NCBI GenBank assembly: GCA_022843405.1
Contig: JALHNQ010000007.1
Location: 1 to 64,000 of the forward strand
Reading direction: 5' to 3'
Source of the DNA: Methylocystis sp.
GTDB lineage: Bacteria; Pseudomonadota; Alphaproteobacteria; Rhizobiales; Beijerinckiaceae
Length of the DNA: 64,000 nucleotides
The position numbers were made by a program, and so were the translations under genes. The notes below the pieces were generated by a model that worked only from the letters and a program-made list of their open reading frames with translations, did no database searches and was not told the origin of the DNA. Below, one piece after another: positions 1-64,000 of the stretch; the stretch's first letter is position 1, and each line of letters begins with the position of its first letter.

Positions 1-45
1 CTTCGAAAACTGCGCCGCCGTCAGCCAGAAGTGATCCAGAATCAT
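1..45 (-). mobile_element. IS5-family transposase, N-terminal end only (runs off window)
   Basis: On the minus strand an ATG at 45 opens a frame reading MILDHFWLTAAQFSK to the window edge. This matches the opening of IS5-group transposases (a start of the type ...FWLT..QF). A purine-rich Shine-Dalgarno (ggggac) lies just upstream. Only 15 codons are visible, so the family call rests on a short but characteristic motif. The IS end should lie within the next few tens of bases to the right, close to the next reading frame. Confidence 0.5.
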
Positions 46-67
46 CAGCGTCCCCTTTCAGGAAGCC

Positions 68-337
68 GTGAATCACAACGCTTGGTTCATGCCAAGCAGT
101 TTATGGGTCTGGACCCTAAAACAGGCATTCGGCGGCGAAGAGTTGGCCGACATTCGCGCAGTGTATGAGGATTACTGCGCGAAGACGGGCTGGGCGTTGC
201 AATCGCGGCCGGCGTCCTTCTATCCCACTCACGATCGCGGTCCAGGCTATACCACTCGATGCTTTGGAGTAACCTTTGAAGATGGGAAGACAGGTAACTT
301 CTCGATGGACAAGGCGCTAAGGGCCATAGCCGCGTAG
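68..337 (+). CDS. hypothetical protein, possibly 5'-truncated by the adjacent IS
   Basis: 89 codons from a GTG start. The C-terminal half (RCFGVTFEDG..., then FSMDKAL) weakly recalls DUF3223-type proteins, which carry an RCF-x-V...DG...FS pattern; this is resemblance only. The GTG start lies some 20 bp from the start of a divergent IS5-type transposase, so the natural N-terminus may have been lost and the first residues may come from the IS end. No function can be assigned. Confidence 0.4.
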   Translation: MNHNAWFMPSSLWVWTLKQAFGGEELADIRAVYEDYCAKTGWALQSRPASFYPTHDRGPGYTTRCFGVTFEDGKTGNFSMDKALRAIAA

Positions 338-817
338 GCTCCGTCGCCTTCTGAACGACGAAATCTTCCGGGCCGAGTTGCCCAGGTCAACCCACTTTGA
401 ACATCGAAGCATTAAGCGTGATCGCGCGCGATATCGCACAAGAAGAAAAAGCGAACAGCCGGCGCACACGAACTGCACACGCTATGATCTAAACATATGA
501 AAACATGCATTGTTCGATCCAATCCATCATCGGCGCAACGGCGAATCTAATATCCTGATTTGTCAGCATTATTCATTTAGTCTCAACCGCGTAGGTCGCG
601 TCGTGTGCACTCTATTCTACGCCTCGATACGACACTTTTCGCTGCTTTTCGATCTCTCAGCGCATACAGAGCGCGGCGACGTTCACGAAGCTCAAATCGG
701 GGTCCGGCATGCCCGGATTGATCCGCGTGTCATACCCTCAAAGGGCTGGAGGTTGTCCTATGCCAGCGTCGACAACTTAATTTCACGTCGCATTCGGAGT
801 TTCGCAGAGCCGAACGG
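338..817. other. intergenic region, no convincing gene
   Basis: A plus-strand frame at 510-983 is rejected: it has no family likeness and runs into the opposing gene. The one notable content is the dispersed element at 440-540, which recurs near 42.3 kb. Confidence 0.6.
440..540 (+). repeat. dispersed noncoding element, copy 1
   Basis: The stretch at 440-480 (beginning aagaagaaaaagcgaacag and ending gcacac) and the stretch at 518-540 (tccaatccatc...cggcgc) recur at 42307-42347 and 42385-42409. The spacing is the same 78 bp in both copies, with weaker similarity between the blocks. The copies have the same orientation. Copy 2 precedes a glycosyltransferase gene; copy 1 has no recognisable gene after it on the same strand. 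Confidence 0.65.
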
Positions 818-2005
818 CTACGCCCGCGTGAGGAAACGCCGCAACGCTAAGAAAGGACCCAGCAACATATATAGCGGCAACCACGTTAATCCTCGGCGTA
901 ACGTCAGGGCGTCGCGGGGGTCGCAAAGGAATCTGACCAGTTCATTCATGGCGAAGGTCATGTCGGCGCCCATCCGGACCTGAAAGCGCAACATTGCGAG
1001 TTCTCGTAGCATCGACTTCGACGTGCGTAGCCCGCCGGGAATCTCGTCCGCGCAGAGCTCCGCGACGACGAACGACATATTCTTGTCGTTACGGCGAGCC
1101 GGCGCCATTGTTGTCGGCCTCACTTGGTTCGCATCGTCGAGGAGAGATTGTGCGAGATCGATGGCGTTGCGAGTAAATGCGTTGCGCTCCAAATGGAGAA
1201 GGGCGTAAACGCCGTCTCTGCCGATTAAATGAAACGCTCGCTCAACGTCGCATAGCCATTTGAGCATCGCAAACGCATGGCCGCCTCCATGACTGCAAAG
1301 GTATCGCGCCGCATCCGCGTCATTCATCCCACGAATGCATCCCGCTGATGTTTCAATGACCAGAGCAGAACGCGAAAGTTCTCCAAAGTCAGCATTCATT
1401 GCGTGAGGGTTTGCCGTGAGGCGATGGTGCACTTCGACGCTATGGCCGTTGCGCACGTCCTCATACTCGAATGCGTGCAGCAAGAAGCCGAGTATGTCGA
1501 TGGACTCCTCGGGAATCTCAAAGCTCGGCGTCTTGCGAAGATAGCCGTCTCGGCGAAGAATTTGATCGGCCGCCAAAAAATTTTCGGGAGCCACGATCAG
1601 GTCGATGTCGGTCGACTGCCTTACCGCCGGATCAGCCGCATAAAGACGATGCGCGGCGGCGACGCCTTTGAGAACAAGACTGTCGATTCCCTCCTCGCAA
1701 AACATCTTTGTAATTCTGACGGTTTCATGAGCCTGAGCGAGAAAGCGGACCTGCCCCAATCGATAATCCTGTTCAAGGCTCGTCATTGCGTTTCGCGGGA
1801 TAGCTCCGGCGTCAAGCGCATGCAGTCGCGAGTAGGACAGCGCCGCCAGGCCGTGGCGCTGCGCATGCCAAACGAAGTCGTCCCAATCAATTCCATCCAT
1901 CGAGACGTCGGATAGGCTCTCGTCGCCGGGTCGGGCGAGGGCGTGGAGAAGCCTCAGTTCATGCGACTCACGCAAGAGAGCGGAAAAACTAGAGATTTGA
2001 GACAT
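818..2005 (-). CDS. nucleotidyltransferase family protein (NTP_transf_5 type) of the lasso cluster
   Basis: About 395 residues. The nucleotidyltransferase signature is visible as LKG near residue 116 followed by STDIDLIV near 135-142, the metal-binding Asp pair of the polymerase-beta-like fold. Proteins of this family (PF14907) sit beside HprK-like kinases in several lasso-peptide clusters; their exact reaction is not well settled. It is the last gene of the minus-strand run, overlapping the end of the kinase gene by a few bases, so it is probably co-translated. ATGs at 2017 and 2005 are both possible starts. I prefer 2005, which gives the shorter overlap. Confidence 0.8.
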   Translation of the reverse strand: MSQISSFSALLRESHELRLLHALARPGDESLSDVSMDGIDWDDFVWHAQRHGLAALSYSRLHALDAGAIPRNAMTSLEQDYRLGQVRFLAQAHETVRITKMFCEEGIDSLVLKGVAAAHRLYAADPAVRQSTDIDLIVAPENFLAADQILRRDGYLRKTPSFEIPEESIDILGFLLHAFEYEDVRNGHSVEVHHRLTANPHAMNADFGELSRSALVIETSAGCIRGMNDADAARYLCSHGGGHAFAMLKWLCDVERAFHLIGRDGVYALLHLERNAFTRNAIDLAQSLLDDANQVRPTTMAPARRNDKNMSFVVAELCADEIPGGLRTSKSMLRELAMLRFQVRMGADMTFAMNELVRFLCDPRDALTLRRGLTWLPLYMLLGPFLALRRFLTRA

Positions 2006-2894
2006 GATCCTCGACACGCGCGATCACGTCGCCCATCGCGGCAAGATCGCGCGGGCGCCGAAGAACGAAAGCCGGGACATGATTGAGCAGATCCGCAGCC
2101 CAAGCGAGAAACTCGCTTTCGCGGCCAAGGGTATTGATGAAGAAGTTCAGCCAAACGTCGCGGCGAAGAAACGCCAAGGCCTCGAAACGATCGAGCCGTA
2201 CTATCTTTGTCGTCTTCGAGTTCGACCATTCGAGAAAGAACAGGCTTGTTAACGGAACAGCGTCTGTTGAAAATAATTGGGCGGCGGGAACTGACCATTT
2301 GTCGTCGACATCCGGCGCCAAATAGGCGGCGCTCAAATCCTGACCTTTCATGACCGCCAATGATCTCAGCCGGAAAATCGGCAGACCCGGTTCGACGACA
2401 TAGCGCCCTGCGCCGAGGCGATTCAACGCAAAGCGATCGTCCGAAAGGATTTTATATTCAGCCTCGCTGAACGCCGCGGCTAGCGTCGATTTACCTCTTC
2501 CAGAAGGTCCCAGAAAAGCGAGGCCCTTGCCATCGAGCGCTAAAGCGCAGCCGTGTAACGGAAAAAATCCGCGCTGGTGCAAGACTACGCCAATGGATGC
2601 GCCAAGGATGAACAGGCAAACCGCCGCAGGGTCGGAATCTACTGCAGGCTCCACGGCGACTCGCTGGCCGCCAGTGATATGAAAGCGAGCAACGCCCGAC
2701 GCATTAAAAATTGCCTCTTCTTGCGCGATTTTGAATCCAACACGCGAGCCTAATGATCTCTGGAGTCGCCTTGGAACGGCGCCCAATTCAATGCTGACCC
2801 AGTCCTGTCTTGCGGTAGCCGCTGGCGCTGCCTCAGGCAAGCCGAGGTCGATAGCCGACTCGATCGATAGTCCGTGAAGTCGATAGCTTCGCAT
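1989..2894 (-). CDS. HPr-kinase-like protein of the lasso cluster
   Basis: The protein has a P-loop (GPSGRGKST) preceded by HGCAL and followed by LSDD, the layout of HprK/P-type kinases. In lasso clusters, homologues phosphorylate the C-terminal Ser of the precursor or peptide (paeninodin-type kinases). The frame is open to 2978, but the ATG at 2894 gives an N-terminus (MRSYRLHGLSIES) typical of the family and avoids overlap with the cyclase gene, leaving a gap of under 40 bp. The candidate substrate is the Ser ending the core region of the two precursors (Ser57), if it becomes C-terminal; that step is inference. Confidence 0.8.
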   Translation of the reverse strand: MRSYRLHGLSIESAIDLGLPEAAPAATARQDWVSIELGAVPRRLQRSLGSRVGFKIAQEEAIFNASGVARFHITGGQRVAVEPAVDSDPAAVCLFILGASIGVVLHQRGFFPLHGCALALDGKGLAFLGPSGRGKSTLAAAFSEAEYKILSDDRFALNRLGAGRYVVEPGLPIFRLRSLAVMKGQDLSAAYLAPDVDDKWSVPAAQLFSTDAVPLTSLFFLEWSNSKTTKIVRLDRFEALAFLRRDVWLNFFINTLGRESEFLAWAADLLNHVPAFVLRRPRDLAAMGDVIARVEDHVSNL

Positions 2895-2932
2895 GTTCCG
2901 AAGGTCGTTCGGGCGTTGCATAGGCTGCGCGC

Positions 2933-4804
2933 CTACGTCCGCGGACACAGCAGGAGGCCGAGCGACAACGGCCGCCAAAGCTTCAGCGACACGACAGAAA
3001 CATCTTCACGCGCATCAGAATCAAGGGCGCGAAACCCCTCTTCGATCTTATTTTGATCGACGACGGAATTCCAAAGTTCATTCTTCCGGAAACGTTCGAA
3101 TTCCAGTCGCATGGTCGTCGCGTGAGGCCGTATCATCTCATTGTAGCGCAAGAACACTTCGCCCTTATCCAGCCGATCTGCGATCTGCTTTGGCGCGAAA
3201 TCCCTCGCTGTTGATCGGATCAGCATCCGGTTGAACCCCGACGAAACTTTGATGTGCGATGGCGTCGACAGACAGCTCTCCACCAAGCTCTTGTCGAACA
3301 GCGGATGACGGTATGAAATCTTGCTGTTCTGGTCGCTGAGGTCATCAAAGAACCATCCGCCCAATTGCGTGGTCAGATGGATCACTGCAATTTCCTCGTC
3401 ACGCACCGAGCGGAACGTTCGCGTATGCGCTTCCCAGCCGCTCTCGATGCATTCTGACTCAAAATCCCCACTTCCCGGAAAGTCGGCGCGCAACGCATGA
3501 TGGCGCGTGTAGTCCTGCGCCATCATGCGGCGCTTAAGTCGAAGAATTGACCAAGGCAGAAAAGGCTTTATGACGCCCTGAACAAGCGTTTGAAGCACAC
3601 GCTCGCCGCTTGACGTGCGCCGTCGAAACTCTCCGAGGACGCGCCCTACCTTTCCATTCGCCAATGATTCCGCCAAATAGCTGTCGGCAAAGCCTGATAT
3701 GAGCAGATCGCCGCCCAAACCGGACAACATTACGTCGAGGTCTTCAGCTTGCGCGGCCTTCTCAATTTCTTCGTCCGAGCCGCCGCTCACTTCAAGCGGC
3801 GGACCTCCCTGAAATGTCGTGCGTCCGATGAGGTCCGCCAACGGATCGCGACTCACATTCACGACGTAGTGGACAGACAAATTCGGGTAATGTCTCGCGA
3901 GCGCATCAATATATTGGCGCTCATCCGTGGCGGGTCCGCTGTATCCCTCCGGCAACGCCACGCTGAACGCGTGCATTTGCCGATCGCGGTTTCCTGCGCA
4001 GACAATCGCCGCGATCGTCGAGGAATCCAATCCGCCCGACACCATGGCGCCGATCACGCCTCGCGCTGGAATGCGTGAGCGAACCGCTTGAACGAGTTGG
4101 TCCTGGAAATTCTCGAGCAATGCTGCGTCGGGAATTCCGCGTGCGATTCGCGTATTTTCTGGACGCCAATATCGTTGCTGCTTGAGCGAAGCTCCGCATC
4201 TCTCGAGAACTGTTCCTGGCCTTACGGCGCGAACCGCCTCGTAAAAGCTGTGATCTTCAAACGCCGCTCCGTTGAGCAAATAGGCGGCGAGTGAGTTCAG
4301 TCGAAAGTTCGTGTTCGCGTTCGGCGTGGCGATCAGCGGCTTGGCTTTGCTGGCGAAGTAGACGCTCGCGCCATCGAGCAGATAGCATAGTGGCCTAACG
4401 CCAAAATGATCTCTGAAAAGACAGAATCGCTTCGATGTCTTGTCGTAGAGCGCTCCTGCAAAATCGCCATTCAAAACGTCCGGAAAAATGCTGGAGTCTT
4501 GTGTGACGAGCTTGCAGACGAGTTCAACGTCCGTGATCTCGGCCAGCGGATGCTGCGACGGCAGCAACGACGCCTCTAGGTCGCGCCGGTTATAGAGGCA
4601 CGCATCCATGAGAAGGTGCAATGATGCTGATCGCGCAAGAACCTCGCGCTCCAACGACGCGCCGGTCCAACCCACGATAAAATGTTCGTCGATCTCAACG
4701 ATTGAGACAACAGCAGCGTCAGTTGACTTTGCGATGGCGTCGACCGCACGACGATTGGCCGCAAGAGCGGGCGTCGGCGAAAACGCGCCAAAAATAAATG
4801 TCAT
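2933..4804 (-). CDS. asparagine-synthetase-like lasso cyclase (C protein)
   Basis: 623 residues. The N-terminal half resembles a class II glutaminase domain but lacks the catalytic Cys2 (it starts MTFIFGAF), as expected when ammonia is not the nucleophile. The C-terminal half has the ATP-pyrophosphatase loop SGGLDSS at about 256-262. In lasso biosynthesis this enzyme adenylates the ring Asp/Glu side chain and closes the macrolactam with the core N-terminus. The ATG at 4804 overlaps the B2 stop as ATGA, which implies translational coupling; the frame runs further upstream but without a better start. An asparagine synthetase role is unlikely given the neighbours. Confidence 0.88.
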   Translation of the reverse strand: MTFIFGAFSPTPALAANRRAVDAIAKSTDAAVVSIVEIDEHFIVGWTGASLEREVLARSASLHLLMDACLYNRRDLEASLLPSQHPLAEITDVELVCKLVTQDSSIFPDVLNGDFAGALYDKTSKRFCLFRDHFGVRPLCYLLDGASVYFASKAKPLIATPNANTNFRLNSLAAYLLNGAAFEDHSFYEAVRAVRPGTVLERCGASLKQQRYWRPENTRIARGIPDAALLENFQDQLVQAVRSRIPARGVIGAMVSGGLDSSTIAAIVCAGNRDRQMHAFSVALPEGYSGPATDERQYIDALARHYPNLSVHYVVNVSRDPLADLIGRTTFQGGPPLEVSGGSDEEIEKAAQAEDLDVMLSGLGGDLLISGFADSYLAESLANGKVGRVLGEFRRRTSSGERVLQTLVQGVIKPFLPWSILRLKRRMMAQDYTRHHALRADFPGSGDFESECIESGWEAHTRTFRSVRDEEIAVIHLTTQLGGWFFDDLSDQNSKISYRHPLFDKSLVESCLSTPSHIKVSSGFNRMLIRSTARDFAPKQIADRLDKGEVFLRYNEMIRPHATTMRLEFERFRKNELWNSVVDQNKIEEGFRALDSDAREDVSVVSLKLWRPLSLGLLLCPRT

Positions 4805-5235
4805 CGGATCGATAAATTGCCGAATTGGGAAAACGCGTTCGGCGCGCCGGGGTCTGTGACATAGATTTCGCCCACGGTCAGCCAAGTATGAGCAAGCATT
4901 TCGCTTGCATCTTCCTGCTTAATCCCAAGGTGAAAGACCGGGTCCAACCCCGCTCTCCGCGCCCATAGAAGCGCGGCGACCGACCGGACCAGACAATCGG
5001 ATCGCCAGGGGACATAATGGCAGGCGACGCCGATGGCCCATGCGATTCCTCGCGCGCGATCGTGAGCGGGCGCCGCTACTGAAGGCTCTTGCTGACCAGC
5101 TAACGCCATCTGAAATAGGTTTTGAATCGGCAAGACCGCTACCAAAATTCTGCCAATCAGAAGATATCCCACTGCCGCAAGCAGCATCGCCTTGCCGTCG
5201 AGATCGAGGCTCAGAAAACGCCAAATTTTATTCAC
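4801..5235 (-). CDS. lasso peptide leader peptidase, B2 protein (transglutaminase-like)
   Basis: 144 residues from a GTG at 5235 that overlaps the B1 stop codon region, with a ggtgga-type ribosome site about 12 bp upstream. This start avoids the 50-bp overlap of the longest frame. A hydrophobic stretch at 18-40 is followed by the catalytic triad of the PF13471 family: Cys81 (SDCLVRS), His116 (AHTWL) and Asp128 (VTDPG). Family members cut the leader from the core after B1 delivers it. The ATGA overlap with the cyclase gene makes B1-B2-C one coupled unit. Confidence 0.88.
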   Translation of the reverse strand: MNKIWRFLSLDLDGKAMLLAAVGYLLIGRILVAVLPIQNLFQMALAGQQEPSVAAPAHDRARGIAWAIGVACHYVPWRSDCLVRSVAALLWARRAGLDPVFHLGIKQEDASEMLAHTWLTVGEIYVTDPGAPNAFSQFGNLSIR

Positions 5236-5506
5236 GGATAATTTCCACCAAGTTCTCGCTAACCAGCGCTTCCACAAATTCCCGGGCGTCGTCGGCGCAT
5301 TCCGCTGGAGTGGTCGCGAATTCCGTCTGCAGCTGGCCGCACAGTTGAGCCAGGTTCGTCGGCTTCTCGAGAAGCGTCCAAATTCGTAAGCCAGTCCCGG
5401 ACAGGCCGTAATAATTCCCGCGTTCGGGATTGAGGAGCGCGATTTCGCCTTCCCCGAGAACAGCTTCCGGAATGTCCTTACGTCGTACGAATCGAATGTC
5501 GGTCAT
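5228..5506 (-). CDS. PqqD-like leader-recognition protein (lasso B1, RRE)
   Basis: 92 residues with the PqqD fold pattern: an N-terminal beta segment (FVRRKDIPEAVLGEGEIALL), an NYYGLSGTGLRIWTLL helix, and a C-terminal helical part ending LVSENLVEIIRE. B1 proteins bind the precursor leader, typically through a YxxP-like motif, and present it to B2. Here the matching leader motif would be WTKP in both precursors. The start lies 15 bp after the proximal precursor gene, so the two are probably co-transcribed. Confidence 0.87.
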   Translation of the reverse strand: MTDIRFVRRKDIPEAVLGEGEIALLNPERGNYYGLSGTGLRIWTLLEKPTNLAQLCGQLQTEFATTPAECADDAREFVEALVSENLVEIIRE

Positions 5507-5521
5507 CTGCGCCGGCGCCTC

Positions 5522-5899
5522 TCAAGTCGGATCAACGTCGATGAGCGAATAGTCGACCCTCAAATAGCCGTCGGCCCCAACCGACACGGCGTCTGGCCGA
5601 GCGCGTGCGATCTCTTGGGCGATGCCGCCACTGCGAACCGGCCCACCCCAGATGTATCGGAAAGAATAAATGCTCAACCCGCTCGGCGCTCGCCCGACGC
5701 AGGCAATGTTCGTTTTGAGGCGCGCATCGCTAGGCATCATCATCATAGCAACGTCGGTGCCCGACACTGACGACCCACGCGTGATATCCTTGATCTTGCG
5801 GATCGTGAGAACAGGTTTGGTCCACTGAGGCTTCTCATCGGCGGCGCCCAAGCTCGCTTGCGCTTTTCCATTTTTCTTATCGGCGGCATCATTGTTCAT
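5522..5899 (-). CDS. lasso-type precursor peptide fused to a truncated Peptidase_S74 domain (A1)
   Basis: 125 residues. Residues 1-41 look like a lasso leader, with W26-TKP, a P-x-L spacing and Thr40 at the conserved -2 position. A core would start at Gly42, with Asp49 as eighth residue able to form an 8-residue ring, then a Met-rich tail (VAMMMM, P56). At Ser57 a Peptidase_S74 signature begins: SDARLKTNI, then IYSFRY, GGIAQE, and DGYLRVDYSL. S74 domains are autocleaving chaperones of phage tail spikes, using a Ser and the Lys five residues on (here Ser57 and Lys62). The domain is short, ending just after VDYSL without the long C-terminal trimer helix. A ggag ribosome site precedes the ATG. 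Leader and S74 assignment are firm; core borders are inferred. Confidence 0.78.
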   Translation of the reverse strand: MNNDAADKKNGKAQASLGAADEKPQWTKPVLTIRKIKDITRGSSVSGTDVAMMMMPSDARLKTNIACVGRAPSGLSIYSFRYIWGGPVRSGGIAQEIARARPDAVSVGADGYLRVDYSLIDVDPT

Positions 5900-5930
5900 G
5901 GCGACGCTCCATCAGCATGGAATGACAACC

Positions 5931-5958
5931 ATACTATATTACCGTCCGCGGACGACAA
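5931..5958 (-). promoter_or_regulatory. putative promoter of precursor A1, with palindrome in the spacer
   Basis: Reading on the minus strand, TTGTCG (5958-5953) and TAGTAT (5936-5931) are 16 bp apart and lie about 30-60 bp before the ATG. The spacer holds the perfect 12-bp palindrome cgtccgcggacg (5943-5954). Both hexamers are conserved in the duplicated upstream region of A2, where the palindrome carries one change. The palindrome could be an operator; no regulator gene is seen nearby. Confidence 0.4.
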
Positions 5959-6019
5959 CCGGTCGTTTAGTTTCTTATGGCGGTCTGCGGTTGCCCGTCT
6001 TAAGCTGTTCAGGCCAACA

Positions 6020-6178
6020 TTGGTGGCGGCGCTGAGTTCAACCTCAAGGGGTCGGCAGAGGCCAGCGACAGGCGAAGCCGACGTGGCGGTCGATTATGTC
6101 ATCGACACGGCCTCTCCCGACGCTACAAGCGCTTCTAGCCCACTTGCCGCGGGCTTCATCGCGAGCGCGAACGGCTCT
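6020..6178 (+). pseudogene. 5' fragment of the methyltransferase gene, left by the tandem duplication
   Basis: The frame encodes a stretch (VDYVIDTASPDATSA, then SPLAAGFIASANG) nearly identical to the N-terminus of the complete methyltransferase. It stops at the duplication joint at about 6190, before the SAM-binding motif, and reads on into antisense precursor sequence. It cannot encode a working enzyme. It marks the direction of the duplication: the intact gene belongs to the right-hand unit. Confidence 0.8.
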
Positions 6179-6192
6179 TGTCCGGCATTCTC

Positions 6193-6570
6193 TCAAGACG
6201 GATCAATGTCGATGAGCGAATAGTCGACCCTCAAATAGCCGTCGGTCCCAACCGACACGGCGTCCGGCCGAACGCGCGCGATCTCTTGGGCGATTCCGCC
6301 ACTACGAACCGGCCCACCCCACAGGTAACGGAAAGAATAAATCCTCAACCCGCTCGGCGCCAGCCCGATGCAGGCGATGTTCGTTTTGAGGCGTGCGTCG
6401 CTGAACATCATCATCATAGTGCCGTCGGTGCCAGACCCTGTCGACGAACGCGTGATGTCCTTGATCCTGCGGATCGTGAGAATAGGTTTGGTCCACTGAG
6501 GCTTCTCATCGACAGCCTTTGAGCGCGCTAGCGCTTTTCCGTTTTTCTTATCGGCATCATCATTGTTCAT
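6193..6570 (-). CDS. lasso-type precursor peptide fused to a truncated Peptidase_S74 domain (A2)
   Basis: 125 residues, with the same layout and numbering as A1: W26-TKP leader motif, Thr40 at -2, Asp49, M52-M55, then Ser57 opening SDARLKTNI. The core differs: it begins Ser42 rather than Gly42 (SSTGSGTD, then GT and the Met run, Phe56). Ser as first residue of a lasso core is less usual than Gly but is known. The frame is open to 6630, but the ATG at 6570 has the ribosome site (gga) and aligns with the A1 start. A1 and A2 differ more in the core tail and linker than in the leader motif or S74 part. Confidence 0.78.
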   Translation of the reverse strand: MNNDDADKKNGKALARSKAVDEKPQWTKPILTIRRIKDITRSSTGSGTDGTMMMMFSDARLKTNIACIGLAPSGLRIYSFRYLWGGPVRSGGIAQEIARVRPDAVSVGTDGYLRVDYSLIDIDPS

Positions 6571-6602
6571 GGCGACGTTCCATCCGCGTGGAAATTGCAA
6601 CC

Positions 6603-6630
6603 ATACTATATTACCGTCGGCGGACGACAA
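6603..6630 (-). promoter_or_regulatory. putative promoter of precursor A2
   Basis: Minus-strand TTGTCG (6630-6625) and TAGTAT (6608-6603) are spaced 16 bp, identical to those before A1. The spacer palindrome is imperfect here (cgtcggcggacg). The same region must also drive the divergent methyltransferase gene. Confidence 0.4.
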
Positions 6631-6756
6631 CCCGTCGCATTGTTTCTCATGGCGGTCTGCGAATGCCCGTCTTAAGCTGTTCAGGTCAACAAATTGGAGG
6701 CGGCGCTGAATTCAACCTCAAGGGGCCGGCAGACGTCAACGACAGGCGAAGCCGAC

Positions 6757-8298
6757 GTGGAGGTCGATTATGTCATCGACACGGCCTATCCCGACGCTAC
6801 GAGCGCTTATAGTCCACTTGCCGCGAGCTTCATCGCGAGCGCGAACGGCTTTTGTCCGGTATTGCGAGCGGGCGCGCCTTTCACGCTCGTAGATTTCGGG
6901 TGTGGGCAGGGCGGCGAACTCCTGACCATCGCCGCCGCCAATCCAGCCGGTCGGTTCATTGGCGTCGACATTAATCCAGTTCATGTCGCCGCTGGCGCAA
7001 ATCGGGCGGCGATGGCGGGACTACAGAACGTTTCGTTCCTGTGCATGGATTTCGAAGATGAGCTGGTTGATAACCTACCAGACTTCGAAATTGGCGTTAT
7101 CAACGGCGTCTGGAGCTGGGTGCCGGTTTCGAAGCGCGAAGCCCTGCGGAATATCTTGCGTCGCCGGCTCAAGCCGAACGGATTGACCGTCGTCAGCTAT
7201 ATCGCAATGCCGGGCTGGGCGCCCCTGCTTCCGATTCGGGCGATCTTCGAGACGTTGACGCGCGATTCATCTGAGTCCTCCCTCGAAAGGGTCGAGGCGG
7301 CGCTATGCGCTGCGGGCCGGCTGCAGGAACTGGGGGCTGAATATTTCGTCGCCAATCCGGCTGCACAAAAATTTTTCGACGAGCTTCGCGTCTCGGATCG
7401 GCAATATCTTGCCCATGAATTTTTGAACAAGGCGTTTAACCCGTTTTACGTTACGCAGGTCGCGGCGTTTCTCGAACCCGCGGGACTGCGCTTCGCTGGC
7501 AGCCTGCCGGAACGAGAAAACGGCCTGATTCACGGCCTCTGCGACGATCGCATTTCATCTTTTCTCGACAGAGAAGCCGATCCTGTTCAGAGAGAATTCG
7601 TCAAGGATCTCTTCAACAATACAGGAGGCCGTTGCGACATTTACATCAGGAGCGACGCGCCATCGCCACCGATGCGTGCGGATCTTGAGCCATTTTGGTT
7701 CTTGCCCGGACCTTGCGCCGATGTCGCAGCTTCAGGCCTAGCGAGGCATGGGCGAAGCCTTTCGATCGAAGACCCCTTTTACCGCGAATTGTCCTCGCTC
7801 CTGCACCAGTCGAGCGTTCGAATTGCTGACCTCGCCGCCCGAGAGTCGATTGTAAAACTTGCACAAGGCGAACTCGAAAAAAAATTGATACGAGCGGTAA
7901 TTCTAGGCATCGCAGTCGTTGGGCTGGAAAATTCGAACGCGAAGTTCGATGCGCGTAATCGCCAACTGAGCCTGCCGATCTCTTTCAATCGAATCGCGCT
8001 TGTGGAAAATATTTTGGCTGACGGACGTCGATTGCTAGCTGACCCCGTAACAGGCGGTGGGCTTGAATTGACAGCGATGGAGGCGGAACTGCTGATCGCG
8101 CATCTGAACAACAAAGGAGAGGGAATCGAGGCGTCGGTTGACGATCGGCTATGCGAGATCGGCTATCCACTAAGAGCTTTTGGCAAACCCATCGAAGATC
8201 GAGGTTGGCGTTTAGCGCTTATTGCGGCGGCCAATCAAGAATTTGTTTCCAAGAATATCCCCCTCCTCTTACGTCATCAGGTGCTTTCGAACGCCTGA
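6757..8298 (+). CDS. class I SAM-dependent methyltransferase with regulatory domain, lasso cluster
   Basis: About 513 residues from a GTG at 6757 preceded by aggcga; a TTG at 6694 would add 21 residues, and the duplicated copy conserves both regions. The SAM motif is VDFGCGQGGELL, followed by IGVDIN and a PD-x-E-x-G-V-I-N-G-V-W-S-W stretch. The long C-terminal part fits the methyltransferase-regulatory-domain family. The gene is divergent from the precursors and convergent with the ABC exporter (22-bp tail overlap). A role in methylating the peptide is suggested by position only; known lasso methyltransferases act at the C-terminal carboxylate. Confidence 0.75.
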   Translation: MEVDYVIDTAYPDATSAYSPLAASFIASANGFCPVLRAGAPFTLVDFGCGQGGELLTIAAANPAGRFIGVDINPVHVAAGANRAAMAGLQNVSFLCMDFEDELVDNLPDFEIGVINGVWSWVPVSKREALRNILRRRLKPNGLTVVSYIAMPGWAPLLPIRAIFETLTRDSSESSLERVEAALCAAGRLQELGAEYFVANPAAQKFFDELRVSDRQYLAHEFLNKAFNPFYVTQVAAFLEPAGLRFAGSLPERENGLIHGLCDDRISSFLDREADPVQREFVKDLFNNTGGRCDIYIRSDAPSPPMRADLEPFWFLPGPCADVAASGLARHGRSLSIEDPFYRELSSLLHQSSVRIADLAARESIVKLAQGELEKKLIRAVILGIAVVGLENSNAKFDARNRQLSLPISFNRIALVENILADGRRLLADPVTGGGLELTAMEAELLIAHLNNKGEGIEASVDDRLCEIGYPLRAFGKPIEDRGWRLALIAAANQEFVSKNIPLLLRHQVLSNA

Positions 8299-10109
8299 TT
8301 TGGCCAGGGAGCCGCGGTCGATTGAATTTCGGTCAATCTGCCATCGACAAGCTGGACAGATAGATCAACCGCGCGGACCTGTTCGCGGCGATGCGTCGCC
8401 AATATCATCGTGACGCGCCCCCTAAGCGCTTCGATCCCCTCCATCACCGCTTGCGCATTGCTTTCGTCGAGCGAGCTTGTTGGCTCGTCAAGAATCAATA
8501 GTGCGGGCTCGCGAAGCAGTGCGCGCGCTAGTGCGAGCCGCTGCCGCTCACCCCCTGAAAAACGGGCGCCGCGATCGCCGACGATGGTGTCCATCCGTTG
8601 CGGCAAGACATCGACGAATGCGGCGGCTCCTGAGATGGTCAGGGCGTGATGAAGTTCGCTCGCAGTCGCTTCGGGCTTCGCGACAAGCAGATTCGCGCGG
8701 ATGGTGTCATTGAACAGGAACGGTTCTTGCAAGAGATAAGCGCTAGAATTCCGCCATTCCCGCGCCAGATCGTCCGTCAGAGCGCGATCGTCGACCCATA
8801 TGCTTCCTTGAGTTGGCCTCAAGAGGCCAGCCAGCAGGTCAAGCAGCGTGCTTTTTCCGGCGCCCGACGGTCCTGAAAGGACGGTAAGCGTTCCGGGCGG
8901 CAGGCGAAGATTGATGTCAGTGAGCGCGTCGGGGTCGTTTTCGCCATGCTTGAAGCTCACATGCTCAAGACGAACGACCGGGCACGGGTTGAAAGCTCTT
9001 GGCGACCGCCCACGGAGAGGCTCGCGCGCATTGGCGCAAGCGGTTATGAGAGAAAATAAGGTTTGAGCGCCCGGCGACGCATGCAGGAGCTGCTGCATCG
9101 TCTGCTGCAACCCTTGGATCAACGGGAGAAGCCGATAAAAAATTAAAGTAAGCGCGAGGACTTGCGCGACGGGCATGTGAAAAAAGGCGACGCTTAGCCA
9201 TAGGAAGATCGCCACCACTCCTGCGCCGGCAATGTCTTGAAACAGCCGCGCGTTAGCGCTGCTTCGGATATAGGAAAGCCAATTGTCCGTGACCTCGTCA
9301 ATCACCCTTGAAAGGGCGGAAACATGCAGATCTTCAGCGCCATAGCTTTTTGCGATCTTCAGCCCGGCGAGAAATTCAGACGCCTGATGGTGGAAGTTTT
9401 CATAAGCGGACGAGAGCGCTTCTCCAAGACGCAGACTCTCGACCAACCTCGCCCGGACCAGCCAAGCAAGTAGGAGTCCGGTTCCCAATGCGCCAAAGGT
9501 CAGCGTAGGCGCGATCAGGCACGCAGCAATGACATGCGCGACGATCAATATGGCCTTGCTCAGCATGTCGAGCGCATAGTGGATGGCAGAATCGAACCTG
9601 TCACACTCGGCGGTGAGAGCAGAGAGAAGGGTTGCACGCCGCTTCCCGCGCAGAAAAGACCAATTTGCATGGGCGATGGCCGCATAGAGTTCAACTCTGG
9701 CGTCGCGTATGAGATTTAGGCGAAGACCGCTGAGATAAAGATCGCTTTGCCGAATGAGAAACGCGCGCGCCGACGCAAGACCAATGAAAATGGCCAAGAC
9801 GCCTAAGAGGCTCGACTGCAGGCCGAATCTGCTGGCGAGCTGCGGCAGCCATCCCGCGCCCTCTTGCGTAGATCCTGTAGCCGCATCGAGCGACTGCACG
9901 AGTGGAACAACGTAGAGAAGGGCAAGGCCTTCGCTCAATCCGCCAAGCAACATCAGCGTACTTGCAACCAGCATCTGGCAAAGGCTCGCCCGTCCAAGCA
10001 GCGCCTTCCAGAATTGCAGGATCTGGCGCAGCGTATCCGGGATGGAGAGGGAAGAGCGATCGTCGTTCACCAGCTTCGCCCCGATTATTCGAACGCGCCG
10101 TCGACGCAA
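8277..10109 (-). CDS. ABC exporter (fused membrane and ATPase domains), lasso cluster D-type
   Basis: 610 residues. The N-terminal transmembrane half (segments around 45-70, 100-120, 185-220, 295-335) carries no C39 peptidase domain. The C-terminal ATPase has Walker A GPSGAGKST (413-421), signature FSGGERQR (518-525) and Walker B LLILDEPTS (537-545). This is the layout of McjD-type exporters that provide export and self-immunity. It is separated from the precursors by the oppositely oriented methyltransferase, so it needs its own promoter. Confidence 0.85.
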   Translation of the reverse strand: MRRRRVRIIGAKLVNDDRSSLSIPDTLRQILQFWKALLGRASLCQMLVASTLMLLGGLSEGLALLYVVPLVQSLDAATGSTQEGAGWLPQLASRFGLQSSLLGVLAIFIGLASARAFLIRQSDLYLSGLRLNLIRDARVELYAAIAHANWSFLRGKRRATLLSALTAECDRFDSAIHYALDMLSKAILIVAHVIAACLIAPTLTFGALGTGLLLAWLVRARLVESLRLGEALSSAYENFHHQASEFLAGLKIAKSYGAEDLHVSALSRVIDEVTDNWLSYIRSSANARLFQDIAGAGVVAIFLWLSVAFFHMPVAQVLALTLIFYRLLPLIQGLQQTMQQLLHASPGAQTLFSLITACANAREPLRGRSPRAFNPCPVVRLEHVSFKHGENDPDALTDINLRLPPGTLTVLSGPSGAGKSTLLDLLAGLLRPTQGSIWVDDRALTDDLAREWRNSSAYLLQEPFLFNDTIRANLLVAKPEATASELHHALTISGAAAFVDVLPQRMDTIVGDRGARFSGGERQRLALARALLREPALLILDEPTSSLDESNAQAVMEGIEALRGRVTMILATHRREQVRAVDLSVQLVDGRLTEIQSTAAPWPNQAFEST

Positions 10110-10259
10110 GAATGTTTGGTTCGGCCCTTCATGACGGACTGGCGACCGGATGCAATTTGCGCGTGTGGGCCGCTTGACGAAATCGCCGTGTCGGTTTGCT
10201 TCGCTTGCGCAAATCCTTCATGCTGACGCAGACTTTCCTATAGGGTGTCGCATTAGGCG

Positions 10260-10379
10260 ATGAGCGACGCCTCAATCGTCGTCGCCGAGCGATCAACCGA
10301 TGTTTCCGCCGTTGCGGAGCTGCGCGAAGTCCTGGCTGTCGCGGCCACGCGCTCCCTCAATGACATGCCCAGTTTTTAA
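10260..10379 (+). CDS. short open frame, 39 codons, unassigned
   Basis: The ATG at 10260 opens a frame beginning MSDASIVVAERSTDVSAVA and ending DMPSF before TAA. Its composition is protein-like, but the ribosome site is poor and no family is recognised. It may be a gene fragment, since the surrounding region is IS debris. Confidence 0.2.
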   Translation: MSDASIVVAERSTDVSAVAELREVLAVAATRSLNDMPSF

Positions 10380-10524
10380 TCGTCCAACAGCTCGCGACTG
10401 TCGGGAGCCATCTTGGCTTGAGAATATTCGATTTCGTATCGAAAAAGCCATTAAACGGGTTCTTCCTCACTTTCTGTCGCGCCGTTGATCCGACCACGCG
10501 AGAGCGAAGATCGGTTCCTGCGCG

Positions 10525-10724
10525 AACGACTACAACCACAGGCGTTCGCTTCCTCCCTCGGCTACGCGACACCAGCAGAATACGCAGCAAATCTCATCGC
10601 AACAGGCGATCGGCTGCACAACCACGACCAGTTCCGCCGATCGCCTGTCGCTCACCAATCGTCGGGACTCAGCTTGCTGCCGGATAAAAATTCGGGTGCA
10701 GGTCAGTATCGGCTAAGCCATTGA
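10525..10724 (+). pseudogene. IS3-family transposase, C-terminal remnant with frameshift
   Basis: The frame holds SSLGYATPAEYAANL followed by ATGDRLHNHDQFRRSPVA, the C-terminal end of IS3-group integrase-type transposases, which normally read DYN..RPHSSLGY.TP...A...RNPDQLRRSPVA. The preceding NDYNH lies in another frame, and the distance is one base short of a continuous frame, so a single-base deletion has occurred. The rest of the transposase is absent. Confidence 0.75.
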
Positions 10725-11082
10725 AATTCAAAAATATACGAGTCCAGCATCGAACTGTCGATCGACATCGGGGCTTTGTCGAGAACGGACCGAGAAGCGC
10801 CTTGAGGCGCGACTTCTTTCCAAACACGGCAAAGGCAAGGCTCATGACGGCACCAGAATCAGTCCGCTGAAAGGGAATCACGCCTTTCGCAATCCATTAA
10901 GCGTCGCTAACCCGACTTCGTCGCCCTGAAAGCTTGATCCAAACTATTGTCATTCGCTTTGCGAAACGATACAAACCTCGCTGGCTGGATCAATGATCAT
11001 ATGGCTCCGATCTTGCACCTTGAGCTATCGCTCGATGCACGCAAGCGATTTTTTTTGCGGAGAAACGCAGGGAGGCCATGCA

Positions 11083-11511
11083 ATGCCGCGTCTACCGTTC
11101 AGAGTTCAGTTTGGCGCGTCTGGAGATTATAAGTTGTGGGCCGCGGATGGCTGGCATCACGACGCGAATGATCGCGAGCACACTTGGGCCAACCACCTCG
11201 CAAAGTTGCGGGTCATGCTTGAGTTCACGAATACGGACCTCCTGCTGGAAGTCGATGTAATTCCGCTATCCGTAAGGGGAGTAAATCAAGAGCTGTTCGT
11301 GTTCATGAATGGCGCCTTTGTGGCGTACTGGCCGGTGGCGCAGTCGGGTATAAAAAAGGCGCGCATAGAATCAGCGCTCCTTGGCGCTCGAGAAAGCGTC
11401 ATCGCTTTACTAATGCCAAACGCATTGTGTCCGCGCGACGTCGGCGTAAGTACCGACGAACGAACACTGGGTTTGGCGTTTCGGTCTCTGTCGATCTCTG
11501 CGATCGAATGA
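11083..11511 (+). CDS. hypothetical beta-sandwich-like protein of glycan clusters
   Basis: 142 residues from the ATG at 11083, which has ggagg eight bases upstream; the longer frame from 10993 lacks this. The C-terminus (PRDVGVSTDERTLGLAFRSL) follows a pattern seen in small beta-rich domains that accompany alphaproteobacterial glycosyltransferases (S-x-D-x-R-x-L-G...L). The protein at 36240-36926 ends in a related way. It lies 150 bp before a giant glycosyltransferase gene. Function unknown; glycan-related by association. Confidence 0.6.
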   Translation: MPRLPFRVQFGASGDYKLWAADGWHHDANDREHTWANHLAKLRVMLEFTNTDLLLEVDVIPLSVRGVNQELFVFMNGAFVAYWPVAQSGIKKARIESALLGARESVIALLMPNALCPRDVGVSTDERTLGLAFRSLSISAIE

Positions 11512-11662
11512 TTCGGAGCGCGTCGAGGCCCAATCCATCGGATTGAGGGCATGATGCCGGATCTCGAGAGATTTATACCAGACCTCGTCGAAGCGACAGC
11601 TTACGAGAATCGCCATCGTTACGTGCTTTGTGGCGATTTTGTCTGCGGAAAGCGGGTGTTCG

Positions 11663-14600
11663 ATGTGGCTTGCTGAACGCATATTGCGCTGGACTTCCCG
11701 GCTGCACGTCGAAGATGAAAAGCTGCGCCAGCGCAACGATGAATTCCTGCAGGCGAAGCGCGTCGCCGGGGAGGGGATTGCCGCTTTATCTGATGAACTT
11801 GCGGAGCCCGCGATCGGACGACTTTCGGAAGGCGTTGCTGACGACGAAACGCGAGAGTTTGGCTGCGGCAACGAATCGTTCAACCAAGAGTTGACCTTCC
11901 TTCGGCGAGCGTTGAAAGAGCGCGATAGCGAAGCTCTCAATGCTCTCGAAGATCTCGCGCGTATCGAGCAGGAGCTGGCGACAGCACATTCGCAATTGGA
12001 AAAGTACGCGTCGCTGTTCAGCCAGCATCGCGACAGGTTGCAGCGGTTTGAGCGACAGCTGGGGATTGTTAACGCGAAGCACGCGGTCGATCAGCAATTG
12101 GTCAAAGCCGCGCGGGCAGTGCGGAACGTTTTGTCCCAGTCCCCCCTCGGCCTTGTAATGCACGGCGGGCGTCTGCGCGCCGCAATCGCCGCTTATGCCC
12201 CCAGCAGGCCGCTTGATCGTTCCGAACGCAAGGAGATCGAGCGCAGCTTTCTTTTCGACCGAGAGTGGTATCTGGATCAGAACCCCGATGTCGCCAGGCA
12301 CGGAATAGATCCTGTGGCGCACTACGTGCGTAACGGGTTCATGGAGGATCGCGATCCCCATCCGCTGTTCAACGCCGCTTGGTACCGCGCGATTTATGGC
12401 CGCGAACTAAATGGCGTTTCGCCGCTCATTCATTTCTTGCGCAACGGCGGCAGTCAGAAACGCGCCTCGCATCCATTATTCGACTCAGCATTCTATCTGC
12501 GCCAGAACAAGGATGTCGCCGGGCGCAATCTCGACCCGTTAAAGCATTTTATAGACGTTGGCGAAGTTGAGAGGCGCGACCCGCATCCGCTGATTTGGAT
12601 GGACCGGCTGGCTGTTCAACCTAGCCTCGGAGGCGTCGAGCGGCCATTTAAAGCATATATCAGCGATTCCCGCTTTTTCCTCGCCAGCGTTCATCCGCTA
12701 TTCGACGGAGAATTTTATCTCCATGAGAATAGGGACGTATGCAAGCACGGCATATGTCCGCTGCTGCATTATTGCGCGGTCGGCTGGCGCGAAGGGCGAC
12801 AACCGCACCGAGCCTTTGCCGGCGATTGGTATCTCGAACAAAATCCCGACGTTCTATCAGCGCAGATTAATCCATTGATCCACTTCGTTATGTCGGGGGC
12901 GTGGGAGGATCGCTCACCACATCCCCTCTTCGACACGAGGTTCTATGTGCGTCAGAACCTCGATGCGCGCACCGGAAAGCAAGACGTGCTGACGCATTAT
13001 GTCACCGTCGGAGGTGAGGAACGGCGCGAAACTACGGAGAAAATCAAAGTCGACGACATGAAGGAGATCGTGCCGAGGGCTTACTGGCATCGGTTTGATC
13101 CGATCTCCGCTTTCACCTTTTTCGGCGAAACGCGTATCTCGGCTCCGGCGCTGGTTGATATTGGCGGCGACCAGTTCGATAGCTCTTGGCCGCCATCTCC
13201 CGAGGTCGCTTATTGGCTGCCGCAGCAGCTACGCGATTACATTATTGAACGCTACGGCGAAGATGAAATCCCATTCTACCTCTATTTGATGTCGGTCATC
13301 GACCGCTACGGAGATCGGCCGGATGCTTTTGCAGAATCAAAGGAACTGGCTGCGCTCAGACATCGGCTACGGGGCTGCTGCTCTCGAGGCAGGCGAGTCA
13401 AACAGCCAGATGTCTCGGTAATCGTGCCCGTGTACAACAATCTGGCGTTTACGCTCACGAGCGCCCTGAGTTTATTGGAAAGCAAGTCGCGCTACGCCTA
13501 CGAAGTCATCATTGCAGACGATCGTTCCAGTGATCTGACGCAAGAAGTATTTTCGTCGGTGGGCGCGCCGATCGTCTATGTAAGGCAAGAGAAAAATCTC
13601 GGCTTCCTAGGCAATTGCAACGCTGCCGCACAGCACGCGAACGGCCGTTATGTCGTGATGCTCAACAATGACACCATCACGCTGCCTGGCTGGCTCGATG
13701 AATTGATAGCGCCTATGGAGAAAGACGCTCGCATCGGTCTAACCGGCTCGAAGCTGCTCAACGCGGACGGCACATTGCAGGAGGCTGGAGGCATCTTCTG
13801 GAATGACGGGTCGGCGTGGAATTTTGGCCGCAATAGCGATCCCCGTCTGCCTGAGTTCAACTATCTCAAGGACATCGATTATATTTCTGGCGCTTCGATC
13901 GCGTTGCCGACAAAATTATGGAAGGAGTTAGGGGGCTTCGATCCTATTTATTCTCCGGCGTATTGCGAAGACTCGGATATCGCCTTTCGCGTGCGCGACA
14001 GAGGGTTGCGAACGATCTATGCGCCCCATTCGGCGCTCGTGCATCACGAGGGCAAGAGCCACGGCCGCGACACGAGCAGCGGCGTTAAGGCGTATCAGAT
14101 CTCGAACCAGAAAAAGTTGCTCGATCGTTGGCGAAGCGTTCTGGAGAAGGAACATTTCGCCAATGGCGAAAATGTCTTTTTGGCGCGCGATAGATCGCGC
14201 AATCGCCCACACATCCTCATGGTGGACCATTACATTCCGCAATGGGACCGTGATGCAGGGTCACGGACTATCTATCATTTCCTGCGCATGTTCGTTGAGG
14301 CCGGTTTTCACGTGAGCTTCTGGCCGGATAATCTCAACGAGGATCGCGAATATTGCGAGATGCTCCAACAAGCTGGAGTCGAGGTGCTCTATTCTGCCGC
14401 CTATGTCGATCGTTTCGACGAGTTCATGGCGGCAAACGGATCTTATTTCGATTACGCGCTCGTCAACCGTCCGCATGTTGCGCCCAAATATTACGATTCG
14501 ATCCGCGCTCATTCGCACTGCGTGATCCTCTACTACGGTCACGACATCCACTATAAAAGGCTCGAGTCGGAACTCCTGACCAGCGAGGATCGCCGGCTCT

Positions 14601-15364
14601 CGGAAGAAATTGAACAATTCCGCAAGTTGGAACTGGAAAACTGGCGGAAGTCGGACGTTGTCCTGTATCCCAGCGATGAAGAGCGCGTCGAAGTCGAGAA
14701 GGCGTTACCGGGCGCGGTGGCCCGCGCCGTGCCGATGCTTGGTTATTTTCCCGCTGAACTCGGTGAGGCGCGCGCGAATATAGCGCAATTCGACGCTCGG
14801 GATTTTAATCAGCTGTTGTTCGTCGGAGGGTCTCATCCGCCAAACGTCGACGCGCTGCTTTGGTTCGCGAAGGAAGTCATGCCATTGATCGTCGCCGAGA
14901 GTCCGCAGACCAAGCTCAATGTCGTCGGTTCGTCGCGCATCCCTGAGATCGCCGCGCTGGAGTCGGAGGAGATCGTCATCAAGGGGCGCATAAGCGACGA
15001 AGAGCTTGCCAGACTTTATGCGACAGCAGGCGTCGCGGTCATCCCGCTTCGTTTCGGCGGCGGGGTGAAGGGTAAAACCATCGAGGCGCTTTTCCACACC
15101 ATACCGCTTGTTGCGACTTCAGTCGGCATGCAGGGCCTCTATCCGCAGAAGCCGATCGCCTATGTTGCCGATGATCCGGAGAGTTTTGCCAAAGCCGTGA
15201 TTTCGGCGCAAAGCGATCGCAAGACAGCAAAGTTGCATGCAGAGCGCGGCGCTTCCTTTATTGAAGAACATTATTCGCTCGACGCCATGCGGCGCGCATT
15301 TTTGCCTTTCATTCCAAAACTGGGCGCAGCGGAGAATGCCAATGTGACAGCGACGGCGCCATAA
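11663..15364 (+). CDS. giant glycosyltransferase: coiled coil, seven NPDV-type repeats, GT2 and GT4 domains
   Basis: About 1,233 residues from the ATG at 11663 (a GTG at 11630 is also possible). Order: a heptad-rich coiled coil over roughly residues 15-150; seven repeats of 36-38 residues at about 200-465 with the pattern FYL-x-QNPDV...DPL-x-HY...G...R-x-PHPLF, the fourth degenerate; a GT2 domain starting PDVSVIVPVYNN near 582 with an NNDT motif; and a C-terminal GT4/GT1-like domain ending with RFGGGVKGKTIEAL. Such multi-domain enzymes build cell-surface polysaccharide or O-antigen. The repeats occur in other bacterial glycosyltransferases, with unknown role. Confidence 0.85.
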   Translation: MWLAERILRWTSRLHVEDEKLRQRNDEFLQAKRVAGEGIAALSDELAEPAIGRLSEGVADDETREFGCGNESFNQELTFLRRALKERDSEALNALEDLARIEQELATAHSQLEKYASLFSQHRDRLQRFERQLGIVNAKHAVDQQLVKAARAVRNVLSQSPLGLVMHGGRLRAAIAAYAPSRPLDRSERKEIERSFLFDREWYLDQNPDVARHGIDPVAHYVRNGFMEDRDPHPLFNAAWYRAIYGRELNGVSPLIHFLRNGGSQKRASHPLFDSAFYLRQNKDVAGRNLDPLKHFIDVGEVERRDPHPLIWMDRLAVQPSLGGVERPFKAYISDSRFFLASVHPLFDGEFYLHENRDVCKHGICPLLHYCAVGWREGRQPHRAFAGDWYLEQNPDVLSAQINPLIHFVMSGAWEDRSPHPLFDTRFYVRQNLDARTGKQDVLTHYVTVGGEERRETTEKIKVDDMKEIVPRAYWHRFDPISAFTFFGETRISAPALVDIGGDQFDSSWPPSPEVAYWLPQQLRDYIIERYGEDEIPFYLYLMSVIDRYGDRPDAFAESKELAALRHRLRGCCSRGRRVKQPDVSVIVPVYNNLAFTLTSALSLLESKSRYAYEVIIADDRSSDLTQEVFSSVGAPIVYVRQEKNLGFLGNCNAAAQHANGRYVVMLNNDTITLPGWLDELIAPMEKDARIGLTGSKLLNADGTLQEAGGIFWNDGSAWNFGRNSDPRLPEFNYLKDIDYISGASIALPTKLWKELGGFDPIYSPAYCEDSDIAFRVRDRGLRTIYAPHSALVHHEGKSHGRDTSSGVKAYQISNQKKLLDRWRSVLEKEHFANGENVFLARDRSRNRPHILMVDHYIPQWDRDAGSRTIYHFLRMFVEAGFHVSFWPDNLNEDREYCEMLQQAGVEVLYSAAYVDRFDEFMAANGSYFDYALVNRPHVAPKYYDSIRAHSHCVILYYGHDIHYKRLESELLTSEDRRLSEEIEQFRKLELENWRKSDVVLYPSDEERVEVEKALPGAVARAVPMLGYFPAELGEARANIAQFDARDFNQLLFVGGSHPPNVDALLWFAKEVMPLIVAESPQTKLNVVGSSRIPEIAALESEEIVIKGRISDEELARLYATAGVAVIPLRFGGGVKGKTIEALFHTIPLVATSVGMQGLYPQKPIAYVADDPESFAKAVISAQSDRKTAKLHAERGASFIEEHYSLDAMRRAFLPFIPKLGAAENANVTATAP

Positions 15365-15415
15365 GGTCCTGGAGGCTGGTCGGGGAGAAAGCGGACATAA
15401 TTAGGGATCGGACCG

Positions 15416-16471
15416 ATGGCTAGAAGCGACGAAAAGATCGGGTTGATCCGCGCGCGAGCGCCGCTTCGCCTCGGTCTCGCCGGCGGCGGAACGGATTTGT
15501 CGCCTTACTGTCAGCTCCACGGTGGCGCAGTTCTCAATGTCACTATCGACCGGCACGCATATGCTTTTATCTCTTCGCGTAGCGACGGTAGAACCAGCTT
15601 CGCCGCGCTCGACATGGGCGTAGAAGAAGTCTTTGATGTCGAAGACTCATTTTCGGCGCCCACCTCGCTCCTGCTGCATCAGGGCGTCTACCGCCGTATC
15701 TCTAAGGATTACTTAGGCGGCGATAAGCCGGCGTTATCGATCCAGACCACGGTCGACGCCCCAGCCGGATCAGGTCTCGGTTCCTCTTCCGCGCTCATGG
15801 TGGCGCTGGTCGAAGCCTTTCGCGCGCGCTATGAGCTGCCACTCGGTCGCTATGAGATTGCGCATCTTGCATGGGAGATTGAGCGTGTCGATCTTGGTCT
15901 TGCCGGCGGACGGCAGGACCAGTATGCGGCGGCCTTCGGCGGTGTAAATTTCGTCGAGTTTCTTTCCAACGATCGTGTCATTGTGAACCCTTTGCGGCTC
16001 GTTCCTGGCGCATTGGAGGAAATCGAGTCGTCGATCGTCATCTGCTTTACCGGCCAATCGCGCAGCTCTCACGACATTATCGTTCAGCAGACGAGCGGAG
16101 TCGTCTCCGCCGACGCCGGCGCCATGGAAGCCATGCATCAGCTCAAAGCGGACGCGCTCGAGATGAAATTGGCTTTCGTTCACGGCGATATGCCCCGGAT
16201 GGCCGAGGTCATGCGTCGGTCCTGGATCGCCAAGCGCGCCACAGCCAAGGGCGTTTCCAACGCGGCGATCGACAATTTCCATGCTTTGGCGGCTGAGAAT
16301 GGCGCTCTGGCGGGCAAGATTTCCGGCGCCGGCGGCGGCGGCTTCATGATGTTCTTCGTGCGCCCGGAAGATCGCCAGAAATTGGTCGTCGCCCTGCGTG
16401 CGGCCGGCGGCGACGCGAGCGCCGTGGCATTCACTCATACGGGGAGCGTTACGTGGAAGGCGACAACTTGA
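15416..16471 (+). CDS. hddA: GHMP kinase, D-glycero-D-manno-heptose 7-phosphate kinase type
   Basis: 351 residues. The N-terminus RAPLRLGLAGGGTDLSPY and the ATP-binding motif PAGSGLGSSSALMVAL mark the HddA branch of GHMP kinases; a C-terminal ISGAGGGGFMM glycine loop is present. HddA makes D-glycero-alpha-D-manno-heptose 1,7-bisphosphate for the GDP-heptose pathway. It overlaps gmhA by 19 bp and heads a run holding all the dedicated pathway steps. The 51-bp gap from the giant glycosyltransferase gene suggests one operon. Confidence 0.87.
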   Translation: MARSDEKIGLIRARAPLRLGLAGGGTDLSPYCQLHGGAVLNVTIDRHAYAFISSRSDGRTSFAALDMGVEEVFDVEDSFSAPTSLLLHQGVYRRISKDYLGGDKPALSIQTTVDAPAGSGLGSSSALMVALVEAFRARYELPLGRYEIAHLAWEIERVDLGLAGGRQDQYAAAFGGVNFVEFLSNDRVIVNPLRLVPGALEEIESSIVICFTGQSRSSHDIIVQQTSGVVSADAGAMEAMHQLKADALEMKLAFVHGDMPRMAEVMRRSWIAKRATAKGVSNAAIDNFHALAAENGALAGKISGAGGGGFMMFFVRPEDRQKLVVALRAAGGDASAVAFTHTGSVTWKATT

Positions 16472-17073
16472 GTCACATCGACGGTTATCTAGCCCGCTCT
16501 ATTGCAACGCTCGACGCGGCGGCTCAGGACGAGAACTTCAAGCGGGCGCTGGTCGATATCTCCGACTGCATTGCTGCGAGCCTCAGGAATGGCGGCAAGG
16601 CGCTGTTTGCGGGCAATGGCGGCAGCGCGGGGGACGCGCAGCACATCGCTGGAGAATTTGTCTCGCGGCTGAACTACGATCGCGCGCCGCTCGCTGGATT
16701 GGCGCTTTCGACCGACACGTCGGTGCTGACTGCGATCGGAAACGATTATGGTTATGCCGACGTATTTTCTCGTCAGGTCCAGGGGCTTGGGCGAAAAGGC
16801 GACGTCTTTGTCGCCATTACGACCTCTGGCAACTCGAAGAACATTCTCGAGGCGGTCGAGGTTGCGCGCAGCATCGGCGTCACCACGGTTGGCCTCACCG
16901 GAAAGAGTGGCGGAAAGCTCGCCGGGGCCGTGGATCTCTGCCTGCATGCGCCCAGCGACTGGACGCCGCTGATTCAGCAGATCCATATTGTCGCGGCCCA
17001 TCTCATCTGCGGTTTGGTGGAAGACGCGATGTTTCCCGAGGCTGCCGCAAAATATCACGGCGTGGGTGGGTGA
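16453..17073 (+). CDS. gmhA: phosphoheptose isomerase
   Basis: 206 residues of SIS fold with FAGNGGSAGDAQHIAGEFVSR and TTSGNSKNIL, the substrate-binding motifs of GmhA, which converts sedoheptulose 7-phosphate to D-glycero-D-manno-heptose 7-phosphate. The GTG start at 16453 lies inside the end of hddA. The TGA stop overlaps the next start as GTGA. The coupled order hddA-gmhA-nucleotidyltransferase supports the heptose role over a generic sugar isomerase. Confidence 0.88.
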   Translation: MEGDNLSHIDGYLARSIATLDAAAQDENFKRALVDISDCIAASLRNGGKALFAGNGGSAGDAQHIAGEFVSRLNYDRAPLAGLALSTDTSVLTAIGNDYGYADVFSRQVQGLGRKGDVFVAITTSGNSKNILEAVEVARSIGVTTVGLTGKSGGKLAGAVDLCLHAPSDWTPLIQQIHIVAAHLICGLVEDAMFPEAAAKYHGVGG

Positions 17074-18347
17074 TCCGCCAGGCGGTCATACTCTGCGGCG
17101 GGCAGGGGACGCGGCTCGGCGCGCTGACGGCAAATACGCCGAAGCCGCTGCTGCCCGTCGCCGGGGCGCCTTTCCTCGACGTGCTGGTGGAAGAACTCGG
17201 CCGCCACGGCTTCGACCGCGTGCTCCTGCTCGCTGGCCATCTCTCGCAGGAGATCGAAGCCTTTGTGAGGACCTCCGCGGCCGCGAAGCGGCGAGGCGTC
17301 CAGATCGATCTCTCGGTCGAGCCGATGCGCGCCGGCACGGGTGGGGCCGTGCGCTTTGCCGCGGACAGGCTCGATGACGTCTTTCTGCTTATGAACGGCG
17401 ACTCATGGTTCGACATGAACCTGCGCCGCCTCACGGCATTTGCGCAGGCCCGCGGCGAAAACGCGATGACTTTGGCGCTCCGCGCGATGCCCGACGTCTC
17501 ACGCTACGGCGCGGTGGCTCTTGCCGGCGACAAGATAACCGGCTTTCGGGAAAAGGCGCAGGGTCTCGGCGCGGGCCTGGTCAACGGCGGCGTTTACGTG
17601 TGCCGCAAGGCGGCTTTGCTTGGCGCAATGCAGGCTTTGGCGCCGAGCCAGACGGCAGCGCTATCGCTCGAAACGGATGTCATGCCGGCGTTGTCCGCGC
17701 GCGGCGCGCTCGGCGGCCTGATCTGCGACGGTTATTTTCTCGACATCGGCGTGCCAGAGTCATATGCGGCCGCGCAAACCGAGATTCCGCGCCATCAGCG
17801 CCGGCCCGCCGCTTTTTTCGATCGCGACGGCGTCTTGAATGTGGATCTGCATCATGTCGGATCGGTCGATCGTTTTCGCTGGGTGGATGGCGCGATCGAC
17901 GCGGTGCGCGCCTGCAATGATCGTGGTTTCCTCGTGTTCGTCGTCACCAATCAGGCGGGCGTGGCGAAGGGCCTCTACGAAGAAGGCGATGTCGGCCTGC
18001 TGCATGAATTCATGCAGGAACAGCTGGCGCAGGCCGGCGGTCATGTCGACGATTTTAGATACTGCCCCTACCATATTGAGGCGGTGCGGCCGGAATACCG
18101 GTCGGATTCGTCCTGGCGGAAGCCGGCGCCCGGCATGCTGCTCGATCTCCTGGCGCACTGGCCTGTCGATATTGAAGGGAGCTTTCTGATCGGCGACAAG
18201 GACAGCGATCTTGCCGCCGCGCGCGCCGCCGGCGTTTCGGGCTATCTCTTCGAAGGCGGCGATCTACGCGTTCGGCTCGACGCTGTGGCGCAATTTGCGC
18301 GTTCGGCGCGTGGCGAGGCGGTTTCCCCCGTCAGTGAAAAAGGATAG
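17070..18347 (+). CDS. fused heptose-1-phosphate nucleotidyltransferase and heptose bisphosphate phosphatase (HddC-GmhB type)
   Basis: 425 residues from a GTG at 17070 overlapping the gmhA stop. The first half is a nucleotidyltransferase: QAVILCGGQGTRLGALT, TPKPLLPVAG, MNGDSW. The second half (from about 245) is a HAD histidinol-phosphatase-like domain: AAFFDRDGVLN, VVTNQAGVAKG, KPAPGMLL, IGDKDSDLAAA. Together they would remove the 7-phosphate and transfer GMP to heptose 1-phosphate, giving GDP-D-glycero-alpha-D-manno-heptose. The two are usually separate genes. The open frame reaches back to 16398 but that part overlaps gmhA and is not coding. Confidence 0.87.
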   Translation: MIRQAVILCGGQGTRLGALTANTPKPLLPVAGAPFLDVLVEELGRHGFDRVLLLAGHLSQEIEAFVRTSAAAKRRGVQIDLSVEPMRAGTGGAVRFAADRLDDVFLLMNGDSWFDMNLRRLTAFAQARGENAMTLALRAMPDVSRYGAVALAGDKITGFREKAQGLGAGLVNGGVYVCRKAALLGAMQALAPSQTAALSLETDVMPALSARGALGGLICDGYFLDIGVPESYAAAQTEIPRHQRRPAAFFDRDGVLNVDLHHVGSVDRFRWVDGAIDAVRACNDRGFLVFVVTNQAGVAKGLYEEGDVGLLHEFMQEQLAQAGGHVDDFRYCPYHIEAVRPEYRSDSSWRKPAPGMLLDLLAHWPVDIEGSFLIGDKDSDLAAARAAGVSGYLFEGGDLRVRLDAVAQFARSARGEAVSPVSEKG

Positions 18348-18433
18348 AACTTCGCAGAGATTGGCGATTAGCGCGCTGGCGGCGACACGCCTCGACTATG
18401 GAGCGGCCTCCTCGAAGATTGAGAGCAGCAATT

Positions 18434-19180
18434 ATGTCTGACTACCTTCCTGTCCTCGGCGGCAAGAAAAACGAATTGAGGGGCGGCCGACATGTTTACG
18501 ACGGCTATCAACGTGGTTGGGGCCTCGAGTTCGGCGACCTCAAAGCGCGCGTCAGCGAGGACCCCGACTATCGCTTCGCTGCGGAGATCGCCAAGGCGCG
18601 CTCGGTGCTGCTGCTCGAGCGAATGATGAATCTTTTTCTGCTGTGCAAATTCTTCCTGCCGCGATTGCCCCTCGGGCATATCGTCGAATATGGCTCCTTC
18701 CGGGGCGGCTCGGCGATGTTCATGGCGGCGTTGGCGCAGCGCTTCCTGCCGGGCGCGCAGGTCTATGCGCTCGACACATTCGCCGGCATGCCGGAGACGG
18801 ATCGCGCGATCGATGCGCACTCCGCCGGCGATTTCGTCAACACGAACATGGAAGAGATTCGTCTGGCGGCGGACAAGCTCGGCTTGAACAATCTCCACCT
18901 CGTCAAAGGCCTGTTTCAGGACACGGCCCCGACGCTTCTTCCGCAGATCGGACCCGTCGCCCTCGCGCACATCGACTGCGACATCTACAGCGCCGTAAAA
19001 TATGCCTACGACGTCTCGAAACCGCATATGGTCCCGATGGGCTACTATGTCTTCGACGACGCCACAACGTCGAGCTGCATCGGCGCGACTGAGGCGGTCG
19101 AGGCTTTCGTGATTCAGCGCGACGGGCTGCTATCGGAACAAATCTATCCGCATTTCGTTTTCCGCCATCCAGCGGCTTAA
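18434..19180 (+). CDS. TylF/MycF-type O-methyltransferase
   Basis: About 248 residues from the ATG at 18434. The SAM-binding part reads HIVEYGSFRGGSAMFMA, then VYALDTFAGMPETD, and a metal site region AHIDCDIYSA and FDDATTSSCIGATEAV, as in the TylF/MycF sugar O-methyltransferase family (PF05711). Position after the heptose genes suggests a sugar methylation step on a surface glycan; the substrate is unproven. Confidence 0.8.
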   Translation: MSDYLPVLGGKKNELRGGRHVYDGYQRGWGLEFGDLKARVSEDPDYRFAAEIAKARSVLLLERMMNLFLLCKFFLPRLPLGHIVEYGSFRGGSAMFMAALAQRFLPGAQVYALDTFAGMPETDRAIDAHSAGDFVNTNMEEIRLAADKLGLNNLHLVKGLFQDTAPTLLPQIGPVALAHIDCDIYSAVKYAYDVSKPHMVPMGYYVFDDATTSSCIGATEAVEAFVIQRDGLLSEQIYPHFVFRHPAA

Positions 19181-19195
19181 ACCAAATTTTAAAGC

Positions 19196-20254
19196 ATGGG
19201 CGTGGAACACGAGATGGATCCAGACTATCAAAAGAAAGTCGAGCAGCAACTTCGGCAATTCGCCGAAGGCTTCGATCTACATCAATTGCCCGCTGCTTTT
19301 CACCATTGGTCGCACCATTTCTTGCGTCCGGGCCTAACCGAAGTTTACGGGCAGATCGATCTGAACGACTTCTATGCGATTCCGTTCATAGAGGGCGCCA
19401 AGGGCAAGAACCGCCCGCGATTCCTCAGTATCGGATGTGGAGACGGCGCGAATGAAGTCGCGCTTGCGAAACGGCTCGTCGAGCGAGGGCTGACGGATTT
19501 TGAGTTCGTCTGTGCGGATCTGTCATCCTCTTTGCTCGAGCGTTTCGAAAAGATACTGGAGCCGTCGTTGCGTCCGCTGTTTACGCTGGCGGACGTCGAC
19601 CTCAATCGGATCGACACCGGCATTTCCGGCCAGTTTGATGGCGTGATGGCGAGCCACTCGCTCCACCATCTCGTCGAACTTGAGCACATTTTCGATTGGG
19701 TCAAGGAGGTGTTGCGTCCTGGCTGCGTTTTCGCAATCAACGACATGATCGGGCGAAATGGCCACATGCGCTGGCCGGAGACGGCCGCTTTCGTGCAGAT
19801 GCTTTGGCCGATATTGAACGATCGCCAGCGCTATCACGCACGGTTGAAAAAGCTTTATGCCGAGTTTGAGGACATCGATTGTTCGAGTTCGGGCTTTGAG
19901 GGCGTTCGCGCCCAAGACATACTCGCCCTGCTTGTCGAGCGGTTCTATCCCCGGCGGTTCCTTGCGGGCGGCGGCCTTATCGATCCGTTTATTGAAAGAG
20001 GATTTGGTTTTGGGTTTGACCTCGCCGAGGAAAGAGACCGCCATATGCTAGAATTCATCGCAAAGCTGAATGATGCATTGCTCGACAACGGCCAGATCAC
20101 GCCAACTCTCATGCTTGCTCATTTTTATAAAGAGCCGGGTGAGGAAAAATTCTATCGAGGACGGTCCGCGCGGGCGAGCATTCGCAATCCGAATGCCGAT
20201 CCGGCCTGGACTTCCAATTACCCGCCTGTGAAAGTCATTCGGGTCAATTCGTGA
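19196..20254 (+). CDS. class I SAM-dependent methyltransferase
   Basis: 352 residues. SAM motif I is RFLSIGCGDGANEVALA near residue 80, followed by FVCADLSSS and the acceptor-side loop GVMASHSLHHLVELE. The C-terminal part past about residue 210 has no family I recognise. It follows the TylF-type gene by 15 bp and is probably in the same operon. A nearby ATG at 19214 is an alternative start. Confidence 0.75.
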   Translation: MGVEHEMDPDYQKKVEQQLRQFAEGFDLHQLPAAFHHWSHHFLRPGLTEVYGQIDLNDFYAIPFIEGAKGKNRPRFLSIGCGDGANEVALAKRLVERGLTDFEFVCADLSSSLLERFEKILEPSLRPLFTLADVDLNRIDTGISGQFDGVMASHSLHHLVELEHIFDWVKEVLRPGCVFAINDMIGRNGHMRWPETAAFVQMLWPILNDRQRYHARLKKLYAEFEDIDCSSSGFEGVRAQDILALLVERFYPRRFLAGGGLIDPFIERGFGFGFDLAEERDRHMLEFIAKLNDALLDNGQITPTLMLAHFYKEPGEEKFYRGRSARASIRNPNADPAWTSNYPPVKVIRVNS

Positions 20255-20326
20255 CACGCTTCAGGACACAGCAAGCCGCCATAGAACAGAGCGGATCGTG
20301 CGCCGTCACTGCAGTCCCTCGGTAGG

Positions 20327-20354
20327 GTCGCCCAAGTATCGTCGCCCAAGTATC
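20327..20354 (+). repeat. 14-bp direct tandem repeat
   Basis: gtcgcccaagtatc occurs twice back to back in the 135-bp space between two convergent genes. It looks like a simple slippage duplication; no hairpin or terminator is evident with it. Confidence 0.7.
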
Positions 20355-20389
20355 ATGGGTGTTGACGCTGTGAAAGTTTCGACCGCGAA

Positions 20390-21070
20390 TTAGGCCGCCT
20401 TCTCTCCCTCAGAGCGACCGTATCCGAAGATTTCAAAATCCTTGCAATAGCGGTTGCTAATCTTCTCCATAGAAGATGCTGACAAGTGGACCGCATCTTC
20501 GGAAGTCTTGTTGTTATGAATTGAAAGAGGAGCCAGATTGAGGCCAAGGCGGCAATTAAGTTTTTTTACGTCATCGCTTATTGCCTCGACCTTACCGATA
20601 TAGTTAGCTAAATGCATACCGCTATCGTCATACAGCCAGCGCCACTGAGGCTGAAATATTTTATCAATCCCTGGGGTTTCCCAATATGCACTATTTATCA
20701 TATCATTGACGTTGTCGAATTGGCCAAATACATTCGCATGCTCAACAAGTTCGCTGCCGGGCAGCCATTTTTTTAGAAATTTAAAGGTCGAAATCGTCCT
20801 ATCAAATGGGTTTCTAACGAAAGAGAACCTAAAGTATTGATTGAAAACGCTCATTCCAAGCGCTGTTCTGATTTCGAGCGCCGTTGCGTGTTTTGTTATC
20901 TTAAATCGTTTCAAGTAGAATGCTTGGATAGCCTCGCCCATCGCCGACCCGCCGATTTCAACATCGGCGATAGTTGAACACTGCTGGCAATAATATTGCG
21001 ATAAAGATGTGCCCGCTGCCTTAGGGATGTGGATAAATATAAAGCGGTGGGTATTGTTGATGATTGCCAC
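20390..21070 (-). CDS. sulfotransferase family 2 protein
   Basis: 226 residues. FIFIHIPKAAGTSLSQYY at the N-terminus is the PAPS 5'-phosphosulfate loop; FRFSFVRNPFDRTISTFKF is the 3'-phosphate-binding motif with the conserved R-Ser spacing. The GTG at 21070 is chosen because aggagg lies eight bases upstream, in preference to the ATG at 21103. Family members transfer sulfate to carbohydrates or lipids. The gene is clearly AT-richer than its surroundings, a sign of recent acquisition, and fits a glycan-modifying role. Confidence 0.8.
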   Translation of the reverse strand: MAIINNTHRFIFIHIPKAAGTSLSQYYCQQCSTIADVEIGGSAMGEAIQAFYLKRFKITKHATALEIRTALGMSVFNQYFRFSFVRNPFDRTISTFKFLKKWLPGSELVEHANVFGQFDNVNDMINSAYWETPGIDKIFQPQWRWLYDDSGMHLANYIGKVEAISDDVKKLNCRLGLNLAPLSIHNNKTSEDAVHLSASSMEKISNRYCKDFEIFGYGRSEGEKAA

Positions 21071-21138
21071 AGGCGCTCTCCTCCTATTTCCTCTAGATAC
21101 CACGGACCCGTGTCGTTGTGCGCGCTAGCAAATTTTGG

Positions 21139-22017
21139 CTAATCCATCATGCACCCGTATGCTAGGTTATTGCGCCCGCCGCCAACAACCCAACCCCATC
21201 CGCGGTCTTTAGCAACAAGTCCCCACCGCCCGTAGTTAACCACCTGCCCATCCGGCTCCCCATTGGCCCCAGTACTTCCAGATGATCCAAGTGTCCATCC
21301 ATGCGAAGTATCCCACCAAGCTTCGGACCGTTTGAGCGCTGGCCGTTCTTCTGCGTCCTTTCCATGCAAGCATGGGCTATGCGAAAGTCGCTCCAACGAC
21401 ACGGTATGCTGCCAAAAGAATCGCCTTCCGACCGTTGCTCCGTTGGGCCTAATGATCTCTCCCCAGACCCGAAGACTATAGGGAGCGGACACTGCGTCGA
21501 ACAGTGCGTACGGTTGTCCATCGGTGCCGCAGCTCCCGCCACTTGTAATGTCGAACCAACCTTCATCATTCACCTTTATCTCTGCCTTAGTGGTTCGAAT
21601 TACGAAGCGGACACTCACACCGTTAGCGAGAGCTTCATTTCGATAGGCGTTCAGCCAGACAAAATTTGCCCCCCCAGCGCAATTACGCTTAACGGCCCAC
21701 TCTTCGATCCTCTCAGGTTTGTTCGGGCTCCGAGGGTCCTCCCAAATGACGTCCACAGTATCTGAGCCTGTTGGCTCAGTTCGCCATTTTGACATAGGAC
21801 GTCCATCTCTGAGACTGAAAATAACCCCGCTCTCGGCCTTTCTAAGGGGGTAGTATTCATCTAGCGTTTGCCCAGTAGGTTGCAAAAACTCAAAAGGACT
21901 TATTCCACGACTTTGCGCGGCCGATGGGCAAATCACAACAATGCAAGCCGCCACAAGGCTGCCTACAGTAGAACGGCAGATATCCAAAATCGCTTTGTCA
22001 TTTATCGTTGCCGGCAC
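21139..22017 (-). CDS. secreted hypothetical protein
   Basis: About 292 residues from a GTG at 22017; the frame is open to 22155 but that would overlap the upstream methyltransferase gene. A hydrophobic segment (STVGSLVAACIVVICPSAAQS) looks like a signal peptide with cleavage after SAAQS. The mature part is rich in Trp and Gly (SEAWWDTSHGW, DRGWGWVVGGG) and ends in CMMD. No family is recognised. Base composition is lower in GC than the cluster average, like the neighbouring sulfotransferase. Confidence 0.55.
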   Translation of the reverse strand: MPATINDKAILDICRSTVGSLVAACIVVICPSAAQSRGISPFEFLQPTGQTLDEYYPLRKAESGVIFSLRDGRPMSKWRTEPTGSDTVDVIWEDPRSPNKPERIEEWAVKRNCAGGANFVWLNAYRNEALANGVSVRFVIRTTKAEIKVNDEGWFDITSGGSCGTDGQPYALFDAVSAPYSLRVWGEIIRPNGATVGRRFFWQHTVSLERLSHSPCLHGKDAEERPALKRSEAWWDTSHGWTLGSSGSTGANGEPDGQVVNYGRWGLVAKDRGWGWVVGGGRNNLAYGCMMD

Positions 22018-22118
22018 TTCAGAGTCACCCGTTTCTTGCGGTACCTTTGGATCGTCGCAATGATCATGCCCGTGAATTGGGGCGAGCGGCACAGACTCAT
22101 TGCAAGCCCAAAGATAGT

Positions 22119-22964
22119 CTACTTTCGCCGCGCCAGAAAAAGGAGAATTCCGCAAATTTCTGCGCCCAGAATCCCGTGCCGGCGCGATGTTATGAATCTG
22201 ATCTTCGGGTCGGGAAATCCCACTTTGCGGGCCTGGTCGAGAATGTCCCAGGCCGGAATGTTGAAGACAAGGCTTCCGCCCGAAGGGTCAATCGGATTGC
22301 CGTGATATTCGGGCTCCGTCAGATGAATGATTTGACCGTCCCTTAGTTCGGCTTTCCTAACCGTTCTCGCCGACGCATAGGCCATCGGGAAAGTTCCAAA
22401 AAACAAGCCGCCGGGCGCAAGAATTCGATGCGCCTCAAGTAACGCGGCTTCGACGATCGGCACATGTTCGAGCACTTCATTTGTAATATAGGCGTCAAAA
22501 CTTCCGTCGGCGAAAGTGGTCGCCATCACGTCTTCATGACGAATCTCCGGATGCTTGGCCCGGTCTTCCGGCGTCGGCAAATATTCGCTGCCCTGATAGG
22601 CGACGAATTTGCGCATGACAGCCGCGAAAGGCGATACCCATTCCGATGCGTAAACTCCCAATTGCGGACCTTTGGCGAGCAATTCCTCGATGAGCGCCAA
22701 GCACACGGCGCGCAGCCGTGAATTCATGCCTTCGGCGATCAATCCCTCGCGATAATTGGCGCCGCCGAAATCGATTTTATCCGGAGCAATATATCCCGAA
22801 AGGGGATCGATCAGACCGCCGCGCCGGATGTCGGCGACAATATTTGCAATGTGCTGATTGTCGATCGCCCAGGCATTGTCTCGCAGCCAGGTCATCCACT
22901 CGCCAAAAGAGCGAAATTCTAGCGAAACTTCCATTCGCTTCGCCGAAGCTGCAGAACTCATCAA
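22119..22964 (-). CDS. class I SAM-dependent methyltransferase (Methyltransf_11 type)
   Basis: 281 residues. The core reads EIRHEDVMATTFADGSFD, YITNEVLEHVPIVEAALLEA and ILAPGGLFFGTFPM, the post-I to motif III part of Methyltransf_11 proteins. The glycine-rich motif I is less obvious than usual, as the region before residue 120 is atypical. Probably the promoter-proximal gene of a short minus-strand run with the secreted protein and sulfotransferase. Confidence 0.7.
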   Translation of the reverse strand: MMSSAASAKRMEVSLEFRSFGEWMTWLRDNAWAIDNQHIANIVADIRRGGLIDPLSGYIAPDKIDFGGANYREGLIAEGMNSRLRAVCLALIEELLAKGPQLGVYASEWVSPFAAVMRKFVAYQGSEYLPTPEDRAKHPEIRHEDVMATTFADGSFDAYITNEVLEHVPIVEAALLEAHRILAPGGLFFGTFPMAYASARTVRKAELRDGQIIHLTEPEYHGNPIDPSGGSLVFNIPAWDILDQARKVGFPDPKIRFITSRRHGILGAEICGILLFLARRK

Positions 22965-23892
22965 TATTTCTCCCCCACATCTTCTTTCAGCTCGGCTAGC
23001 GGAAGGTTGTCATAAGGCGCGCCAACGTCGATCGGCATTCTCTAGTATCCTGTTCAATGTGTCCTGACCTGGCGATGATTGCCGACGTCAAGTCTTGTTC
23101 CTATAGCAAGCGACCAACGACAAAGGACGCCAGCGATGACGTAGTTAGGCGTCGCGGCAGGTTTCCTTGTCTGCGATACAAATGATGGCCGCAAACCCCT
23201 GCTGCTGCTTTCCCCTGCCCATAGGCGATTGACGACGCTCTCGTAAGCGTTGCCGACTGCCTCCAGACGTCAGGTGCGCAATTCGTTCAAAATATTTGCG
23301 CCAAATGGTTCCCCAGCGTCGTTAACATCCGTCACTTCGAGTCTCGCTTGGCCTCCCAGGCAACAGGCGCTATGGGAAGCCAGCGCGCAAACTTGGAACA
23401 TAGCAGGAAACTCGCGCTCCGTCCGCCAAAGTCTCGCCGAAGGCGAAGAAAAGTTGGCGGCGCGGGCGGGATGCGCTTAACGGACGGTTTTACGTAAGTT
23501 GGTGGAATTTGTCGGACTTCGTGGCCGAAATCTCGGGCGCAAGTTTCCTTCGCGACGATGCAAGGCGGTTGCTCTCGCAGAAACTGTTCGAGCTTCGAAC
23601 GCAAAACCATTCAGTTGAATAGAAACGCGCCGCCGCGATTCGGTCCGCGGAGCTGAAAGCTCCGCTTCGCCATATCTATCGCAAAAAACTTGAATTTTCA
23701 TCATCTACCAAATGCCTCTCCGCCTTCACGGCGCTTCCCGAGCGCCGCTCAGCAATCATATGACGCCGCCCGAAGGGGCAGTCACCCCATCAGTTCAGTT
23801 TCTTCCTAATTTTCCCATGCTGGGGCCGTCGACCGACGCATAACGATCCTCGTTGTAATGTCCGTCGACATACATCAGACTGGACCAGTTCA
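22965..23892. other. gene-free region with IS110 remnant
   Basis: 930 bp without an intact gene. A minus-strand IS110-type transposase fragment lies at 23473-23640. The rest contains only short frames without family likeness. Together with the remnant this looks like an old insertion and deletion site. Confidence 0.6.
23473..23640 (-). pseudogene. IS110-family transposase, N-terminal fragment
   Basis: The minus-strand frame reads LEQFLREQPPCIVAKETCAR, then GHEVRQIPPTYVKPSVKR, matching the DEDD-domain segment of IS110 transposases (PPC-x-V-x-ME-A-C...GHEVR-x-x-PP-x-YVKPYVKR). It is cut off right after VKR, where intact elements continue with a TDAADAEAI-type motif. A few residues (HHWA type) between the two motifs are missing, and the upstream part is out of frame. 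Confidence 0.75.
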
Positions 23893-23900
23893 GTGAGGGT

Positions 23901-23924
23901 AAAACGAGTCGAGGCTCGTTTTTT
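23901..23924 (+). terminator. Rho-independent terminator-like hairpin
   Basis: aaaacgag pairs with ctcgtttt around a short loop and ends in a run of six T on the plus strand. It lies 25 bp before the ribosome site of the secreted-protein gene that starts at 23950, with no plus-strand gene in the 900 bp upstream. It could end transcription entering from the left or act as a leader attenuator. Confidence 0.5.
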
Positions 23925-23949
23925 CAAGAATGAGGTCGCCGTAAGGAGG

Positions 23950-24948
23950 ATGATTAATCGAGCAATTTACATTCTGATTCTCGCCGTCGTTATCAGGATG
24001 AGCGGCTCCGCAGCGCTTGCGCAGGGTTGCGTGGAGACCGCCGAAGCCTATCGCAAGGCATGGGAAAGCTGCACGCCCGTCGCTTGCGTCAGTCCGAAGC
24101 TCTACAGCACAATCGCCGTCGGCTCTCCGGGCAACGTCACAACCCCTTATCCCAAGGGCTTCCAATGGGCGTGGAGCAATGGATTCGAAAATCTGGAAAA
24201 ATACGCGCAATGGCGCCTGAGACAGTGCCGGCATCCGGCGTCGGGCGGAACGGTGACGCGAGATATCCTGCTCTATGTCGGCTTCAGCCCTCAATCCATC
24301 GTCGCCGGACAGGCCTACACGCTGTTGGTCATGGATCTCAGCCAGGACACAAGCCTTTTCATTCCCTCGATAGAGGGATGGGCCGAGGCCTTTCAAAGCG
24401 CATTTGACCTGAGGTTGTCGCTCGAGACGCAAAAGCGGCTCACGCTCAGTTTGAGCGGGTCTCAGCTCAACCAGTCCGACCCTGCCAACCCGGTGAGTCC
24501 GACAAGCAATTTCTCCAGAATCACCGGATGTTCCGCCGCGTCCGCCGCGCTTTGCTCGGACGCTCCGTTAACGCTGTGCGCGCCCGATTACCGCATGGCG
24601 GCGAATGCGATCAAAGCATTTCTGCCCTACAATCCGTCGCCCAAAGCGACCACCAGGAATTGCGCCGACGCATTCAAGAAATATGTCGGCGACAGGGCCG
24701 CGACGCCGGCGGAAGCGCGTGCGTTGCTCGTCTATTGCCAGGATGTCAATCCTTGCAACAGCGGGCTTGGCCTAGGATTCAACCCTTCCTATCCGGGCCC
24801 GGGCGGCGCCTTGCTTCAACATTTCACCGGTCGTGAATATGTCTTTCTGAACCAAACGGTCGAGGCGCTGAAAGCCGCAAAGATCGCCCTCTCGCCTCCT
24901 AGTATCCCGCCAGACGATAGTGGTCGAAGCCCTTTTAGCGACCGCTAA
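23950..24948 (+). CDS. secreted hypothetical protein
   Basis: 332 residues from the ATG at 23950. The start gives a textbook signal peptide (MINRAIYILILAVVIRMSG, cleavage after ALA-QG). The mature protein has many Cys (about 12 from GCVETAE onward), suggesting disulfides in the periplasm or outside. The aggagg touches this ATG, an unusually short spacing; a second gaggt is 12 bases upstream. A GTG at 23893 is open in frame but would translate through the terminator-like hairpin. No family recognised. Confidence 0.6.
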   Translation: MINRAIYILILAVVIRMSGSAALAQGCVETAEAYRKAWESCTPVACVSPKLYSTIAVGSPGNVTTPYPKGFQWAWSNGFENLEKYAQWRLRQCRHPASGGTVTRDILLYVGFSPQSIVAGQAYTLLVMDLSQDTSLFIPSIEGWAEAFQSAFDLRLSLETQKRLTLSLSGSQLNQSDPANPVSPTSNFSRITGCSAASAALCSDAPLTLCAPDYRMAANAIKAFLPYNPSPKATTRNCADAFKKYVGDRAATPAEARALLVYCQDVNPCNSGLGLGFNPSYPGPGGALLQHFTGREYVFLNQTVEALKAAKIALSPPSIPPDDSGRSPFSDR

Positions 24949-25420
24949 CGCAACGAATGGGAGAACAGTCCGGCAGCCTGATCGCCTTCTGGAGTTTCTT
25001 GGCGCGACGCTCTTCGCCACGACGGCGCATGTAACGCCGGAGCGTCATCATCCGGGCGCCCGCGGCGACGGGTCCACATGGATTGCTATTGTCTCGGCGA
25101 GCACATTGTCATCCTCAAAGGGATCGCCGACGCTGCAGTAATTCCAAAAGCGCCGATTTTCAGGATTGAACGAAGCCGCCGCTCGTGGAAGCGCGAAACG
25201 AAATGCGCGACATCTGGCGCGCGCTCAGCAAAAACAAACCGCTCATCAAGGCCTGCGCGAATCGAATGGCGTTGCGAATCGCGCCTCAGCCAAATTTAAT
25301 AGGTTCTGAGCCTAGTTCTGTACGATGATCGTCGTCTCGGCGCGCTTAACATTGCTCTTGATTTGTTCGTCGATAGAATATGACGTAGCCGCCTTTAGTC
25401 AATTTGGAGACATCGCAAGG
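24949..25420. other. intergenic region, nothing recognised
   Basis: 470 bp with only short frames on either strand and no clear IS signature, RNA gene or repeat. A stretch near 25180-25310 reads protein-like in one frame (EARNEMRDIWRALSKNKPL) and may be a gene fragment. Confidence 0.4.
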
Positions 25421-26167
25421 ATGACCCAACCAGCATCCTATCCGGGCATCTGCAATATATGCGGGACGAAGGGAGAATTTATCCGTGGGGAAGGCCGCTC
25501 GGTTCGCGAATCCTTCGCCTGTCCGGGATGCCGCGCTGCCTTGAGGTATCGCGACCAGGCGGCGTTGATCGTGGACGAGTTCGCGCGCGGCCGCGCGATC
25601 TTCCTGCGTAATCTTGTCTCATCGGGCATGCTCAATGAGTTGGCGATTTTCGAGGCGGCGTTACGCGGGCCGTTCGTCAACGCCTTCAAGGGCCTTAAGG
25701 GTTACGTGCAGACCTATTTCTGGCCCGACCGCCCGCTCGGAGAGATCGGCGCCGACGGCGTGCGCAACGAGGATCTCACGCGCCTGACGCTGCCGGCGAA
25801 CAGTTTCGATCTCGTTATCACCAGCGACGTCATGGAGCATCTCTACGATATTCGAAGCGCCTTTTCCGAGATCGCCCGAGTTCTCAAGCCTGGCGGCGTC
25901 CATATTTTTTCGATTCCCAATGACTGGCCGTTTCCGGAACGCACCGAGCCGCGCGTCGCGCTCGTCGATGGGGTAGAGGAGCATATCAAGCCGGCTCGGC
26001 ATCACGTCAGTGGAGATGGAACCCCTTGCCTCGTTTATTACGATTATGGGGCGGACATCGTTGACATCATCGCGGAGTTCAATTGTCATACGCAGGTCGT
26101 GCGGCGGCATTCGCCGCTTGACCCCTGCTATGTCAACGCAACCTTCGTTTCCCGGAAAATTCGGTAG
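25421..26167 (+). CDS. class I SAM-dependent methyltransferase with N-terminal zinc ribbon
   Basis: 248 residues from the ATG at 25421 (ggag about 12 bases upstream). The N-terminus has two CxxC pairs (CNICGT and CPGCRA) of zinc-ribbon type. The methyltransferase core is visible as SFDLVITSDVMEHLYDIRSA and RVLKPGGVHIFSIPND. The next gene begins five bases downstream and has the same zinc-ribbon plus methyltransferase layout, so the two probably act together. Substrate unknown. Confidence 0.75.
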   Translation: MTQPASYPGICNICGTKGEFIRGEGRSVRESFACPGCRAALRYRDQAALIVDEFARGRAIFLRNLVSSGMLNELAIFEAALRGPFVNAFKGLKGYVQTYFWPDRPLGEIGADGVRNEDLTRLTLPANSFDLVITSDVMEHLYDIRSAFSEIARVLKPGGVHIFSIPNDWPFPERTEPRVALVDGVEEHIKPARHHVSGDGTPCLVYYDYGADIVDIIAEFNCHTQVVRRHSPLDPCYVNATFVSRKIR

Positions 26168-26172
26168 GCGAT

Positions 26173-27969
26173 TTGAACTGTGATGACGCCTTGACAATCA
26201 CGCTGACATGCCCGGTCTGCGGCTCGAATGAATTTGTTGCATTCAATGGACGTGAGAACGCGCGTTGCGCGGGTTGCCGCTCGATGGAGCGAACGCGCCT
26301 TCTTTGGATGGTGCTAGAGAAATTCGATCTGTTCCGGATGGGACAGCGGGTGCTGCACATCGCGCCTGAACTGGCGCTGACAAAGCGTTTCTCAGAGCTG
26401 AGCGGCGACCGATATCACGCCTGCGACATTGATACTGCGCGTTATAAGTCCGCGTATGCGCCGATCAGAGCAATTGATCTCTGCGTTGATCTGGCGAAAA
26501 TGCCGAGCCGCAGCTTCGACCTGATCATCCACACCCACGTGTTGGAGCATATCGCTTGCGACGTCGAGAATGCGCTTCAGGAAATGGAGCGGATGCTAGC
26601 GCCCGGCGGTCATCATTTCTTCTCTGTGCCGATCAGGGGAGAAATCACGCGCGAAGACATATCTGAAGATCTGATGCCGCAACATCGCGCCATCATGTTC
26701 GGCCAGGAGGATCATCTTCGCATTTTCGGCACGAAAAGTTTGGTTGAGATGCTTTCCCGCGTCTGGGGCGATGCGGAAAACCCGCTCGTCACGCCGAGGG
26801 AGCTCTTTTCGGAAGAGGAGTTGAGCGTAGCCGCAATCCCGCCCGTGGCATGGTCCGGCTTTTCGAGCCATTCGATCTTTCATCATGTTCGTCCCATTGT
26901 CAGTCGAGCGCATTCGCCTCCAACGCCTACGTCGCGTCAGCACGCCATGGAAAAGCGCGCGGAGCCGTGCGCGACGGGGCAGAAACGGCTGTTGTTGAAT
27001 ATCGGCATGCCTGGCGCTCATTGCCTGCCGATCGAGAGATGGACGTCCGAGCAACATGGCGAATTGTCCGCCAGTGGCGTTGCGTGCTGGCTTCATCCCG
27101 ATCGGGAAAAACTTATGTTCATGGGTTTCGCCAGCGCCCGCCGCGTCGCGTCTGGCGATTTGCCATTCGCACAAACACTGAGGCAGGGCGACAGCCCGCC
27201 CACGCCGGAAGCCGGCCGTGAAGCTCTCCACACATTCCTGGAAACGCTCGACGGTCGTATTGGCTATATCAGCGCCGCGTCGTTGTGGTCCTTCACCGTC
27301 GACGAAGTGCTGTCGTTGCAATCACAGCTTTCGGCTTGGGGAATTGAGACGCATGTTCTTTGCTTCGTTTATAAGCCGGACGCCTATCTTGCCGGATTAA
27401 TCGAACGTCAGACTCGCATCGCGGGTCTTGCTCTTTCCGACCTCGGTCCTGGCGTCGCTCGGAAGCTCCGCTTTTCCTATTCGCGTCTCACCGCATGGGC
27501 GGAGGCTTTCGGGGATCGGCGATTCCAGATCTGCGATGCTGCCGACGCGCCGATTTCGCAGGTCAGCGACCTCCTGCTCAAAATCGGCGCCAAGCCGATC
27601 GAGAGTCCTGGAGACGTGAACGCCGCAAGCAAAGCTGCGAGCCTGACGTCGATCAAGGCGCTGCTCGCGCTCAACGAGGCGCTGCGCAAAAACGGCGAAA
27701 CATCGCCGCGTTACGCGTCATTGCTGGCGTCGGCTCTCGCGAGAGTGGAGGGCCAGAGGTTCGTGCCGCCCGAAACCTTATCTTCGCGCATGCAGTCGTT
27801 GCTGAAGCAGGAAAATGCGCTGCTCTACGACCGTTTTGGCCTGTCTGCCAAAGAGCGCGAAGCCGAGTGGATGGACGACCATCGGTTTCTTTATTGGACG
27901 CCAGAGGAAATAGGCGAGTTGCTTTCCGCAATCAATGCGATGTTGCTTGAGCAGGAAGCAAAGAAATAA
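26173..27969 (+). CDS. zinc-ribbon methyltransferase fused to a degenerate sulfotransferase-like domain
   Basis: 598 residues. N-terminal zinc ribbon CPVCGS...CAGCRS; methyltransferase core VLHIAPELALTKRF, ACDIDT, SFDLIIHTHVLEHI and MLAPGGHHFFSVP up to about residue 240. From about 275 a second domain begins LLLNIGMPGAHCLPIERW and later has GYISAASLW and ETHVLCFVYKPDAYLAGLIER. The order resembles bacterial sulfotransferase-like proteins (HIGTPKTGTT, ISSE, VVFVRRQ), but the PAPS loop is lost: GMPGAHC replaces the GTPKTGT pattern. The second domain is therefore probably not an active sulfotransferase. Confidence 0.7.
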   Translation: MNCDDALTITLTCPVCGSNEFVAFNGRENARCAGCRSMERTRLLWMVLEKFDLFRMGQRVLHIAPELALTKRFSELSGDRYHACDIDTARYKSAYAPIRAIDLCVDLAKMPSRSFDLIIHTHVLEHIACDVENALQEMERMLAPGGHHFFSVPIRGEITREDISEDLMPQHRAIMFGQEDHLRIFGTKSLVEMLSRVWGDAENPLVTPRELFSEEELSVAAIPPVAWSGFSSHSIFHHVRPIVSRAHSPPTPTSRQHAMEKRAEPCATGQKRLLLNIGMPGAHCLPIERWTSEQHGELSASGVACWLHPDREKLMFMGFASARRVASGDLPFAQTLRQGDSPPTPEAGREALHTFLETLDGRIGYISAASLWSFTVDEVLSLQSQLSAWGIETHVLCFVYKPDAYLAGLIERQTRIAGLALSDLGPGVARKLRFSYSRLTAWAEAFGDRRFQICDAADAPISQVSDLLLKIGAKPIESPGDVNAASKAASLTSIKALLALNEALRKNGETSPRYASLLASALARVEGQRFVPPETLSSRMQSLLKQENALLYDRFGLSAKEREAEWMDDHRFLYWTPEEIGELLSAINAMLLEQEAKK

Positions 27970-27972
27970 GCG

Positions 27973-28782
27973 TCAGTCGCCGGCCGGGGGCGTTTCGGAC
28001 TTCTTGCCCGGCAAAAGCACCCACGACTGCCGCTGGTTTCGAATTTCGAGGTTGTTTTCCTTCGCGAAGAGCTTGACGTGCTCCTGCATCCGCATGACGC
28101 CGGTTTCGTCCGGCCACAGCCAATCGTCGCCGCAGAGCACCGCCTGGGAAAACAACTTGTGTGCGATGTCCAGATCCTCGCGGTGCTTGCCGGCGTCGAT
28201 GTAAATCATCTGCGGATTGATTTCCCGCGCGTGGAGATATTCGAGCGCATCAGGCGAGCGTTGACGCACAGGAATGAATCGGTTCTTGAAAAGGCGCACA
28301 TTATTGAGCGCGATTGCAAAATTGCCATGGCGACGCAGATTGGCGACAATCGCCGCAATCTGTTCGTCTGTCAGGTGAAATACCGTGCGCATTTGCAGCG
28401 GATCGACGGCGAGACGCTCGATATAGGCGGCCCAGTTGCTGTCCCAGGGATCGACTCCAATGACCGTCAGCTTATTTGACGCGCGAAGCCATTGGAGCGT
28501 CGAGCCGCAAAGGAAGCAGCCCACCTCCACCATCAGCTCGACCTTTCTTTCCCTTATGGTGTCGATGATCAATTCGCGACCGCCGCCCCATTCGCAGCCA
28601 GCCCGCCGACCACCGTCGAGCGGGAGGAAAAACGGTTCGATCTCACCATAAATGAACTCGGGCCAGGGATTGTCGCGCCGCAATGCGTTGAGACCATTAA
28701 GGATACGGGAGACGGGCGCCGCCGGGACAGGGGCCGGGGCCGGCGAGGGTTTTTCAGCTTCAACGTTTTTGTTGTTGGTCAC
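27973..28782 (-). CDS. class I SAM-dependent methyltransferase-like protein
   Basis: 269 residues. A Pro/Ala-rich N-terminus is followed by LMVEVGCFLCGSTLQWL and VIGVDPWDSNW, a SAM-fold motif of the Methyltransf_24-like type, and by PQMIYIDAGKHREDLDIA. The ATG overlaps the stop of the upstream methyltransferase gene by four bases, so it is co-translated with it. It is the last gene of a P450-led operon, tail to tail with the gene on its left with a 3-bp gap. Confidence 0.7.
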   Translation of the reverse strand: MTNNKNVEAEKPSPAPAPVPAAPVSRILNGLNALRRDNPWPEFIYGEIEPFFLPLDGGRRAGCEWGGGRELIIDTIRERKVELMVEVGCFLCGSTLQWLRASNKLTVIGVDPWDSNWAAYIERLAVDPLQMRTVFHLTDEQIAAIVANLRRHGNFAIALNNVRLFKNRFIPVRQRSPDALEYLHAREINPQMIYIDAGKHREDLDIAHKLFSQAVLCGDDWLWPDETGVMRMQEHVKLFAKENNLEIRNQRQSWVLLPGKKSETPPAGD

Positions 28783-29402
28783 GCGAAGTCGCTCCAGACA
28801 GCAGAAAGACGAGAGAGCAGCGATGTCGCCGTCACATTCGGCTTTCGACGCAGTGACACGAGATTACTTTGTTGTTCTACAATGTCTGCGACATCGAGCA
28901 GGCTGCGATAGTTCTTGCGGATCGACAGTGTGTCGTAAAAGTCGTGCACGAGGATCGATGTCGTCTCGGGGCAGACAAGAAGAGACGTGAGCCCACAGGC
29001 GGTACGGAAGCGGCCGTCAATCAGAACGACCTCGGGGACCCAGCCCAACTTTTCCCAGATGGGGAGGAAATAATTAGGCCAGAGTTCCAGGCGACTGCGA
29101 TTGGCAGGCATGCCCCAATCCATCACGGGTCCGATATCCACGCAATCGATCGTTAGCCGACCGTTCGCTTCCGCTTGGCGAATGACTGGGTTTTGTCGCA
29201 ATTTCTCAACCCATGCCGGATCGCTTTCAACGCTGAAGCAGCAGCGCACGCCGCTTTCGAGCGCGAAAATGGTGCTGCCGCCCGAACCGAATTCGAGATA
29301 GCTGACGCCGGTAACGAGGTGACGCAAGAGCATATCGATTTCCTCGGGCGTCATCGCCACTTGGAAGTCGGTGTTCGGCGTATCAGGAGCAGCGTTGCTC
29401 AT
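28779..29402 (-). CDS. SAM-fold methyltransferase-like protein
   Basis: 207 residues. SYLEFGSGGSTIFALE and CFSVESDPAWVEKL form a SAM-binding fold, followed by PEVVLIDGRFRTACGL, where FR replaces the H of a metal-binding motif. It begins six bases after the P450 gene and overlaps the next methyltransferase by four. Candidate tailoring enzyme for the same substrate as the P450. Confidence 0.65.
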   Translation of the reverse strand: MSNAAPDTPNTDFQVAMTPEEIDMLLRHLVTGVSYLEFGSGGSTIFALESGVRCCFSVESDPAWVEKLRQNPVIRQAEANGRLTIDCVDIGPVMDWGMPANRSRLELWPNYFLPIWEKLGWVPEVVLIDGRFRTACGLTSLLVCPETTSILVHDFYDTLSIRKNYRSLLDVADIVEQQSNLVSLRRKPNVTATSLLSRLSAVWSDFA

Positions 29403-29408
29403 TTCGTC

Positions 29409-30569
29409 TTAGTTCTCCCGCTGACGAGGCTGAAGGCGGAGTGGGAGCGTTACAAATTGACGGATTTCCGGCTGTTCGAACAGGAGTCCGGGCGCGTCGC
29501 CGGGGAGGATCGAAAACCGCTGGAGCAGCACGGTAAAAAAGCGCCGCGCCTGGCGCCGTGCGAATACGGCGCCGACGCATAAATGCGGTCCGGCGCCGAA
29601 TGCCAACGAGGGGGGGCCACGGCGGGCGAGATCGAATCTGTCGGGGTCGGGATACGCCTCCGGATCGCGATTGGCGCTTTCGATGACGACATGCACGAGC
29701 GCTCCGTCGGGAATCGTCATGTCGCCGAGCGTCAAACCGCCTGCGCCAACGACTCGCGCGCGATGCCGTAAGGGGCCGCATAAGCGAAGCGTCTCTTCGA
29801 CGAAAGCGGAGGCGGCTTCTGGCGTACGGCGAAGCAAATCCTGCAAATCCGGCCGGTTCGCCAGAAGATGCAGGACATTCCCAAAAAAGCCCGCTATCGT
29901 CTCATTGGCGAGCGTGATGAGGAAAAACACGGCTGATTCTCTCTGCCGCGCCGGCAAGGACAGCTCGATTTCGTCGAGCCGCGCCTTTCCTCCAAGAATC
30001 GGGCAGCCATGGCTGCGCCAGCGCGCCGTGAGACGCTCATGGATGTAGCGTGAAAGAGACTGTCGTCGCTCATACTCCCGAAGTGGCATCGCGGGCTGCC
30101 AATCGTGGAGCACTTGTCTGCCCGCAAGGCGCAGGTCGCGCATTTCGTCACTAGAAAACCCCAACGACTCTGCGAGCAGCACGTCGGGGAGGCCGTAGCA
30201 GAGTTCGGACATGCCGTCGATTTCTCCGACTGACCGCTCGAGAAGGCGCGACACGGCGTGATCGATTCTTCCGTAGGAATATGCTTTCGACATTTCCCGG
30301 ACAATGACGTGCAGGAAATCTCGCGACGGCCCGTGCTCGGGAGGATTTTGCAAAATCGGCAGACTGCCGACAAGCGCCGCAAGATCCTCGAAAGCTCCGT
30401 CCAACCGGTCGGAGACGCGCGCGGCCAATTCGCTGGGGCTGGTAGCGACCGACACGTTGGGCGCCCGCAGCACGCCGATCGCATCCTCGTAACGCGTTAC
30501 AATCCACGCGCCGTCCGAAGGTCTGCAATAAGGCTTGCCCACTGGTTGATAGTCGATCGAAAGTGGCAT
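29409..30569 (-). CDS. cytochrome P450
   Basis: 386 residues, the usual length of a soluble bacterial P450. The heme loop is FGAGPHLCVG with Cys331; ExxR is E259-TLR; the I-helix reads ANETIAG around 221-227, with Asn-Glu in place of the commoner Gly-x-Asp/Glu. It is divergent from a fatty acyl-AMP ligase gene with only 72 bp between starts. P450s next to a FAAL and stand-alone ACP often act on carrier-bound acyl or aminoacyl groups; here that is inference. No ferredoxin gene is adjacent. Confidence 0.88.
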   Translation of the reverse strand: MPLSIDYQPVGKPYCRPSDGAWIVTRYEDAIGVLRAPNVSVATSPSELAARVSDRLDGAFEDLAALVGSLPILQNPPEHGPSRDFLHVIVREMSKAYSYGRIDHAVSRLLERSVGEIDGMSELCYGLPDVLLAESLGFSSDEMRDLRLAGRQVLHDWQPAMPLREYERRQSLSRYIHERLTARWRSHGCPILGGKARLDEIELSLPARQRESAVFFLITLANETIAGFFGNVLHLLANRPDLQDLLRRTPEAASAFVEETLRLCGPLRHRARVVGAGGLTLGDMTIPDGALVHVVIESANRDPEAYPDPDRFDLARRGPPSLAFGAGPHLCVGAVFARRQARRFFTVLLQRFSILPGDAPGLLFEQPEIRQFVTLPLRLQPRQREN

Positions 30570-30641
30570 GCGGGCACTTGCTCTTTGTGAAGCTCGGCTG
30601 AAGAATACAGGTGATCATATATTCTTTCGAAGCCCTCTCCA

Positions 30642-32330
30642 ATGACGCCATCTTCCGCCACACGGGATTCCGCGCCGTTGCGCATCCTTCGCCATGCGTT
30701 AAGCACGCCTGATCGCGAGGCTCTTATTTTCCTTGACCGAGGGGAAACGGTGTCCGCGCGCTTGACCTATGAGGGTCTCGTTTCCGAGGTGGGCAGCATG
30801 GCCCGTCGCCTGGTGGCCGAAGGGTTCTCCGGCAAGGCAATCGTAATTGCGCTACCGGCGGGCGTGGCCTTCGTGAAGCTCTTCCTCGCCTGTCTCTGGG
30901 CGCGCGTCATCGTGATCCCGGCGCCGTATCCCGGCAATGCGCAACTTCTGAATCGGCTCTACACGTTGGTCGCCGATGCGCGACCTGCGGCGCTCGTCAC
31001 GGACGCGAACGGCGTCGCGAGAATCCCATCCCTGTCGCAGACAGAGGGGCCGTTGAGGATTCTGGACGTTTCATCTTTGGGGGACGAAAAATTCCCCTCG
31101 ATGGAGCCGCTTGCTGGAGCGGGCGATGCGCCGGCGATCGTCCAATACACGTCGGGCTCTACTCGCGAGCCGCGCGGCGTGGTGGTCACGCATGACAATC
31201 TTCTCGCCAATCAATACATGATGCAGTTCGCGTTCAACCATGACGAGAACTGTGTGGGCGTCAATTGGCTTCCCCATTTTCACGATATGGGCCTTCTCGG
31301 CGCTATCCTTCAGGCTCCATTTGTCGGCGGATTGGCTGTCCTCATGGATCCGCTCGCGTTCATACAGAAGCCGATTCGTTGGCTTAGCGCGATCGACCGA
31401 TTTCGTGCGACGACGGCGGGCGGACCCTGCTTCGCCTACGAGCTCTGCGCGCGACACTGCGCGCCAGAGGATATCGCGAAGCTAGATTTATCCTCTTGGC
31501 AGGTCGCCGTCTGCGGAGCGGAGCCAATACGCCGCGCGACCCTCGACGCCTTCGCGGCGAAATGCGCCTCGGCCAGCTTCGAACCTCGCGCATTGACGCC
31601 CTGTTATGGACTAGCCGAGGCGACTCTCATTGTTTCTTCCGTAAAACCCGGCGATGGCGTGCGAGAACTCCCGGCGTCGGGAATGGGACCGAACGGGACA
31701 ATGACTTTGGCCGTCAGTTGTGGTTCTCCGGCTCCTGAATGCAAAATTCTGGTGCGCGCCGCTGACGGCGCTCAATTGCCGGACGGGGAGGCGGGGGAAA
31801 TCTGGGTCGCGGGGCCGCATGTCTCCCCCGGCGTCTGGAACGGAGAACACGGACGCGTGACGCCCTTCGACGACTCCTTCGTCGACAACGCGGGACATCG
31901 CTTCATCGCCACCGGCGATCTTGGGGCTCTGGTGACCGGCGAGCTCGTGCCTCTGGATCGGTTAAAGGACATCATCATCGTTTACGGCCAGAAACTCCAT
32001 TCGGCGGATATCGAAGCAACCTTGCTGTCGCATCCTTTGTCGGCCGAGCTGCTGGCGGCCTGCGCCTTTTCGGTAGAGGCGGCGAAGGGTGATCAGCTGG
32101 TCGTCCTATGCGAGATGGATCGCAAGCGGTTCCGGAAGGGAGCGGCCTCGGAACTCGCCGCGGAACTCAAGAAAATTGTAGCGGAATCCTTTGGAGTCTT
32201 GCCGCAGTTGGAGATTGTTCCGTATGGTGTGTTGCCACGCACGACGAGCGGAAAAATTCAGCGTTCCGTAAGCAAGTCCGAATGGCTTGACGGCAGGATC
32301 GCGGAAGCATCGAGGCTCATGAAGGCCTGA
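30642..32330 (+). CDS. fatty acyl-AMP ligase (FAAL-like adenylating enzyme)
   Basis: 562 residues of the ANL superfamily. The P-loop is YTSGSTREPRGVVVTH near 168; NWLPHFHDMGLLGA and TPCYGLAEATL are typical of FAALs, and a C-terminal TSGKIQR motif carries the catalytic Lys. FAALs activate a fatty acid as acyl-AMP and load it on an ACP. An ACP gene follows after 23 bp, matching that role. Confidence 0.85.
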   Translation: MTPSSATRDSAPLRILRHALSTPDREALIFLDRGETVSARLTYEGLVSEVGSMARRLVAEGFSGKAIVIALPAGVAFVKLFLACLWARVIVIPAPYPGNAQLLNRLYTLVADARPAALVTDANGVARIPSLSQTEGPLRILDVSSLGDEKFPSMEPLAGAGDAPAIVQYTSGSTREPRGVVVTHDNLLANQYMMQFAFNHDENCVGVNWLPHFHDMGLLGAILQAPFVGGLAVLMDPLAFIQKPIRWLSAIDRFRATTAGGPCFAYELCARHCAPEDIAKLDLSSWQVAVCGAEPIRRATLDAFAAKCASASFEPRALTPCYGLAEATLIVSSVKPGDGVRELPASGMGPNGTMTLAVSCGSPAPECKILVRAADGAQLPDGEAGEIWVAGPHVSPGVWNGEHGRVTPFDDSFVDNAGHRFIATGDLGALVTGELVPLDRLKDIIIVYGQKLHSADIEATLLSHPLSAELLAACAFSVEAAKGDQLVVLCEMDRKRFRKGAASELAAELKKIVAESFGVLPQLEIVPYGVLPRTTSGKIQRSVSKSEWLDGRIAEASRLMKA

Positions 32331-32353
32331 TTTCGATAGAGTGGAGGCGAAAC

Positions 32354-32626
32354 ATGGGGGATCCGGTCGTGACACAAACGGATCGCGAGCGCGTTGTTGA
32401 TTGGATGGTGCAACATATCGGCTCGGTTCTCGAAATGCCGAAAGACAACTTCCCTATCGAAGAGCGCTTCGACGCCTATGGGCTCGACTCCATCGAGGCC
32501 GTGATCATGGCGGGACTCATGGAGGAGGAATTCGGCGTGCCGATCGACCCGATGGCGTTGTTCCAGAATCCAAGCGTCGCAAAATTCGCAGATTTCTTGG
32601 CGCCACTGCTTTCTGAACGCCGCTGA
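32354..32626 (+). CDS. acyl carrier protein
   Basis: 90 residues. The phosphopantetheine site is AYGLDSIEAV with Ser46, followed by an acidic helix (MEEEFGVPID). A ggagg ribosome site precedes the ATG. It lies between the FAAL and a GT2 gene, four bases before the latter, so it is likely the carrier for the acyl group activated upstream. Confidence 0.88.
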   Translation: MGDPVVTQTDRERVVDWMVQHIGSVLEMPKDNFPIEERFDAYGLDSIEAVIMAGLMEEEFGVPIDPMALFQNPSVAKFADFLAPLLSERR

Positions 32627-32630
32627 TGGC

Positions 32631-33494
32631 ATGTCCCTTGAAGCGCCGGAGATTTCGCTCGTCGTAGTCTGTTATGAAATGGCGCGGGAGTTGCCGCGCA
32701 CCTTGCAGTCTCTCTCCACTCCCTACCAGCGCGGCGTCGAGCCCGGCCAATACGAGATCGTCATCGTCGACAACGGCTCCCGCTATCCGCCCTCTCTCGC
32801 TGATTTCCCCGATATTGCCCCCCGGTTGACCATTTTTTCCTGTTCCCGGAAAACGCCTTCGCCCGTGCCAGCGATCAATGAGGGACTGACGGTCGCGCGC
32901 GGCAATTTGATCGGCGTGTGGATCGATGGGGCGCGCATGGCCTCGCCGGGGTTGTTGCGATCCTGTCTTGAAGCGTCGCGTCTGCATCCGAGACCGATAG
33001 TCGCGACGCTCAACTATCAGCTCGGCCCGGCCCGCCAAGCGGTCAGCGCGGACCAGGGCTATAACGCTGCGGCCGAAGACGCGCTCCTTTTCGAAATCGG
33101 ATGGTCTCAATACGGATATCGTCTCTTCGACATTGCAACCCCCGAGATCGCCGAGCCGACCGCGCCGATGCTTGAGAGCAATGCTTTGTTTCTGCCGCGC
33201 GCATTGTGGGATGAACTTGGCGGGTATGACGAAGCGTTCACGTCCCGCGGCGGCGGCATGGCCAATCCCGACATTTTCGTTCGCGCCGTCGGTCTTCCCG
33301 GCGCACAGCTGATACGGATCGCCGGAGAGGGAACTTTCCATCAAATCCACGGCGGGCTGACGACGGCGGGACTGCAGTCGACTCTGAATTATGTGAAGGA
33401 GGCGAGCAGGGAATATCACGCGATACGAGGTCGCGCCCTCGCACCCGTTCGCGCCCCAGGATGGCTATACCGATCCCCCGCTACTGGTTGGTGA
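32631..33494 (+). CDS. GT2-type glycosyltransferase
   Basis: 287 residues. EISLVVVCYEMARELPRTL opens a GT-A fold; IVIVDNGS and GVWIDGARMASPGLL (in place of the usual DDD/DxD segment) follow. A later LPRALWDELGGYDEAF matches GT2 enzymes. It ends the FAAL-ACP operon, suggesting that an acyl group is handled together with a glycan. Confidence 0.75.
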   Translation: MSLEAPEISLVVVCYEMARELPRTLQSLSTPYQRGVEPGQYEIVIVDNGSRYPPSLADFPDIAPRLTIFSCSRKTPSPVPAINEGLTVARGNLIGVWIDGARMASPGLLRSCLEASRLHPRPIVATLNYQLGPARQAVSADQGYNAAAEDALLFEIGWSQYGYRLFDIATPEIAEPTAPMLESNALFLPRALWDELGGYDEAFTSRGGGMANPDIFVRAVGLPGAQLIRIAGEGTFHQIHGGLTTAGLQSTLNYVKEASREYHAIRGRALAPVRAPGWLYRSPATGW

Positions 33495-33571
33495 CCGCGA
33501 AAGGCGGCGCTCCCGTCAAAATTTCGATTCTGCCTCGGCGGGCCTGTTTTCTTCGGCGAGCCGATGGGCTC

Positions 33572-36238
33572 TTAGATCAGCAAGGGCCGAAGAAACGTGA
33601 GAATTTCGTCGACCCGCGCTTTCCAGCTTATTTTTTCCAGGAAGTCTCGTCGGTTTTCGACGTCGATCATCCGAGAAGCCTTGGCCAGGCAGTTCTCGAT
33701 CGCCGCGGCGAACTCCTCCGGTCCATTTGCGATGGAAATCAAGTCGACAAGCTCGTTCAAATTCGGGATCGCCGTCGATACGACCGGGACGCCGGCTGCG
33801 AGGTAGTTATACGCTTTGAGAGGATTCATCGAATTGGTCAAATCGTTCACGACGTGGGGAACGATACCAACGTCGATCGACATCAGAAACGACGGAAGGT
33901 CGTGGTATTCGACGACGCCAAGAAACCTGACGTTTGCATACTTTGCGATTGAGGCAATTTTCGAATTTTCTTCCGCCGAACCCGCAAAAACGAACGACCA
34001 TTCGGGTCGCACCCGCACGAGTCCCTCCACGAGATCCCAGTCGATGCGGTCACGAAGATTTCCCACATAGCCGATCGTCGGCCGACCTGTCTGTGCAATC
34101 CCCTCGATGAGAGACAATTTGTCGGCGATCACGTCGAATCGTTCCGCGCCATTCGGCACGATCCGTATCGGGTTCGAGACATAGCTTTCGAAGTTGGCGG
34201 CGACCGGGGCGCAGTTCGCGAATGTCACATGTGCGACTGAAAGCGTCTGTCTGTATAGATCGTCCAGCTGCTTGCGGTATCCTTCGTGAATATCCCAGGA
34301 TCGCTGGTCGTCGATGATGTCCGCGACACACGCCTTGAAGCCAACTTCCGCAAAGATTCTGGGGAACTGCCATACGACCGGACACACCCAGGCAATTGTG
34401 TCTTTTGGATCAAAGCCCGCTTCCTGCATCTCCCGGGCGACGAAGGCGGGGAAATCCGCTTCCTCAGGCAGATCGCGCCCTAAAAGCTGCGATTGCGATG
34501 CGCTCCTATGGATGAAACTCCGTTGTAAGAGACGGCCCGTGTCGAGGCGTCGTTCCAAACGCGCGATGGTGTTACGCAGGACCAGCGCGGACTGATCCTG
34601 CGGCGCGGCGTTCGCTTTTTGGGAAAGCGAGTTAAGAGTGGCGACGCCAATTGGGGCGTCAAAAAACAGAACCCTGTCGACTTCGTTGGAAAGCAGAAGA
34701 TGCTTGGCGATCATGTCTGACCGCCGGCCGTAAATCCCCGTGTCGTTCTGCTTCCAGAAAAAGACGATGTTCGAGCGAGGCCGCAGCCCTTGGGGAAGGG
34801 CGGGGATCGGAAAATGTGATTTATGGGCTCGCGCGGCCGTTTCACCGATCGCTTCCGACATCAATGCGCGCGCGTCGTGAAATACTTGGGGCAGCGGCTT
34901 GACGCGCTTGATTTCGCCAATCGCGAGTTGCAACCGAGCCCTGTTCACGGCTTCGCTGAATTCGGTAAGGAAGCCGCTTCGAATTTTGCTTCTGTCGACC
35001 TCGTCCTTCGAAGCTTTTAGTTCGAGGAGTTTATCCTTCAGCGTTTCATGGCGAACCAGGTGAAGGCCCGGCAGTTCGCGCAGATCCCGCAGGGGCGGAA
35101 CGTCGGTCATGAGCACAGGAACGCCCATCGCTGTCGCATCTGAAATCTTCGATGGGATTTGATAGGCGGCGATGGGATGGTCCGGGTCTTGAAGCAGCGG
35201 AATGCAGTCGGCCGCGCAAAGGAGCCAGGGCAGATTTTCAAACGACCAGCTCGGATGCTGTACGACGCGAGCGCGCTTGAAGCGCTTCAGCATTTTGCCC
35301 AAATCCGCGGGCGCGCCGTCGCCGACGATATGCAGACTGATCTTGTCGTCGGCGATCTCGTCGATCGCCTGCAAAACCTCGAGCACACCTTTGTGAGGCC
35401 GGACCGTTCCGACAAAAATTAGCGCGAACTCGTCCTCCGCCACGCCCAACTCGCGACGAACCGACGCTCGGTCGAAGCGCAGGGGATCGAAGGCGTTCTC
35501 GTCGCGCGCGTGACGAACGATCGCGCCTCCGAAACGGTCTCGAAGAGCGACGTTCGAGACCGTCACGGCGTCCGCATGTTCTATGAAGTTCTCGCTAAAG
35601 CGGGTGGCGATCTCTTCATAAGGCTCCATGAGCGCGGCGGGGCCGGCGCTTCTGAGCTCAGCAAGATCGGCGCGCAACCGGTTTTCGAAAAATGAGAGCT
35701 CATGGTCGTCGATGTCGAGGACGAGCGGGCATCCCGAGTGCTCCTTGATCAGGAAGCCGAGAAAGAGCGATGGAAGCCTGGGCTTCGAGACATATACGAG
35801 ATCGAAGCGCTCTTTTGTCGCCTCCAGCGCCGCGCGCGGATAAAAATCCAGCAGCGTGCGGCATGGGAGGACGCGCGACTCTATCCCTGTCTCCAGAAGA
35901 GGGGGCCACAAACCATTACCGTAGCGTCGCCAACCCGGACCGATGACGACGGGACTCCAGTCTTGTGACAGAAGGCGCTGCAAGACAAAGGCGCGCCCGA
36001 CGGGGTTGTGTCCCATGTCCCAGGAGATGATCGCCGCGCGCCCCCCGGTAGAGGCGCGTTTCACGGAAGGCGCGTCGTTGTGCGCCCGGGCCACGTTAGC
36101 GAGGCGCTCAGTGCGCACAGATCTCAGGTCGTTTTCCAAGCGCAGGATCTGACGTTCGAGATCGTCTGCGTGGCGCATTTCGGCGCCGAGGGTCGACACC
36201 AGCAGCTCGATATTTTGTGAAAGCCGACGCCCCGTCAC
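33572..36238 (-). CDS. bifunctional GT4-type glycosyltransferase (two GT-B domains)
   Basis: 888 residues from a GTG at 36238, one base after the stop of the upstream gene. After a short coiled-coil segment (DDLERQILRLENDL) come two GT-B domains: the first to about 420 (FVGTVRPHKGVLEVLQAI, SKISDATAMGVPVL), the second at about 490-888 (IGYVGNLRDRIDWDLV, NPLKAYNYLAAGVPVVST). Fused GT-B pairs usually make alternating polysaccharide or O-antigen. The pair with the beta-sandwich gene upstream parallels the pair at 11 kb. Confidence 0.8.
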   Translation of the reverse strand: MTGRRLSQNIELLVSTLGAEMRHADDLERQILRLENDLRSVRTERLANVARAHNDAPSVKRASTGGRAAIISWDMGHNPVGRAFVLQRLLSQDWSPVVIGPGWRRYGNGLWPPLLETGIESRVLPCRTLLDFYPRAALEATKERFDLVYVSKPRLPSLFLGFLIKEHSGCPLVLDIDDHELSFFENRLRADLAELRSAGPAALMEPYEEIATRFSENFIEHADAVTVSNVALRDRFGGAIVRHARDENAFDPLRFDRASVRRELGVAEDEFALIFVGTVRPHKGVLEVLQAIDEIADDKISLHIVGDGAPADLGKMLKRFKRARVVQHPSWSFENLPWLLCAADCIPLLQDPDHPIAAYQIPSKISDATAMGVPVLMTDVPPLRDLRELPGLHLVRHETLKDKLLELKASKDEVDRSKIRSGFLTEFSEAVNRARLQLAIGEIKRVKPLPQVFHDARALMSEAIGETAARAHKSHFPIPALPQGLRPRSNIVFFWKQNDTGIYGRRSDMIAKHLLLSNEVDRVLFFDAPIGVATLNSLSQKANAAPQDQSALVLRNTIARLERRLDTGRLLQRSFIHRSASQSQLLGRDLPEEADFPAFVAREMQEAGFDPKDTIAWVCPVVWQFPRIFAEVGFKACVADIIDDQRSWDIHEGYRKQLDDLYRQTLSVAHVTFANCAPVAANFESYVSNPIRIVPNGAERFDVIADKLSLIEGIAQTGRPTIGYVGNLRDRIDWDLVEGLVRVRPEWSFVFAGSAEENSKIASIAKYANVRFLGVVEYHDLPSFLMSIDVGIVPHVVNDLTNSMNPLKAYNYLAAGVPVVSTAIPNLNELVDLISIANGPEEFAAAIENCLAKASRMIDVENRRDFLEKISWKARVDEILTFLRPLLI

Positions 36239-36239
36239 G

Positions 36240-36926
36240 TTACACGATCCTCTTGCGCCGCTTGGCCCCCAGGGGAAATATCCCTTCAAGCAGCCAAGGC
36301 GAAACCCGAGTTTCGTCGAGCAGGACGGAAGCGATCACGCCCAGGCGCCTGAGGTCTGACGAATTCGAATGGTCCTCGCTCGCGTCCGTGGATATGCGGA
36401 CGCGCAGCCTTCCGCGTTCGGGCCGGATCGGTGGCGGCCGCACAATCTGTCCGCGCGGCAGGTCGACAGGCATTTGGCCGCCCTCCCATTCAACGGACAC
36501 GGTCTTGCCCGGCGCGTTGCGTTCCGGCAAATAAAACTCGAATTCGATCATGGCCGCGTCGACGACTTCGATTTCCGCCTCGGTCGCGATCCACTGATCG
36601 TGATAAGCGCCGTATATCCAGTCCGCAAAGGGCGCGTCGGCATAGTCGGACTTCAATTCGACCGTCTCGTCCATGTCTTGGGCGAACAGCCGGACGAGCG
36701 CTTTGGTTTCGTCTGTAAACATGACATCCGCAATGCCGTGGACCCATTTCAGCGGACTATTGTCTCCTCGGGCGTCGATCAGCGTGATTGGCGCATAGGG
36801 TGCGAGACGCGACGCCGTCGCCGCCGAGGAAATCAGAAAAAGCTTGTTCCTGAAGGACAAGAAAGTCGAATGGGCGACCGGCGCCACGAGCAAACGTGCG
36901 GTTGTGCAAGCGTCTTCCAAGCTCAT
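36240..36926 (-). CDS. hypothetical beta-rich protein paired with a glycosyltransferase
   Basis: 228 residues. The C-terminal part (VRISTDASEDHSNSSDLRRLGVIASVLLDE) has the S-x-D...D-x-R-x-L-G pattern also seen at the end of the 11-kb protein; the middle (FEFYLPERNAPGKTVSVEW) is beta-strand-like. It lies one base before the two-domain glycosyltransferase and is surely co-transcribed with it. It may be a carbohydrate-binding or assembly module; function unproven. Confidence 0.6.
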   Translation of the reverse strand: MSLEDACTTARLLVAPVAHSTFLSFRNKLFLISSAATASRLAPYAPITLIDARGDNSPLKWVHGIADVMFTDETKALVRLFAQDMDETVELKSDYADAPFADWIYGAYHDQWIATEAEIEVVDAAMIEFEFYLPERNAPGKTVSVEWEGGQMPVDLPRGQIVRPPPIRPERGRLRVRISTDASEDHSNSSDLRRLGVIASVLLDETRVSPWLLEGIFPLGAKRRKRIV

Positions 36927-37060
36927 ACTCGTCTCGGCCCGGGGAGGGCTATGGTCGTTAAGGCCCTACGACAGAATTTGGTAGTGACCTCATCGACATC
37001 GGTCAATGGGCGGAAGCGAAGGTAGCGTATGCGGCTAGACGCATCTTGTGGAAATGACTT

Positions 37061-37082
37061 GGCCCACCAAATTTGGTGGGCC
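37061..37082. repeat. perfect 22-bp palindrome
   Basis: ggcccaccaaat reads the same on both strands through 37082, with no unpaired loop base and no T run on either side. It lies 70 bp after the stop of a PhyH gene and 135 bp before the start of the next minus-strand gene. A transcription terminator for the PhyH pair or a protein-binding site are the alternatives. Confidence 0.6.
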
Positions 37083-37151
37083 AGAATTGAGAAAATCTCA
37101 GCTGGACTTTCTTGGCCTCGACGTGCGGACTGAAGTGTTGGCGCGAAATAC

Positions 37152-37973
37152 TCACGCGCTCCGTTTGCTCACTTCCCCGGAAACCATGCGCATCCATTTC
37201 CGAACGATCTCCGAATGACGCTGCAACGCGGCCGGATGAAACACGTCCTCAGGCGCCGTTTCGAGATCGAATCCGCCATGGTTGCGTCCGCTCACGAGCG
37301 TCGCCGAAACGCGCTCGCTCCCGGTTTGCGTCAAGTCGCCGGCGATATAGCGAATTGTAAAGCCGACCCGACGCGGCCCGCCGGCGTTTGGTTTCGAGCC
37401 ATGAATCAACAAGAGATGGTGTAGGGACATCTCTCCTGGCTGCAGAACGATGTCGACGGCTTGCGACTCGTCGACGTCGAGCGCAACCTCTTCGCGGCCG
37501 GGCAGCATGTTCCACGCATCGTTCGTATCGCGGTGCGGGGCCGGCCGGGCGTGGGAGCCGGGAAGGACCCGCATGCAGCCGTTCTCTGGCCTGCTCGCGG
37601 AAAAAGCGACCCATGCCGTCAGGGCGCGCGGCTCGGAAAGTCCCCAGTACGTTGCGTCCTGATGCCAGGGAACGTGCTGTGGCTCGCCAGTCCCCTTTAT
37701 GAAGAAACTTGCGGCCCAGCAGAGCAGATCGGGGCCAAGAATGTCCTGAACGGGTCGAACGATGCGCTCGTCGCGCACGAGATCCCACAGCTGCGGGATC
37801 AATAGATGCGCCTTGATATTGAACGTCGGAGACAGCCGTCCGCCACGCTCGGCCTGGATAGCGTCGAGCCGAGCCAAATGATCGGCCATTTCATCAAGCT
37901 CGAAGGCGCTCAGCGGAGACAGGTAGCCGTCGCGGCGGTAGGCGTCAATCTGGCCGGCGTCGAGGTATGTCAT
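37152..37973 (-). CDS. PhyH-family Fe(II)/2-oxoglutarate dioxygenase, paralogue 1
   Basis: 273 residues. The iron site is visible as WHQDATYWGL (H-x-D) and SLHHLLLIHGSKPN with the distal His, followed by RRVGFTIRYI whose Arg binds 2-oxoglutarate. It is closely similar along its length to the next gene, 37 bp upstream, so the two are tandem duplicates. Substrate unknown; PhyH proteins in glycan and lipid clusters hydroxylate small molecules or acyl chains. Confidence 0.85.
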   Translation of the reverse strand: MTYLDAGQIDAYRRDGYLSPLSAFELDEMADHLARLDAIQAERGGRLSPTFNIKAHLLIPQLWDLVRDERIVRPVQDILGPDLLCWAASFFIKGTGEPQHVPWHQDATYWGLSEPRALTAWVAFSASRPENGCMRVLPGSHARPAPHRDTNDAWNMLPGREEVALDVDESQAVDIVLQPGEMSLHHLLLIHGSKPNAGGPRRVGFTIRYIAGDLTQTGSERVSATLVSGRNHGGFDLETAPEDVFHPAALQRHSEIVRKWMRMVSGEVSKRSA

Positions 37974-38010
37974 TCCACTCTCTTAGTCTGGGCCCGGTCC
38001 CCATCAACAA

Positions 38011-38862
38011 TCAGTCGCTGGCGCGGCTCTCCCTATTCAACGGGCTGGGCGCGCCATCGAAGATAATTCGCATCCCGTCCCGGACGATGCCGGGATGACG
38101 TGCGACAGCGGCTGGATGGAATTCCCCTTCTGGCGCCTTCTCAAGGGCGAAACTCCCGAGATTGCGGCCTCGCACGAGTGTCGCGGAGTTTCGCGCCCCG
38201 GCCCTCAGCGTGTTTGCACTGGAAATATAACGTATGGCGAAGCCGACACGGCGCAGGTGCGAATTATTATGCGCAGATCCATGCACAGCAAGGCAATGAT
38301 GCAACGACATTTCTCCCGGAGCGAGCACGAGATCGATCGCTTCCGAATCGTTGACCGCAGCGATCATCTTTTCCCCGCGACCGAGAAGATTGGCGCTGTC
38401 GCCGGAGTCCGTGTGCGCGAGCCTTTGCCGATGGCTTCCTGGAACCGCCCGCACACAGCCGTTTTCCGGGACGCTCGGCGTCAGCGCCACCCAGGCAGTC
38501 GCTGCATCCGTCGTGGTTAGACCCCAATAGGTGATGTCCTGGTGCCAGGCGACATAGCGCGAATCGCCAGGCGACTTGGAAATGAAACTTGTTCCCCAGC
38601 ACAGAAGATCCGGTCCAAGAATATCTTCGACTCGATCGACAATCCTGGGGTCGTGCACCAGGTCCCAGAGCCATGGGACGAGCAAATGCGGCTTGGCGTT
38701 GAAGACGGCTGAGAGCCGACCCGCGCGTTGCGCTTCCATCGCTTCGAGCCGCGCCAGGCAATCGCCCGCTTCCTGCGGTTCGAGAACCCTGATCGGAAAA
38801 AGGAAACCATCGCGCGAAAAGCGATCAAGTTCATTCGGGGTCAGACGATTGGCGACGCTCAT
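38011..38862 (-). CDS. PhyH-family Fe(II)/2-oxoglutarate dioxygenase, paralogue 2
   Basis: 283 residues, same motifs as paralogue 1: WHQDITYWGL, SLHHCLAVHGSAHN and RRVGFAIRYI. The N-terminus (NELDRFSRDGFLFPIRVLEPQEA) corresponds to the other's DAYRRDGYLSPLSAFE. The pair probably acts on related substrates in sequence or on different positions. The AT-richer 113 bp before it separates it from the pyruvyl transferase gene, which runs on the same strand. Confidence 0.85.
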   Translation of the reverse strand: MSVANRLTPNELDRFSRDGFLFPIRVLEPQEAGDCLARLEAMEAQRAGRLSAVFNAKPHLLVPWLWDLVHDPRIVDRVEDILGPDLLCWGTSFISKSPGDSRYVAWHQDITYWGLTTTDAATAWVALTPSVPENGCVRAVPGSHRQRLAHTDSGDSANLLGRGEKMIAAVNDSEAIDLVLAPGEMSLHHCLAVHGSAHNNSHLRRVGFAIRYISSANTLRAGARNSATLVRGRNLGSFALEKAPEGEFHPAAVARHPGIVRDGMRIIFDGAPSPLNRESRASD

Positions 38863-38975
38863 TCGCCCTCCCTGCTATCGCCACTCCCGACTGACGCCAG
38901 CGTCGGATTCCGAGGTCCCACCCACTCGCATGAAAACTTACTCCGATGCAATAATGCGGTTTCAGCGTTACGGAA

Positions 38976-40238
38976 TCACTTCTTTAGAGAGGCAAAATCG
39001 GCCGCCCTGTGCGCAACCGGCTGCATTGCCCATCGGGGGCCGAGTTCGCGGAGGCCAAATGTGAATATCGCCGACAGGAAGCGCTGGCGCGCATCCGAGA
39101 ACTTCTCAGGGGCCATGATTGCATTTTCTATGCGCCGCCAGTGTCGGTCAAGGGCGGCAAAGGTTTTTTCTGGGATCCGGCAGGCAAGCGGTTCACCCTT
39201 TCGGGCCGCCGCCGCGCGATATGCTGCCGGCCAGTCACGCGCGAGATCTTCCAGCCGATCGATGTGTTCTAGGAAGCCGGCGAACTTACGATAGGCAGGC
39301 CGGGCGACGAGGACGCCGGGAACGCCATAAGCGGCCGCGGTGACATAGCCATGTAGAGACGCTCCGACATAAAATCGTGAAAATGCGATAGCTGCGGCAA
39401 CTTCTCTAAGGCTCGCGGGATCATCGAGCAATATGTGCGGAATCGGGAGATGGAGGGAGATCGCTCGCGCCAAAACGTCGTCGTCATGGGCGCGTCCGAC
39501 CGCGGTCAGGATCGGCGTAAGCTCCATCTCCCGCGCGAAGGCGGCCAGCATGGCCGCTGTTTCCTGGTGCGTTTGCCCGGCGAGCGAACGGTTACGAAAG
39601 TGGACCGCCACAAAGTCGGTTCGCCCCTCGAATCCCTTGCGCGTAAGTAAAGACTGGAATGGTTTGTCGAGATCGCGTTTTGTCCAGATGCGCCCGAGAT
39701 CTGCAATCGGGTCGGGCACGATCTCGACCGGGATGCTGTCCGGCGCCGCCAGGAGCTCGAATCCGCCGCGGTCGCGCACCGAAACATAGGAAGACGCCCC
39801 CAGGGCTGCGTCGACGAGCGCGCGTTGCGATTGCGGGATTGGATGGGGGACGCCGGGGGCGTTCCAGGCAAGGGGAACATCGCGCAGAGCGGCGGCAAGG
39901 GCGGCGCCGAGCCACAAGCCGGCGCCGGCCCATTCGCCGACGTCCGTTCCCTGATATTCGCGCAGAATATCCATCCGATGGGTGTGAATGAGATAGCCGC
40001 CGCCGATGACGATCCCGTCGACCTTCATGTCGCCGCCCAGCATCTCGGCGATGTCGAGAGGGGAAATGGCGTCGGGAATGCCGGCATGCGCCTTCGTCGG
40101 CGCGATGGGGATAACCTCGACGCCTGCCGCGCTCAGTCGGTGCGCGGCGACCAGCGGGAACAAGAGATCCCCGTAATTCTGCATGTCGAAGACGCCAGTG
40201 AGAAAAATTCTCTTGGCGCGGTTAGACTGGAAGGGAGA
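38976..40238 (-). CDS. polysaccharide pyruvyl transferase family protein
   Basis: 420 residues from the ATG at 40238, with aggaag six bases upstream; the frame is open to 40289. IFLTGVFDMQNYGDLLFPL is the family's N-terminal signature (PF04230), followed by GGGYLIHTHRMD, SVRDRGGFELL and FYVGASLHGYVTAAAYGVP. Members add pyruvate ketals or are structural relatives in glycan synthesis. Position in the glycosyltransferase neighbourhood supports this. Confidence 0.8.
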   Translation of the reverse strand, partial: SPFQSNRAKRIFLTGVFDMQNYGDLLFPLVAAHRLSAAGVEVIPIAPTKAHAGIPDAISPLDIAEMLGGDMKVDGIVIGGGYLIHTHRMDILREYQGTDVGEWAGAGLWLGAALAAALRDVPLAWNAPGVPHPIPQSQRALVDAALGASSYVSVRDRGGFELLAAPDSIPVEIVPDPIADLGRIWTKRDLDKPFQSLLTRKGFEGRTDFVAVHFRNRSLAGQTHQETAAMLAAFAREMELTPILTAVGRAHDDDVLARAISLHLPIPHILLDDPASLREVAAAIAFSRFYVGASLHGYVTAAAYGVPGVLVARPAYRKFAGFLEHIDRLEDLARDWPAAYRAAAARKGEPLACRIPEKTFAALDRHWRRIENAIMAPEKFSDARQRFLSAIFTFGLRELGPRWAMQPVAHRAADFASLKK

Positions 40239-40365
40239 CATCGAGCTCTTCCTGTTTGGAGCGTCGCAATTCTCAGCTATCATAGCCAATGATTACAGGT
40301 TCGTGCGATGCCGTCGTAGTGGGCCCGTCCACGCCTCGACCCATTCGCACAAAACGAGGAACCCA

Positions 40366-42072
40366 ATGGACGACATGGAATCCGCGGGCGCCGAAACGGC
40401 TGTAGCCGCGGTCAATGATCCGGAAGCAGCGAACGCCCAAATCGTCCGCGCCATGGAAGCGGACGAGGGGGACGAGGCGACTCGACTCATGGCGGAGGCG
40501 CTGGCGAGGTGGCCGAACTACACCCGACTCCAATTGACGCAGGGCGAGGTGCTCCACAAATGCGTCGGCGTCGCCGAGGCCGCGCATTATTATGCCAGCA
40601 TTCTCGATGAGCGGCCCGCTCATCCATGGGCGCTCGCCCGTCTCAAGGCCGTATTGAACGGTCAGGCGCTCTCGGCGCAGGAAGCAGAGCGGATCGGCAA
40701 AGCGCTTTTCGCGGCCAAACTGGATGGCCCCGCCAGCGAGTCTATATTCGATGCGCTAGCGAAGGCAGTTCGTCCCGATGAGAGCCTGGCTTTCCTGCGA
40801 ACCATAGCGCCCCGCTCGAAGATTTTCCGTCTGGAATGGAAGCTCGCTGTCGCAGAAACCGAAGCGGGCGACGCCGAGGCGGCGATCCGCGTTCTCTCTG
40901 GCGCGTATGAGGAGGGGCGCTACAACGAAGCCGCGATCTCTCTTTTGTCGGAGCTTTTAGCGGTCTGCGGTCGTGAATCGGAAGCGATCGAACTACTGCG
41001 CCACGAAATCTTGCGCGCCCCCGACCGTCCAGATCCTTATCGAAAATTGTTGAGCTTTCTTCAGCGCGCCTGCGCCTTCAAGCAGGCGGGAGAAATTATG
41101 CAGGAGGCTCTTGAACGCTGGCCGCGCGACTGGCTCCTCCTGTTTCGACTGAACCGGCTTCCCGTCGAACCAAAGCGCCTGAAGTCGATCTTTCGAACGA
41201 TCCGCTCTGCAGCCGACGCTGAAGCGCTCCGCGATGAGCGATTCAGATATCATTATGCGCTCGCCTGCCTTCACGCGGAGGAGTTGGAACGCGCGCGCGA
41301 CTTGCTCAGGGCGCCGTTCGCGCCGCCGGTCGACGACCTGGCGGCCCCGGTCGCCAAGGCTTTCCTTTCCCGACCGATCAATTTTTGGAAACGCAGATCA
41401 CGTCTTGTAGACAACCGCACGCTCGACGTTCAGATCACGCGTTCCAAGGGCGCGCGTTTGACCGTCGTGCTTCCGACCGGAATCGCCTTCGGCTTTCTGC
41501 CGCCCGCGATGATCGACGCTTTGTTCGCCGAGCACGGCGTCAATGTCATCTACCTCCGAGATTTCCACAAGCGCGCCTATACGCGCGGCGTCGCGAGTCT
41601 CGGGCAGGACGAGGCGGAAACCATACGCGCCCTCCAGGAGATTGTCGCCAGCCTCGGCGCCCCCCGAATTGTGACCATCGGCGCTTCCATGGGCGGTTTC
41701 GCGGCCTTTCGCTACGGCGCGCTGCTCGATGCATACGCCGCCATATCTTTTGCCGGGCCGACAGAACTGCGCTCTGTTTACGACACCGCCAAACATTCCG
41801 TTTGGAACCCGGGCTATTTCGTGAAGCTTCAATTGCAACGCGAAAGTGAGACGCCGGTTGATCTCGTTCCGCTGCTTCGTCGTGGCGGCAAGACCAAATT
41901 TTTCCAATTTTTCGGTGAGGACGCCGCCGAAGACGCGCATCAGGCGCGACGCCTCAAGGGAATCGACAACGTCACTCTGATGCCGGTTCGCGGCGTCAAG
42001 GACCATCTAGTTGTCGACCACGCGATCGCCGACGGGTCGTTCGACTCAATGCTTCGACTGTTGCAGGAATGA
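40366..42072 (+). CDS. TPR-rich protein with C-terminal alpha/beta-hydrolase-like domain
   Basis: 568 residues from the ATG at 40366 (gagga seven bases upstream). The first 350 residues are helical repeats (LMAEALARWPNYTRLQLTQG, LLSELLAVCGRESEAIELL). From about 370 a hydrolase-like fold appears with GASMGGFAAFRYGALL at 439-454, Ser441 as candidate nucleophile, and a final DHLVVDHAI with His. TPR-plus-hydrolase proteins of this layout accompany alphaproteobacterial capsule and glycan clusters. Reaction unknown. Confidence 0.7.
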   Translation: MDDMESAGAETAVAAVNDPEAANAQIVRAMEADEGDEATRLMAEALARWPNYTRLQLTQGEVLHKCVGVAEAAHYYASILDERPAHPWALARLKAVLNGQALSAQEAERIGKALFAAKLDGPASESIFDALAKAVRPDESLAFLRTIAPRSKIFRLEWKLAVAETEAGDAEAAIRVLSGAYEEGRYNEAAISLLSELLAVCGRESEAIELLRHEILRAPDRPDPYRKLLSFLQRACAFKQAGEIMQEALERWPRDWLLLFRLNRLPVEPKRLKSIFRTIRSAADAEALRDERFRYHYALACLHAEELERARDLLRAPFAPPVDDLAAPVAKAFLSRPINFWKRRSRLVDNRTLDVQITRSKGARLTVVLPTGIAFGFLPPAMIDALFAEHGVNVIYLRDFHKRAYTRGVASLGQDEAETIRALQEIVASLGAPRIVTIGASMGGFAAFRYGALLDAYAAISFAGPTELRSVYDTAKHSVWNPGYFVKLQLQRESETPVDLVPLLRRGGKTKFFQFFGEDAAEDAHQARRLKGIDNVTLMPVRGVKDHLVVDHAIADGSFDSMLRLLQE

Positions 42073-42532
42073 AAGCTGCGCCCGACTGGGTGCAGCCCTG
42101 CTGCCCGCGCTGTTCCGGTCATCGATCATCCTCAGTGTTGACGGTCTTTTGCTCAGCAAACGGATAGTCGTTAGTTCCGGCTGATGACAAAAATGGACCG
42201 ATCGGCGCCGATGGTTCGTTGCAGTATCCGGCCAGATCGCCAAGGCGCAGTCAGTGTTACCCTTATTGCGAAACACTCAGCACAGCGGACGCTGGGCTCA
42301 TCGCGGAAGAAGAAAAAGCGAACAGTCTGTGCGCACGAACCGCACACACGCCGACTCAAATATCTGAAATTCAATTTTATTCACGCCAATCCATCCTCGG
42401 CGCCACGGGAAAACGAATATCGGACGCACAATGCATCATTGGCGGGCGAGCCTTGTCATGGGCGCCAACCTGCCGTACCAAAGCGTCGCAACGCAAGCAG
42501 AAGCGGCGGCGCGGCGCGCGCCCGGAGGCGGA
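42073..42532. other. intergenic region holding copy 2 of the dispersed element
   Basis: 460 bp upstream of a glycosyltransferase gene. Short frames here are not credible. The stretch 42307-42409 is the second copy of the element seen at 440-540; copy 2 also has a dyad tgtgcg-N7-cgcaca near 42326-42346. It probably contains the promoter of the next gene. Confidence 0.55.
42307..42409 (+). repeat. dispersed noncoding element, copy 2
   Basis: Same two conserved blocks and 78-bp spacing as copy 1 at 440-540. The first block runs aagaagaaaaagcgaacag to gcacac, the second gccaatccatc to ggcgcc. The element ends about 125 bp before the next ATG, so it could lie in the promoter or 5' leader. Confidence 0.65.
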
Positions 42533-45247
42533 ATGAAAGAAAAAATCGACGCTTATTTGCTCAAGGAATTGAATCGCGAGCTCTGCGATCTCGAGCAGTA
42601 TGATGTCGATCCGCGCACGCGTTTCATTTACGGGAAGGCGGTTGAGCTCTATTGGACGCTCTCGCGCCTCTTTGGCCTTGGCCGCCTGCATGACGGGCGC
42701 TGGCGGACGCCCGATCCCGCCAAGGCGCAGGCGCTGCGCGCGCAACTCGATGGCGCGATTCCCGCTCCTGCCGAGCGCAATCGGCTGCTCATCGATATGA
42801 CGGCGACGCATCGCTTCGGCGGTCATTCGGGCGTGCAGCGCGTCGTGCGCGAAATCGCGCGCGCCTGCGTCGAAAGCGGCGCGGGGATTCCCGTCTATCT
42901 CGAAGCGGGCCGACTCCATGGCCATTTCAAACATGAGAATCTGCCTGACGAAGTTGAATTGCAGTCGGGCGACACGCTGCTCTTGCTCGATTCAGGATGG
43001 GGCTACGTCGACGAATATCCGCCGCTGTTGAGCGCGGCGCGCGAGGCTGGCGTCGAAGTCGTCGGCTGCCTCTATGACCTCATCCCTCTGCGTTATCCTG
43101 CGGCCACCGCTCTAAAGAACAGCGCGCCTTTTGCCTCCTGGTTCGAGACAGTGCTGCTGCGGTGCGACGCGATCGTCTGCATCTCGCAAAGCGTCGCGCA
43201 GGACCTCGTCGCCTATTTGCGCGAAGAGCGCCTCGCGACGCCCGCCAATATGCGCATCGGCTGGTGGCCGCTCGGCGCGGATTTTAACGCGGACGCGCAG
43301 CGGGCGCCTTCGAAAGCCGCTGAGCAAATCGCCTCGGCTTCGACGCCATTCTTCATGAGCGTCGGCACGCTTGAGCCGCGCAAGGCCTATCCGATCGCAT
43401 TGGACGCGTTCGAAATTCTCTGGTCGCAGGGTTGCGATGCGCGTTACGTCATCGTCGGCCGGCCGGGGTGGCACACGCAAGCGCTGCAACGTCGCATCCG
43501 ACAGCATAGCGAATTCGGACGCCGGCTGTTCTGGCTCGACAATGCGAGTGACGCCGATCTTTCCTATCTCTATCCGCGGGCGCGCGGTCTGATCTTTCCG
43601 TCCTTCGTCGAAGGATTCGGCATGCCGCTGATCGAAGCGGCGCATCATGGCGCGCGTATCATTGCGAGCGACATTCCGGTCTTTCGCGAAGTCGGCGGCG
43701 ACAGCGTGGTCTATTTTGATCTTCTCGACGCCGAGGCGCTGGCGGCCCGCATACGCGAGGTCAGTGACGAAAGGAAGCAGACGCATCGCGGCCTCCCCGT
43801 CCTGCGTTGGCGCGACTCAAGCGCGCTGCTGACGACGATGCTGCGCGAAAACGCCTATCAGCTCGACGCGGCGTCGGTTCGCGACGTCCTTGCCCGACAG
43901 GACGTCGTTGCGCAGAAAGACAAGATCGGGGCCTATCTTCTGTCGCAGCTTTATGAGGAAGTTTGCGAGCGCGGCGGCCTGCGCCTCGATGCTCGATTTA
44001 AGGCGGCCTATGATCGCGCGCGCGAATTTTACTGGACCGTCTCGCGCTTTGTTCGCGCCGCGCGGGCCCGAGTCGGCCCGGCGCCGCAGTCGCAACAGAG
44101 GGTTCCTCCCGACTGGATGATCGTCGAGCCTAGCACAGCGCATTCCGGCCGCGGAAGGCTGTTGATCGACGTAACCACGACTTGGCGCGCCGATGTGCAG
44201 ACTGGGATCCAGCGTGTCGTGCGCGAAGTCGCGAAAGCGTCGATCGACGCGAACTGCGGTCTTCCCGTGGCGATCGTTGAAGGTCAACTAAGCTTCTTTT
44301 CGCGAGGCGCGCCGCTGCCGCAGCCGGTCGCGATCGAACTAGGCGACAGATTTCTCATGCTGGACGCCGGTTGGATTTTTGTCGAGGAATACGGCCCGGT
44401 CATGGAATCGGTGGCCGCTCAGGGCGGAGAGATCATCGTATGTCTCTATGATCTGTTTCCCTTGGTATATGCCGCGGCCTTTCCGTTTTCGCTGCAAATG
44501 GGTTTTCGTAAATGGTTCGAGCGCGTGATCCTTCGCGCTGACCAGATCGTCGCGATCTCGCACAGCGTCGCACGCGCCTATGAGACGTATTGCGCCGAAC
44601 ACAATAGTGCGCGCAAGGACGGACAGACGATGCGGGTATGGTGGTTGGGCGCGGATTTCTCGAATTATGTTCAGTCGCCGCCAACGAAGCGCGCGCGCGC
44701 GATCACTGAAGCCTCCCCGCCCTTCTTCCTCAGCGTAGGAACGCTCGCGCCGAACAAGGGCCAGGCGCTCTGTCTCGCCGCTTTTGAAAAATTATGGGCA
44801 GACGGCGTCGAGGCGACATTAGTGATTGTCGGTCGACCTGGCTGGAGCACAACCGCTCTGCAGCGGCGCCTACGCGAGCACCCTGAGCAGGGACGGCGAT
44901 TGTTTTGGCTCAGCGACGCGAGCGACGCCGAATTGCAGTCTTTTTATCGCAGCGCGCGCGCGGTTATCTGCGCGTCCTATGCTGAAGGGTTCGGCTTGCC
45001 TCTCATCGAGGCGGCTCACGCCGGCGCGCCCATCATTGCGAGCGACATCGAAATTTTTCATGAGGTCGGAGGCGATTCGATTGCGTATTTCAATATGCTC
45101 GACCCCGAGTCTTTGAAGGAGCGGATTGTTGAAATGCTCGCATCGCCAAGGCGCGCGCATCCGCTGCCGGCGCTCTCGTGGAAGGAATCGACGCAGAGGC
45201 TCTTGGATACGGTTGTCGGCGCGCAGGTTCGCGACGCCGCGCTCTAA
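42533..45247 (+). CDS. glycosyltransferase with two tandem GT4 modules
   Basis: 904 residues from the ATG at 42533 (ggagg upstream). The protein is an internal duplication. Each half starts with a helical segment (KEKIDAYLLKELNREL...ELYWTLSRLF and KDKIGAYLLSQLYEEV...EFYWTVSRF), then a GT-B fold with GVQRVVREIARA / GIQRVVREVAKA, VGTLEPRKAYPIALDAFE / VGTLAPNKGQALCLAAFE, and EGFGMPLIEAAHHGARIIASD / EGFGLPLIEAAHAGAPIIASD. Both copies keep the family's active-site EGFG-x-PL-x-EA motif, so both may be active. Confidence 0.87.
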   Translation: MKEKIDAYLLKELNRELCDLEQYDVDPRTRFIYGKAVELYWTLSRLFGLGRLHDGRWRTPDPAKAQALRAQLDGAIPAPAERNRLLIDMTATHRFGGHSGVQRVVREIARACVESGAGIPVYLEAGRLHGHFKHENLPDEVELQSGDTLLLLDSGWGYVDEYPPLLSAAREAGVEVVGCLYDLIPLRYPAATALKNSAPFASWFETVLLRCDAIVCISQSVAQDLVAYLREERLATPANMRIGWWPLGADFNADAQRAPSKAAEQIASASTPFFMSVGTLEPRKAYPIALDAFEILWSQGCDARYVIVGRPGWHTQALQRRIRQHSEFGRRLFWLDNASDADLSYLYPRARGLIFPSFVEGFGMPLIEAAHHGARIIASDIPVFREVGGDSVVYFDLLDAEALAARIREVSDERKQTHRGLPVLRWRDSSALLTTMLRENAYQLDAASVRDVLARQDVVAQKDKIGAYLLSQLYEEVCERGGLRLDARFKAAYDRAREFYWTVSRFVRAARARVGPAPQSQQRVPPDWMIVEPSTAHSGRGRLLIDVTTTWRADVQTGIQRVVREVAKASIDANCGLPVAIVEGQLSFFSRGAPLPQPVAIELGDRFLMLDAGWIFVEEYGPVMESVAAQGGEIIVCLYDLFPLVYAAAFPFSLQMGFRKWFERVILRADQIVAISHSVARAYETYCAEHNSARKDGQTMRVWWLGADFSNYVQSPPTKRARAITEASPPFFLSVGTLAPNKGQALCLAAFEKLWADGVEATLVIVGRPGWSTTALQRRLREHPEQGRRLFWLSDASDAELQSFYRSARAVICASYAEGFGLPLIEAAHAGAPIIASDIEIFHEVGGDSIAYFNMLDPESLKERIVEMLASPRRAHPLPALSWKESTQRLLDTVVGAQVRDAAL

Positions 45248-45305
45248 GTTCTTGAACTGACCTATCCTCGACGCCGAACCGGCAGCCGCTTCGCGGGATA
45301 GCGCT

Positions 45306-46271
45306 CTAATTTTCCTGCGCCGACGCGGGAAGCTCTAAGCTGATCCCGTGCATCTTGAGATGCGCCCAATTCTTGAGGTCCTTCACGGTAAAGCCCTTCA
45401 AGAATGGATTTCCGTTGACGATTTTTTCGCGGGTTCTGGCCGGCTGTCCGTCGACGCTGGCGATCACCGTCGCCGCATCGACCTCTTCTGGAGCGGACAG
45501 GATCGCCGCCGCGCCGCCCGGTCCGGCGAAATGCGCCAAATAAAGCGATCCGGGCGTGACCGGCAGACCCTTCTTCATCAGGATTGAGGTGTTTTCCTCG
45601 ACATAGCGCGCCGTCATTTCTCGCGAGAGCCCGGGGTCCTTGCGCAAGCCGAGAATTTCATTGTCGCTCATCGCGCCGGCCAGGTCGGGACGGTGTTTCT
45701 TGATCAGCGCCATCCATGTGGCGTTGATGAATTGTCCCAGTCCGGCCGCCGAAGAGAATTTGTTTCGCGCGTCGGCATTTCCCTGCGACTCGGACATTAT
45801 GATCCGGTCGACCAAACCTTTGAGCGACGACGCGGCGTGATCGGGAAACAGCGCAAAATGGATGTCGTGAAAATGCAGTTTCAATCCGAATCCGACCGCA
45901 AAAATCAAAAGCAGAGCGAGGGGAGAAACGCGGATGCCGTGATCGTCGCGGGCGCGCTTGCGAGGAGAAGCGAAACTTTCATCCTTAAAGGGCGCGCTCA
46001 GGCTGATGTATTCCGCCGACTGGGGCTGTAATCGATGACCGCTTTTGAGAGAGGACAACAGGTCTTGCAACGCGCGGTCGTCAAATCCGAGATTGATTTT
46101 GATCTCGAGCTTTCCTGGGACGTCTGAGGTCTCGCAAGCGGTGACCAATGTCGCAGGCGCGCATGCCGAGATTGCGACCGCGGTCTCCAAGTCTGACGGC
46201 GCGGCTCTCTCCTCGCGCGCCGGCTTCTCGTCGTCGGCGGACGTCTCGTTTGGCGCGCCTAACTCGTCCAT
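45306..46271 (-). CDS. membrane-anchored lytic transglycosylase-like protein (SLT domain)
   Basis: 321 residues. A hydrophilic N-terminal part (1-110) is followed by one membrane segment (PLALLLIFAVGFGLKLHF, about 117-134). The SLT-like domain starts at about 155: RIIMSESQGNADARNKFSSA with the candidate catalytic Glu161, then GLGQFINATWMALI and LYLAHFAGPGGA. It would cleave peptidoglycan from the periplasmic side. No neighbour clarifies which machine it serves. Confidence 0.75.
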   Translation of the reverse strand: MDELGAPNETSADDEKPAREERAAPSDLETAVAISACAPATLVTACETSDVPGKLEIKINLGFDDRALQDLLSSLKSGHRLQPQSAEYISLSAPFKDESFASPRKRARDDHGIRVSPLALLLIFAVGFGLKLHFHDIHFALFPDHAASSLKGLVDRIIMSESQGNADARNKFSSAAGLGQFINATWMALIKKHRPDLAGAMSDNEILGLRKDPGLSREMTARYVEENTSILMKKGLPVTPGSLYLAHFAGPGGAAAILSAPEEVDAATVIASVDGQPARTREKIVNGNPFLKGFTVKDLKNWAHLKMHGISLELPASAQEN

Positions 46272-46539
46272 TGCGCTGCTCCTCGCCTGCGCGACGAATG
46301 TCGAATGAGGGGAGCAGCATCCGGTTATGAAAGCGTAAACGACGGCGGGCGCGAGGAGCTTGCGCGGCGAAGAGGCCAGCAGAAGCGTCGGCGCCTGAAA
46401 ATTCGCCTCATTCCTCTGAACCCGTCGCCGCCGGCTTGTCTAGTCGCAGCGTTTCGAACTAGGTTTAGCGGCGGCGGTCGCGGCTGCGATGCTGACGGCT
46501 GCTGATAATTGCGATGAAATGCTGATTTTGGAGAAGGAT

Positions 46540-48918
46540 ATGAACGCGGACGCGACACGAGATTTTCCGTTTGTTTTCAGAAGAGAGACTGAGGTTATCA
46601 ACGAGCGTCGGCGGAAATTGGAACGGCCGGAAATTCCGACCGTCAACGTTAAGCCGACAACGGAGCATGAACTCGTCGGCCTGGCGCTTTCCGGCGGCGG
46701 CGTCAGATGCGCCGCCTTCTGTATGGGCGCGCTGCAGGGTCTTGACAGCGCCCGACTGATCAATCGGCTGGATTATCTTTCAACCGTTTCGGGCGGCGGC
46801 TACATCGGCTCGGCGATGACGCTCGCCATGTCAAAAGATGGCGGCAAGTTTCCCTTCGATCCGGCGAACAGCTTTGACGGCGAAACCCGCCACACCAAGC
46901 ATATTCGGGATAATTCGCGCTATCTCGTGCCCAATGGGCTACGATCGGTTCCCGTTTTCGCGGCGATTTATTTTAGAGGGCTGCTCACTGGCGCGCTGAT
47001 TGTTCTCCCGATCCTGCTTGCGCTTGCGGCGCTTACCATCTTCTTTATCCCGACCTATAGCGATCTGGATTCGAGTGGCTTTCTTGGAGGCAAACTGGCC
47101 GGGCTCCTCGGCGACAACCCGTTTCCAATCACGACCGCCGTGAGTTTGTTCATTGCGGGACTGCTGATTGTCTACGCACTGGCGGCGCATGGGCCGCCGA
47201 GAGACATCCGCCGGCCGATCGCCGCAATATTCGGCGCGATCGTCACTCTTATTCTGGTGGCGCTTATTGTCGAAATACAGCCGATATTTATCCTTGCCCA
47301 GTTCGACAGGGGCGGCGCGAGCGGCGCCGTCGCCAAGGGCATTCTCGAATTGTCAAAATACTATTCCACGGTTGCGGCGATCGCGAGCCCGATCGTCGTG
47401 CCATTTATGAATCTGATTGCGAAGTCAGCGGTCGATCAGAAAAAGAACAAGCTGACCCAAAAGGCGATGAAGTTCGCCAGCAAGCTCGTGATTTATATTG
47501 TCGCGCTCTTTATCCCCTTGGGTCTATGGTTGATCTATATTCAGCTTTCATATTGGGGAATTTCGTCGTCGGCCGACCACTGGAGTTATTTGTACGCTCC
47601 CAAATTTCTTCAGTCGCTCTTCGGCGCTGCTCAATTGGCCACTGGGGATAGGATCATCGCTGGCTCTTGGGGCGCGCACATCACGCCCTCAGTGATCGTC
47701 TATCTGGGAATAGCGCTCCCGATTTTCCTTTTCGTTTGGTATTTTATCGACGTCAACGCGAACTCCTTGCATCAATTCTACCGGGATCGGCTGGTCGACG
47801 CCTTTCTCCTCGATCCAACAAAAAACTGGGATGAGATAAACAAAAACAGGAATGTCGCCGCGAATGATTTTCCACTCACCGATATTTCAAGCGTCTACAC
47901 GCCTTATCACCTCATCAACACCACCCTCAACGTGCCGGGATCGCCCAGGGCGAACCGCCGTGGCCGCAATGGAGATTTCTTCCTGCTGAGCCGAAATTTT
48001 GTCGGCAGCGAAGTCACCGGCTATGTCGAAACCGCGGCTGTTAAGGACTTTTGGGCCGGGGACATCGGCACCGCCATGGCGATTTCGGGGGCGGCGGCGG
48101 CGCCCAATATGGGCATCGCGTCCTTGCGTCCGCTCGCCTTTACGCTGGCGCTCCTCAATGTGCGCCTCGGGCGATGGTTCCCGAACCCGCAACAGCTGAG
48201 CAAATTTGGTAAGCATCGAAACTGGCCCCGGCCGCGCTACTTCCTCGCAGAGGCTCTATTTCGCACTCGGGAAAGCTTCAGATACGTCTTCCTCAGCGAC
48301 GGCGGCCACATCGACAATCTCGGCGTCTATGAATTGCTTCGCCGGCGCGCCGCGGTCATCGTTGTCGTCGACGGTGAAGCAGACGGAGGAATGGACTTTC
48401 CCTCGCTCGTGCAGCTTCAGCGACTCGCACGCATCGACCTTGGCATCCGCATCCGCCTGCCCTGGGGCGAGATTAAACGTCACACCAGAGAGACTAGCGA
48501 CGAAATCGCCGCGGAACAGGGGCGGACCCAGAACCCCGGCCCGCATGCGGCGATCGGGATCATCGAATATCCCGGCGAAACCCCTGATCAATCGGAATTG
48601 GGCGTATTGATTTATCTGAAAGCGTCGTTGACCGGCGACGAAAACGACTATGTGACCGATTACAAGAAACGCAATCCTGACTTCCCGCATGAAACGACGC
48701 TCAATCAGTTTTTCACCGAGGAGCAGTTCGAGGTCTATCGCGCATTGGGATTTCATATTTCCAATCGGCTGTTCACCGGGCAAGACTGCGCCATGGTCGA
48801 GCCTGCGCTGAACGCCAAGGAGACGCAGTCGTTCAAAAGGGCCGAACAGCTCTTGAACGTCACTTTCAGGACATGTCCGCCGTCGTCCGTGAAGACCGCG
48901 GCTGAGGCGACGGCGTAA
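46540..48918 (+). CDS. membrane patatin-like phospholipase
   Basis: 793 residues from the ATG at 46540 (ggag six bases upstream). The oxyanion region is LALSGGGVRCAAF (about 48-60); the nucleophile elbow STVSGGGYIGS has Ser84, though the residue two before it is Thr rather than the usual Gly of GxSxG; the catalytic Asp lies in SDGGHIDNLG (Asp587). Between the two, several long hydrophobic segments form a membrane domain, unlike soluble patatins. It could cut membrane lipids. Its neighbours give no pathway context. Confidence 0.8.
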   Translation: MNADATRDFPFVFRRETEVINERRRKLERPEIPTVNVKPTTEHELVGLALSGGGVRCAAFCMGALQGLDSARLINRLDYLSTVSGGGYIGSAMTLAMSKDGGKFPFDPANSFDGETRHTKHIRDNSRYLVPNGLRSVPVFAAIYFRGLLTGALIVLPILLALAALTIFFIPTYSDLDSSGFLGGKLAGLLGDNPFPITTAVSLFIAGLLIVYALAAHGPPRDIRRPIAAIFGAIVTLILVALIVEIQPIFILAQFDRGGASGAVAKGILELSKYYSTVAAIASPIVVPFMNLIAKSAVDQKKNKLTQKAMKFASKLVIYIVALFIPLGLWLIYIQLSYWGISSSADHWSYLYAPKFLQSLFGAAQLATGDRIIAGSWGAHITPSVIVYLGIALPIFLFVWYFIDVNANSLHQFYRDRLVDAFLLDPTKNWDEINKNRNVAANDFPLTDISSVYTPYHLINTTLNVPGSPRANRRGRNGDFFLLSRNFVGSEVTGYVETAAVKDFWAGDIGTAMAISGAAAAPNMGIASLRPLAFTLALLNVRLGRWFPNPQQLSKFGKHRNWPRPRYFLAEALFRTRESFRYVFLSDGGHIDNLGVYELLRRRAAVIVVVDGEADGGMDFPSLVQLQRLARIDLGIRIRLPWGEIKRHTRETSDEIAAEQGRTQNPGPHAAIGIIEYPGETPDQSELGVLIYLKASLTGDENDYVTDYKKRNPDFPHETTLNQFFTEEQFEVYRALGFHISNRLFTGQDCAMVEPALNAKETQSFKRAEQLLNVTFRTCPPSSVKTAAEATA

Positions 48919-49052
48919 CGGCTGCGGGGTCTCGTCGCCAGCAAGTGGAAAAGGGGTTTGCGTCGTCGCGGCGCCGGCCGCAACCCGCGTTAATCGATTT
49001 TCAAGCAATCGGCGTGACGCTCGAAAATCTTGCACAGATGCGATCTTTCGCC

Positions 49053-49796
49053 ATGACCGAGCAAATGGGAATAGCCGCCTTCGACTTCGGCCCGGCCGCG
49101 TCTCATGCCGCCGATGGTCCGGAGTTGAGGGCCGAGCGCTCGGACGCGGCGATTTCGGCGCCTATCTCGGATAATCCCGCGACGCCTGCTGCAGAAAGGC
49201 CGCATGCGGCGATCAAGGACGCCGTGATCTACGGCTCTCGGCTTTTGTGGGCGGCGCTGCTCTACGGCGCCGCGGGCCTCGCCGGCTGGCTGATTGCCGA
49301 AGCCGCATGGCCGACGCTCTCCGCGATGCCCGGCCTCGTCAGGACGATCGCGACGCAGGACAGCGCCGATCGCGCCGCCTTGCTGCGCACGACGCAGAAA
49401 ATGGAAGAGGAGATCCGGGCGCTGCGCGCCGAGATGGAGACGATGAGGACTTCAATGCAGACGGCGACGCCGTCAGCCGACGCCGTCGAGAATATCGGCA
49501 GGCGTATTGACGCAATGAAGACGGAGACCGGCGCCGCGATCGGCGCGCTTTCCAGTCGGGTAGAGGGCCTTCAACGCGACGTCGCCGCCAAGCCGGCGCA
49601 GACCGGCGAGCGATCCGAACCAACCGAGCGACCCGTCGTCGAATCGAGCCCGCCGCGACGCACGACCGTCTCCGCTACGGTGAAAGTCGGCGAGGGGCTG
49701 CGCCGGCCTAAAGCGCGGCGCGGCGACGCCTTCGAGCCGTCGAAATATCCCAACGCGCCCGGCGCGCCGCGTCCGCTGGGCGCCTACGCGCGGTAG
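49053..49796 (+). CDS. hypothetical membrane protein with coiled coil
   Basis: About 247 residues from the ATG at 49053; the open frame extends back to 48945. An Ala/Pro-rich N-terminus leads to one membrane segment (LLWAALLYGAAGLAGWLIAE), then a coiled coil (MEEEIRALRAEMETM, RIDAMKTETGAAIGAL) and a basic, Pro-rich tail. No family recognised; layout suggests an inner-membrane protein with a periplasmic coiled coil. Confidence 0.6.
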   Translation: MTEQMGIAAFDFGPAASHAADGPELRAERSDAAISAPISDNPATPAAERPHAAIKDAVIYGSRLLWAALLYGAAGLAGWLIAEAAWPTLSAMPGLVRTIATQDSADRAALLRTTQKMEEEIRALRAEMETMRTSMQTATPSADAVENIGRRIDAMKTETGAAIGALSSRVEGLQRDVAAKPAQTGERSEPTERPVVESSPPRRTTVSATVKVGEGLRRPKARRGDAFEPSKYPNAPGAPRPLGAYAR

Positions 49797-49809
49797 GTCA
49801 GCTTTCGCT

Positions 49810-50850
49810 CTAATGACCCAGCGATAAATGCGACAGACGGAAGATGCTGGAGAGGAACTTTATCGCGAAACCAACGAGACCCGAGCCGCCATAAAAGTCG
49901 CTCTTGTTCAGTTGGATGAAAACATGCGCCGGCATGTCGGAGTCGTTGGTCAATTCGCACAGGAAGAATCCTTCGCGGGCGCGTATAGATTCGAAAAGGA
50001 TTTTCGTGGCCGCGGCAAATTCGCGAAGCCGCATGCGGAACGAACTATCGCGTGGCGATGTCATCGACGCCGAGACGAGCCCATTCGCTCTGGAGTGACC
50101 GAGTTGGATTACAGCGACCCGGCGATCTTCAGGATGCGCCTGACTCGTTGGCCGCAACTTCGAAAAGATATTCGCGGTCGCGGCGATGACGTTGCCAAGA
50201 GCGTAGTCGCGACTCTCTCCGGGTTCGATTCTCTCGCGCCAAATCAACGTTTTTCCGGCGAGACATAAGATCGCGGGCGTCGACAGATCGTCAGTCGGGT
50301 GGGCTTGATAGACATAAGGCGCTCGCGCCCAACTCATCGTCGACGCGTCGCATGGAACGGAACGAATCGCAACATTCGAGGATGAGCAAAGATAGGCGGG
50401 CTGGAGAAAGAGAAGAGGCGGCGAATTGTCTCGCGCCAATCTCGTCAGATCGATCTTCTCGACGACGTTGCCCTCGCCGGCGGTGAGCAAAATCTCTCTT
50501 TGTTTCTGCGATGCGGCGATGCGATTGAGTTTCACGTCGCCGCCGCCAAAGCACACGTAGAGGATCGTGGCGAACTCATTCGCGATCCAGGAGCGCTTCG
50601 GCACATGATGCGGAGTCTGGCGCGGAATCGTCCGCGTTCCCGGCCATCGGCAAACGGACCTGCTGGGCCGATCAAAAAAAGACGTTTCTGGCCCGAGCGT
50701 CACCACGAGTCCCTCTCTCGCGTCCAATAAGCGAAAGTCGCATTCCCCTTGCTGTAAGGAGATTCGTTCGGGAGTGAAAAATGGGTTGCGCATGAACGTG
50801 CGCAGCCCGAAATCGATAAAGTCGATTGGCGTCATATACATGTGCGACAT
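49810..50850 (-). CDS. hypothetical protein
   Basis: 346 residues, tail to tail with the preceding gene. The middle is beta-rich (NVVEKIDLTRLARDN, PPLLFLQPAYLCSSSN), somewhat like AIM24-type proteins, but no diagnostic motif is present. Several Met codons near the start (50850, 50841 and 50835) make the exact N-terminus uncertain. No signal peptide. Function unknown. Confidence 0.55.
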   Translation of the reverse strand: MSHMYMTPIDFIDFGLRTFMRNPFFTPERISLQQGECDFRLLDAREGLVVTLGPETSFFDRPSRSVCRWPGTRTIPRQTPHHVPKRSWIANEFATILYVCFGGGDVKLNRIAASQKQREILLTAGEGNVVEKIDLTRLARDNSPPLLFLQPAYLCSSSNVAIRSVPCDASTMSWARAPYVYQAHPTDDLSTPAILCLAGKTLIWRERIEPGESRDYALGNVIAATANIFSKLRPTSQAHPEDRRVAVIQLGHSRANGLVSASMTSPRDSSFRMRLREFAAATKILFESIRAREGFFLCELTNDSDMPAHVFIQLNKSDFYGGSGLVGFAIKFLSSIFRLSHLSLGH

Positions 50851-51047
50851 CCTTCAGCCAATCATCGAAGATTTTGAATATGGGAGGATCGTCGCTTCGT
50901 GTGATCGTATGGTTACGTTCGTGAAGCGATCGCCTCTATAACGCGGCTTGCCGGTTTTCGTTCCGAGCCAGTCCAGACAAGGCCTTGGACGAAACGCGCG
51001 ATATTTGATCATAGCTCATTAATATTAAATGATTAAATCAACGGAGA

Positions 51048-51132
51048 TGGTGCCCCTGGCCGGAGTCGAACCAGCACTCCTTGCGGAACTCGATTTTGAG
51101 TCGAGCGCGTCTACCAATTCCGCCACAGGGGC
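51048..51132 (-). tRNA. tRNA-Leu (anticodon CAA)
   Basis: The minus strand reads gcccctg...caggggc as a 7-bp acceptor stem, with discriminator A and an encoded CCA at 51050-51048. The anticodon arm is ctcga-ctcaaaa-tcgag, giving CAA. A long variable arm (ttccgcaaggag) and the ggttcgactcc T-arm confirm a class II Leu tRNA. The open frame crossing this region on the plus strand is not coding here. Confidence 0.95.
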
Positions 51133-51265
51133 TTCTCGCCGGCAGGCAAGCCGTCGAAGCGGCGCGGATATTAGCGGCGGCGCGGCGCCCGTCAACCCGC
51201 AGAAACTTCTTTCCGCTGACGATACGTGCTATGCGCGTGGCGCGCCTGCCCAACCTCGGAAACGA

Positions 51266-51844
51266 ATGAAAAAACTCTACGATTGGACTATGTCGCTCGC
51301 CGCAAGCCGGCACGCGCCCTTCGCGCTTGGCGCGATCGCTTTTGCCGAGAGCTCCTTCTTCCCGGTGCCGCCGGACGTGATCCTCATCCCGATGACGCTC
51401 GCCGAGCCCAAGAAGGCCTGGTATTTCGCCGGAATCTGCACGCTCGCCTCGGTCGCGGGCGGGGCGCTCGGCTATGCCTTCGGCGCTCTCTTTTATGACA
51501 CGATCGGCCAGTGGCTGATCAATCTCTATGGCTATGCCGAGAAGATGGAGGCGCTGCGCGCCTTCTATGCGCAATGGGGCGCGATTTTCATTCTGGTCAA
51601 GGGCTTCACACCGATTCCCTATAAACTCGTGACCATCGTTTCGGGGCTTCTCGCCTATAATTTCCCGCTGTTCATCTTGCTGTCGATCATGACGCGCGGC
51701 GCGCGGTTCTTCGTGCTGGCGGCGGCGATCAATCATTTCGGCGATCCGATCCGCTCAAGGCTCGAAAGCCATTTCGGACTGTTCATGGGCTCGCTCGCGG
51801 TGATCGTCGTCGCCGGCTTCGCTCTGGCCGCCAAGATGTTTTGA
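51266..51844 (+). CDS. YqaA/DedA-type membrane protein (SNARE-associated family)
   Basis: 192 residues from the ATG at 51266, chosen because the longer frame runs through the tRNA gene. FAESSFFPVPPDVILIPM and VKGFTPIPYKLVTIVSG are the two re-entrant motifs of the YqaA subgroup, with several membrane segments. The family is thought to aid lipid or membrane homeostasis. It overlaps the dsbB frame by four bases, suggesting coupling. Confidence 0.82.
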   Translation: MKKLYDWTMSLAASRHAPFALGAIAFAESSFFPVPPDVILIPMTLAEPKKAWYFAGICTLASVAGGALGYAFGALFYDTIGQWLINLYGYAEKMEALRAFYAQWGAIFILVKGFTPIPYKLVTIVSGLLAYNFPLFILLSIMTRGARFFVLAAAINHFGDPIRSRLESHFGLFMGSLAVIVVAGFALAAKMF

Positions 51845-52422
51845 ACGGGCGTCCGGACGATGACTTGGTCAGACGAATGACTTGGCGCAGCCTTCTCGAT
51901 TGCGTCGTTGTGCCCCGCAACGCCTCGCTCCTCATTCTCGCCGCGGCCGTCGCGGCGATCGGCGGCGCCTGGGCCTATGAGGCCCTGGGCTTTCTGCCCT
52001 GCGAGCTTTGCTATAAGGAGCGCATTCCCTATTACGCGGCCTTCGCCCTTGCGCCGCTCGCCGCCTTCGCCGCGCAAACGGGCAGGGAGCGCGTGGCGCG
52101 CGCGGCCTTCCTGTTGATGGCGCTGCTTTTCGCCGGCGACGCCATCCTTTCGATCTATCATTCAGGCGTCGAGTGGAAGATTTTCTCCGGACCCAGCGAT
52201 TGCTCGGGCCCGCTCACGACGGCGCCGTCGGTCGCAGATTTCATGAAGCAGCTTCAAACGACGAAAGTCGTGCGTTGCGACCAGCCGAATTTGTGGATTT
52301 TCGGCCTGACGCTCGCGAACTGGAACGTCGCCATTTCAGCAGCGCTGGCGGCGCTGGCGGGTTACGCTTCGTGGGCGCGCTGGCGCAATCAACCAATTGA
52401 ATTAAACTCTTTCGAAAGCTGA
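51841..52422 (+). CDS. dsbB: disulfide bond formation protein B
   Basis: 193 residues in the open frame; a TTG at 51841 overlaps the upstream stop and an ATG at 51877 is the other candidate. CELCYKER has the first redox pair (CxxC), and DCSG plus VRCDQP provide the loop cysteines; four membrane helices are present. DsbB reoxidises DsbA using quinone. Confidence 0.83.
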   Translation: MNGRPDDDLVRRMTWRSLLDCVVVPRNASLLILAAAVAAIGGAWAYEALGFLPCELCYKERIPYYAAFALAPLAAFAAQTGRERVARAAFLLMALLFAGDAILSIYHSGVEWKIFSGPSDCSGPLTTAPSVADFMKQLQTTKVVRCDQPNLWIFGLTLANWNVAISAALAALAGYASWARWRNQPIELNSFES

Positions 52423-52428
52423 AGTCTC

Positions 52429-53085
52429 ATGACACACACATGGTCCTGGCTCGATAAGCACGGAGTTTCGAGACCCGTTGGTGGCGCAACCGCGATTTGT
52501 GATGCGTTTGTCGATCTGCTTGAAAAGCGTCCCGGCGAGGAAGAAGCCATCCAACAGTTTCTTGCTGCGAACCCCTTCTTCCTTTCTGAACAGCTTCCGC
52601 ATTGCCACTACGTAATTCCCAAGTTTCGCTTTGGGGGCCAGTATGTCTCCGATTTCTTGCTACCGGAGATGACTTCAGGAGGAACCTTTTGGACCTTCGT
52701 AGAGCTTGAGCCAGCCAACGCAAAGCTTGTTACGACCAAAGGCCAGTTTGCGGAACGAGTGCGAGGCGGCCTTCAGCAGTTACAAGACTGGCAAATGTGG
52801 GTGGAGGACAATCGTGATCACGCCATCCGGCCAAGGCCGAATGGCCTCGGTCTAGGAGATATAGCAGGTATTTGGACTTGGCTGGTCGTGGGAAGAAGAG
52901 CCAATATCAACGACGAATTTAATCGCCTACGACGGCAGGCAACAAAAGACAAAGGCCTGACGATAATGACCTACGATCGGCTGATCGAACGGTATCGGCA
53001 GCGAGCCGAGTTCTGGGACAATTTCGATCCAATCAAAGCGGTCCAACAGTTTGCGTCTGGGCCGGTACCGCCGTGGGACCGTTAA
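52429..53085 (+). CDS. DUF4263 (Shedu-like) putative nuclease, antiphage candidate
   Basis: 218 residues. EEEAIQQFLAANPFFL is followed by YVSDFLLPE (Asp75) and WTFVELEPA (Glu92, Glu94), then GGLQQLQDW. This is the order of the PD-(D/E)xK core in Shedu/DUF4263 proteins, where the segment usually reads E-x-K. Here Glu94 replaces the Lys, so activity is uncertain. GC content is visibly lower than in dsbB and rlmN on either side, suggesting acquisition. It stands alone without partner genes, as Shedu often does. Confidence 0.65.
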   Translation: MTHTWSWLDKHGVSRPVGGATAICDAFVDLLEKRPGEEEAIQQFLAANPFFLSEQLPHCHYVIPKFRFGGQYVSDFLLPEMTSGGTFWTFVELEPANAKLVTTKGQFAERVRGGLQQLQDWQMWVEDNRDHAIRPRPNGLGLGDIAGIWTWLVVGRRANINDEFNRLRRQATKDKGLTIMTYDRLIERYRQRAEFWDNFDPIKAVQQFASGPVPPWDR

Positions 53086-53089
53086 GAGG

Positions 53090-54271
53090 TCAGCCCGCCG
53101 CCATCCGAGCGCTCGCCCTAAGCTTCTCCGTCTCGCTCTTCAGCTGACCGCAGGCGGCGAGAATGTCGCGGCCGCGCGGGGTGCGCACCGGGCTGGCGTA
53201 GCCGGCGCTAAACACGATGTCGGAGAAGCGCTCAATCGTTTGCCAATCCGAACATTCGTAAGGCGCGCCCGGCCAGGGATTGAACGGGATCAGATTGATC
53301 TTGGCCGGCAGGCCTTTGAGGAGCCGGACCAACTCCTTGGCGTCGGCGGGCGAATCATTCACGCCTTTCAGCATCACATATTCGAAGGTGATGCGCCTTG
53401 CGTTCGACGCGCCGGGATAGTCGCGACAGGCCTGCAGCAGCTCCTTGATCGGATATTTCCTGTTGAGCGGCACGAGTTCATTGCGCAGATCGTCGCGCAC
53501 GGCGTGCAGCGAGATCGCTAAGGCTGGCCCGCATTCGGCGCCAAGGCGTTCGATCTGCGGCACGACGCCCGAAGTCGAGACGGTGATGCGGCGCTTGGAG
53601 AGCGCAAGCCCGTCGCCGTCGGCCATGACCTCGACCGCCGCCATGACGCTATCGAGATTGTAGAGCGGTTCGCCCATGCCCATGAAGACGATGTTGGAGA
53701 CGGCGCGCACGCCTTCGCCGGAGGGCACGAGACCATCGGTCGGCCGCTCGCGATCGGGAAAATCGCCGAGACGCTGCCTTGCGACGAGCAATTGTCCGAC
53801 GATCTCGGCGGTCGTCAGATTGCGCACGAGCCGCTGGGTGCCGGTGTGGCAGAAGCTGCAGTTCAAGGTGCAACCGACCTGCGAGGAGACGCAAAGCGTG
53901 CCGCGATCGCTCTCCGGAATATAGACGCATTCGACTTCCGCGCCTTTGTCGAAGGCGTCGACCGGTTGCAGTCGCAGCAGCCATTTGCGCGTGCCGTCGA
54001 CCGAGACCTGCTCCTCGACGATGTCCGGCAGGCGCAGTGCGAAGGCGCCGGCGAGCTGCGCCCGCAGCGCCTTAGAGACATTCAGCATTTCGCTAAACTC
54101 GCGCGCGCCGCGAAAATAGATCCAGTGCCAGAGTTGCGACACGCGCATGCGGATTTCGCGCTCGGGCAGGCCGAATCCGCGCAAGGCGTCGCCTATCTCC
54201 GCTCGGGTCATGCCGGCAAGCGAAGCCTCAAGCGTTGGAACAGGCGCTGCGGAAGTGTCGGGCAGATTCAT
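53090..54271 (-). CDS. rlmN: dual-specificity 23S rRNA/tRNA adenine C2-methyltransferase
   Basis: 393 residues from the ATG at 54271; the frame reaches 54523 but the family starts about here. The radical-SAM cluster is [11 protein letters not shown] (CxxxCxxC), preceded by [14 protein letters not shown] and followed by [13 protein letters not shown]. The C-terminal catalytic Cys lies in DILAACGQL. It methylates A2503 of 23S rRNA and A37 of some tRNAs. Confidence 0.93.
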
Positions 54272-54431
54272 GAACCCCTCGGGAACCGCCCTTATATCAT
54301 GTCTCCCCGCGATTTTTGCGAGCCCGCTGCTAAGCCGTCGCCGAGGCGGCTTCGTCCTTCCTTGATATCGTCCGGTGTAACCGATAAAGCCTGCGCGCTC
54401 ACGCCCCAGACGGCCGACGGAGCAAAACCCC

Positions 54432-55994
54432 TTGCACAGCGCCGCGCCAGACGAATCCGATTCTTCGCTCAAGGCGACGCGCCGGGAGTGGATCGGGCTC
54501 GCCGTCATCGCCCTGCCATGCATGGTTTATTCGATGGACCTCACGGTCCTCAATCTCGCCATTCCATCGCTGACCGCCGATCTGCGGCCGAGCGCGTCGC
54601 AACTGCTCTGGATCATCGACATCTACGGCTTCATGGTCGCCGGTTTTCTGATGATCATGGGCGGGCTTGGCGACCGCATCGGACGGCGCAAGGTTCTGCT
54701 GCTGGGCGCCGCCGCCTTCGCCGCAATGTCGATCCTCGCCGCGTTCTCGCATTCGGCGCAAACGCTCATTCTCGCGCGCGCCGCGCTTGGAATTGCGGGA
54801 GCGACGCTCGCGCCTTCGACGCTGTCATTGATCACCAACATGTTCCGCAATCCTCAGGAGCGAACCTTTGCGGTCAGCATGTGGATTTCGGCCTTCTCCG
54901 GCGGCGCCATCATCGGTCCACTCGTCGGTGGCGCGCTGATTCAGAATTTCGGTTGGAGCTCGGTCTTCATCGCCGGCGTTCCGGTGATGGTCGTTTTGCT
55001 CATTCTCGGGCCGATTCTCCTGCCGGAATATCGCGATCCGAAGGCGGGCCGACTGGATATCGCCAGCGCGCTCCTGTCGCTCGCGGCCGTATTGTCCTTC
55101 ATTTTCGGATTGAAGCGCGCCGCCGAGGCGGGCTTTGGCGCTGACTCGATCGGGTCGATGGCGGCGGGCGTCACGCTCGCCCTGCTGTTCCTGCGCCGGC
55201 AGGCGCGGCTCGAGGACCCGCTGATCGATCTTGCGCTGTTCCGGTCGCGGTCGCTCAACGTGGCGCTGTGCATCAACATCCTCGGCGTCTTCTTCATGTT
55301 CGGGGCGTTCATCCTGCTCGGGCAGTATTATCAGCTCGTCGCGGGATTGACGCCGCTCGACGCCGGACTGTGGTCGATGCCGTCGGCGATCATTTTCACG
55401 GCCGGCTCCTTCGTGACGCCCGCGCTCGCGCGCCGGATCAAGCCTGTCGATCTACTCGCAGGGGGACTCGTCGTTTCGGGTCTCGGATGTGTCGGCCTTG
55501 GGCTCGCGAGCGGATTTTACGGCATCCTCCTGTCTTCACTGCTGCTCGTCGGCTTCACGCCGGTCATCGCGCTGACGACGGAGATCATCGTCACCTCGGC
55601 GCCGCCGGAGCGCGCCGGCGCGGCCTCCGCGCTGTCGGAAACCGCGAATGAACTCGGCGGCGCGCTCGGCATCGGCGTGCTTGGCAGTCTCGGAACGGCG
55701 ATCTACCGGGCCAAAATGGCCGGCGTCGTCGCCGGGCTTCCGGCCAATGTCGCCGAGATGGCCGGAGCGACGCTTGCCGGCGCGGCGGACTCGGTCAAGT
55801 TTCTGCCCCCTGAACAGGCTGAGCGGACGCTTGCCGCCGCGCGCGACGCTTTCAACGCTGGATTTCAGGCGACCGCATGGCTCGGCGCCCTGGGACTTTT
55901 CGGCGCCGCGCTCGCGACGAAGATTGCGCTCAAGGAAGCGCGATCGGCGTCGGTTGCCGGCGCGAACGAAAAGCCGGATTCAGCCGCAGCATAG
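54432..55994 (+). CDS. MFS drug exporter, 14-helix DHA2 (QacA/SmvA-like)
   Basis: 520 residues. The N-terminal helix ends [33 protein letters not shown] is the loop 2-3 motif [21 protein letters not shown] resembles motif C of antiporters. Fourteen hydrophobic segments fit the DHA2 group. The start is a TTG at 54432 or a codon shortly after. It is divergent from rlmN and no regulator gene adjoins. Confidence 0.82.
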
Positions 55995-56079
55995 CGCATC
56001 CTTCGTCACGGCCTTGTCACCTTGCGCGGGGAGCCTTAGCCTTGCGCGTTTTCTTAGTTTTTACGTGTGGGGTAATTTC

Positions 56080-57192
56080 ATGCGGCTTGCATCATATAAC
56101 GTGGAGAACCTTTTCGATCGCGCCCGCGCGATGAATCTCAAGAGCGCCGCCGAGGGCAAGCCGATCCTCGAACGTTTCGCCGAATTGAGCGGACTGCTCG
56201 CTCAGCCGTCCTACAGCGCTGCGGCCAAGAAGCGCATGGCGAAGCTCCTCATGGAGCTCGGCTTGGAGAAATCCGACACCGGGGATTTTGTCATCCTGCG
56301 GCGCAACCGAGGTTCCTTGCTCAGACGGCCGAGGTCGGGCGGCGTCGAAATCATCGCCGATGGGCGCGCCGATTGGGTTGGATCGCTCGAATTGATCGAC
56401 GAGCCGATCGACGAGCAGGCGATGAGAAATACGGCGCGCGTGATGCGAGATGTCGAAGCGGACGTTTTGGGAGTCGTCGAAGTCGAAAGCCGGCCAGTGC
56501 TGCGGGATTTCAATAATGACGTGATCTCCGCGCTTGGCGGCGAAGCATACCGTCACGCCATGGTGATCGACGGAAACGACACGCGCGGCATCGATGTCGG
56601 CCTGCTGACCCGGCGGGAATTTCCGATCGGTCTGCTCCGCAGCCATGTCGACGACATGATGGGCGAGCGCGAGCTTATTTTTTCGCGCGACTGCGCCGAA
56701 TATGAGGTGACGACGCCCGCCGGCGCGCGCATTCTGCTGATGCTCAATCACTTCAAGAGCAAGGGCTACGGCTCGCAGCAATCGTCCAACGACAGACGCC
56801 GCAATCAGGCGCAGCGCGTCGCGGACATTTATGACGAGCGCGTCGCGATGGGGATCAAGAACATTGCCGTGTTGGGTGATTTCAACGATACGCCGGACAG
56901 CGCACCCTTGAGTCCGCTGATCCAGGGGACGGATCTGAAGGACATTTTTCTTCATCCGACATTCGACGACGGCGGTTATCCGGGCACCTACGGCAATTGC
57001 TCAGCCGAAAATAAAATCGATTTCATTTTGCTGTCGCCGGCGCTGTTCGACAAGGTCACCGGCGGCGGCGTGTTTCGCAAGGGCATGTGGCCGGGCGCAC
57101 GCGCGCGGCGCTGGGAAGCCTATCCGGAAGTCGCGCGCAAGGTCGACGCCGCTTCCGATCACGCGGCGATATGGGCGGACATAAATATCTAG
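56080..57192 (+). CDS. endonuclease/exonuclease/phosphatase family protein
   Basis: 370 residues from the ATG at 56080; the frame is open upstream to 55648 through the end of the MFS gene, which is not coding in this frame. MRLASYNVENLFDRA, VLGVVEVESRPVL (metal-binding Glu), LNHFKSKG, VLGDFNDTPDS and SDHAAIW are the classic EEP motifs. Substrate could be nucleic acid or a phosphoester; not specified by sequence. Confidence 0.85.
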   Translation: MRLASYNVENLFDRARAMNLKSAAEGKPILERFAELSGLLAQPSYSAAAKKRMAKLLMELGLEKSDTGDFVILRRNRGSLLRRPRSGGVEIIADGRADWVGSLELIDEPIDEQAMRNTARVMRDVEADVLGVVEVESRPVLRDFNNDVISALGGEAYRHAMVIDGNDTRGIDVGLLTRREFPIGLLRSHVDDMMGERELIFSRDCAEYEVTTPAGARILLMLNHFKSKGYGSQQSSNDRRRNQAQRVADIYDERVAMGIKNIAVLGDFNDTPDSAPLSPLIQGTDLKDIFLHPTFDDGGYPGTYGNCSAENKIDFILLSPALFDKVTGGGVFRKGMWPGARARRWEAYPEVARKVDAASDHAAIWADINI

Positions 57193-57278
57193 CTCGAAAT
57201 TCGCTCCATCAGCGCGCGCCCCGGCGCATACGTCCAGCCGCCTATGCCGACATAAATGCGTCCGGCCTTTCGAGTCAT
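57189..57278 (-). pseudogene. DUF72 gene, N-terminal stump
   Basis: The minus-strand ATG at 57278 encodes RKAGRIYVGIGGWTYAP, the conserved start of DUF72/YecE-type proteins, which normally continues W-R-x-x-F-Y-P. Here the frame runs GRALMERISS and stops. The remaining 200-plus codons are missing, removed by a deletion that brought the end of the phosphatase-family gene next to the stump. Confidence 0.65.
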
Positions 57279-57418
57279 TGGCGTTCCAGCCTGGGGACAT
57301 CGAGGGCTTGAGAGTTGCTCCCGTTGCGCCATCTTAGCGGCGTCGTGTTGGTATATTTGTCTATAGCGCCGGACGTCGATGGGCGACGTTCGCCGGCGAC
57401 GTTCGGGGAGAAGGCGCA

Positions 57419-58744
57419 ATGGCGGCGAATGTTATGTGGAAAATCCTTTTCGCGCTGGCCGCGATGGCGCTGGCCGCCTGCGATCGCGGACCGGAACTGC
57501 CGGAAAGCGCGGGATACGGACCCCATCCGGCGCTGCCTGACCCCCATCCGACAGGCGCCTTTCCCTATGTGAACATCGCGCATGCGGTGGGTTGGCGAGG
57601 CGTCGAAAAGCCGGTGCCTGCGGAGGGTCTGAGCGTCGAGGCGTTTTCGAGGGGGCTCGATCATCCGCGCTGGTTGTACGAATTGCCCAACGGCGACATT
57701 CTGGTCGCCGAATCCGATGCGCCGAAGTCGGAAGATGAAGGCGGCGGCGTCCGCGGCTTCATCATGCGCCTTTACATGAATCAGGCTGGCGGGGATCGGC
57801 CGAGCGCAAACCGGATCACGCTGCTGCGCGACGCGGACGGCGACGGCGTCGCTGAGACCAAGGAAGTTTTTCTGGAAAATCTCAACTCGCCCTTCGGCAT
57901 GGCGCTGGTGGGCAATCAACTCTACGTCGCCAACGCCGATTCTCTCGTGCGCTTTCCCTATAAGGAGGGCGACACACGCATCGAAGCGCCGCCGGAGAAA
58001 GTCGTCGATCTGCCGTCGGGACGCAATCACCACTGGACCAAGAGCCTTGTCGCCGACCCGGTGGGGTCGCGTCTTTACGTGGGCGTCGGGTCGAACTCGA
58101 ATGTCGGCGAACACGGGATGGAGGAGGAGCATAACCGCGCCGTCATTCTCGAGATCAATCCGGTGACGGGGGAGATGCGCGTATTTGCTTCCGGCTTGCG
58201 CAATCCGGTCGGGATGGACTGGAATCCTGCGACCGGCGACCTCTGGGCCGCGGTGAACGAGCGTGACGAACTCGGCGACAATCTGGTGCCTGATTACATG
58301 ACCGGGGTGCGTGAAGGCGCGTTTTACGGCTGGCCATACAGCTACTACGGCCAGCACGTTGACGTACGCGCGCAGCCGCAGAATCCGGAACTCGTCAAAC
58401 AGGCCATCCAGCCTGATTACGCGCTCGGCTCGCATACGTCCTCGCTCGGATTGGCGTTTGTCACAGACGCCAACCTCGGGCCGTTCCAGCACGGCGCGAT
58501 CATCGGCCAGCACGGCTCGTGGAACCGCAATCCGCGCGCCGGCTATCGCGTCATTTTCGTAAAATTCGAAAACGGCGCGCCGGTCGGCGGGCCGAAGGAG
58601 GTGCTGACCGGCTTCTTGAACGAGCGCGGCGAAGCGCAGGGCAGGCCGGTCGGGGTCATCATCGACAAGCGCGGCGGGCTGCTCGTCGCCGATGACGTCG
58701 GCGGCGTCGTGTGGCGCGTCAACGCCAAGAAGGACGCCAACTGA
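57419..58744 (+). CDS. sorbosone dehydrogenase-like beta-propeller lipoprotein
   Basis: 441 residues. A lipoprotein signal ends ALAAC (lipobox, Cys25). The mature part reads [40 protein letters not shown] and [18 protein letters not shown], the PQQ-type glucose/sorbosone dehydrogenase propeller family. Members are periplasmic sugar dehydrogenases, though many homologues lack shown activity. The ATG at 57419 has ggagaagg upstream. Confidence 0.83.
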
Positions 58745-58747
58745 CCA

Positions 58748-58977
58748 GGGCAATCGGGTGAAGGATTGTCATCCTCACCCTCATCCTGAGGAGCCGCCGC
58801 AAGTCGGGTTTACCCGACTTGCGCATTTTAGCGTCGATCTCGGGCAAGCCCGAGATCGAAGGCGGCGTCTCGAAGGGCGAGGGTGAGGAAAAAAACGCGA
58901 AAACGGGCTTCCTCGTCCTTCGAGACGCGTGCTGCGCACGCTCCTCAGGATGAGGAAGCCCTTCACCCGATCGCCCC
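58748..58977. repeat. composite palindromic intergenic element (Rhizobiales REP type)
   Basis: The outer arms gggcaatcgggtgaagg and its near complement (58961-58977) enclose catcctgaggag-type arms, and inside are two perfect hairpins: cgcaagtcggg/cccgacttgcg near 58799-58824 and gatctcggg/cccgagatc near 58835-58856. The tcctgaggagc...cgtctcgaaggacgag pattern is a familiar repeat in this order. It follows the sorbosone-dehydrogenase gene and may end its transcription. Confidence 0.75.
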
Positions 58978-59073
58978 GGCCAACTGACCTGCTTCGCTCG
59001 CATTTGGCCGCCGCCTGTGCTAACGGCTGCGGCCAGCCTGGCTTTACCGGGCTAAGTCAAGGGTCTGCAGCAG

Positions 59074-59850
59074 ATGTCCGATATTTTCCATGAGGTCGAT
59101 GAAGACGTCCGGCGCGACAAGGCGGCGGAGCTTTGGCGGCGCTATCAGACGCCGATCGTGATTCTCGCCGTGCTGGTCGTCGCCGCGACCGGCGCCTGGA
59201 GCTATTACCAGACCAATCGCCAAAAGGCGGCTGAGGCCGCCAACGCCCGCTTCGAAGCTGCGGTCGCGCTCGCGAATGACGGGAAGACCAAAGAAGCCGC
59301 CGCGGCCTTCGACGCGCTCGTCAAGGACGGTCCCAAGGGCTATGTGACGCTTGCCCGCATCCGCGCCGCGGAGCTGCGCCAGGACAAGGCGCGCGCGCTC
59401 GAGGAATTGAGCGCGATCGCCGAGGACAAGAACGTCGACAAGCTTAATCAGGAAGTGGCGCTGCTGCGCGCCGCGCTGATCATTCTCGATGGCGGCGACC
59501 GCCAGCAAATGGAGCGCGCGCTCGGGCCGATGATGACGTCCAACGGCCCGTTCCGCTTCTCGGCGCAGGAATGGAACGGCCTCGACGCGCTCGCCAATAA
59601 TGATTTCGAGGAAGCGGAGCGCGTTTTCAACATTTTGCTCAGCGACCGCGACGCCCCGCAATCGATGCGTCAGCGCGCCGCGGCCTATCGCGGACTGCTG
59701 CACGCCAAGCGCGGACCCAAGCCGGCGCCGGCGGCGCCGACACCCGGCGGCGCCACCGCCGGCAATGTCACTGTTACGCCGGTGATCGAACCCGAGGAAG
59801 GCGCCGCGTCTTCCGGCGACGCGCCTTTCGAGGTGAAGCCGTCGAAGTAA
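59074..59850 (+). CDS. YfgM-like TPR membrane protein
   Basis: 258 residues. [23 protein letters not shown] leads to one membrane segment ([20 protein letters not shown]) and then TPR-like helices ([20 protein letters not shown]). The tail is Pro/Ala-rich. This is the tetratricopeptide_21 family, which helps protein export folding at the inner membrane. It precedes der by 28 bp, an arrangement also seen in enterobacteria. Confidence 0.85.
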
Positions 59851-59878
59851 CGGGCGCCGGCGCGGCGAGAAACGAGTC

Positions 59879-61279
59879 ATGTCCTTTTCGCTCGCGATCA
59901 TCGGCCGTCCGAACGTCGGCAAATCGACGCTGTTCAACCGGCTGACCGGCAAGAAGCTGGCGCTGGTCGACGATCGTCCCGGCGTCACCCGCGATCGCCG
60001 CGAGGGCGAGGCGAAACTCGCCGATCTGCGCTTCACCATCATCGACACGGCCGGGCTCGAGGAAGGCGCGACCGCGACGCTGGAAGGACGCATGCGCGCC
60101 CAGACCGAGAGCGCGATCCTTGCCGCCGACGCCATTCTCTTTCTCATCGATGCGCGCGCCGGCGTCACGCCTGACGACAAATATTTCGCCGATCTCGTCC
60201 GTCGCGCGGGGAAGCCCGTGATCCTGATCGCCAATAAGGCGGAAGGAAGGGCGGGGGAGGCTGGCGCCTATGACGCCTTCTCGCTGGGACTGGGCGATCC
60301 CGTGCCGCTGTCCGCCGAGCATGGCGAGGGCATGAGCGGACTCTACGACGCTTTGCGCGAGGCTCTTCCGGAAGAGACCGCCGAGCCAGACGAAATAGAA
60401 GTTCTCACCCAAGAGAATCTGCGGGGCGATGACGAGGACGGCAGCGACCTCGACGTGACCAAGCCGCTGCGCATCGCGGTCGTCGGTCGACCCAACGCGG
60501 GAAAATCGACGCTGATCAATCGCATCCTCGGCGAGGAGCGGCTGCTGACCGGACCCGAAGCGGGGATCACGCGCGATTCGATCTCGGTCGATTTCATTTG
60601 GCGCGACCGCAAGATGAAGCTCTTCGACACGGCCGGCCTGCGCAAGCGCGCCCGCGTCGTGGACAAGCTGGAAAAACTTTCAGCGGCTGACGCGCTGCGC
60701 GCCGTGCGATTCTCGGAAGTCGTCGTGCTGCTGGTCGATGCGACGATTCCGTTCGAAAAGCAGGACCTTTCCATCGCCGATCTCGCGGCCCGCGAAGGGC
60801 GTGCTGTCGTCATCGCGCTCGGCAAATGGGACTTGATCGAGGATCGCGGCGCGACGCTCGTGAAACTGCGCGAGGATGCCGAGCGCCTGCTGCCGCAACT
60901 GCGCGGCTGTCCGGTCGTGCCGGTGTCGGGCGCGACGGGGCAGGGGCTCGACAAGCTCATGCAGGCGATCGTCGCGGTCCACGAAACCTGGAATAAGCGC
61001 ATCGCGACGGGGCGGCTTAATCGATGGCTGCTGACCCAGGTCGAGGAGACGCCGCCGCCAGCGGTCTCAGGCCGGCGCATCAAGATTCGCTATATGACGC
61101 AGGCGAAGTCGCGGCCGCCGCATTTCGTGCTCTTTGGCAATCAGCTCGACGAATTGCCGACGAGCTACGAGCGCTTCCTGATCAACGGGCTGCGCAAGAC
61201 TTTCGAGCTTCCCGGCGTGCCGATCCGGATTTCAAAAAAGGCGGGCGACAATCCTTATGCTGGAAAACGAAAGGACTAA
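59879..61279 (+). CDS. der: ribosome biogenesis GTPase Der (EngA)
   Basis: 466 residues with two G domains. First: [33 protein letters not shown]. Second: [33 protein letters not shown]-like C-terminal domain follows ([20 protein letters not shown]). Der assembles the 50S subunit. It converges with the next minus-strand gene with a 4-bp overlap of stops. Confidence 0.96.
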
Positions 61280-61875
61280 GCCAGCGGCGGCGCTGCGCGC
61301 TCAAGCACATTGCGCACCGACGCCGCAAAGGCGGCGCAATCGCGGGCCTCATAGAGGGCCATTCTCAGCGTCTTCGGCAATTCAAGCTGAACGCCGGCAC
61401 CGAGGCGGCATCTGTTGCAGATATTGGCCGGATCGCGACCAGCGAGGCGATGGCCGTCTCCGACCGCCTTCGCCTTGAAGCCCGCGCTCGCAAGCGTCTC
61501 GCAAATGGCGTCGCGCAGAATCTCATGAAGGCCGCCGACCCAGATCGACGCATCGTCGCTCCGATCCTTGCGGCCATGAACGCCAATTGCGACCTCCGAG
61601 GCTGAGACGAGCGCCAGCGCCTGCGGCTCGTCGAATCGCGTCGACGTGATATGCAGGCGTCCGCCGCTGGCTCCCTTCAGACCTTCGAAGCAATAGAGCG
61701 AGAAGCAGTCGGCCGCGATCGCCGCGGCGATCTCGGATGTTCCGCGCTCGATCAGCCCGCCGTGCGGCGCGACAACGGCGACGGGCGAGGCGCGTTCGTC
61801 GATGCGAATGCGATAATCGACGCCTTCGATTTCATTGGCCGCAAGCGTTACGAAACTATCGTATCGATCCGCCAT
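61276..61875 (-). CDS. poly-gamma-glutamate hydrolase family protein
   Basis: 199 residues. [19 protein letters not shown] contains the HGG zinc-ligand motif of the PF05908 family; [20 protein letters not shown] and AIGVHGRKD follow. Members are often of phage origin and cut gamma-linked glutamate chains. The gene is complete and well embedded, and no phage genes surround it. Confidence 0.75.
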
Positions 61876-61931
61876 GTGATTAAAGGCCTCGACGCATGAG
61901 TCGGTTCGCTCGCTCGCTTAGGGAAACCATT

Positions 61932-62945
61932 ATGACGGCAAAGCCCAATCCCGAAAAACTTCTCGCCCTCGGCATGTCGTTCTGGAACGCCAAGACGCTG
62001 CTCTCAGCGGTCGAGCTCGGCGTCTTCGACGCCCTCGCCGACGGCCCGGCCGATCTTTCTGCGCTAACGGCGAAACTCGGGTTACACGAGCGCTCGGCGC
62101 TTGACTTTTTCGATGCGCTCGTGGCGATGGAAGTTTTAAAGCGCGACGCCAACGGGCGTTACGCCAATACGCCCGAGACGGAATTGTTCCTCGTGCGCGG
62201 CCGGCCGAGCTATGTGGGCGGCCTGCTGGAGATGGCCAATGCGCGGCTTTACGACAGCTGGGGACATCTGTCGCAGGCGCTGAAAACCGGCCGTCGCCAG
62301 AGCGAGAACCAGGAAGAGAGCGATTTCTTCGCGGCGCTTTACGCCGATCCGAACCGCCTGCGCGGGTTTCTGGCGGCGATGAGCGGCGTCAGCGCTGGCG
62401 CAGCGCAAGCGATCGCCGAAAAATTCCCGTGGCGCGACTACAAGACTTTCGTCGATGTCGGGGCGGCGCAGGGCATGGTTCCCGTCACCATCGCGCGGGC
62501 GCATCCGCATCTTTCGGGCGCAGGCTTCGACCTGCCGCAAGTCGGGCCGATCTTCGAGGAATTTGTCGCCGCCAATGGACTGGCCGATCGCCTGCGCTTC
62601 CATTCTGGCGATTTCTTTAAAGACGCCTTGCCGAAGACCGACGTCATCATCTTGGGCCACATTCTCCACGACTGGGATCTCGAACAGAAGCGCATGCTGT
62701 TGAAGAAAGCCTATGACGCGCTTCCCGAAGGGGGCGCGCTGATCGTCTATGAGGCGATGATCGACGACGATCGCCGCGAGAACGCTTTCGGTCTGCTGAT
62801 GAGCCTCAACATGCTCATCGAAACCGACGGCGGCTTCGACTTCACCGGCGCCGACTGCCAAGGCTGGATGAAGGAAGCCGGGTTCTCCAGTTCCCGCGTC
62901 GAGCCACTGACCGGCCCGGATTCGATGGCGGTCGCCTTCAAATAG
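61932..62945 (+). CDS. O-methyltransferase family 2 protein
   Basis: 337 residues from the ATG at 61932 (ggga upstream). An N-terminal winged-helix dimerisation domain ([28 protein letters not shown]) is followed by [16 protein letters not shown], the SAM motif in which GAAQG replaces the more usual GGG-x-[21 protein letters not shown] carries the catalytic His of plant-type O-methyltransferases. Substrate unknown, likely a small phenolic or polyketide-like molecule. Confidence 0.82.
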
Positions 62946-63011
62946 CTCCCGCGGGAGCCGCCGCCTGCCGCGCCTGCGACCAATCCCCGCGTCGCGCCGG
63001 CGGATTTTGGG

Positions 63012-63040
63012 TTGGACAGACGCCAGTTTTTAATTATTCT
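63012..63040 (+). promoter_or_regulatory. putative promoter of the rubrerythrin gene
   Basis: TTGGAC (63012-63017) and TATTCT (63035-63040) are spaced 17 bp in an AT-rich pocket about 60 bp before the start. The -10 area (taattattctaat) has half of an Irr/iron-control-element-like TTCTAA, but the other half is poor. Confidence 0.35.
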
Positions 63041-63097
63041 AATTCCTGCGTCGTGGGGCCCCTGGGGCCTGCCGACTCGACATCCGGAGGCAAGAAA

Positions 63098-63517
63098 ATG
63101 ACTACGCTCAAGGGCAGCAAGACCGAAGACAATTTGAAGGCCGCCTTCGCCGGCGAATCGCAGGCGAACCGCCGCTATCTCTATTTCGCTCAAAAGGCCG
63201 ACGTCGAGGGTTACAATGACGTGGCCGCCGTGTTCCGCTCCACCGCCGAAGGCGAGACTGGCCACGCCCACGGCCATCTGGAGTTTCTTGAGACCGTCGG
63301 CGACCCCGCGACCGGCCTGCCGATCGGCAAGACCGCCGACAATCTCAAGGCCGCCGTCGCCGGCGAGACGCATGAATATACCGACATGTATCCCGGCATG
63401 GCGCGCTCGGCCCGCGAAGAGGGTTTCGAGGAGATCGCCGACTGGTTCGAGACGCTCGCCAAGGCCGAGCGTTCGCACGCCGGACGCTTCCAGCGCGCTT
63501 TGGATGAGCTGAAGTAA
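63098..63517 (+). CDS. rubrerythrin-like diiron protein (no rubredoxin domain)
   Basis: 139 residues from the ATG at 63098 (ggagg 12 bases upstream). The diiron ligands lie in [17 protein letters not shown] (Glu), [15 protein letters not shown] (E..H), [14 protein letters not shown] and [12 protein letters not shown]. The C-terminal rubredoxin zinc/iron domain of classical rubrerythrins is absent, as in several aerobic bacteria. It should reduce peroxide. It is followed by an Fe-S protein gene which may be its electron partner. Confidence 0.88.
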
Positions 63518-63555
63518 CCACAGAATTACGCGTCCCGAGAAAGAGTTCCCTTCGC

Positions 63556-63712
63556 GTCATGGCCGGGCTTGACCCGGCCATCCACGCGATGGGACCGCGA
63601 AAGGCTCAGAGCCTAACCCGCGCGCCAGCGGCTGGGCTTCAGCATCCCTGTCATGCGGCGACCGCTCCGCAGCATCCCGGCGTGGATGGCCGGGACAAGC
63701 CCGGCCATGACG
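63556..63712. repeat. paired inverted repeats (Rhizobiales intergenic palindrome)
   Basis: A 32-bp arm at 63556-63587 (starting cgtcatggccgggcttg) is repeated as inverted complement at 63681-63712 with one mismatch. Each arm also folds on itself (atggccggg/cccggccat). The unit lies between the rubrerythrin gene and the Fe-S gene. Such atggccggg elements are scattered in many genomes of this order. Confidence 0.8.
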
Positions 63713-63737
63713 GCCGTTGTGTTTTGGAACAACAAAG

Positions 63738-64000
63738 ATGAGAGAAGGCAGTCTCGAGGCTCCGATCCGGCATCCGCTGGATTGGCGCAGCGCCGATTTC
63801 TATGACGATGAGAAGCTCGACGCCGAAATGCGCCGGGTCTTCGATATTTGTCACACGTGCCGGCGTTGTTTCAATCTGTGCGACTCCTTTCCGCGGCTGT
63901 TCGATCTCATCGACGAATCGAAAAGCGGCGAGCTCGACACCGTTGCGAGCGCGGATTTCAAGAAAGTCGTGGACGCCTGCACGCTCTGCGACATGTGCTT
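63738..64000 (+). CDS. Fe-S cluster protein, GlpC/heterodisulfide-reductase-like, partial
   Basis: The first 87 residues are visible, continuing past the window. CHTCRRCFNLCDSFP and DACTLCDMC are the two CxxCxxC motifs of a 4Fe-4S ferredoxin-type domain in GlpC-like proteins. Position directly after rubrerythrin is common and suggests electron transfer linked to peroxide reduction. Confidence 0.8.
   Translation, partial: MREGSLEAPIRHPLDWRSADFYDDEKLDAEMRRVFDICHTCRRCFNLCDSFPRLFDLIDESKSGELDTVASADFKKVVDACTLCDMC

Follow-up and report, generated by a model that had tools for sequence, protein, structure and literature searches.

Lasso-type precursors that end in a compact Peptidase_S74 domain in Methylocystis and other Alphaproteobacteria

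How a chain of 15 residues is threaded before its ring is closed is an old question in lasso biosynthesis. A locus of Methylocystis sp. bears on this question. The window, that is, the whole stretch of 64,000 nucleotides that was analyzed (contig JALHNQ010000007.1, positions 1 to 64,000), encodes two precursors, A1 and A2, that depart from the rule that the core of a lasso precursor is its C-terminus, as 69 residues extend beyond residue 56. What, then, is a further domain doing at the end that would have to be threaded? The features of the two precursors are as follows.

5522..5899, minus strand: precursor A1 (P0001), 125 aa; leader 1-41, core 42-56 (GSSVSGTDVAMMMMP), S74 domain 57-125
5525..5731, minus strand: compact S74 domain of A1, with the residues of the Ser57 + Lys62 dyad
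6193..6570, minus strand: precursor A2 (P0002), 125 aa; leader 1-41, core 42-56 (SSTGSGTDGTMMMMF), S74 domain 57-125
6196..6402, minus strand: compact S74 domain of A2 (PF13884)

Both reading frames are present on the minus strand with the lasso features that the original prediction had ascribed to them. The leaders contain W26, P29 and L31 (aromatic-xxPxL) and Thr40 at position -2, and an eight-residue ring candidate ends at Asp49 and begins at residue 42, which is Gly in A1 and Ser in A2. The layout of A1 is ...PQWTKPVLTIRKIKDITR / GSSVSGTDVAMMMMP / SDARLKTNI...VDYSLIDVDPT, and a GGAG is located 8-11 bases upstream of its ATG. A1 and A2 are 82% identical over 125 aa and arose by the tandem duplication of ~671 bases, the 5' part of a methyltransferase gene included, with repeats spaced 671-674. 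A leftover copy of the methyltransferase 5' region and the stretch upstream of it, 89-92% identical, lies between the two precursors at window positions 5921-6189.

The proposed Peptidase_S74 domain starting at Ser57 was recovered by a narrow margin. In the Pfam scan, PF13884 covers residues 57-105 of both proteins (model positions 1-57 of 58) with 23.4 bits for A1 and 24.9 bits for A2, against a cut-off of 22, while no NCBIfam model matched either precursor at E<=1. The S74 part stops shortly after VDY, as had been noticed. Only eight residues remain beyond that motif, so that the C-terminal trimer coiled coil is absent, and the AlphaFold2 model of A1 contains no long helix.

The neighboring genes, with B1, B2 and C adjacent to the precursors, make up a lasso cluster that is ordinary in its gene content; it is the precursor architecture that lasso precursors normally lack.

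5228..5506, minus strand: B1, PqqD-like RiPP recognition element (PF05402, 64.1 bits)
4801..5277, minus strand: B2, transglutaminase-like leader peptidase, true start uncertain (PF13471, 73.7 bits; NF033537 lasso_biosyn_B2, 67.9 bits, cut-off 33)
2933..4885, minus strand: C, asparagine-synthetase-like lasso cyclase (PF00733 Asn_synthase, 105.8 bits); true start probably the internal ATG of MTFIFGAF
1989..2978, minus strand: K, HprK-related kinase (TIGR04355, 32.8 bits, and TIGR04352, 30.0 bits, both below cut-off; P-loop GPSGRGKSTL)
818..2017, minus strand: N, nucleotidyltransferase NTP_transf_5 (PF14907, 135.8 bits)
6694..8298, plus strand: divergent methyltransferase (PF10119, 52.2 bits; Methyltransf_25)
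8277..10109, minus strand: ABC transporter, possible exporter (PF00005, PF00664)

The best NCBIfam model for C is NF033535 lass_lactam_cya, with 205.6 bits under its cut-off of 525. The ABC transporter is not a constant neighbor of such precursors, as no match to it occurs in L062, L063, L080, L081 and L082, and the one in L191 (genome G1363) is partial (36% over 198 aa).

The same architecture recurs in other alphaproteobacterial genomes. Profiles of the precursors were searched in overlapping whole-genome samples of 199, 397, 397, 385, 249 and 178 genomes. Matches spanning leader and S74 were obtained in the window genome (G000) and G088 among 199 genomes of the family, in G000 and G355 among 397 genomes of the order, in G000, G088 and G738 among 397 genomes of the family, in G000, G917 and G1095 among 385 genomes of the class, in G917, G1095 and G1363 among 249 genomes of the family of G1095, and in G000, G917 and G1095 among 178 genomes of the phylum. 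A lasso leader, an Asp at core position 8 and an S74 domain are thus combined in five further genomes (G738, G088, G917, G1095 and G1363), which brings the total to three genera besides that of the window and to two families of Alphaproteobacteria: G738 belongs to the same genus as the window, G088, an uncultured Methylocystaceae MAG (CALMZV010000019.1), to another genus of its family, and G1095 and G1363 to another family. An eighth fused protein, in G355, keeps the leader, S74, B1 and B2 and has no ring acid, so that Asp is found at position 8 in 7/8 fused proteins. The P, L and T columns of the leader are invariant in the seven fused proteins that were aligned; the leader of G1363 was judged by eye.

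Matches without S74, consisting of leader and core, were found in G867 (class search), in G917, G1015, G1261 and G1271 (search of the G1095 family), and in G917 and G1015 (phylum search). Six further matches of the order search start at model positions 12-40 (G330, G443, G446, G533 twice, and G548) in frames of 240-1412 aa, and the lasso leader was absent from the two that were inspected (G330 and one of G533); four order-search matches, together with G1453 (phylum search, position 27, 625-aa frame), are left out of the tally of fusions. The other profile matches start at or near the S74 domain. Lasso B2 occurs in 10 of 179 family genomes, two of which (G000 and G088) also have a fused precursor, and a scan of genome contigs with the pattern SDxRLK gave three confirmed loci, one of them a fusion.

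The surroundings of these genes are mostly those of a lasso cluster, with B1, B2 and C complete beside the fused precursor in the window, G738, G088 and G1363. In G738, B1, B2, C, the kinase and the nucleotidyltransferase are 89-96% identical to those of the window, and the precursor is 82% identical. The cluster of G088 runs from a nucleotidyltransferase through C, an S74-less precursor, the fused precursor directly beside it, a PRMT-like methyltransferase and the kinase to B1 and B2. That of G1095 comprises C, the fused precursor, a PRMT-like methyltransferase, the kinase, B1 and the nucleotidyltransferase, the sole B2-family match of the genome being located elsewhere, and that of G1363 comprises B2, C, the fused precursor, the kinase, B1 and the nucleotidyltransferase, with no match to either methyltransferase type. 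The PRMT-like methyltransferases that directly follow the fused precursors in L063:9570-11127 (G088) and L082:9928-11461 (G1095) are 42.7% identical, and the methyltransferase of the window is of another family. A cyclase gene thus lies in the same cluster in five of the six genomes with Asp-8 fusions (window, G738, G088, G1095 and G1363). In the sixth, G917, the fused precursor stands alone among sugar genes, and ~200 kb away lies an ordinary lasso cluster with the cyclase and a precursor that lacks S74. This orphan (L081:9782-10171, with L192) has a leader similar to that of the distant cluster, and processing in trans is possible.

In G355, B1, B2, the kinase and the nucleotidyltransferase adjoin the leader-S74 protein, the core of which, AVAAGSGAAPA, has no acid, and the 20 kb read there revealed no cyclase. 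Ring acid and cyclase are missing together, in this one case. The fused protein (L062:9857-10252) and B1 + B2 (at about 11700-12379) may represent leader trimming without ring closure.

PF13884 exceeds its cut-off of 22 in all eight fused proteins, with 26.2 bits in G088, 34.7 in G355, 29.7 in G917, 33.8 in G1095, 26.3 in G738 and 27.4 in G1363, in addition to A1 and A2. Together with the recurrence in other genera, mostly beside lasso genes, these scores make a chance association very unlikely; a chance reading frame or frame artefact is ruled out by the same scores and by the purifying selection described below. The arrangement probably represents a genuine, hitherto undescribed mode of lasso peptide maturation. 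To our knowledge, no characterized lasso peptide has an S74 domain, and we know of no dedicated lasso threading aid or self-cutting follower. Among open-licence PMC papers, none was found on a lasso peptide with an S74, endosialidase, intramolecular chaperone or tail fiber domain, and a search for RiPPs with peptidase S74 returned only an Enterococcus proteomics paper.

Where the S74 domain begins is informative. Core length was counted from two residues after the Thr at -2 to the residue preceding the S74 Ser. By this count, the seven fused cores measure 15, 15, 17, 16, 16, 23 and 25 residues, each with Asp at position 8 (in G1095 also at 5), and the cores of nine S74-less precursors that came from these searches have 15, 17, 17, 21, 24, 24, 24, 24 and 24 residues, with Asp at 8 in five and at 9 in four. 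A tenth, that of G867, has a core of about 13-14 residues and lacks Thr at -2. The similarity in length of the fused cores (15-25 residues) and those of the S74-less relatives (~13-24) implies that S74 was joined at the normal end of the product, and agrees with the original prediction that the domain begins where a lasso core would end. The residue before the S74 Ser varies (P, F, S, G, M, G and M; A in G355), and a cut before this Ser would yield a core ending in Ser in one of the seven (G738). The short S74-less, lasso-like precursor of G867 (L079:1414-1608; YTSPCIQKLGRIATIVEASSGSGTDGGIYAS) has a ring motif, SGSGTD, that resembles that of the window precursors.

A comparison of A1, A2 and the G738 copy reveals that, among near relatives, S74 is the most conserved part of the precursor and under purifying selection, and the core is the most variable. 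S74 displays a dN of 0.026-0.057 and a dN/dS of 0.08-0.28, and the leader a dN of 0.11-0.15. In the core, dN is 0.27-0.38, dS 0.38-0.91 and dN/dS 0.30-0.71; all of these ratios rest on few sites (in the core, S about 10 and N about 35). The core is variable, but as its dS is elevated and its ratio stays under 1, diversifying selection is not established.

The putative dyad is retained throughout the S74 domains examined. Ser57 and Lys62, for which a catalytic role had been proposed, are kept in all eight fused copies, and among the domains of the genome loci, which include these eight, the Ser is found in 77/77 and the Lys in 78/78, although the HMM used for counting still contains viral rows and rows chosen by an S-D (SDxRxK-like) pattern. 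By contrast, the Arg and Leu between them occur in only 62/78 and 69/78. The count was made on genome loci since the 80 viral loci (the best 80 of 152 relatives, from two patterns) are biased for SDxRLKxN. The invariance agrees with a kept catalytic dyad, as judged from sequence, and a structural role of the two residues is possible.

The lack of a trimer helix, in turn, is genuine and not special to the precursors: fewer than 40 residues follow the domain in 77 of 78 distinct S74 domains, the eight lasso copies included, and almost none has room for such a helix. The description of the domain as that of a phage tail spike is not supported as worded. In a PHROG scan of six fused proteins, the best family was phrog_6121 (virion structural protein), followed by phrog_4287 (DNA ejection protein); S74 occupies the final part of both profiles, and the tail-fibre families scored lower; tail spikes were outside the tree described next.

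In a tree of 80 domains, from which four rows without the compact end (L031, L182, L183 and L185) were left out, the lasso S74 domains fall in three places. Those of the window and G738 stand beside rhizobial cellular S74, those of G088, G917, G1095 and G1363 lie together among phage and Gallionellaceae domains, and that of G355 is among other cellular ones. A single origin of all eight lasso S74 parts was rejected (p-AU 0.003, 64 columns). For the seven without G355, a subset chosen after the tree had been seen, a single origin was not rejected (p-AU 0.25, 64 columns), and repeated fusion is therefore not claimed for them. Several other proteins with a compact S74 were encountered. The 319-residue frame of L008 (G023) has T/S-x-F-G-like repeats just before the domain and resembles a repeated-unit precursor; L006, L007, L009, L034-L036 and L038, of the same order, have poly-Gly linkers ending in W before it; and two neighboring Gallionellaceae proteins, secreted-looking by eye (L065:9539-11454 and L066), each end in one.

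AlphaFold2 models of full-length A1 have a mean pLDDT of 88-90 over residues 61-120, with leader and core at low confidence, and the A1 S74 folded alone reaches a pLDDT of 97. A Foldseek search of predicted viral structures returned 19 matches at E<=0.001, seventeen of which superimpose at 0.6-2.1 Å; the remaining two give 2.5 and 8.4 Å. Among the structures listed, the five models named as neck appendages and a connector of the long tail fibre cover the same stretch but superimpose only at 13.1-13.9 Å. Judged by these rmsd values between predicted models, the A1 S74 may be a closed, unswapped monomer, unlike members of the trimeric class, which would be opened or swapped. The close matches include models labelled 'tail protein' (1.1 Å), 'tail fibre protein' (2.4 Å) and 'endosialidase chaperone' (1.4 Å), so that names do not cleanly separate the compact from the trimeric class. 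No match in the PDB was found by Foldseek at E<=0.001. At the sequence level, profile A4 detected PDB entries 6f45 (E 2.8e-5), 7dc3 (MYRF; 0.0013), 8jov (0.0096) and 3gud (0.031), only the first below 0.001, and a PDB sequence search with three sequences gave a best E of 0.22.

Starting from the observed domain architecture, gene neighborhood, recurrence, conservation of the dyad residues and purifying selection on S74, we propose a maturation by self-excision. B1 would bind the W/YxxP leader, and B2 would cut after residue 41. With S74 still attached, C would then close the ring around the tail by linking the freed N-terminus to Asp49, and S74 would cut before its own Ser57 by means of the Ser57-Lys62 dyad, releasing a free lasso of ~15 residues. 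Given the compact form without a trimer helix, the cut would have to occur either within a monomer or within a trimer stabilised through contacts of another kind. Lasso topology, timing and self-cleavage are what we infer here, and we place at about an even chance the reading of A1 and A2 as lasso precursors with a folded C-terminal S74 follower that excises itself.

Several lines of evidence speak for self-excision. The same architecture is found in lasso clusters of independent genomes (G738, G088, G1095 and G1363), S74 starts at the usual core end with Asp at 8 in seven proteins, the Ser and Lys are invariant while the residues between them vary, and the low dN and dN/dS of S74 stand against the high dN of the core. 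The domain is predicted to fold alone and is close to viral predicted structures. MYRF, as described in PMC8326128, is cut between Pro586 and Ser587 and requires Ser587 + Lys592, the equivalents of the Ser and Lys here, and A1 has the same Pro-Ser pair at Pro56-Ser57. Astexin-1 carrying GFP at the end of its tail has been produced in lasso form (PMC8498205); lasso enzymes thus accept proteins on the tail, which makes ring closure with S74 attached plausible.

Other observations count against self-excision. Cutting of MYRF depends on trimerisation through its C-terminal coiled coil (PMC8326128), which is absent here, a structural role could account for the conserved Ser and Lys, and the residue preceding the Ser is not conserved. 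In the known lasso clusters described in PMC8498205, the HprK-like kinase modifies a C-terminal Ser, and the phosphate that it adds is in turn the target of the nucleotidyltransferase; a single one of the seven predicted cores fits. The core dN/dS is also below 1, and Foldseek gave no PDB match at its threshold. We know of no cleavage by any compact S74. The retention of leader, S74, B1 and B2 in G355, where ring acid and nearby cyclase are missing, suits another function of S74.

In the main rival reading, S74 would stay on, and the product would be a natural lasso-protein conjugate, perhaps anchored, displayed or multimerised via S74. The compact domain is common as the last domain elsewhere, in secreted-looking Gallionellaceae proteins, Gly-rich rhizobial proteins and phage proteins, and the absence of the helix needed for MYRF cutting, the composition of G355 and the tolerance of lasso tails for fused proteins all fit a fusion that is retained. 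This, however, leaves the start of S74 at the usual core end and the invariant Ser + Lys unexplained, and in the window an exporter of the McjD type would presumably need to pass a folded domain. We regard a retained S74 as possible, though on balance improbable.

An unlikely alternative is that S74 acts as a foldase only, holding the tail during threading, with an inactive dyad and removal by a host protease later. S74/ICA domains are described as intramolecular chaperones of the sequence that precedes them (PMC3742443, PMC8326128), and the purifying selection on S74 would be expected of such a role. The invariance of both Ser and Lys does not favor it, nor does the Pfam scan of the nine window genes, in which no protease besides B2 was recognized. 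It is very unlikely that the product is not a lasso at all, B1 and B2 merely trimming the leader to give an S74 protein with a new N-terminus and ring closure being absent or different; G355, with B1, B2, kinase and nucleotidyltransferase and neither a core Asp/Glu nor a cyclase in the 20 kb read, is what such a product might look like, but the Asp at 8 in the seven other fused proteins and the cyclase of their six genomes, in the same cluster in five and ~200 kb away in G917, argue against it. A decaying or accidental fusion with a functionless S74, to which the near-cut-off HMM scores of the window could point, is highly improbable in view of the dN/dS of S74 and the recurrence in several genera.

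Returning to self-excision, a bolder form of it, which we consider doubtful, is that a self-excising monomeric S74 serves as a lasso folding sensor that would grip the tail, stay during ring closure and cut only after threading and, unlike known S74 domains, without trimerising. Natural lasso precursors in which a folded domain follows the core provide a handle on the threading question, as the domain can be removed, mutated at one residue or swapped with the threaded yield as readout. They also allow a test of whether compact S74 can cut without trimerising, which, if true, would widen the family beyond phage fibres and MYRF. Mining rules that expect short, core-terminated precursors would probably miss such genes.

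The locus of A1 and A2 shares features both with known lasso clusters and with S74 proteins. The leaders of paeninodin, pseudomycoidin and the putative lasso of S. yanoikuyae have an aromatic-xxP motif and Thr at -2, like the window precursors. As presented in PMC8498205, the clusters of these three have split B1 and B2, C, an HprK-type kinase and a nucleotidyltransferase, like the window; their precursors end with the core, whereas those of the window go on for 69 residues as S74. The paeninodin-type kinase targets a C-terminal Ser, with which most of the fused predicted cores do not end.

The ICA domains of phage endosialidase, neck appendage, long tail fibres and MYRF resemble the window S74 in the SDxRLK start, the Ser + Lys and PF13884, but have a C-terminal coiled coil that is lacking in the window S74, a predicted closed monomer. 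The compact S74 domains of cellular proteins and of phage virion and ejection proteins (phrog_6121, phrog_4287) have the same length and the same end after VDY, and the window S74 groups with the cellular ones on the tree; at the N-terminus, those proteins have long linkers or virion parts, whereas the window proteins have a lasso leader and core. The engineered fusions of astexin-1 and pandonodin to GFP or a leucine zipper that are reported in PMC8498205 likewise combine a lasso with a C-terminal protein. Those fusions are man-made and stable, whereas that of the window is natural and its domain comes from a self-cutting family.
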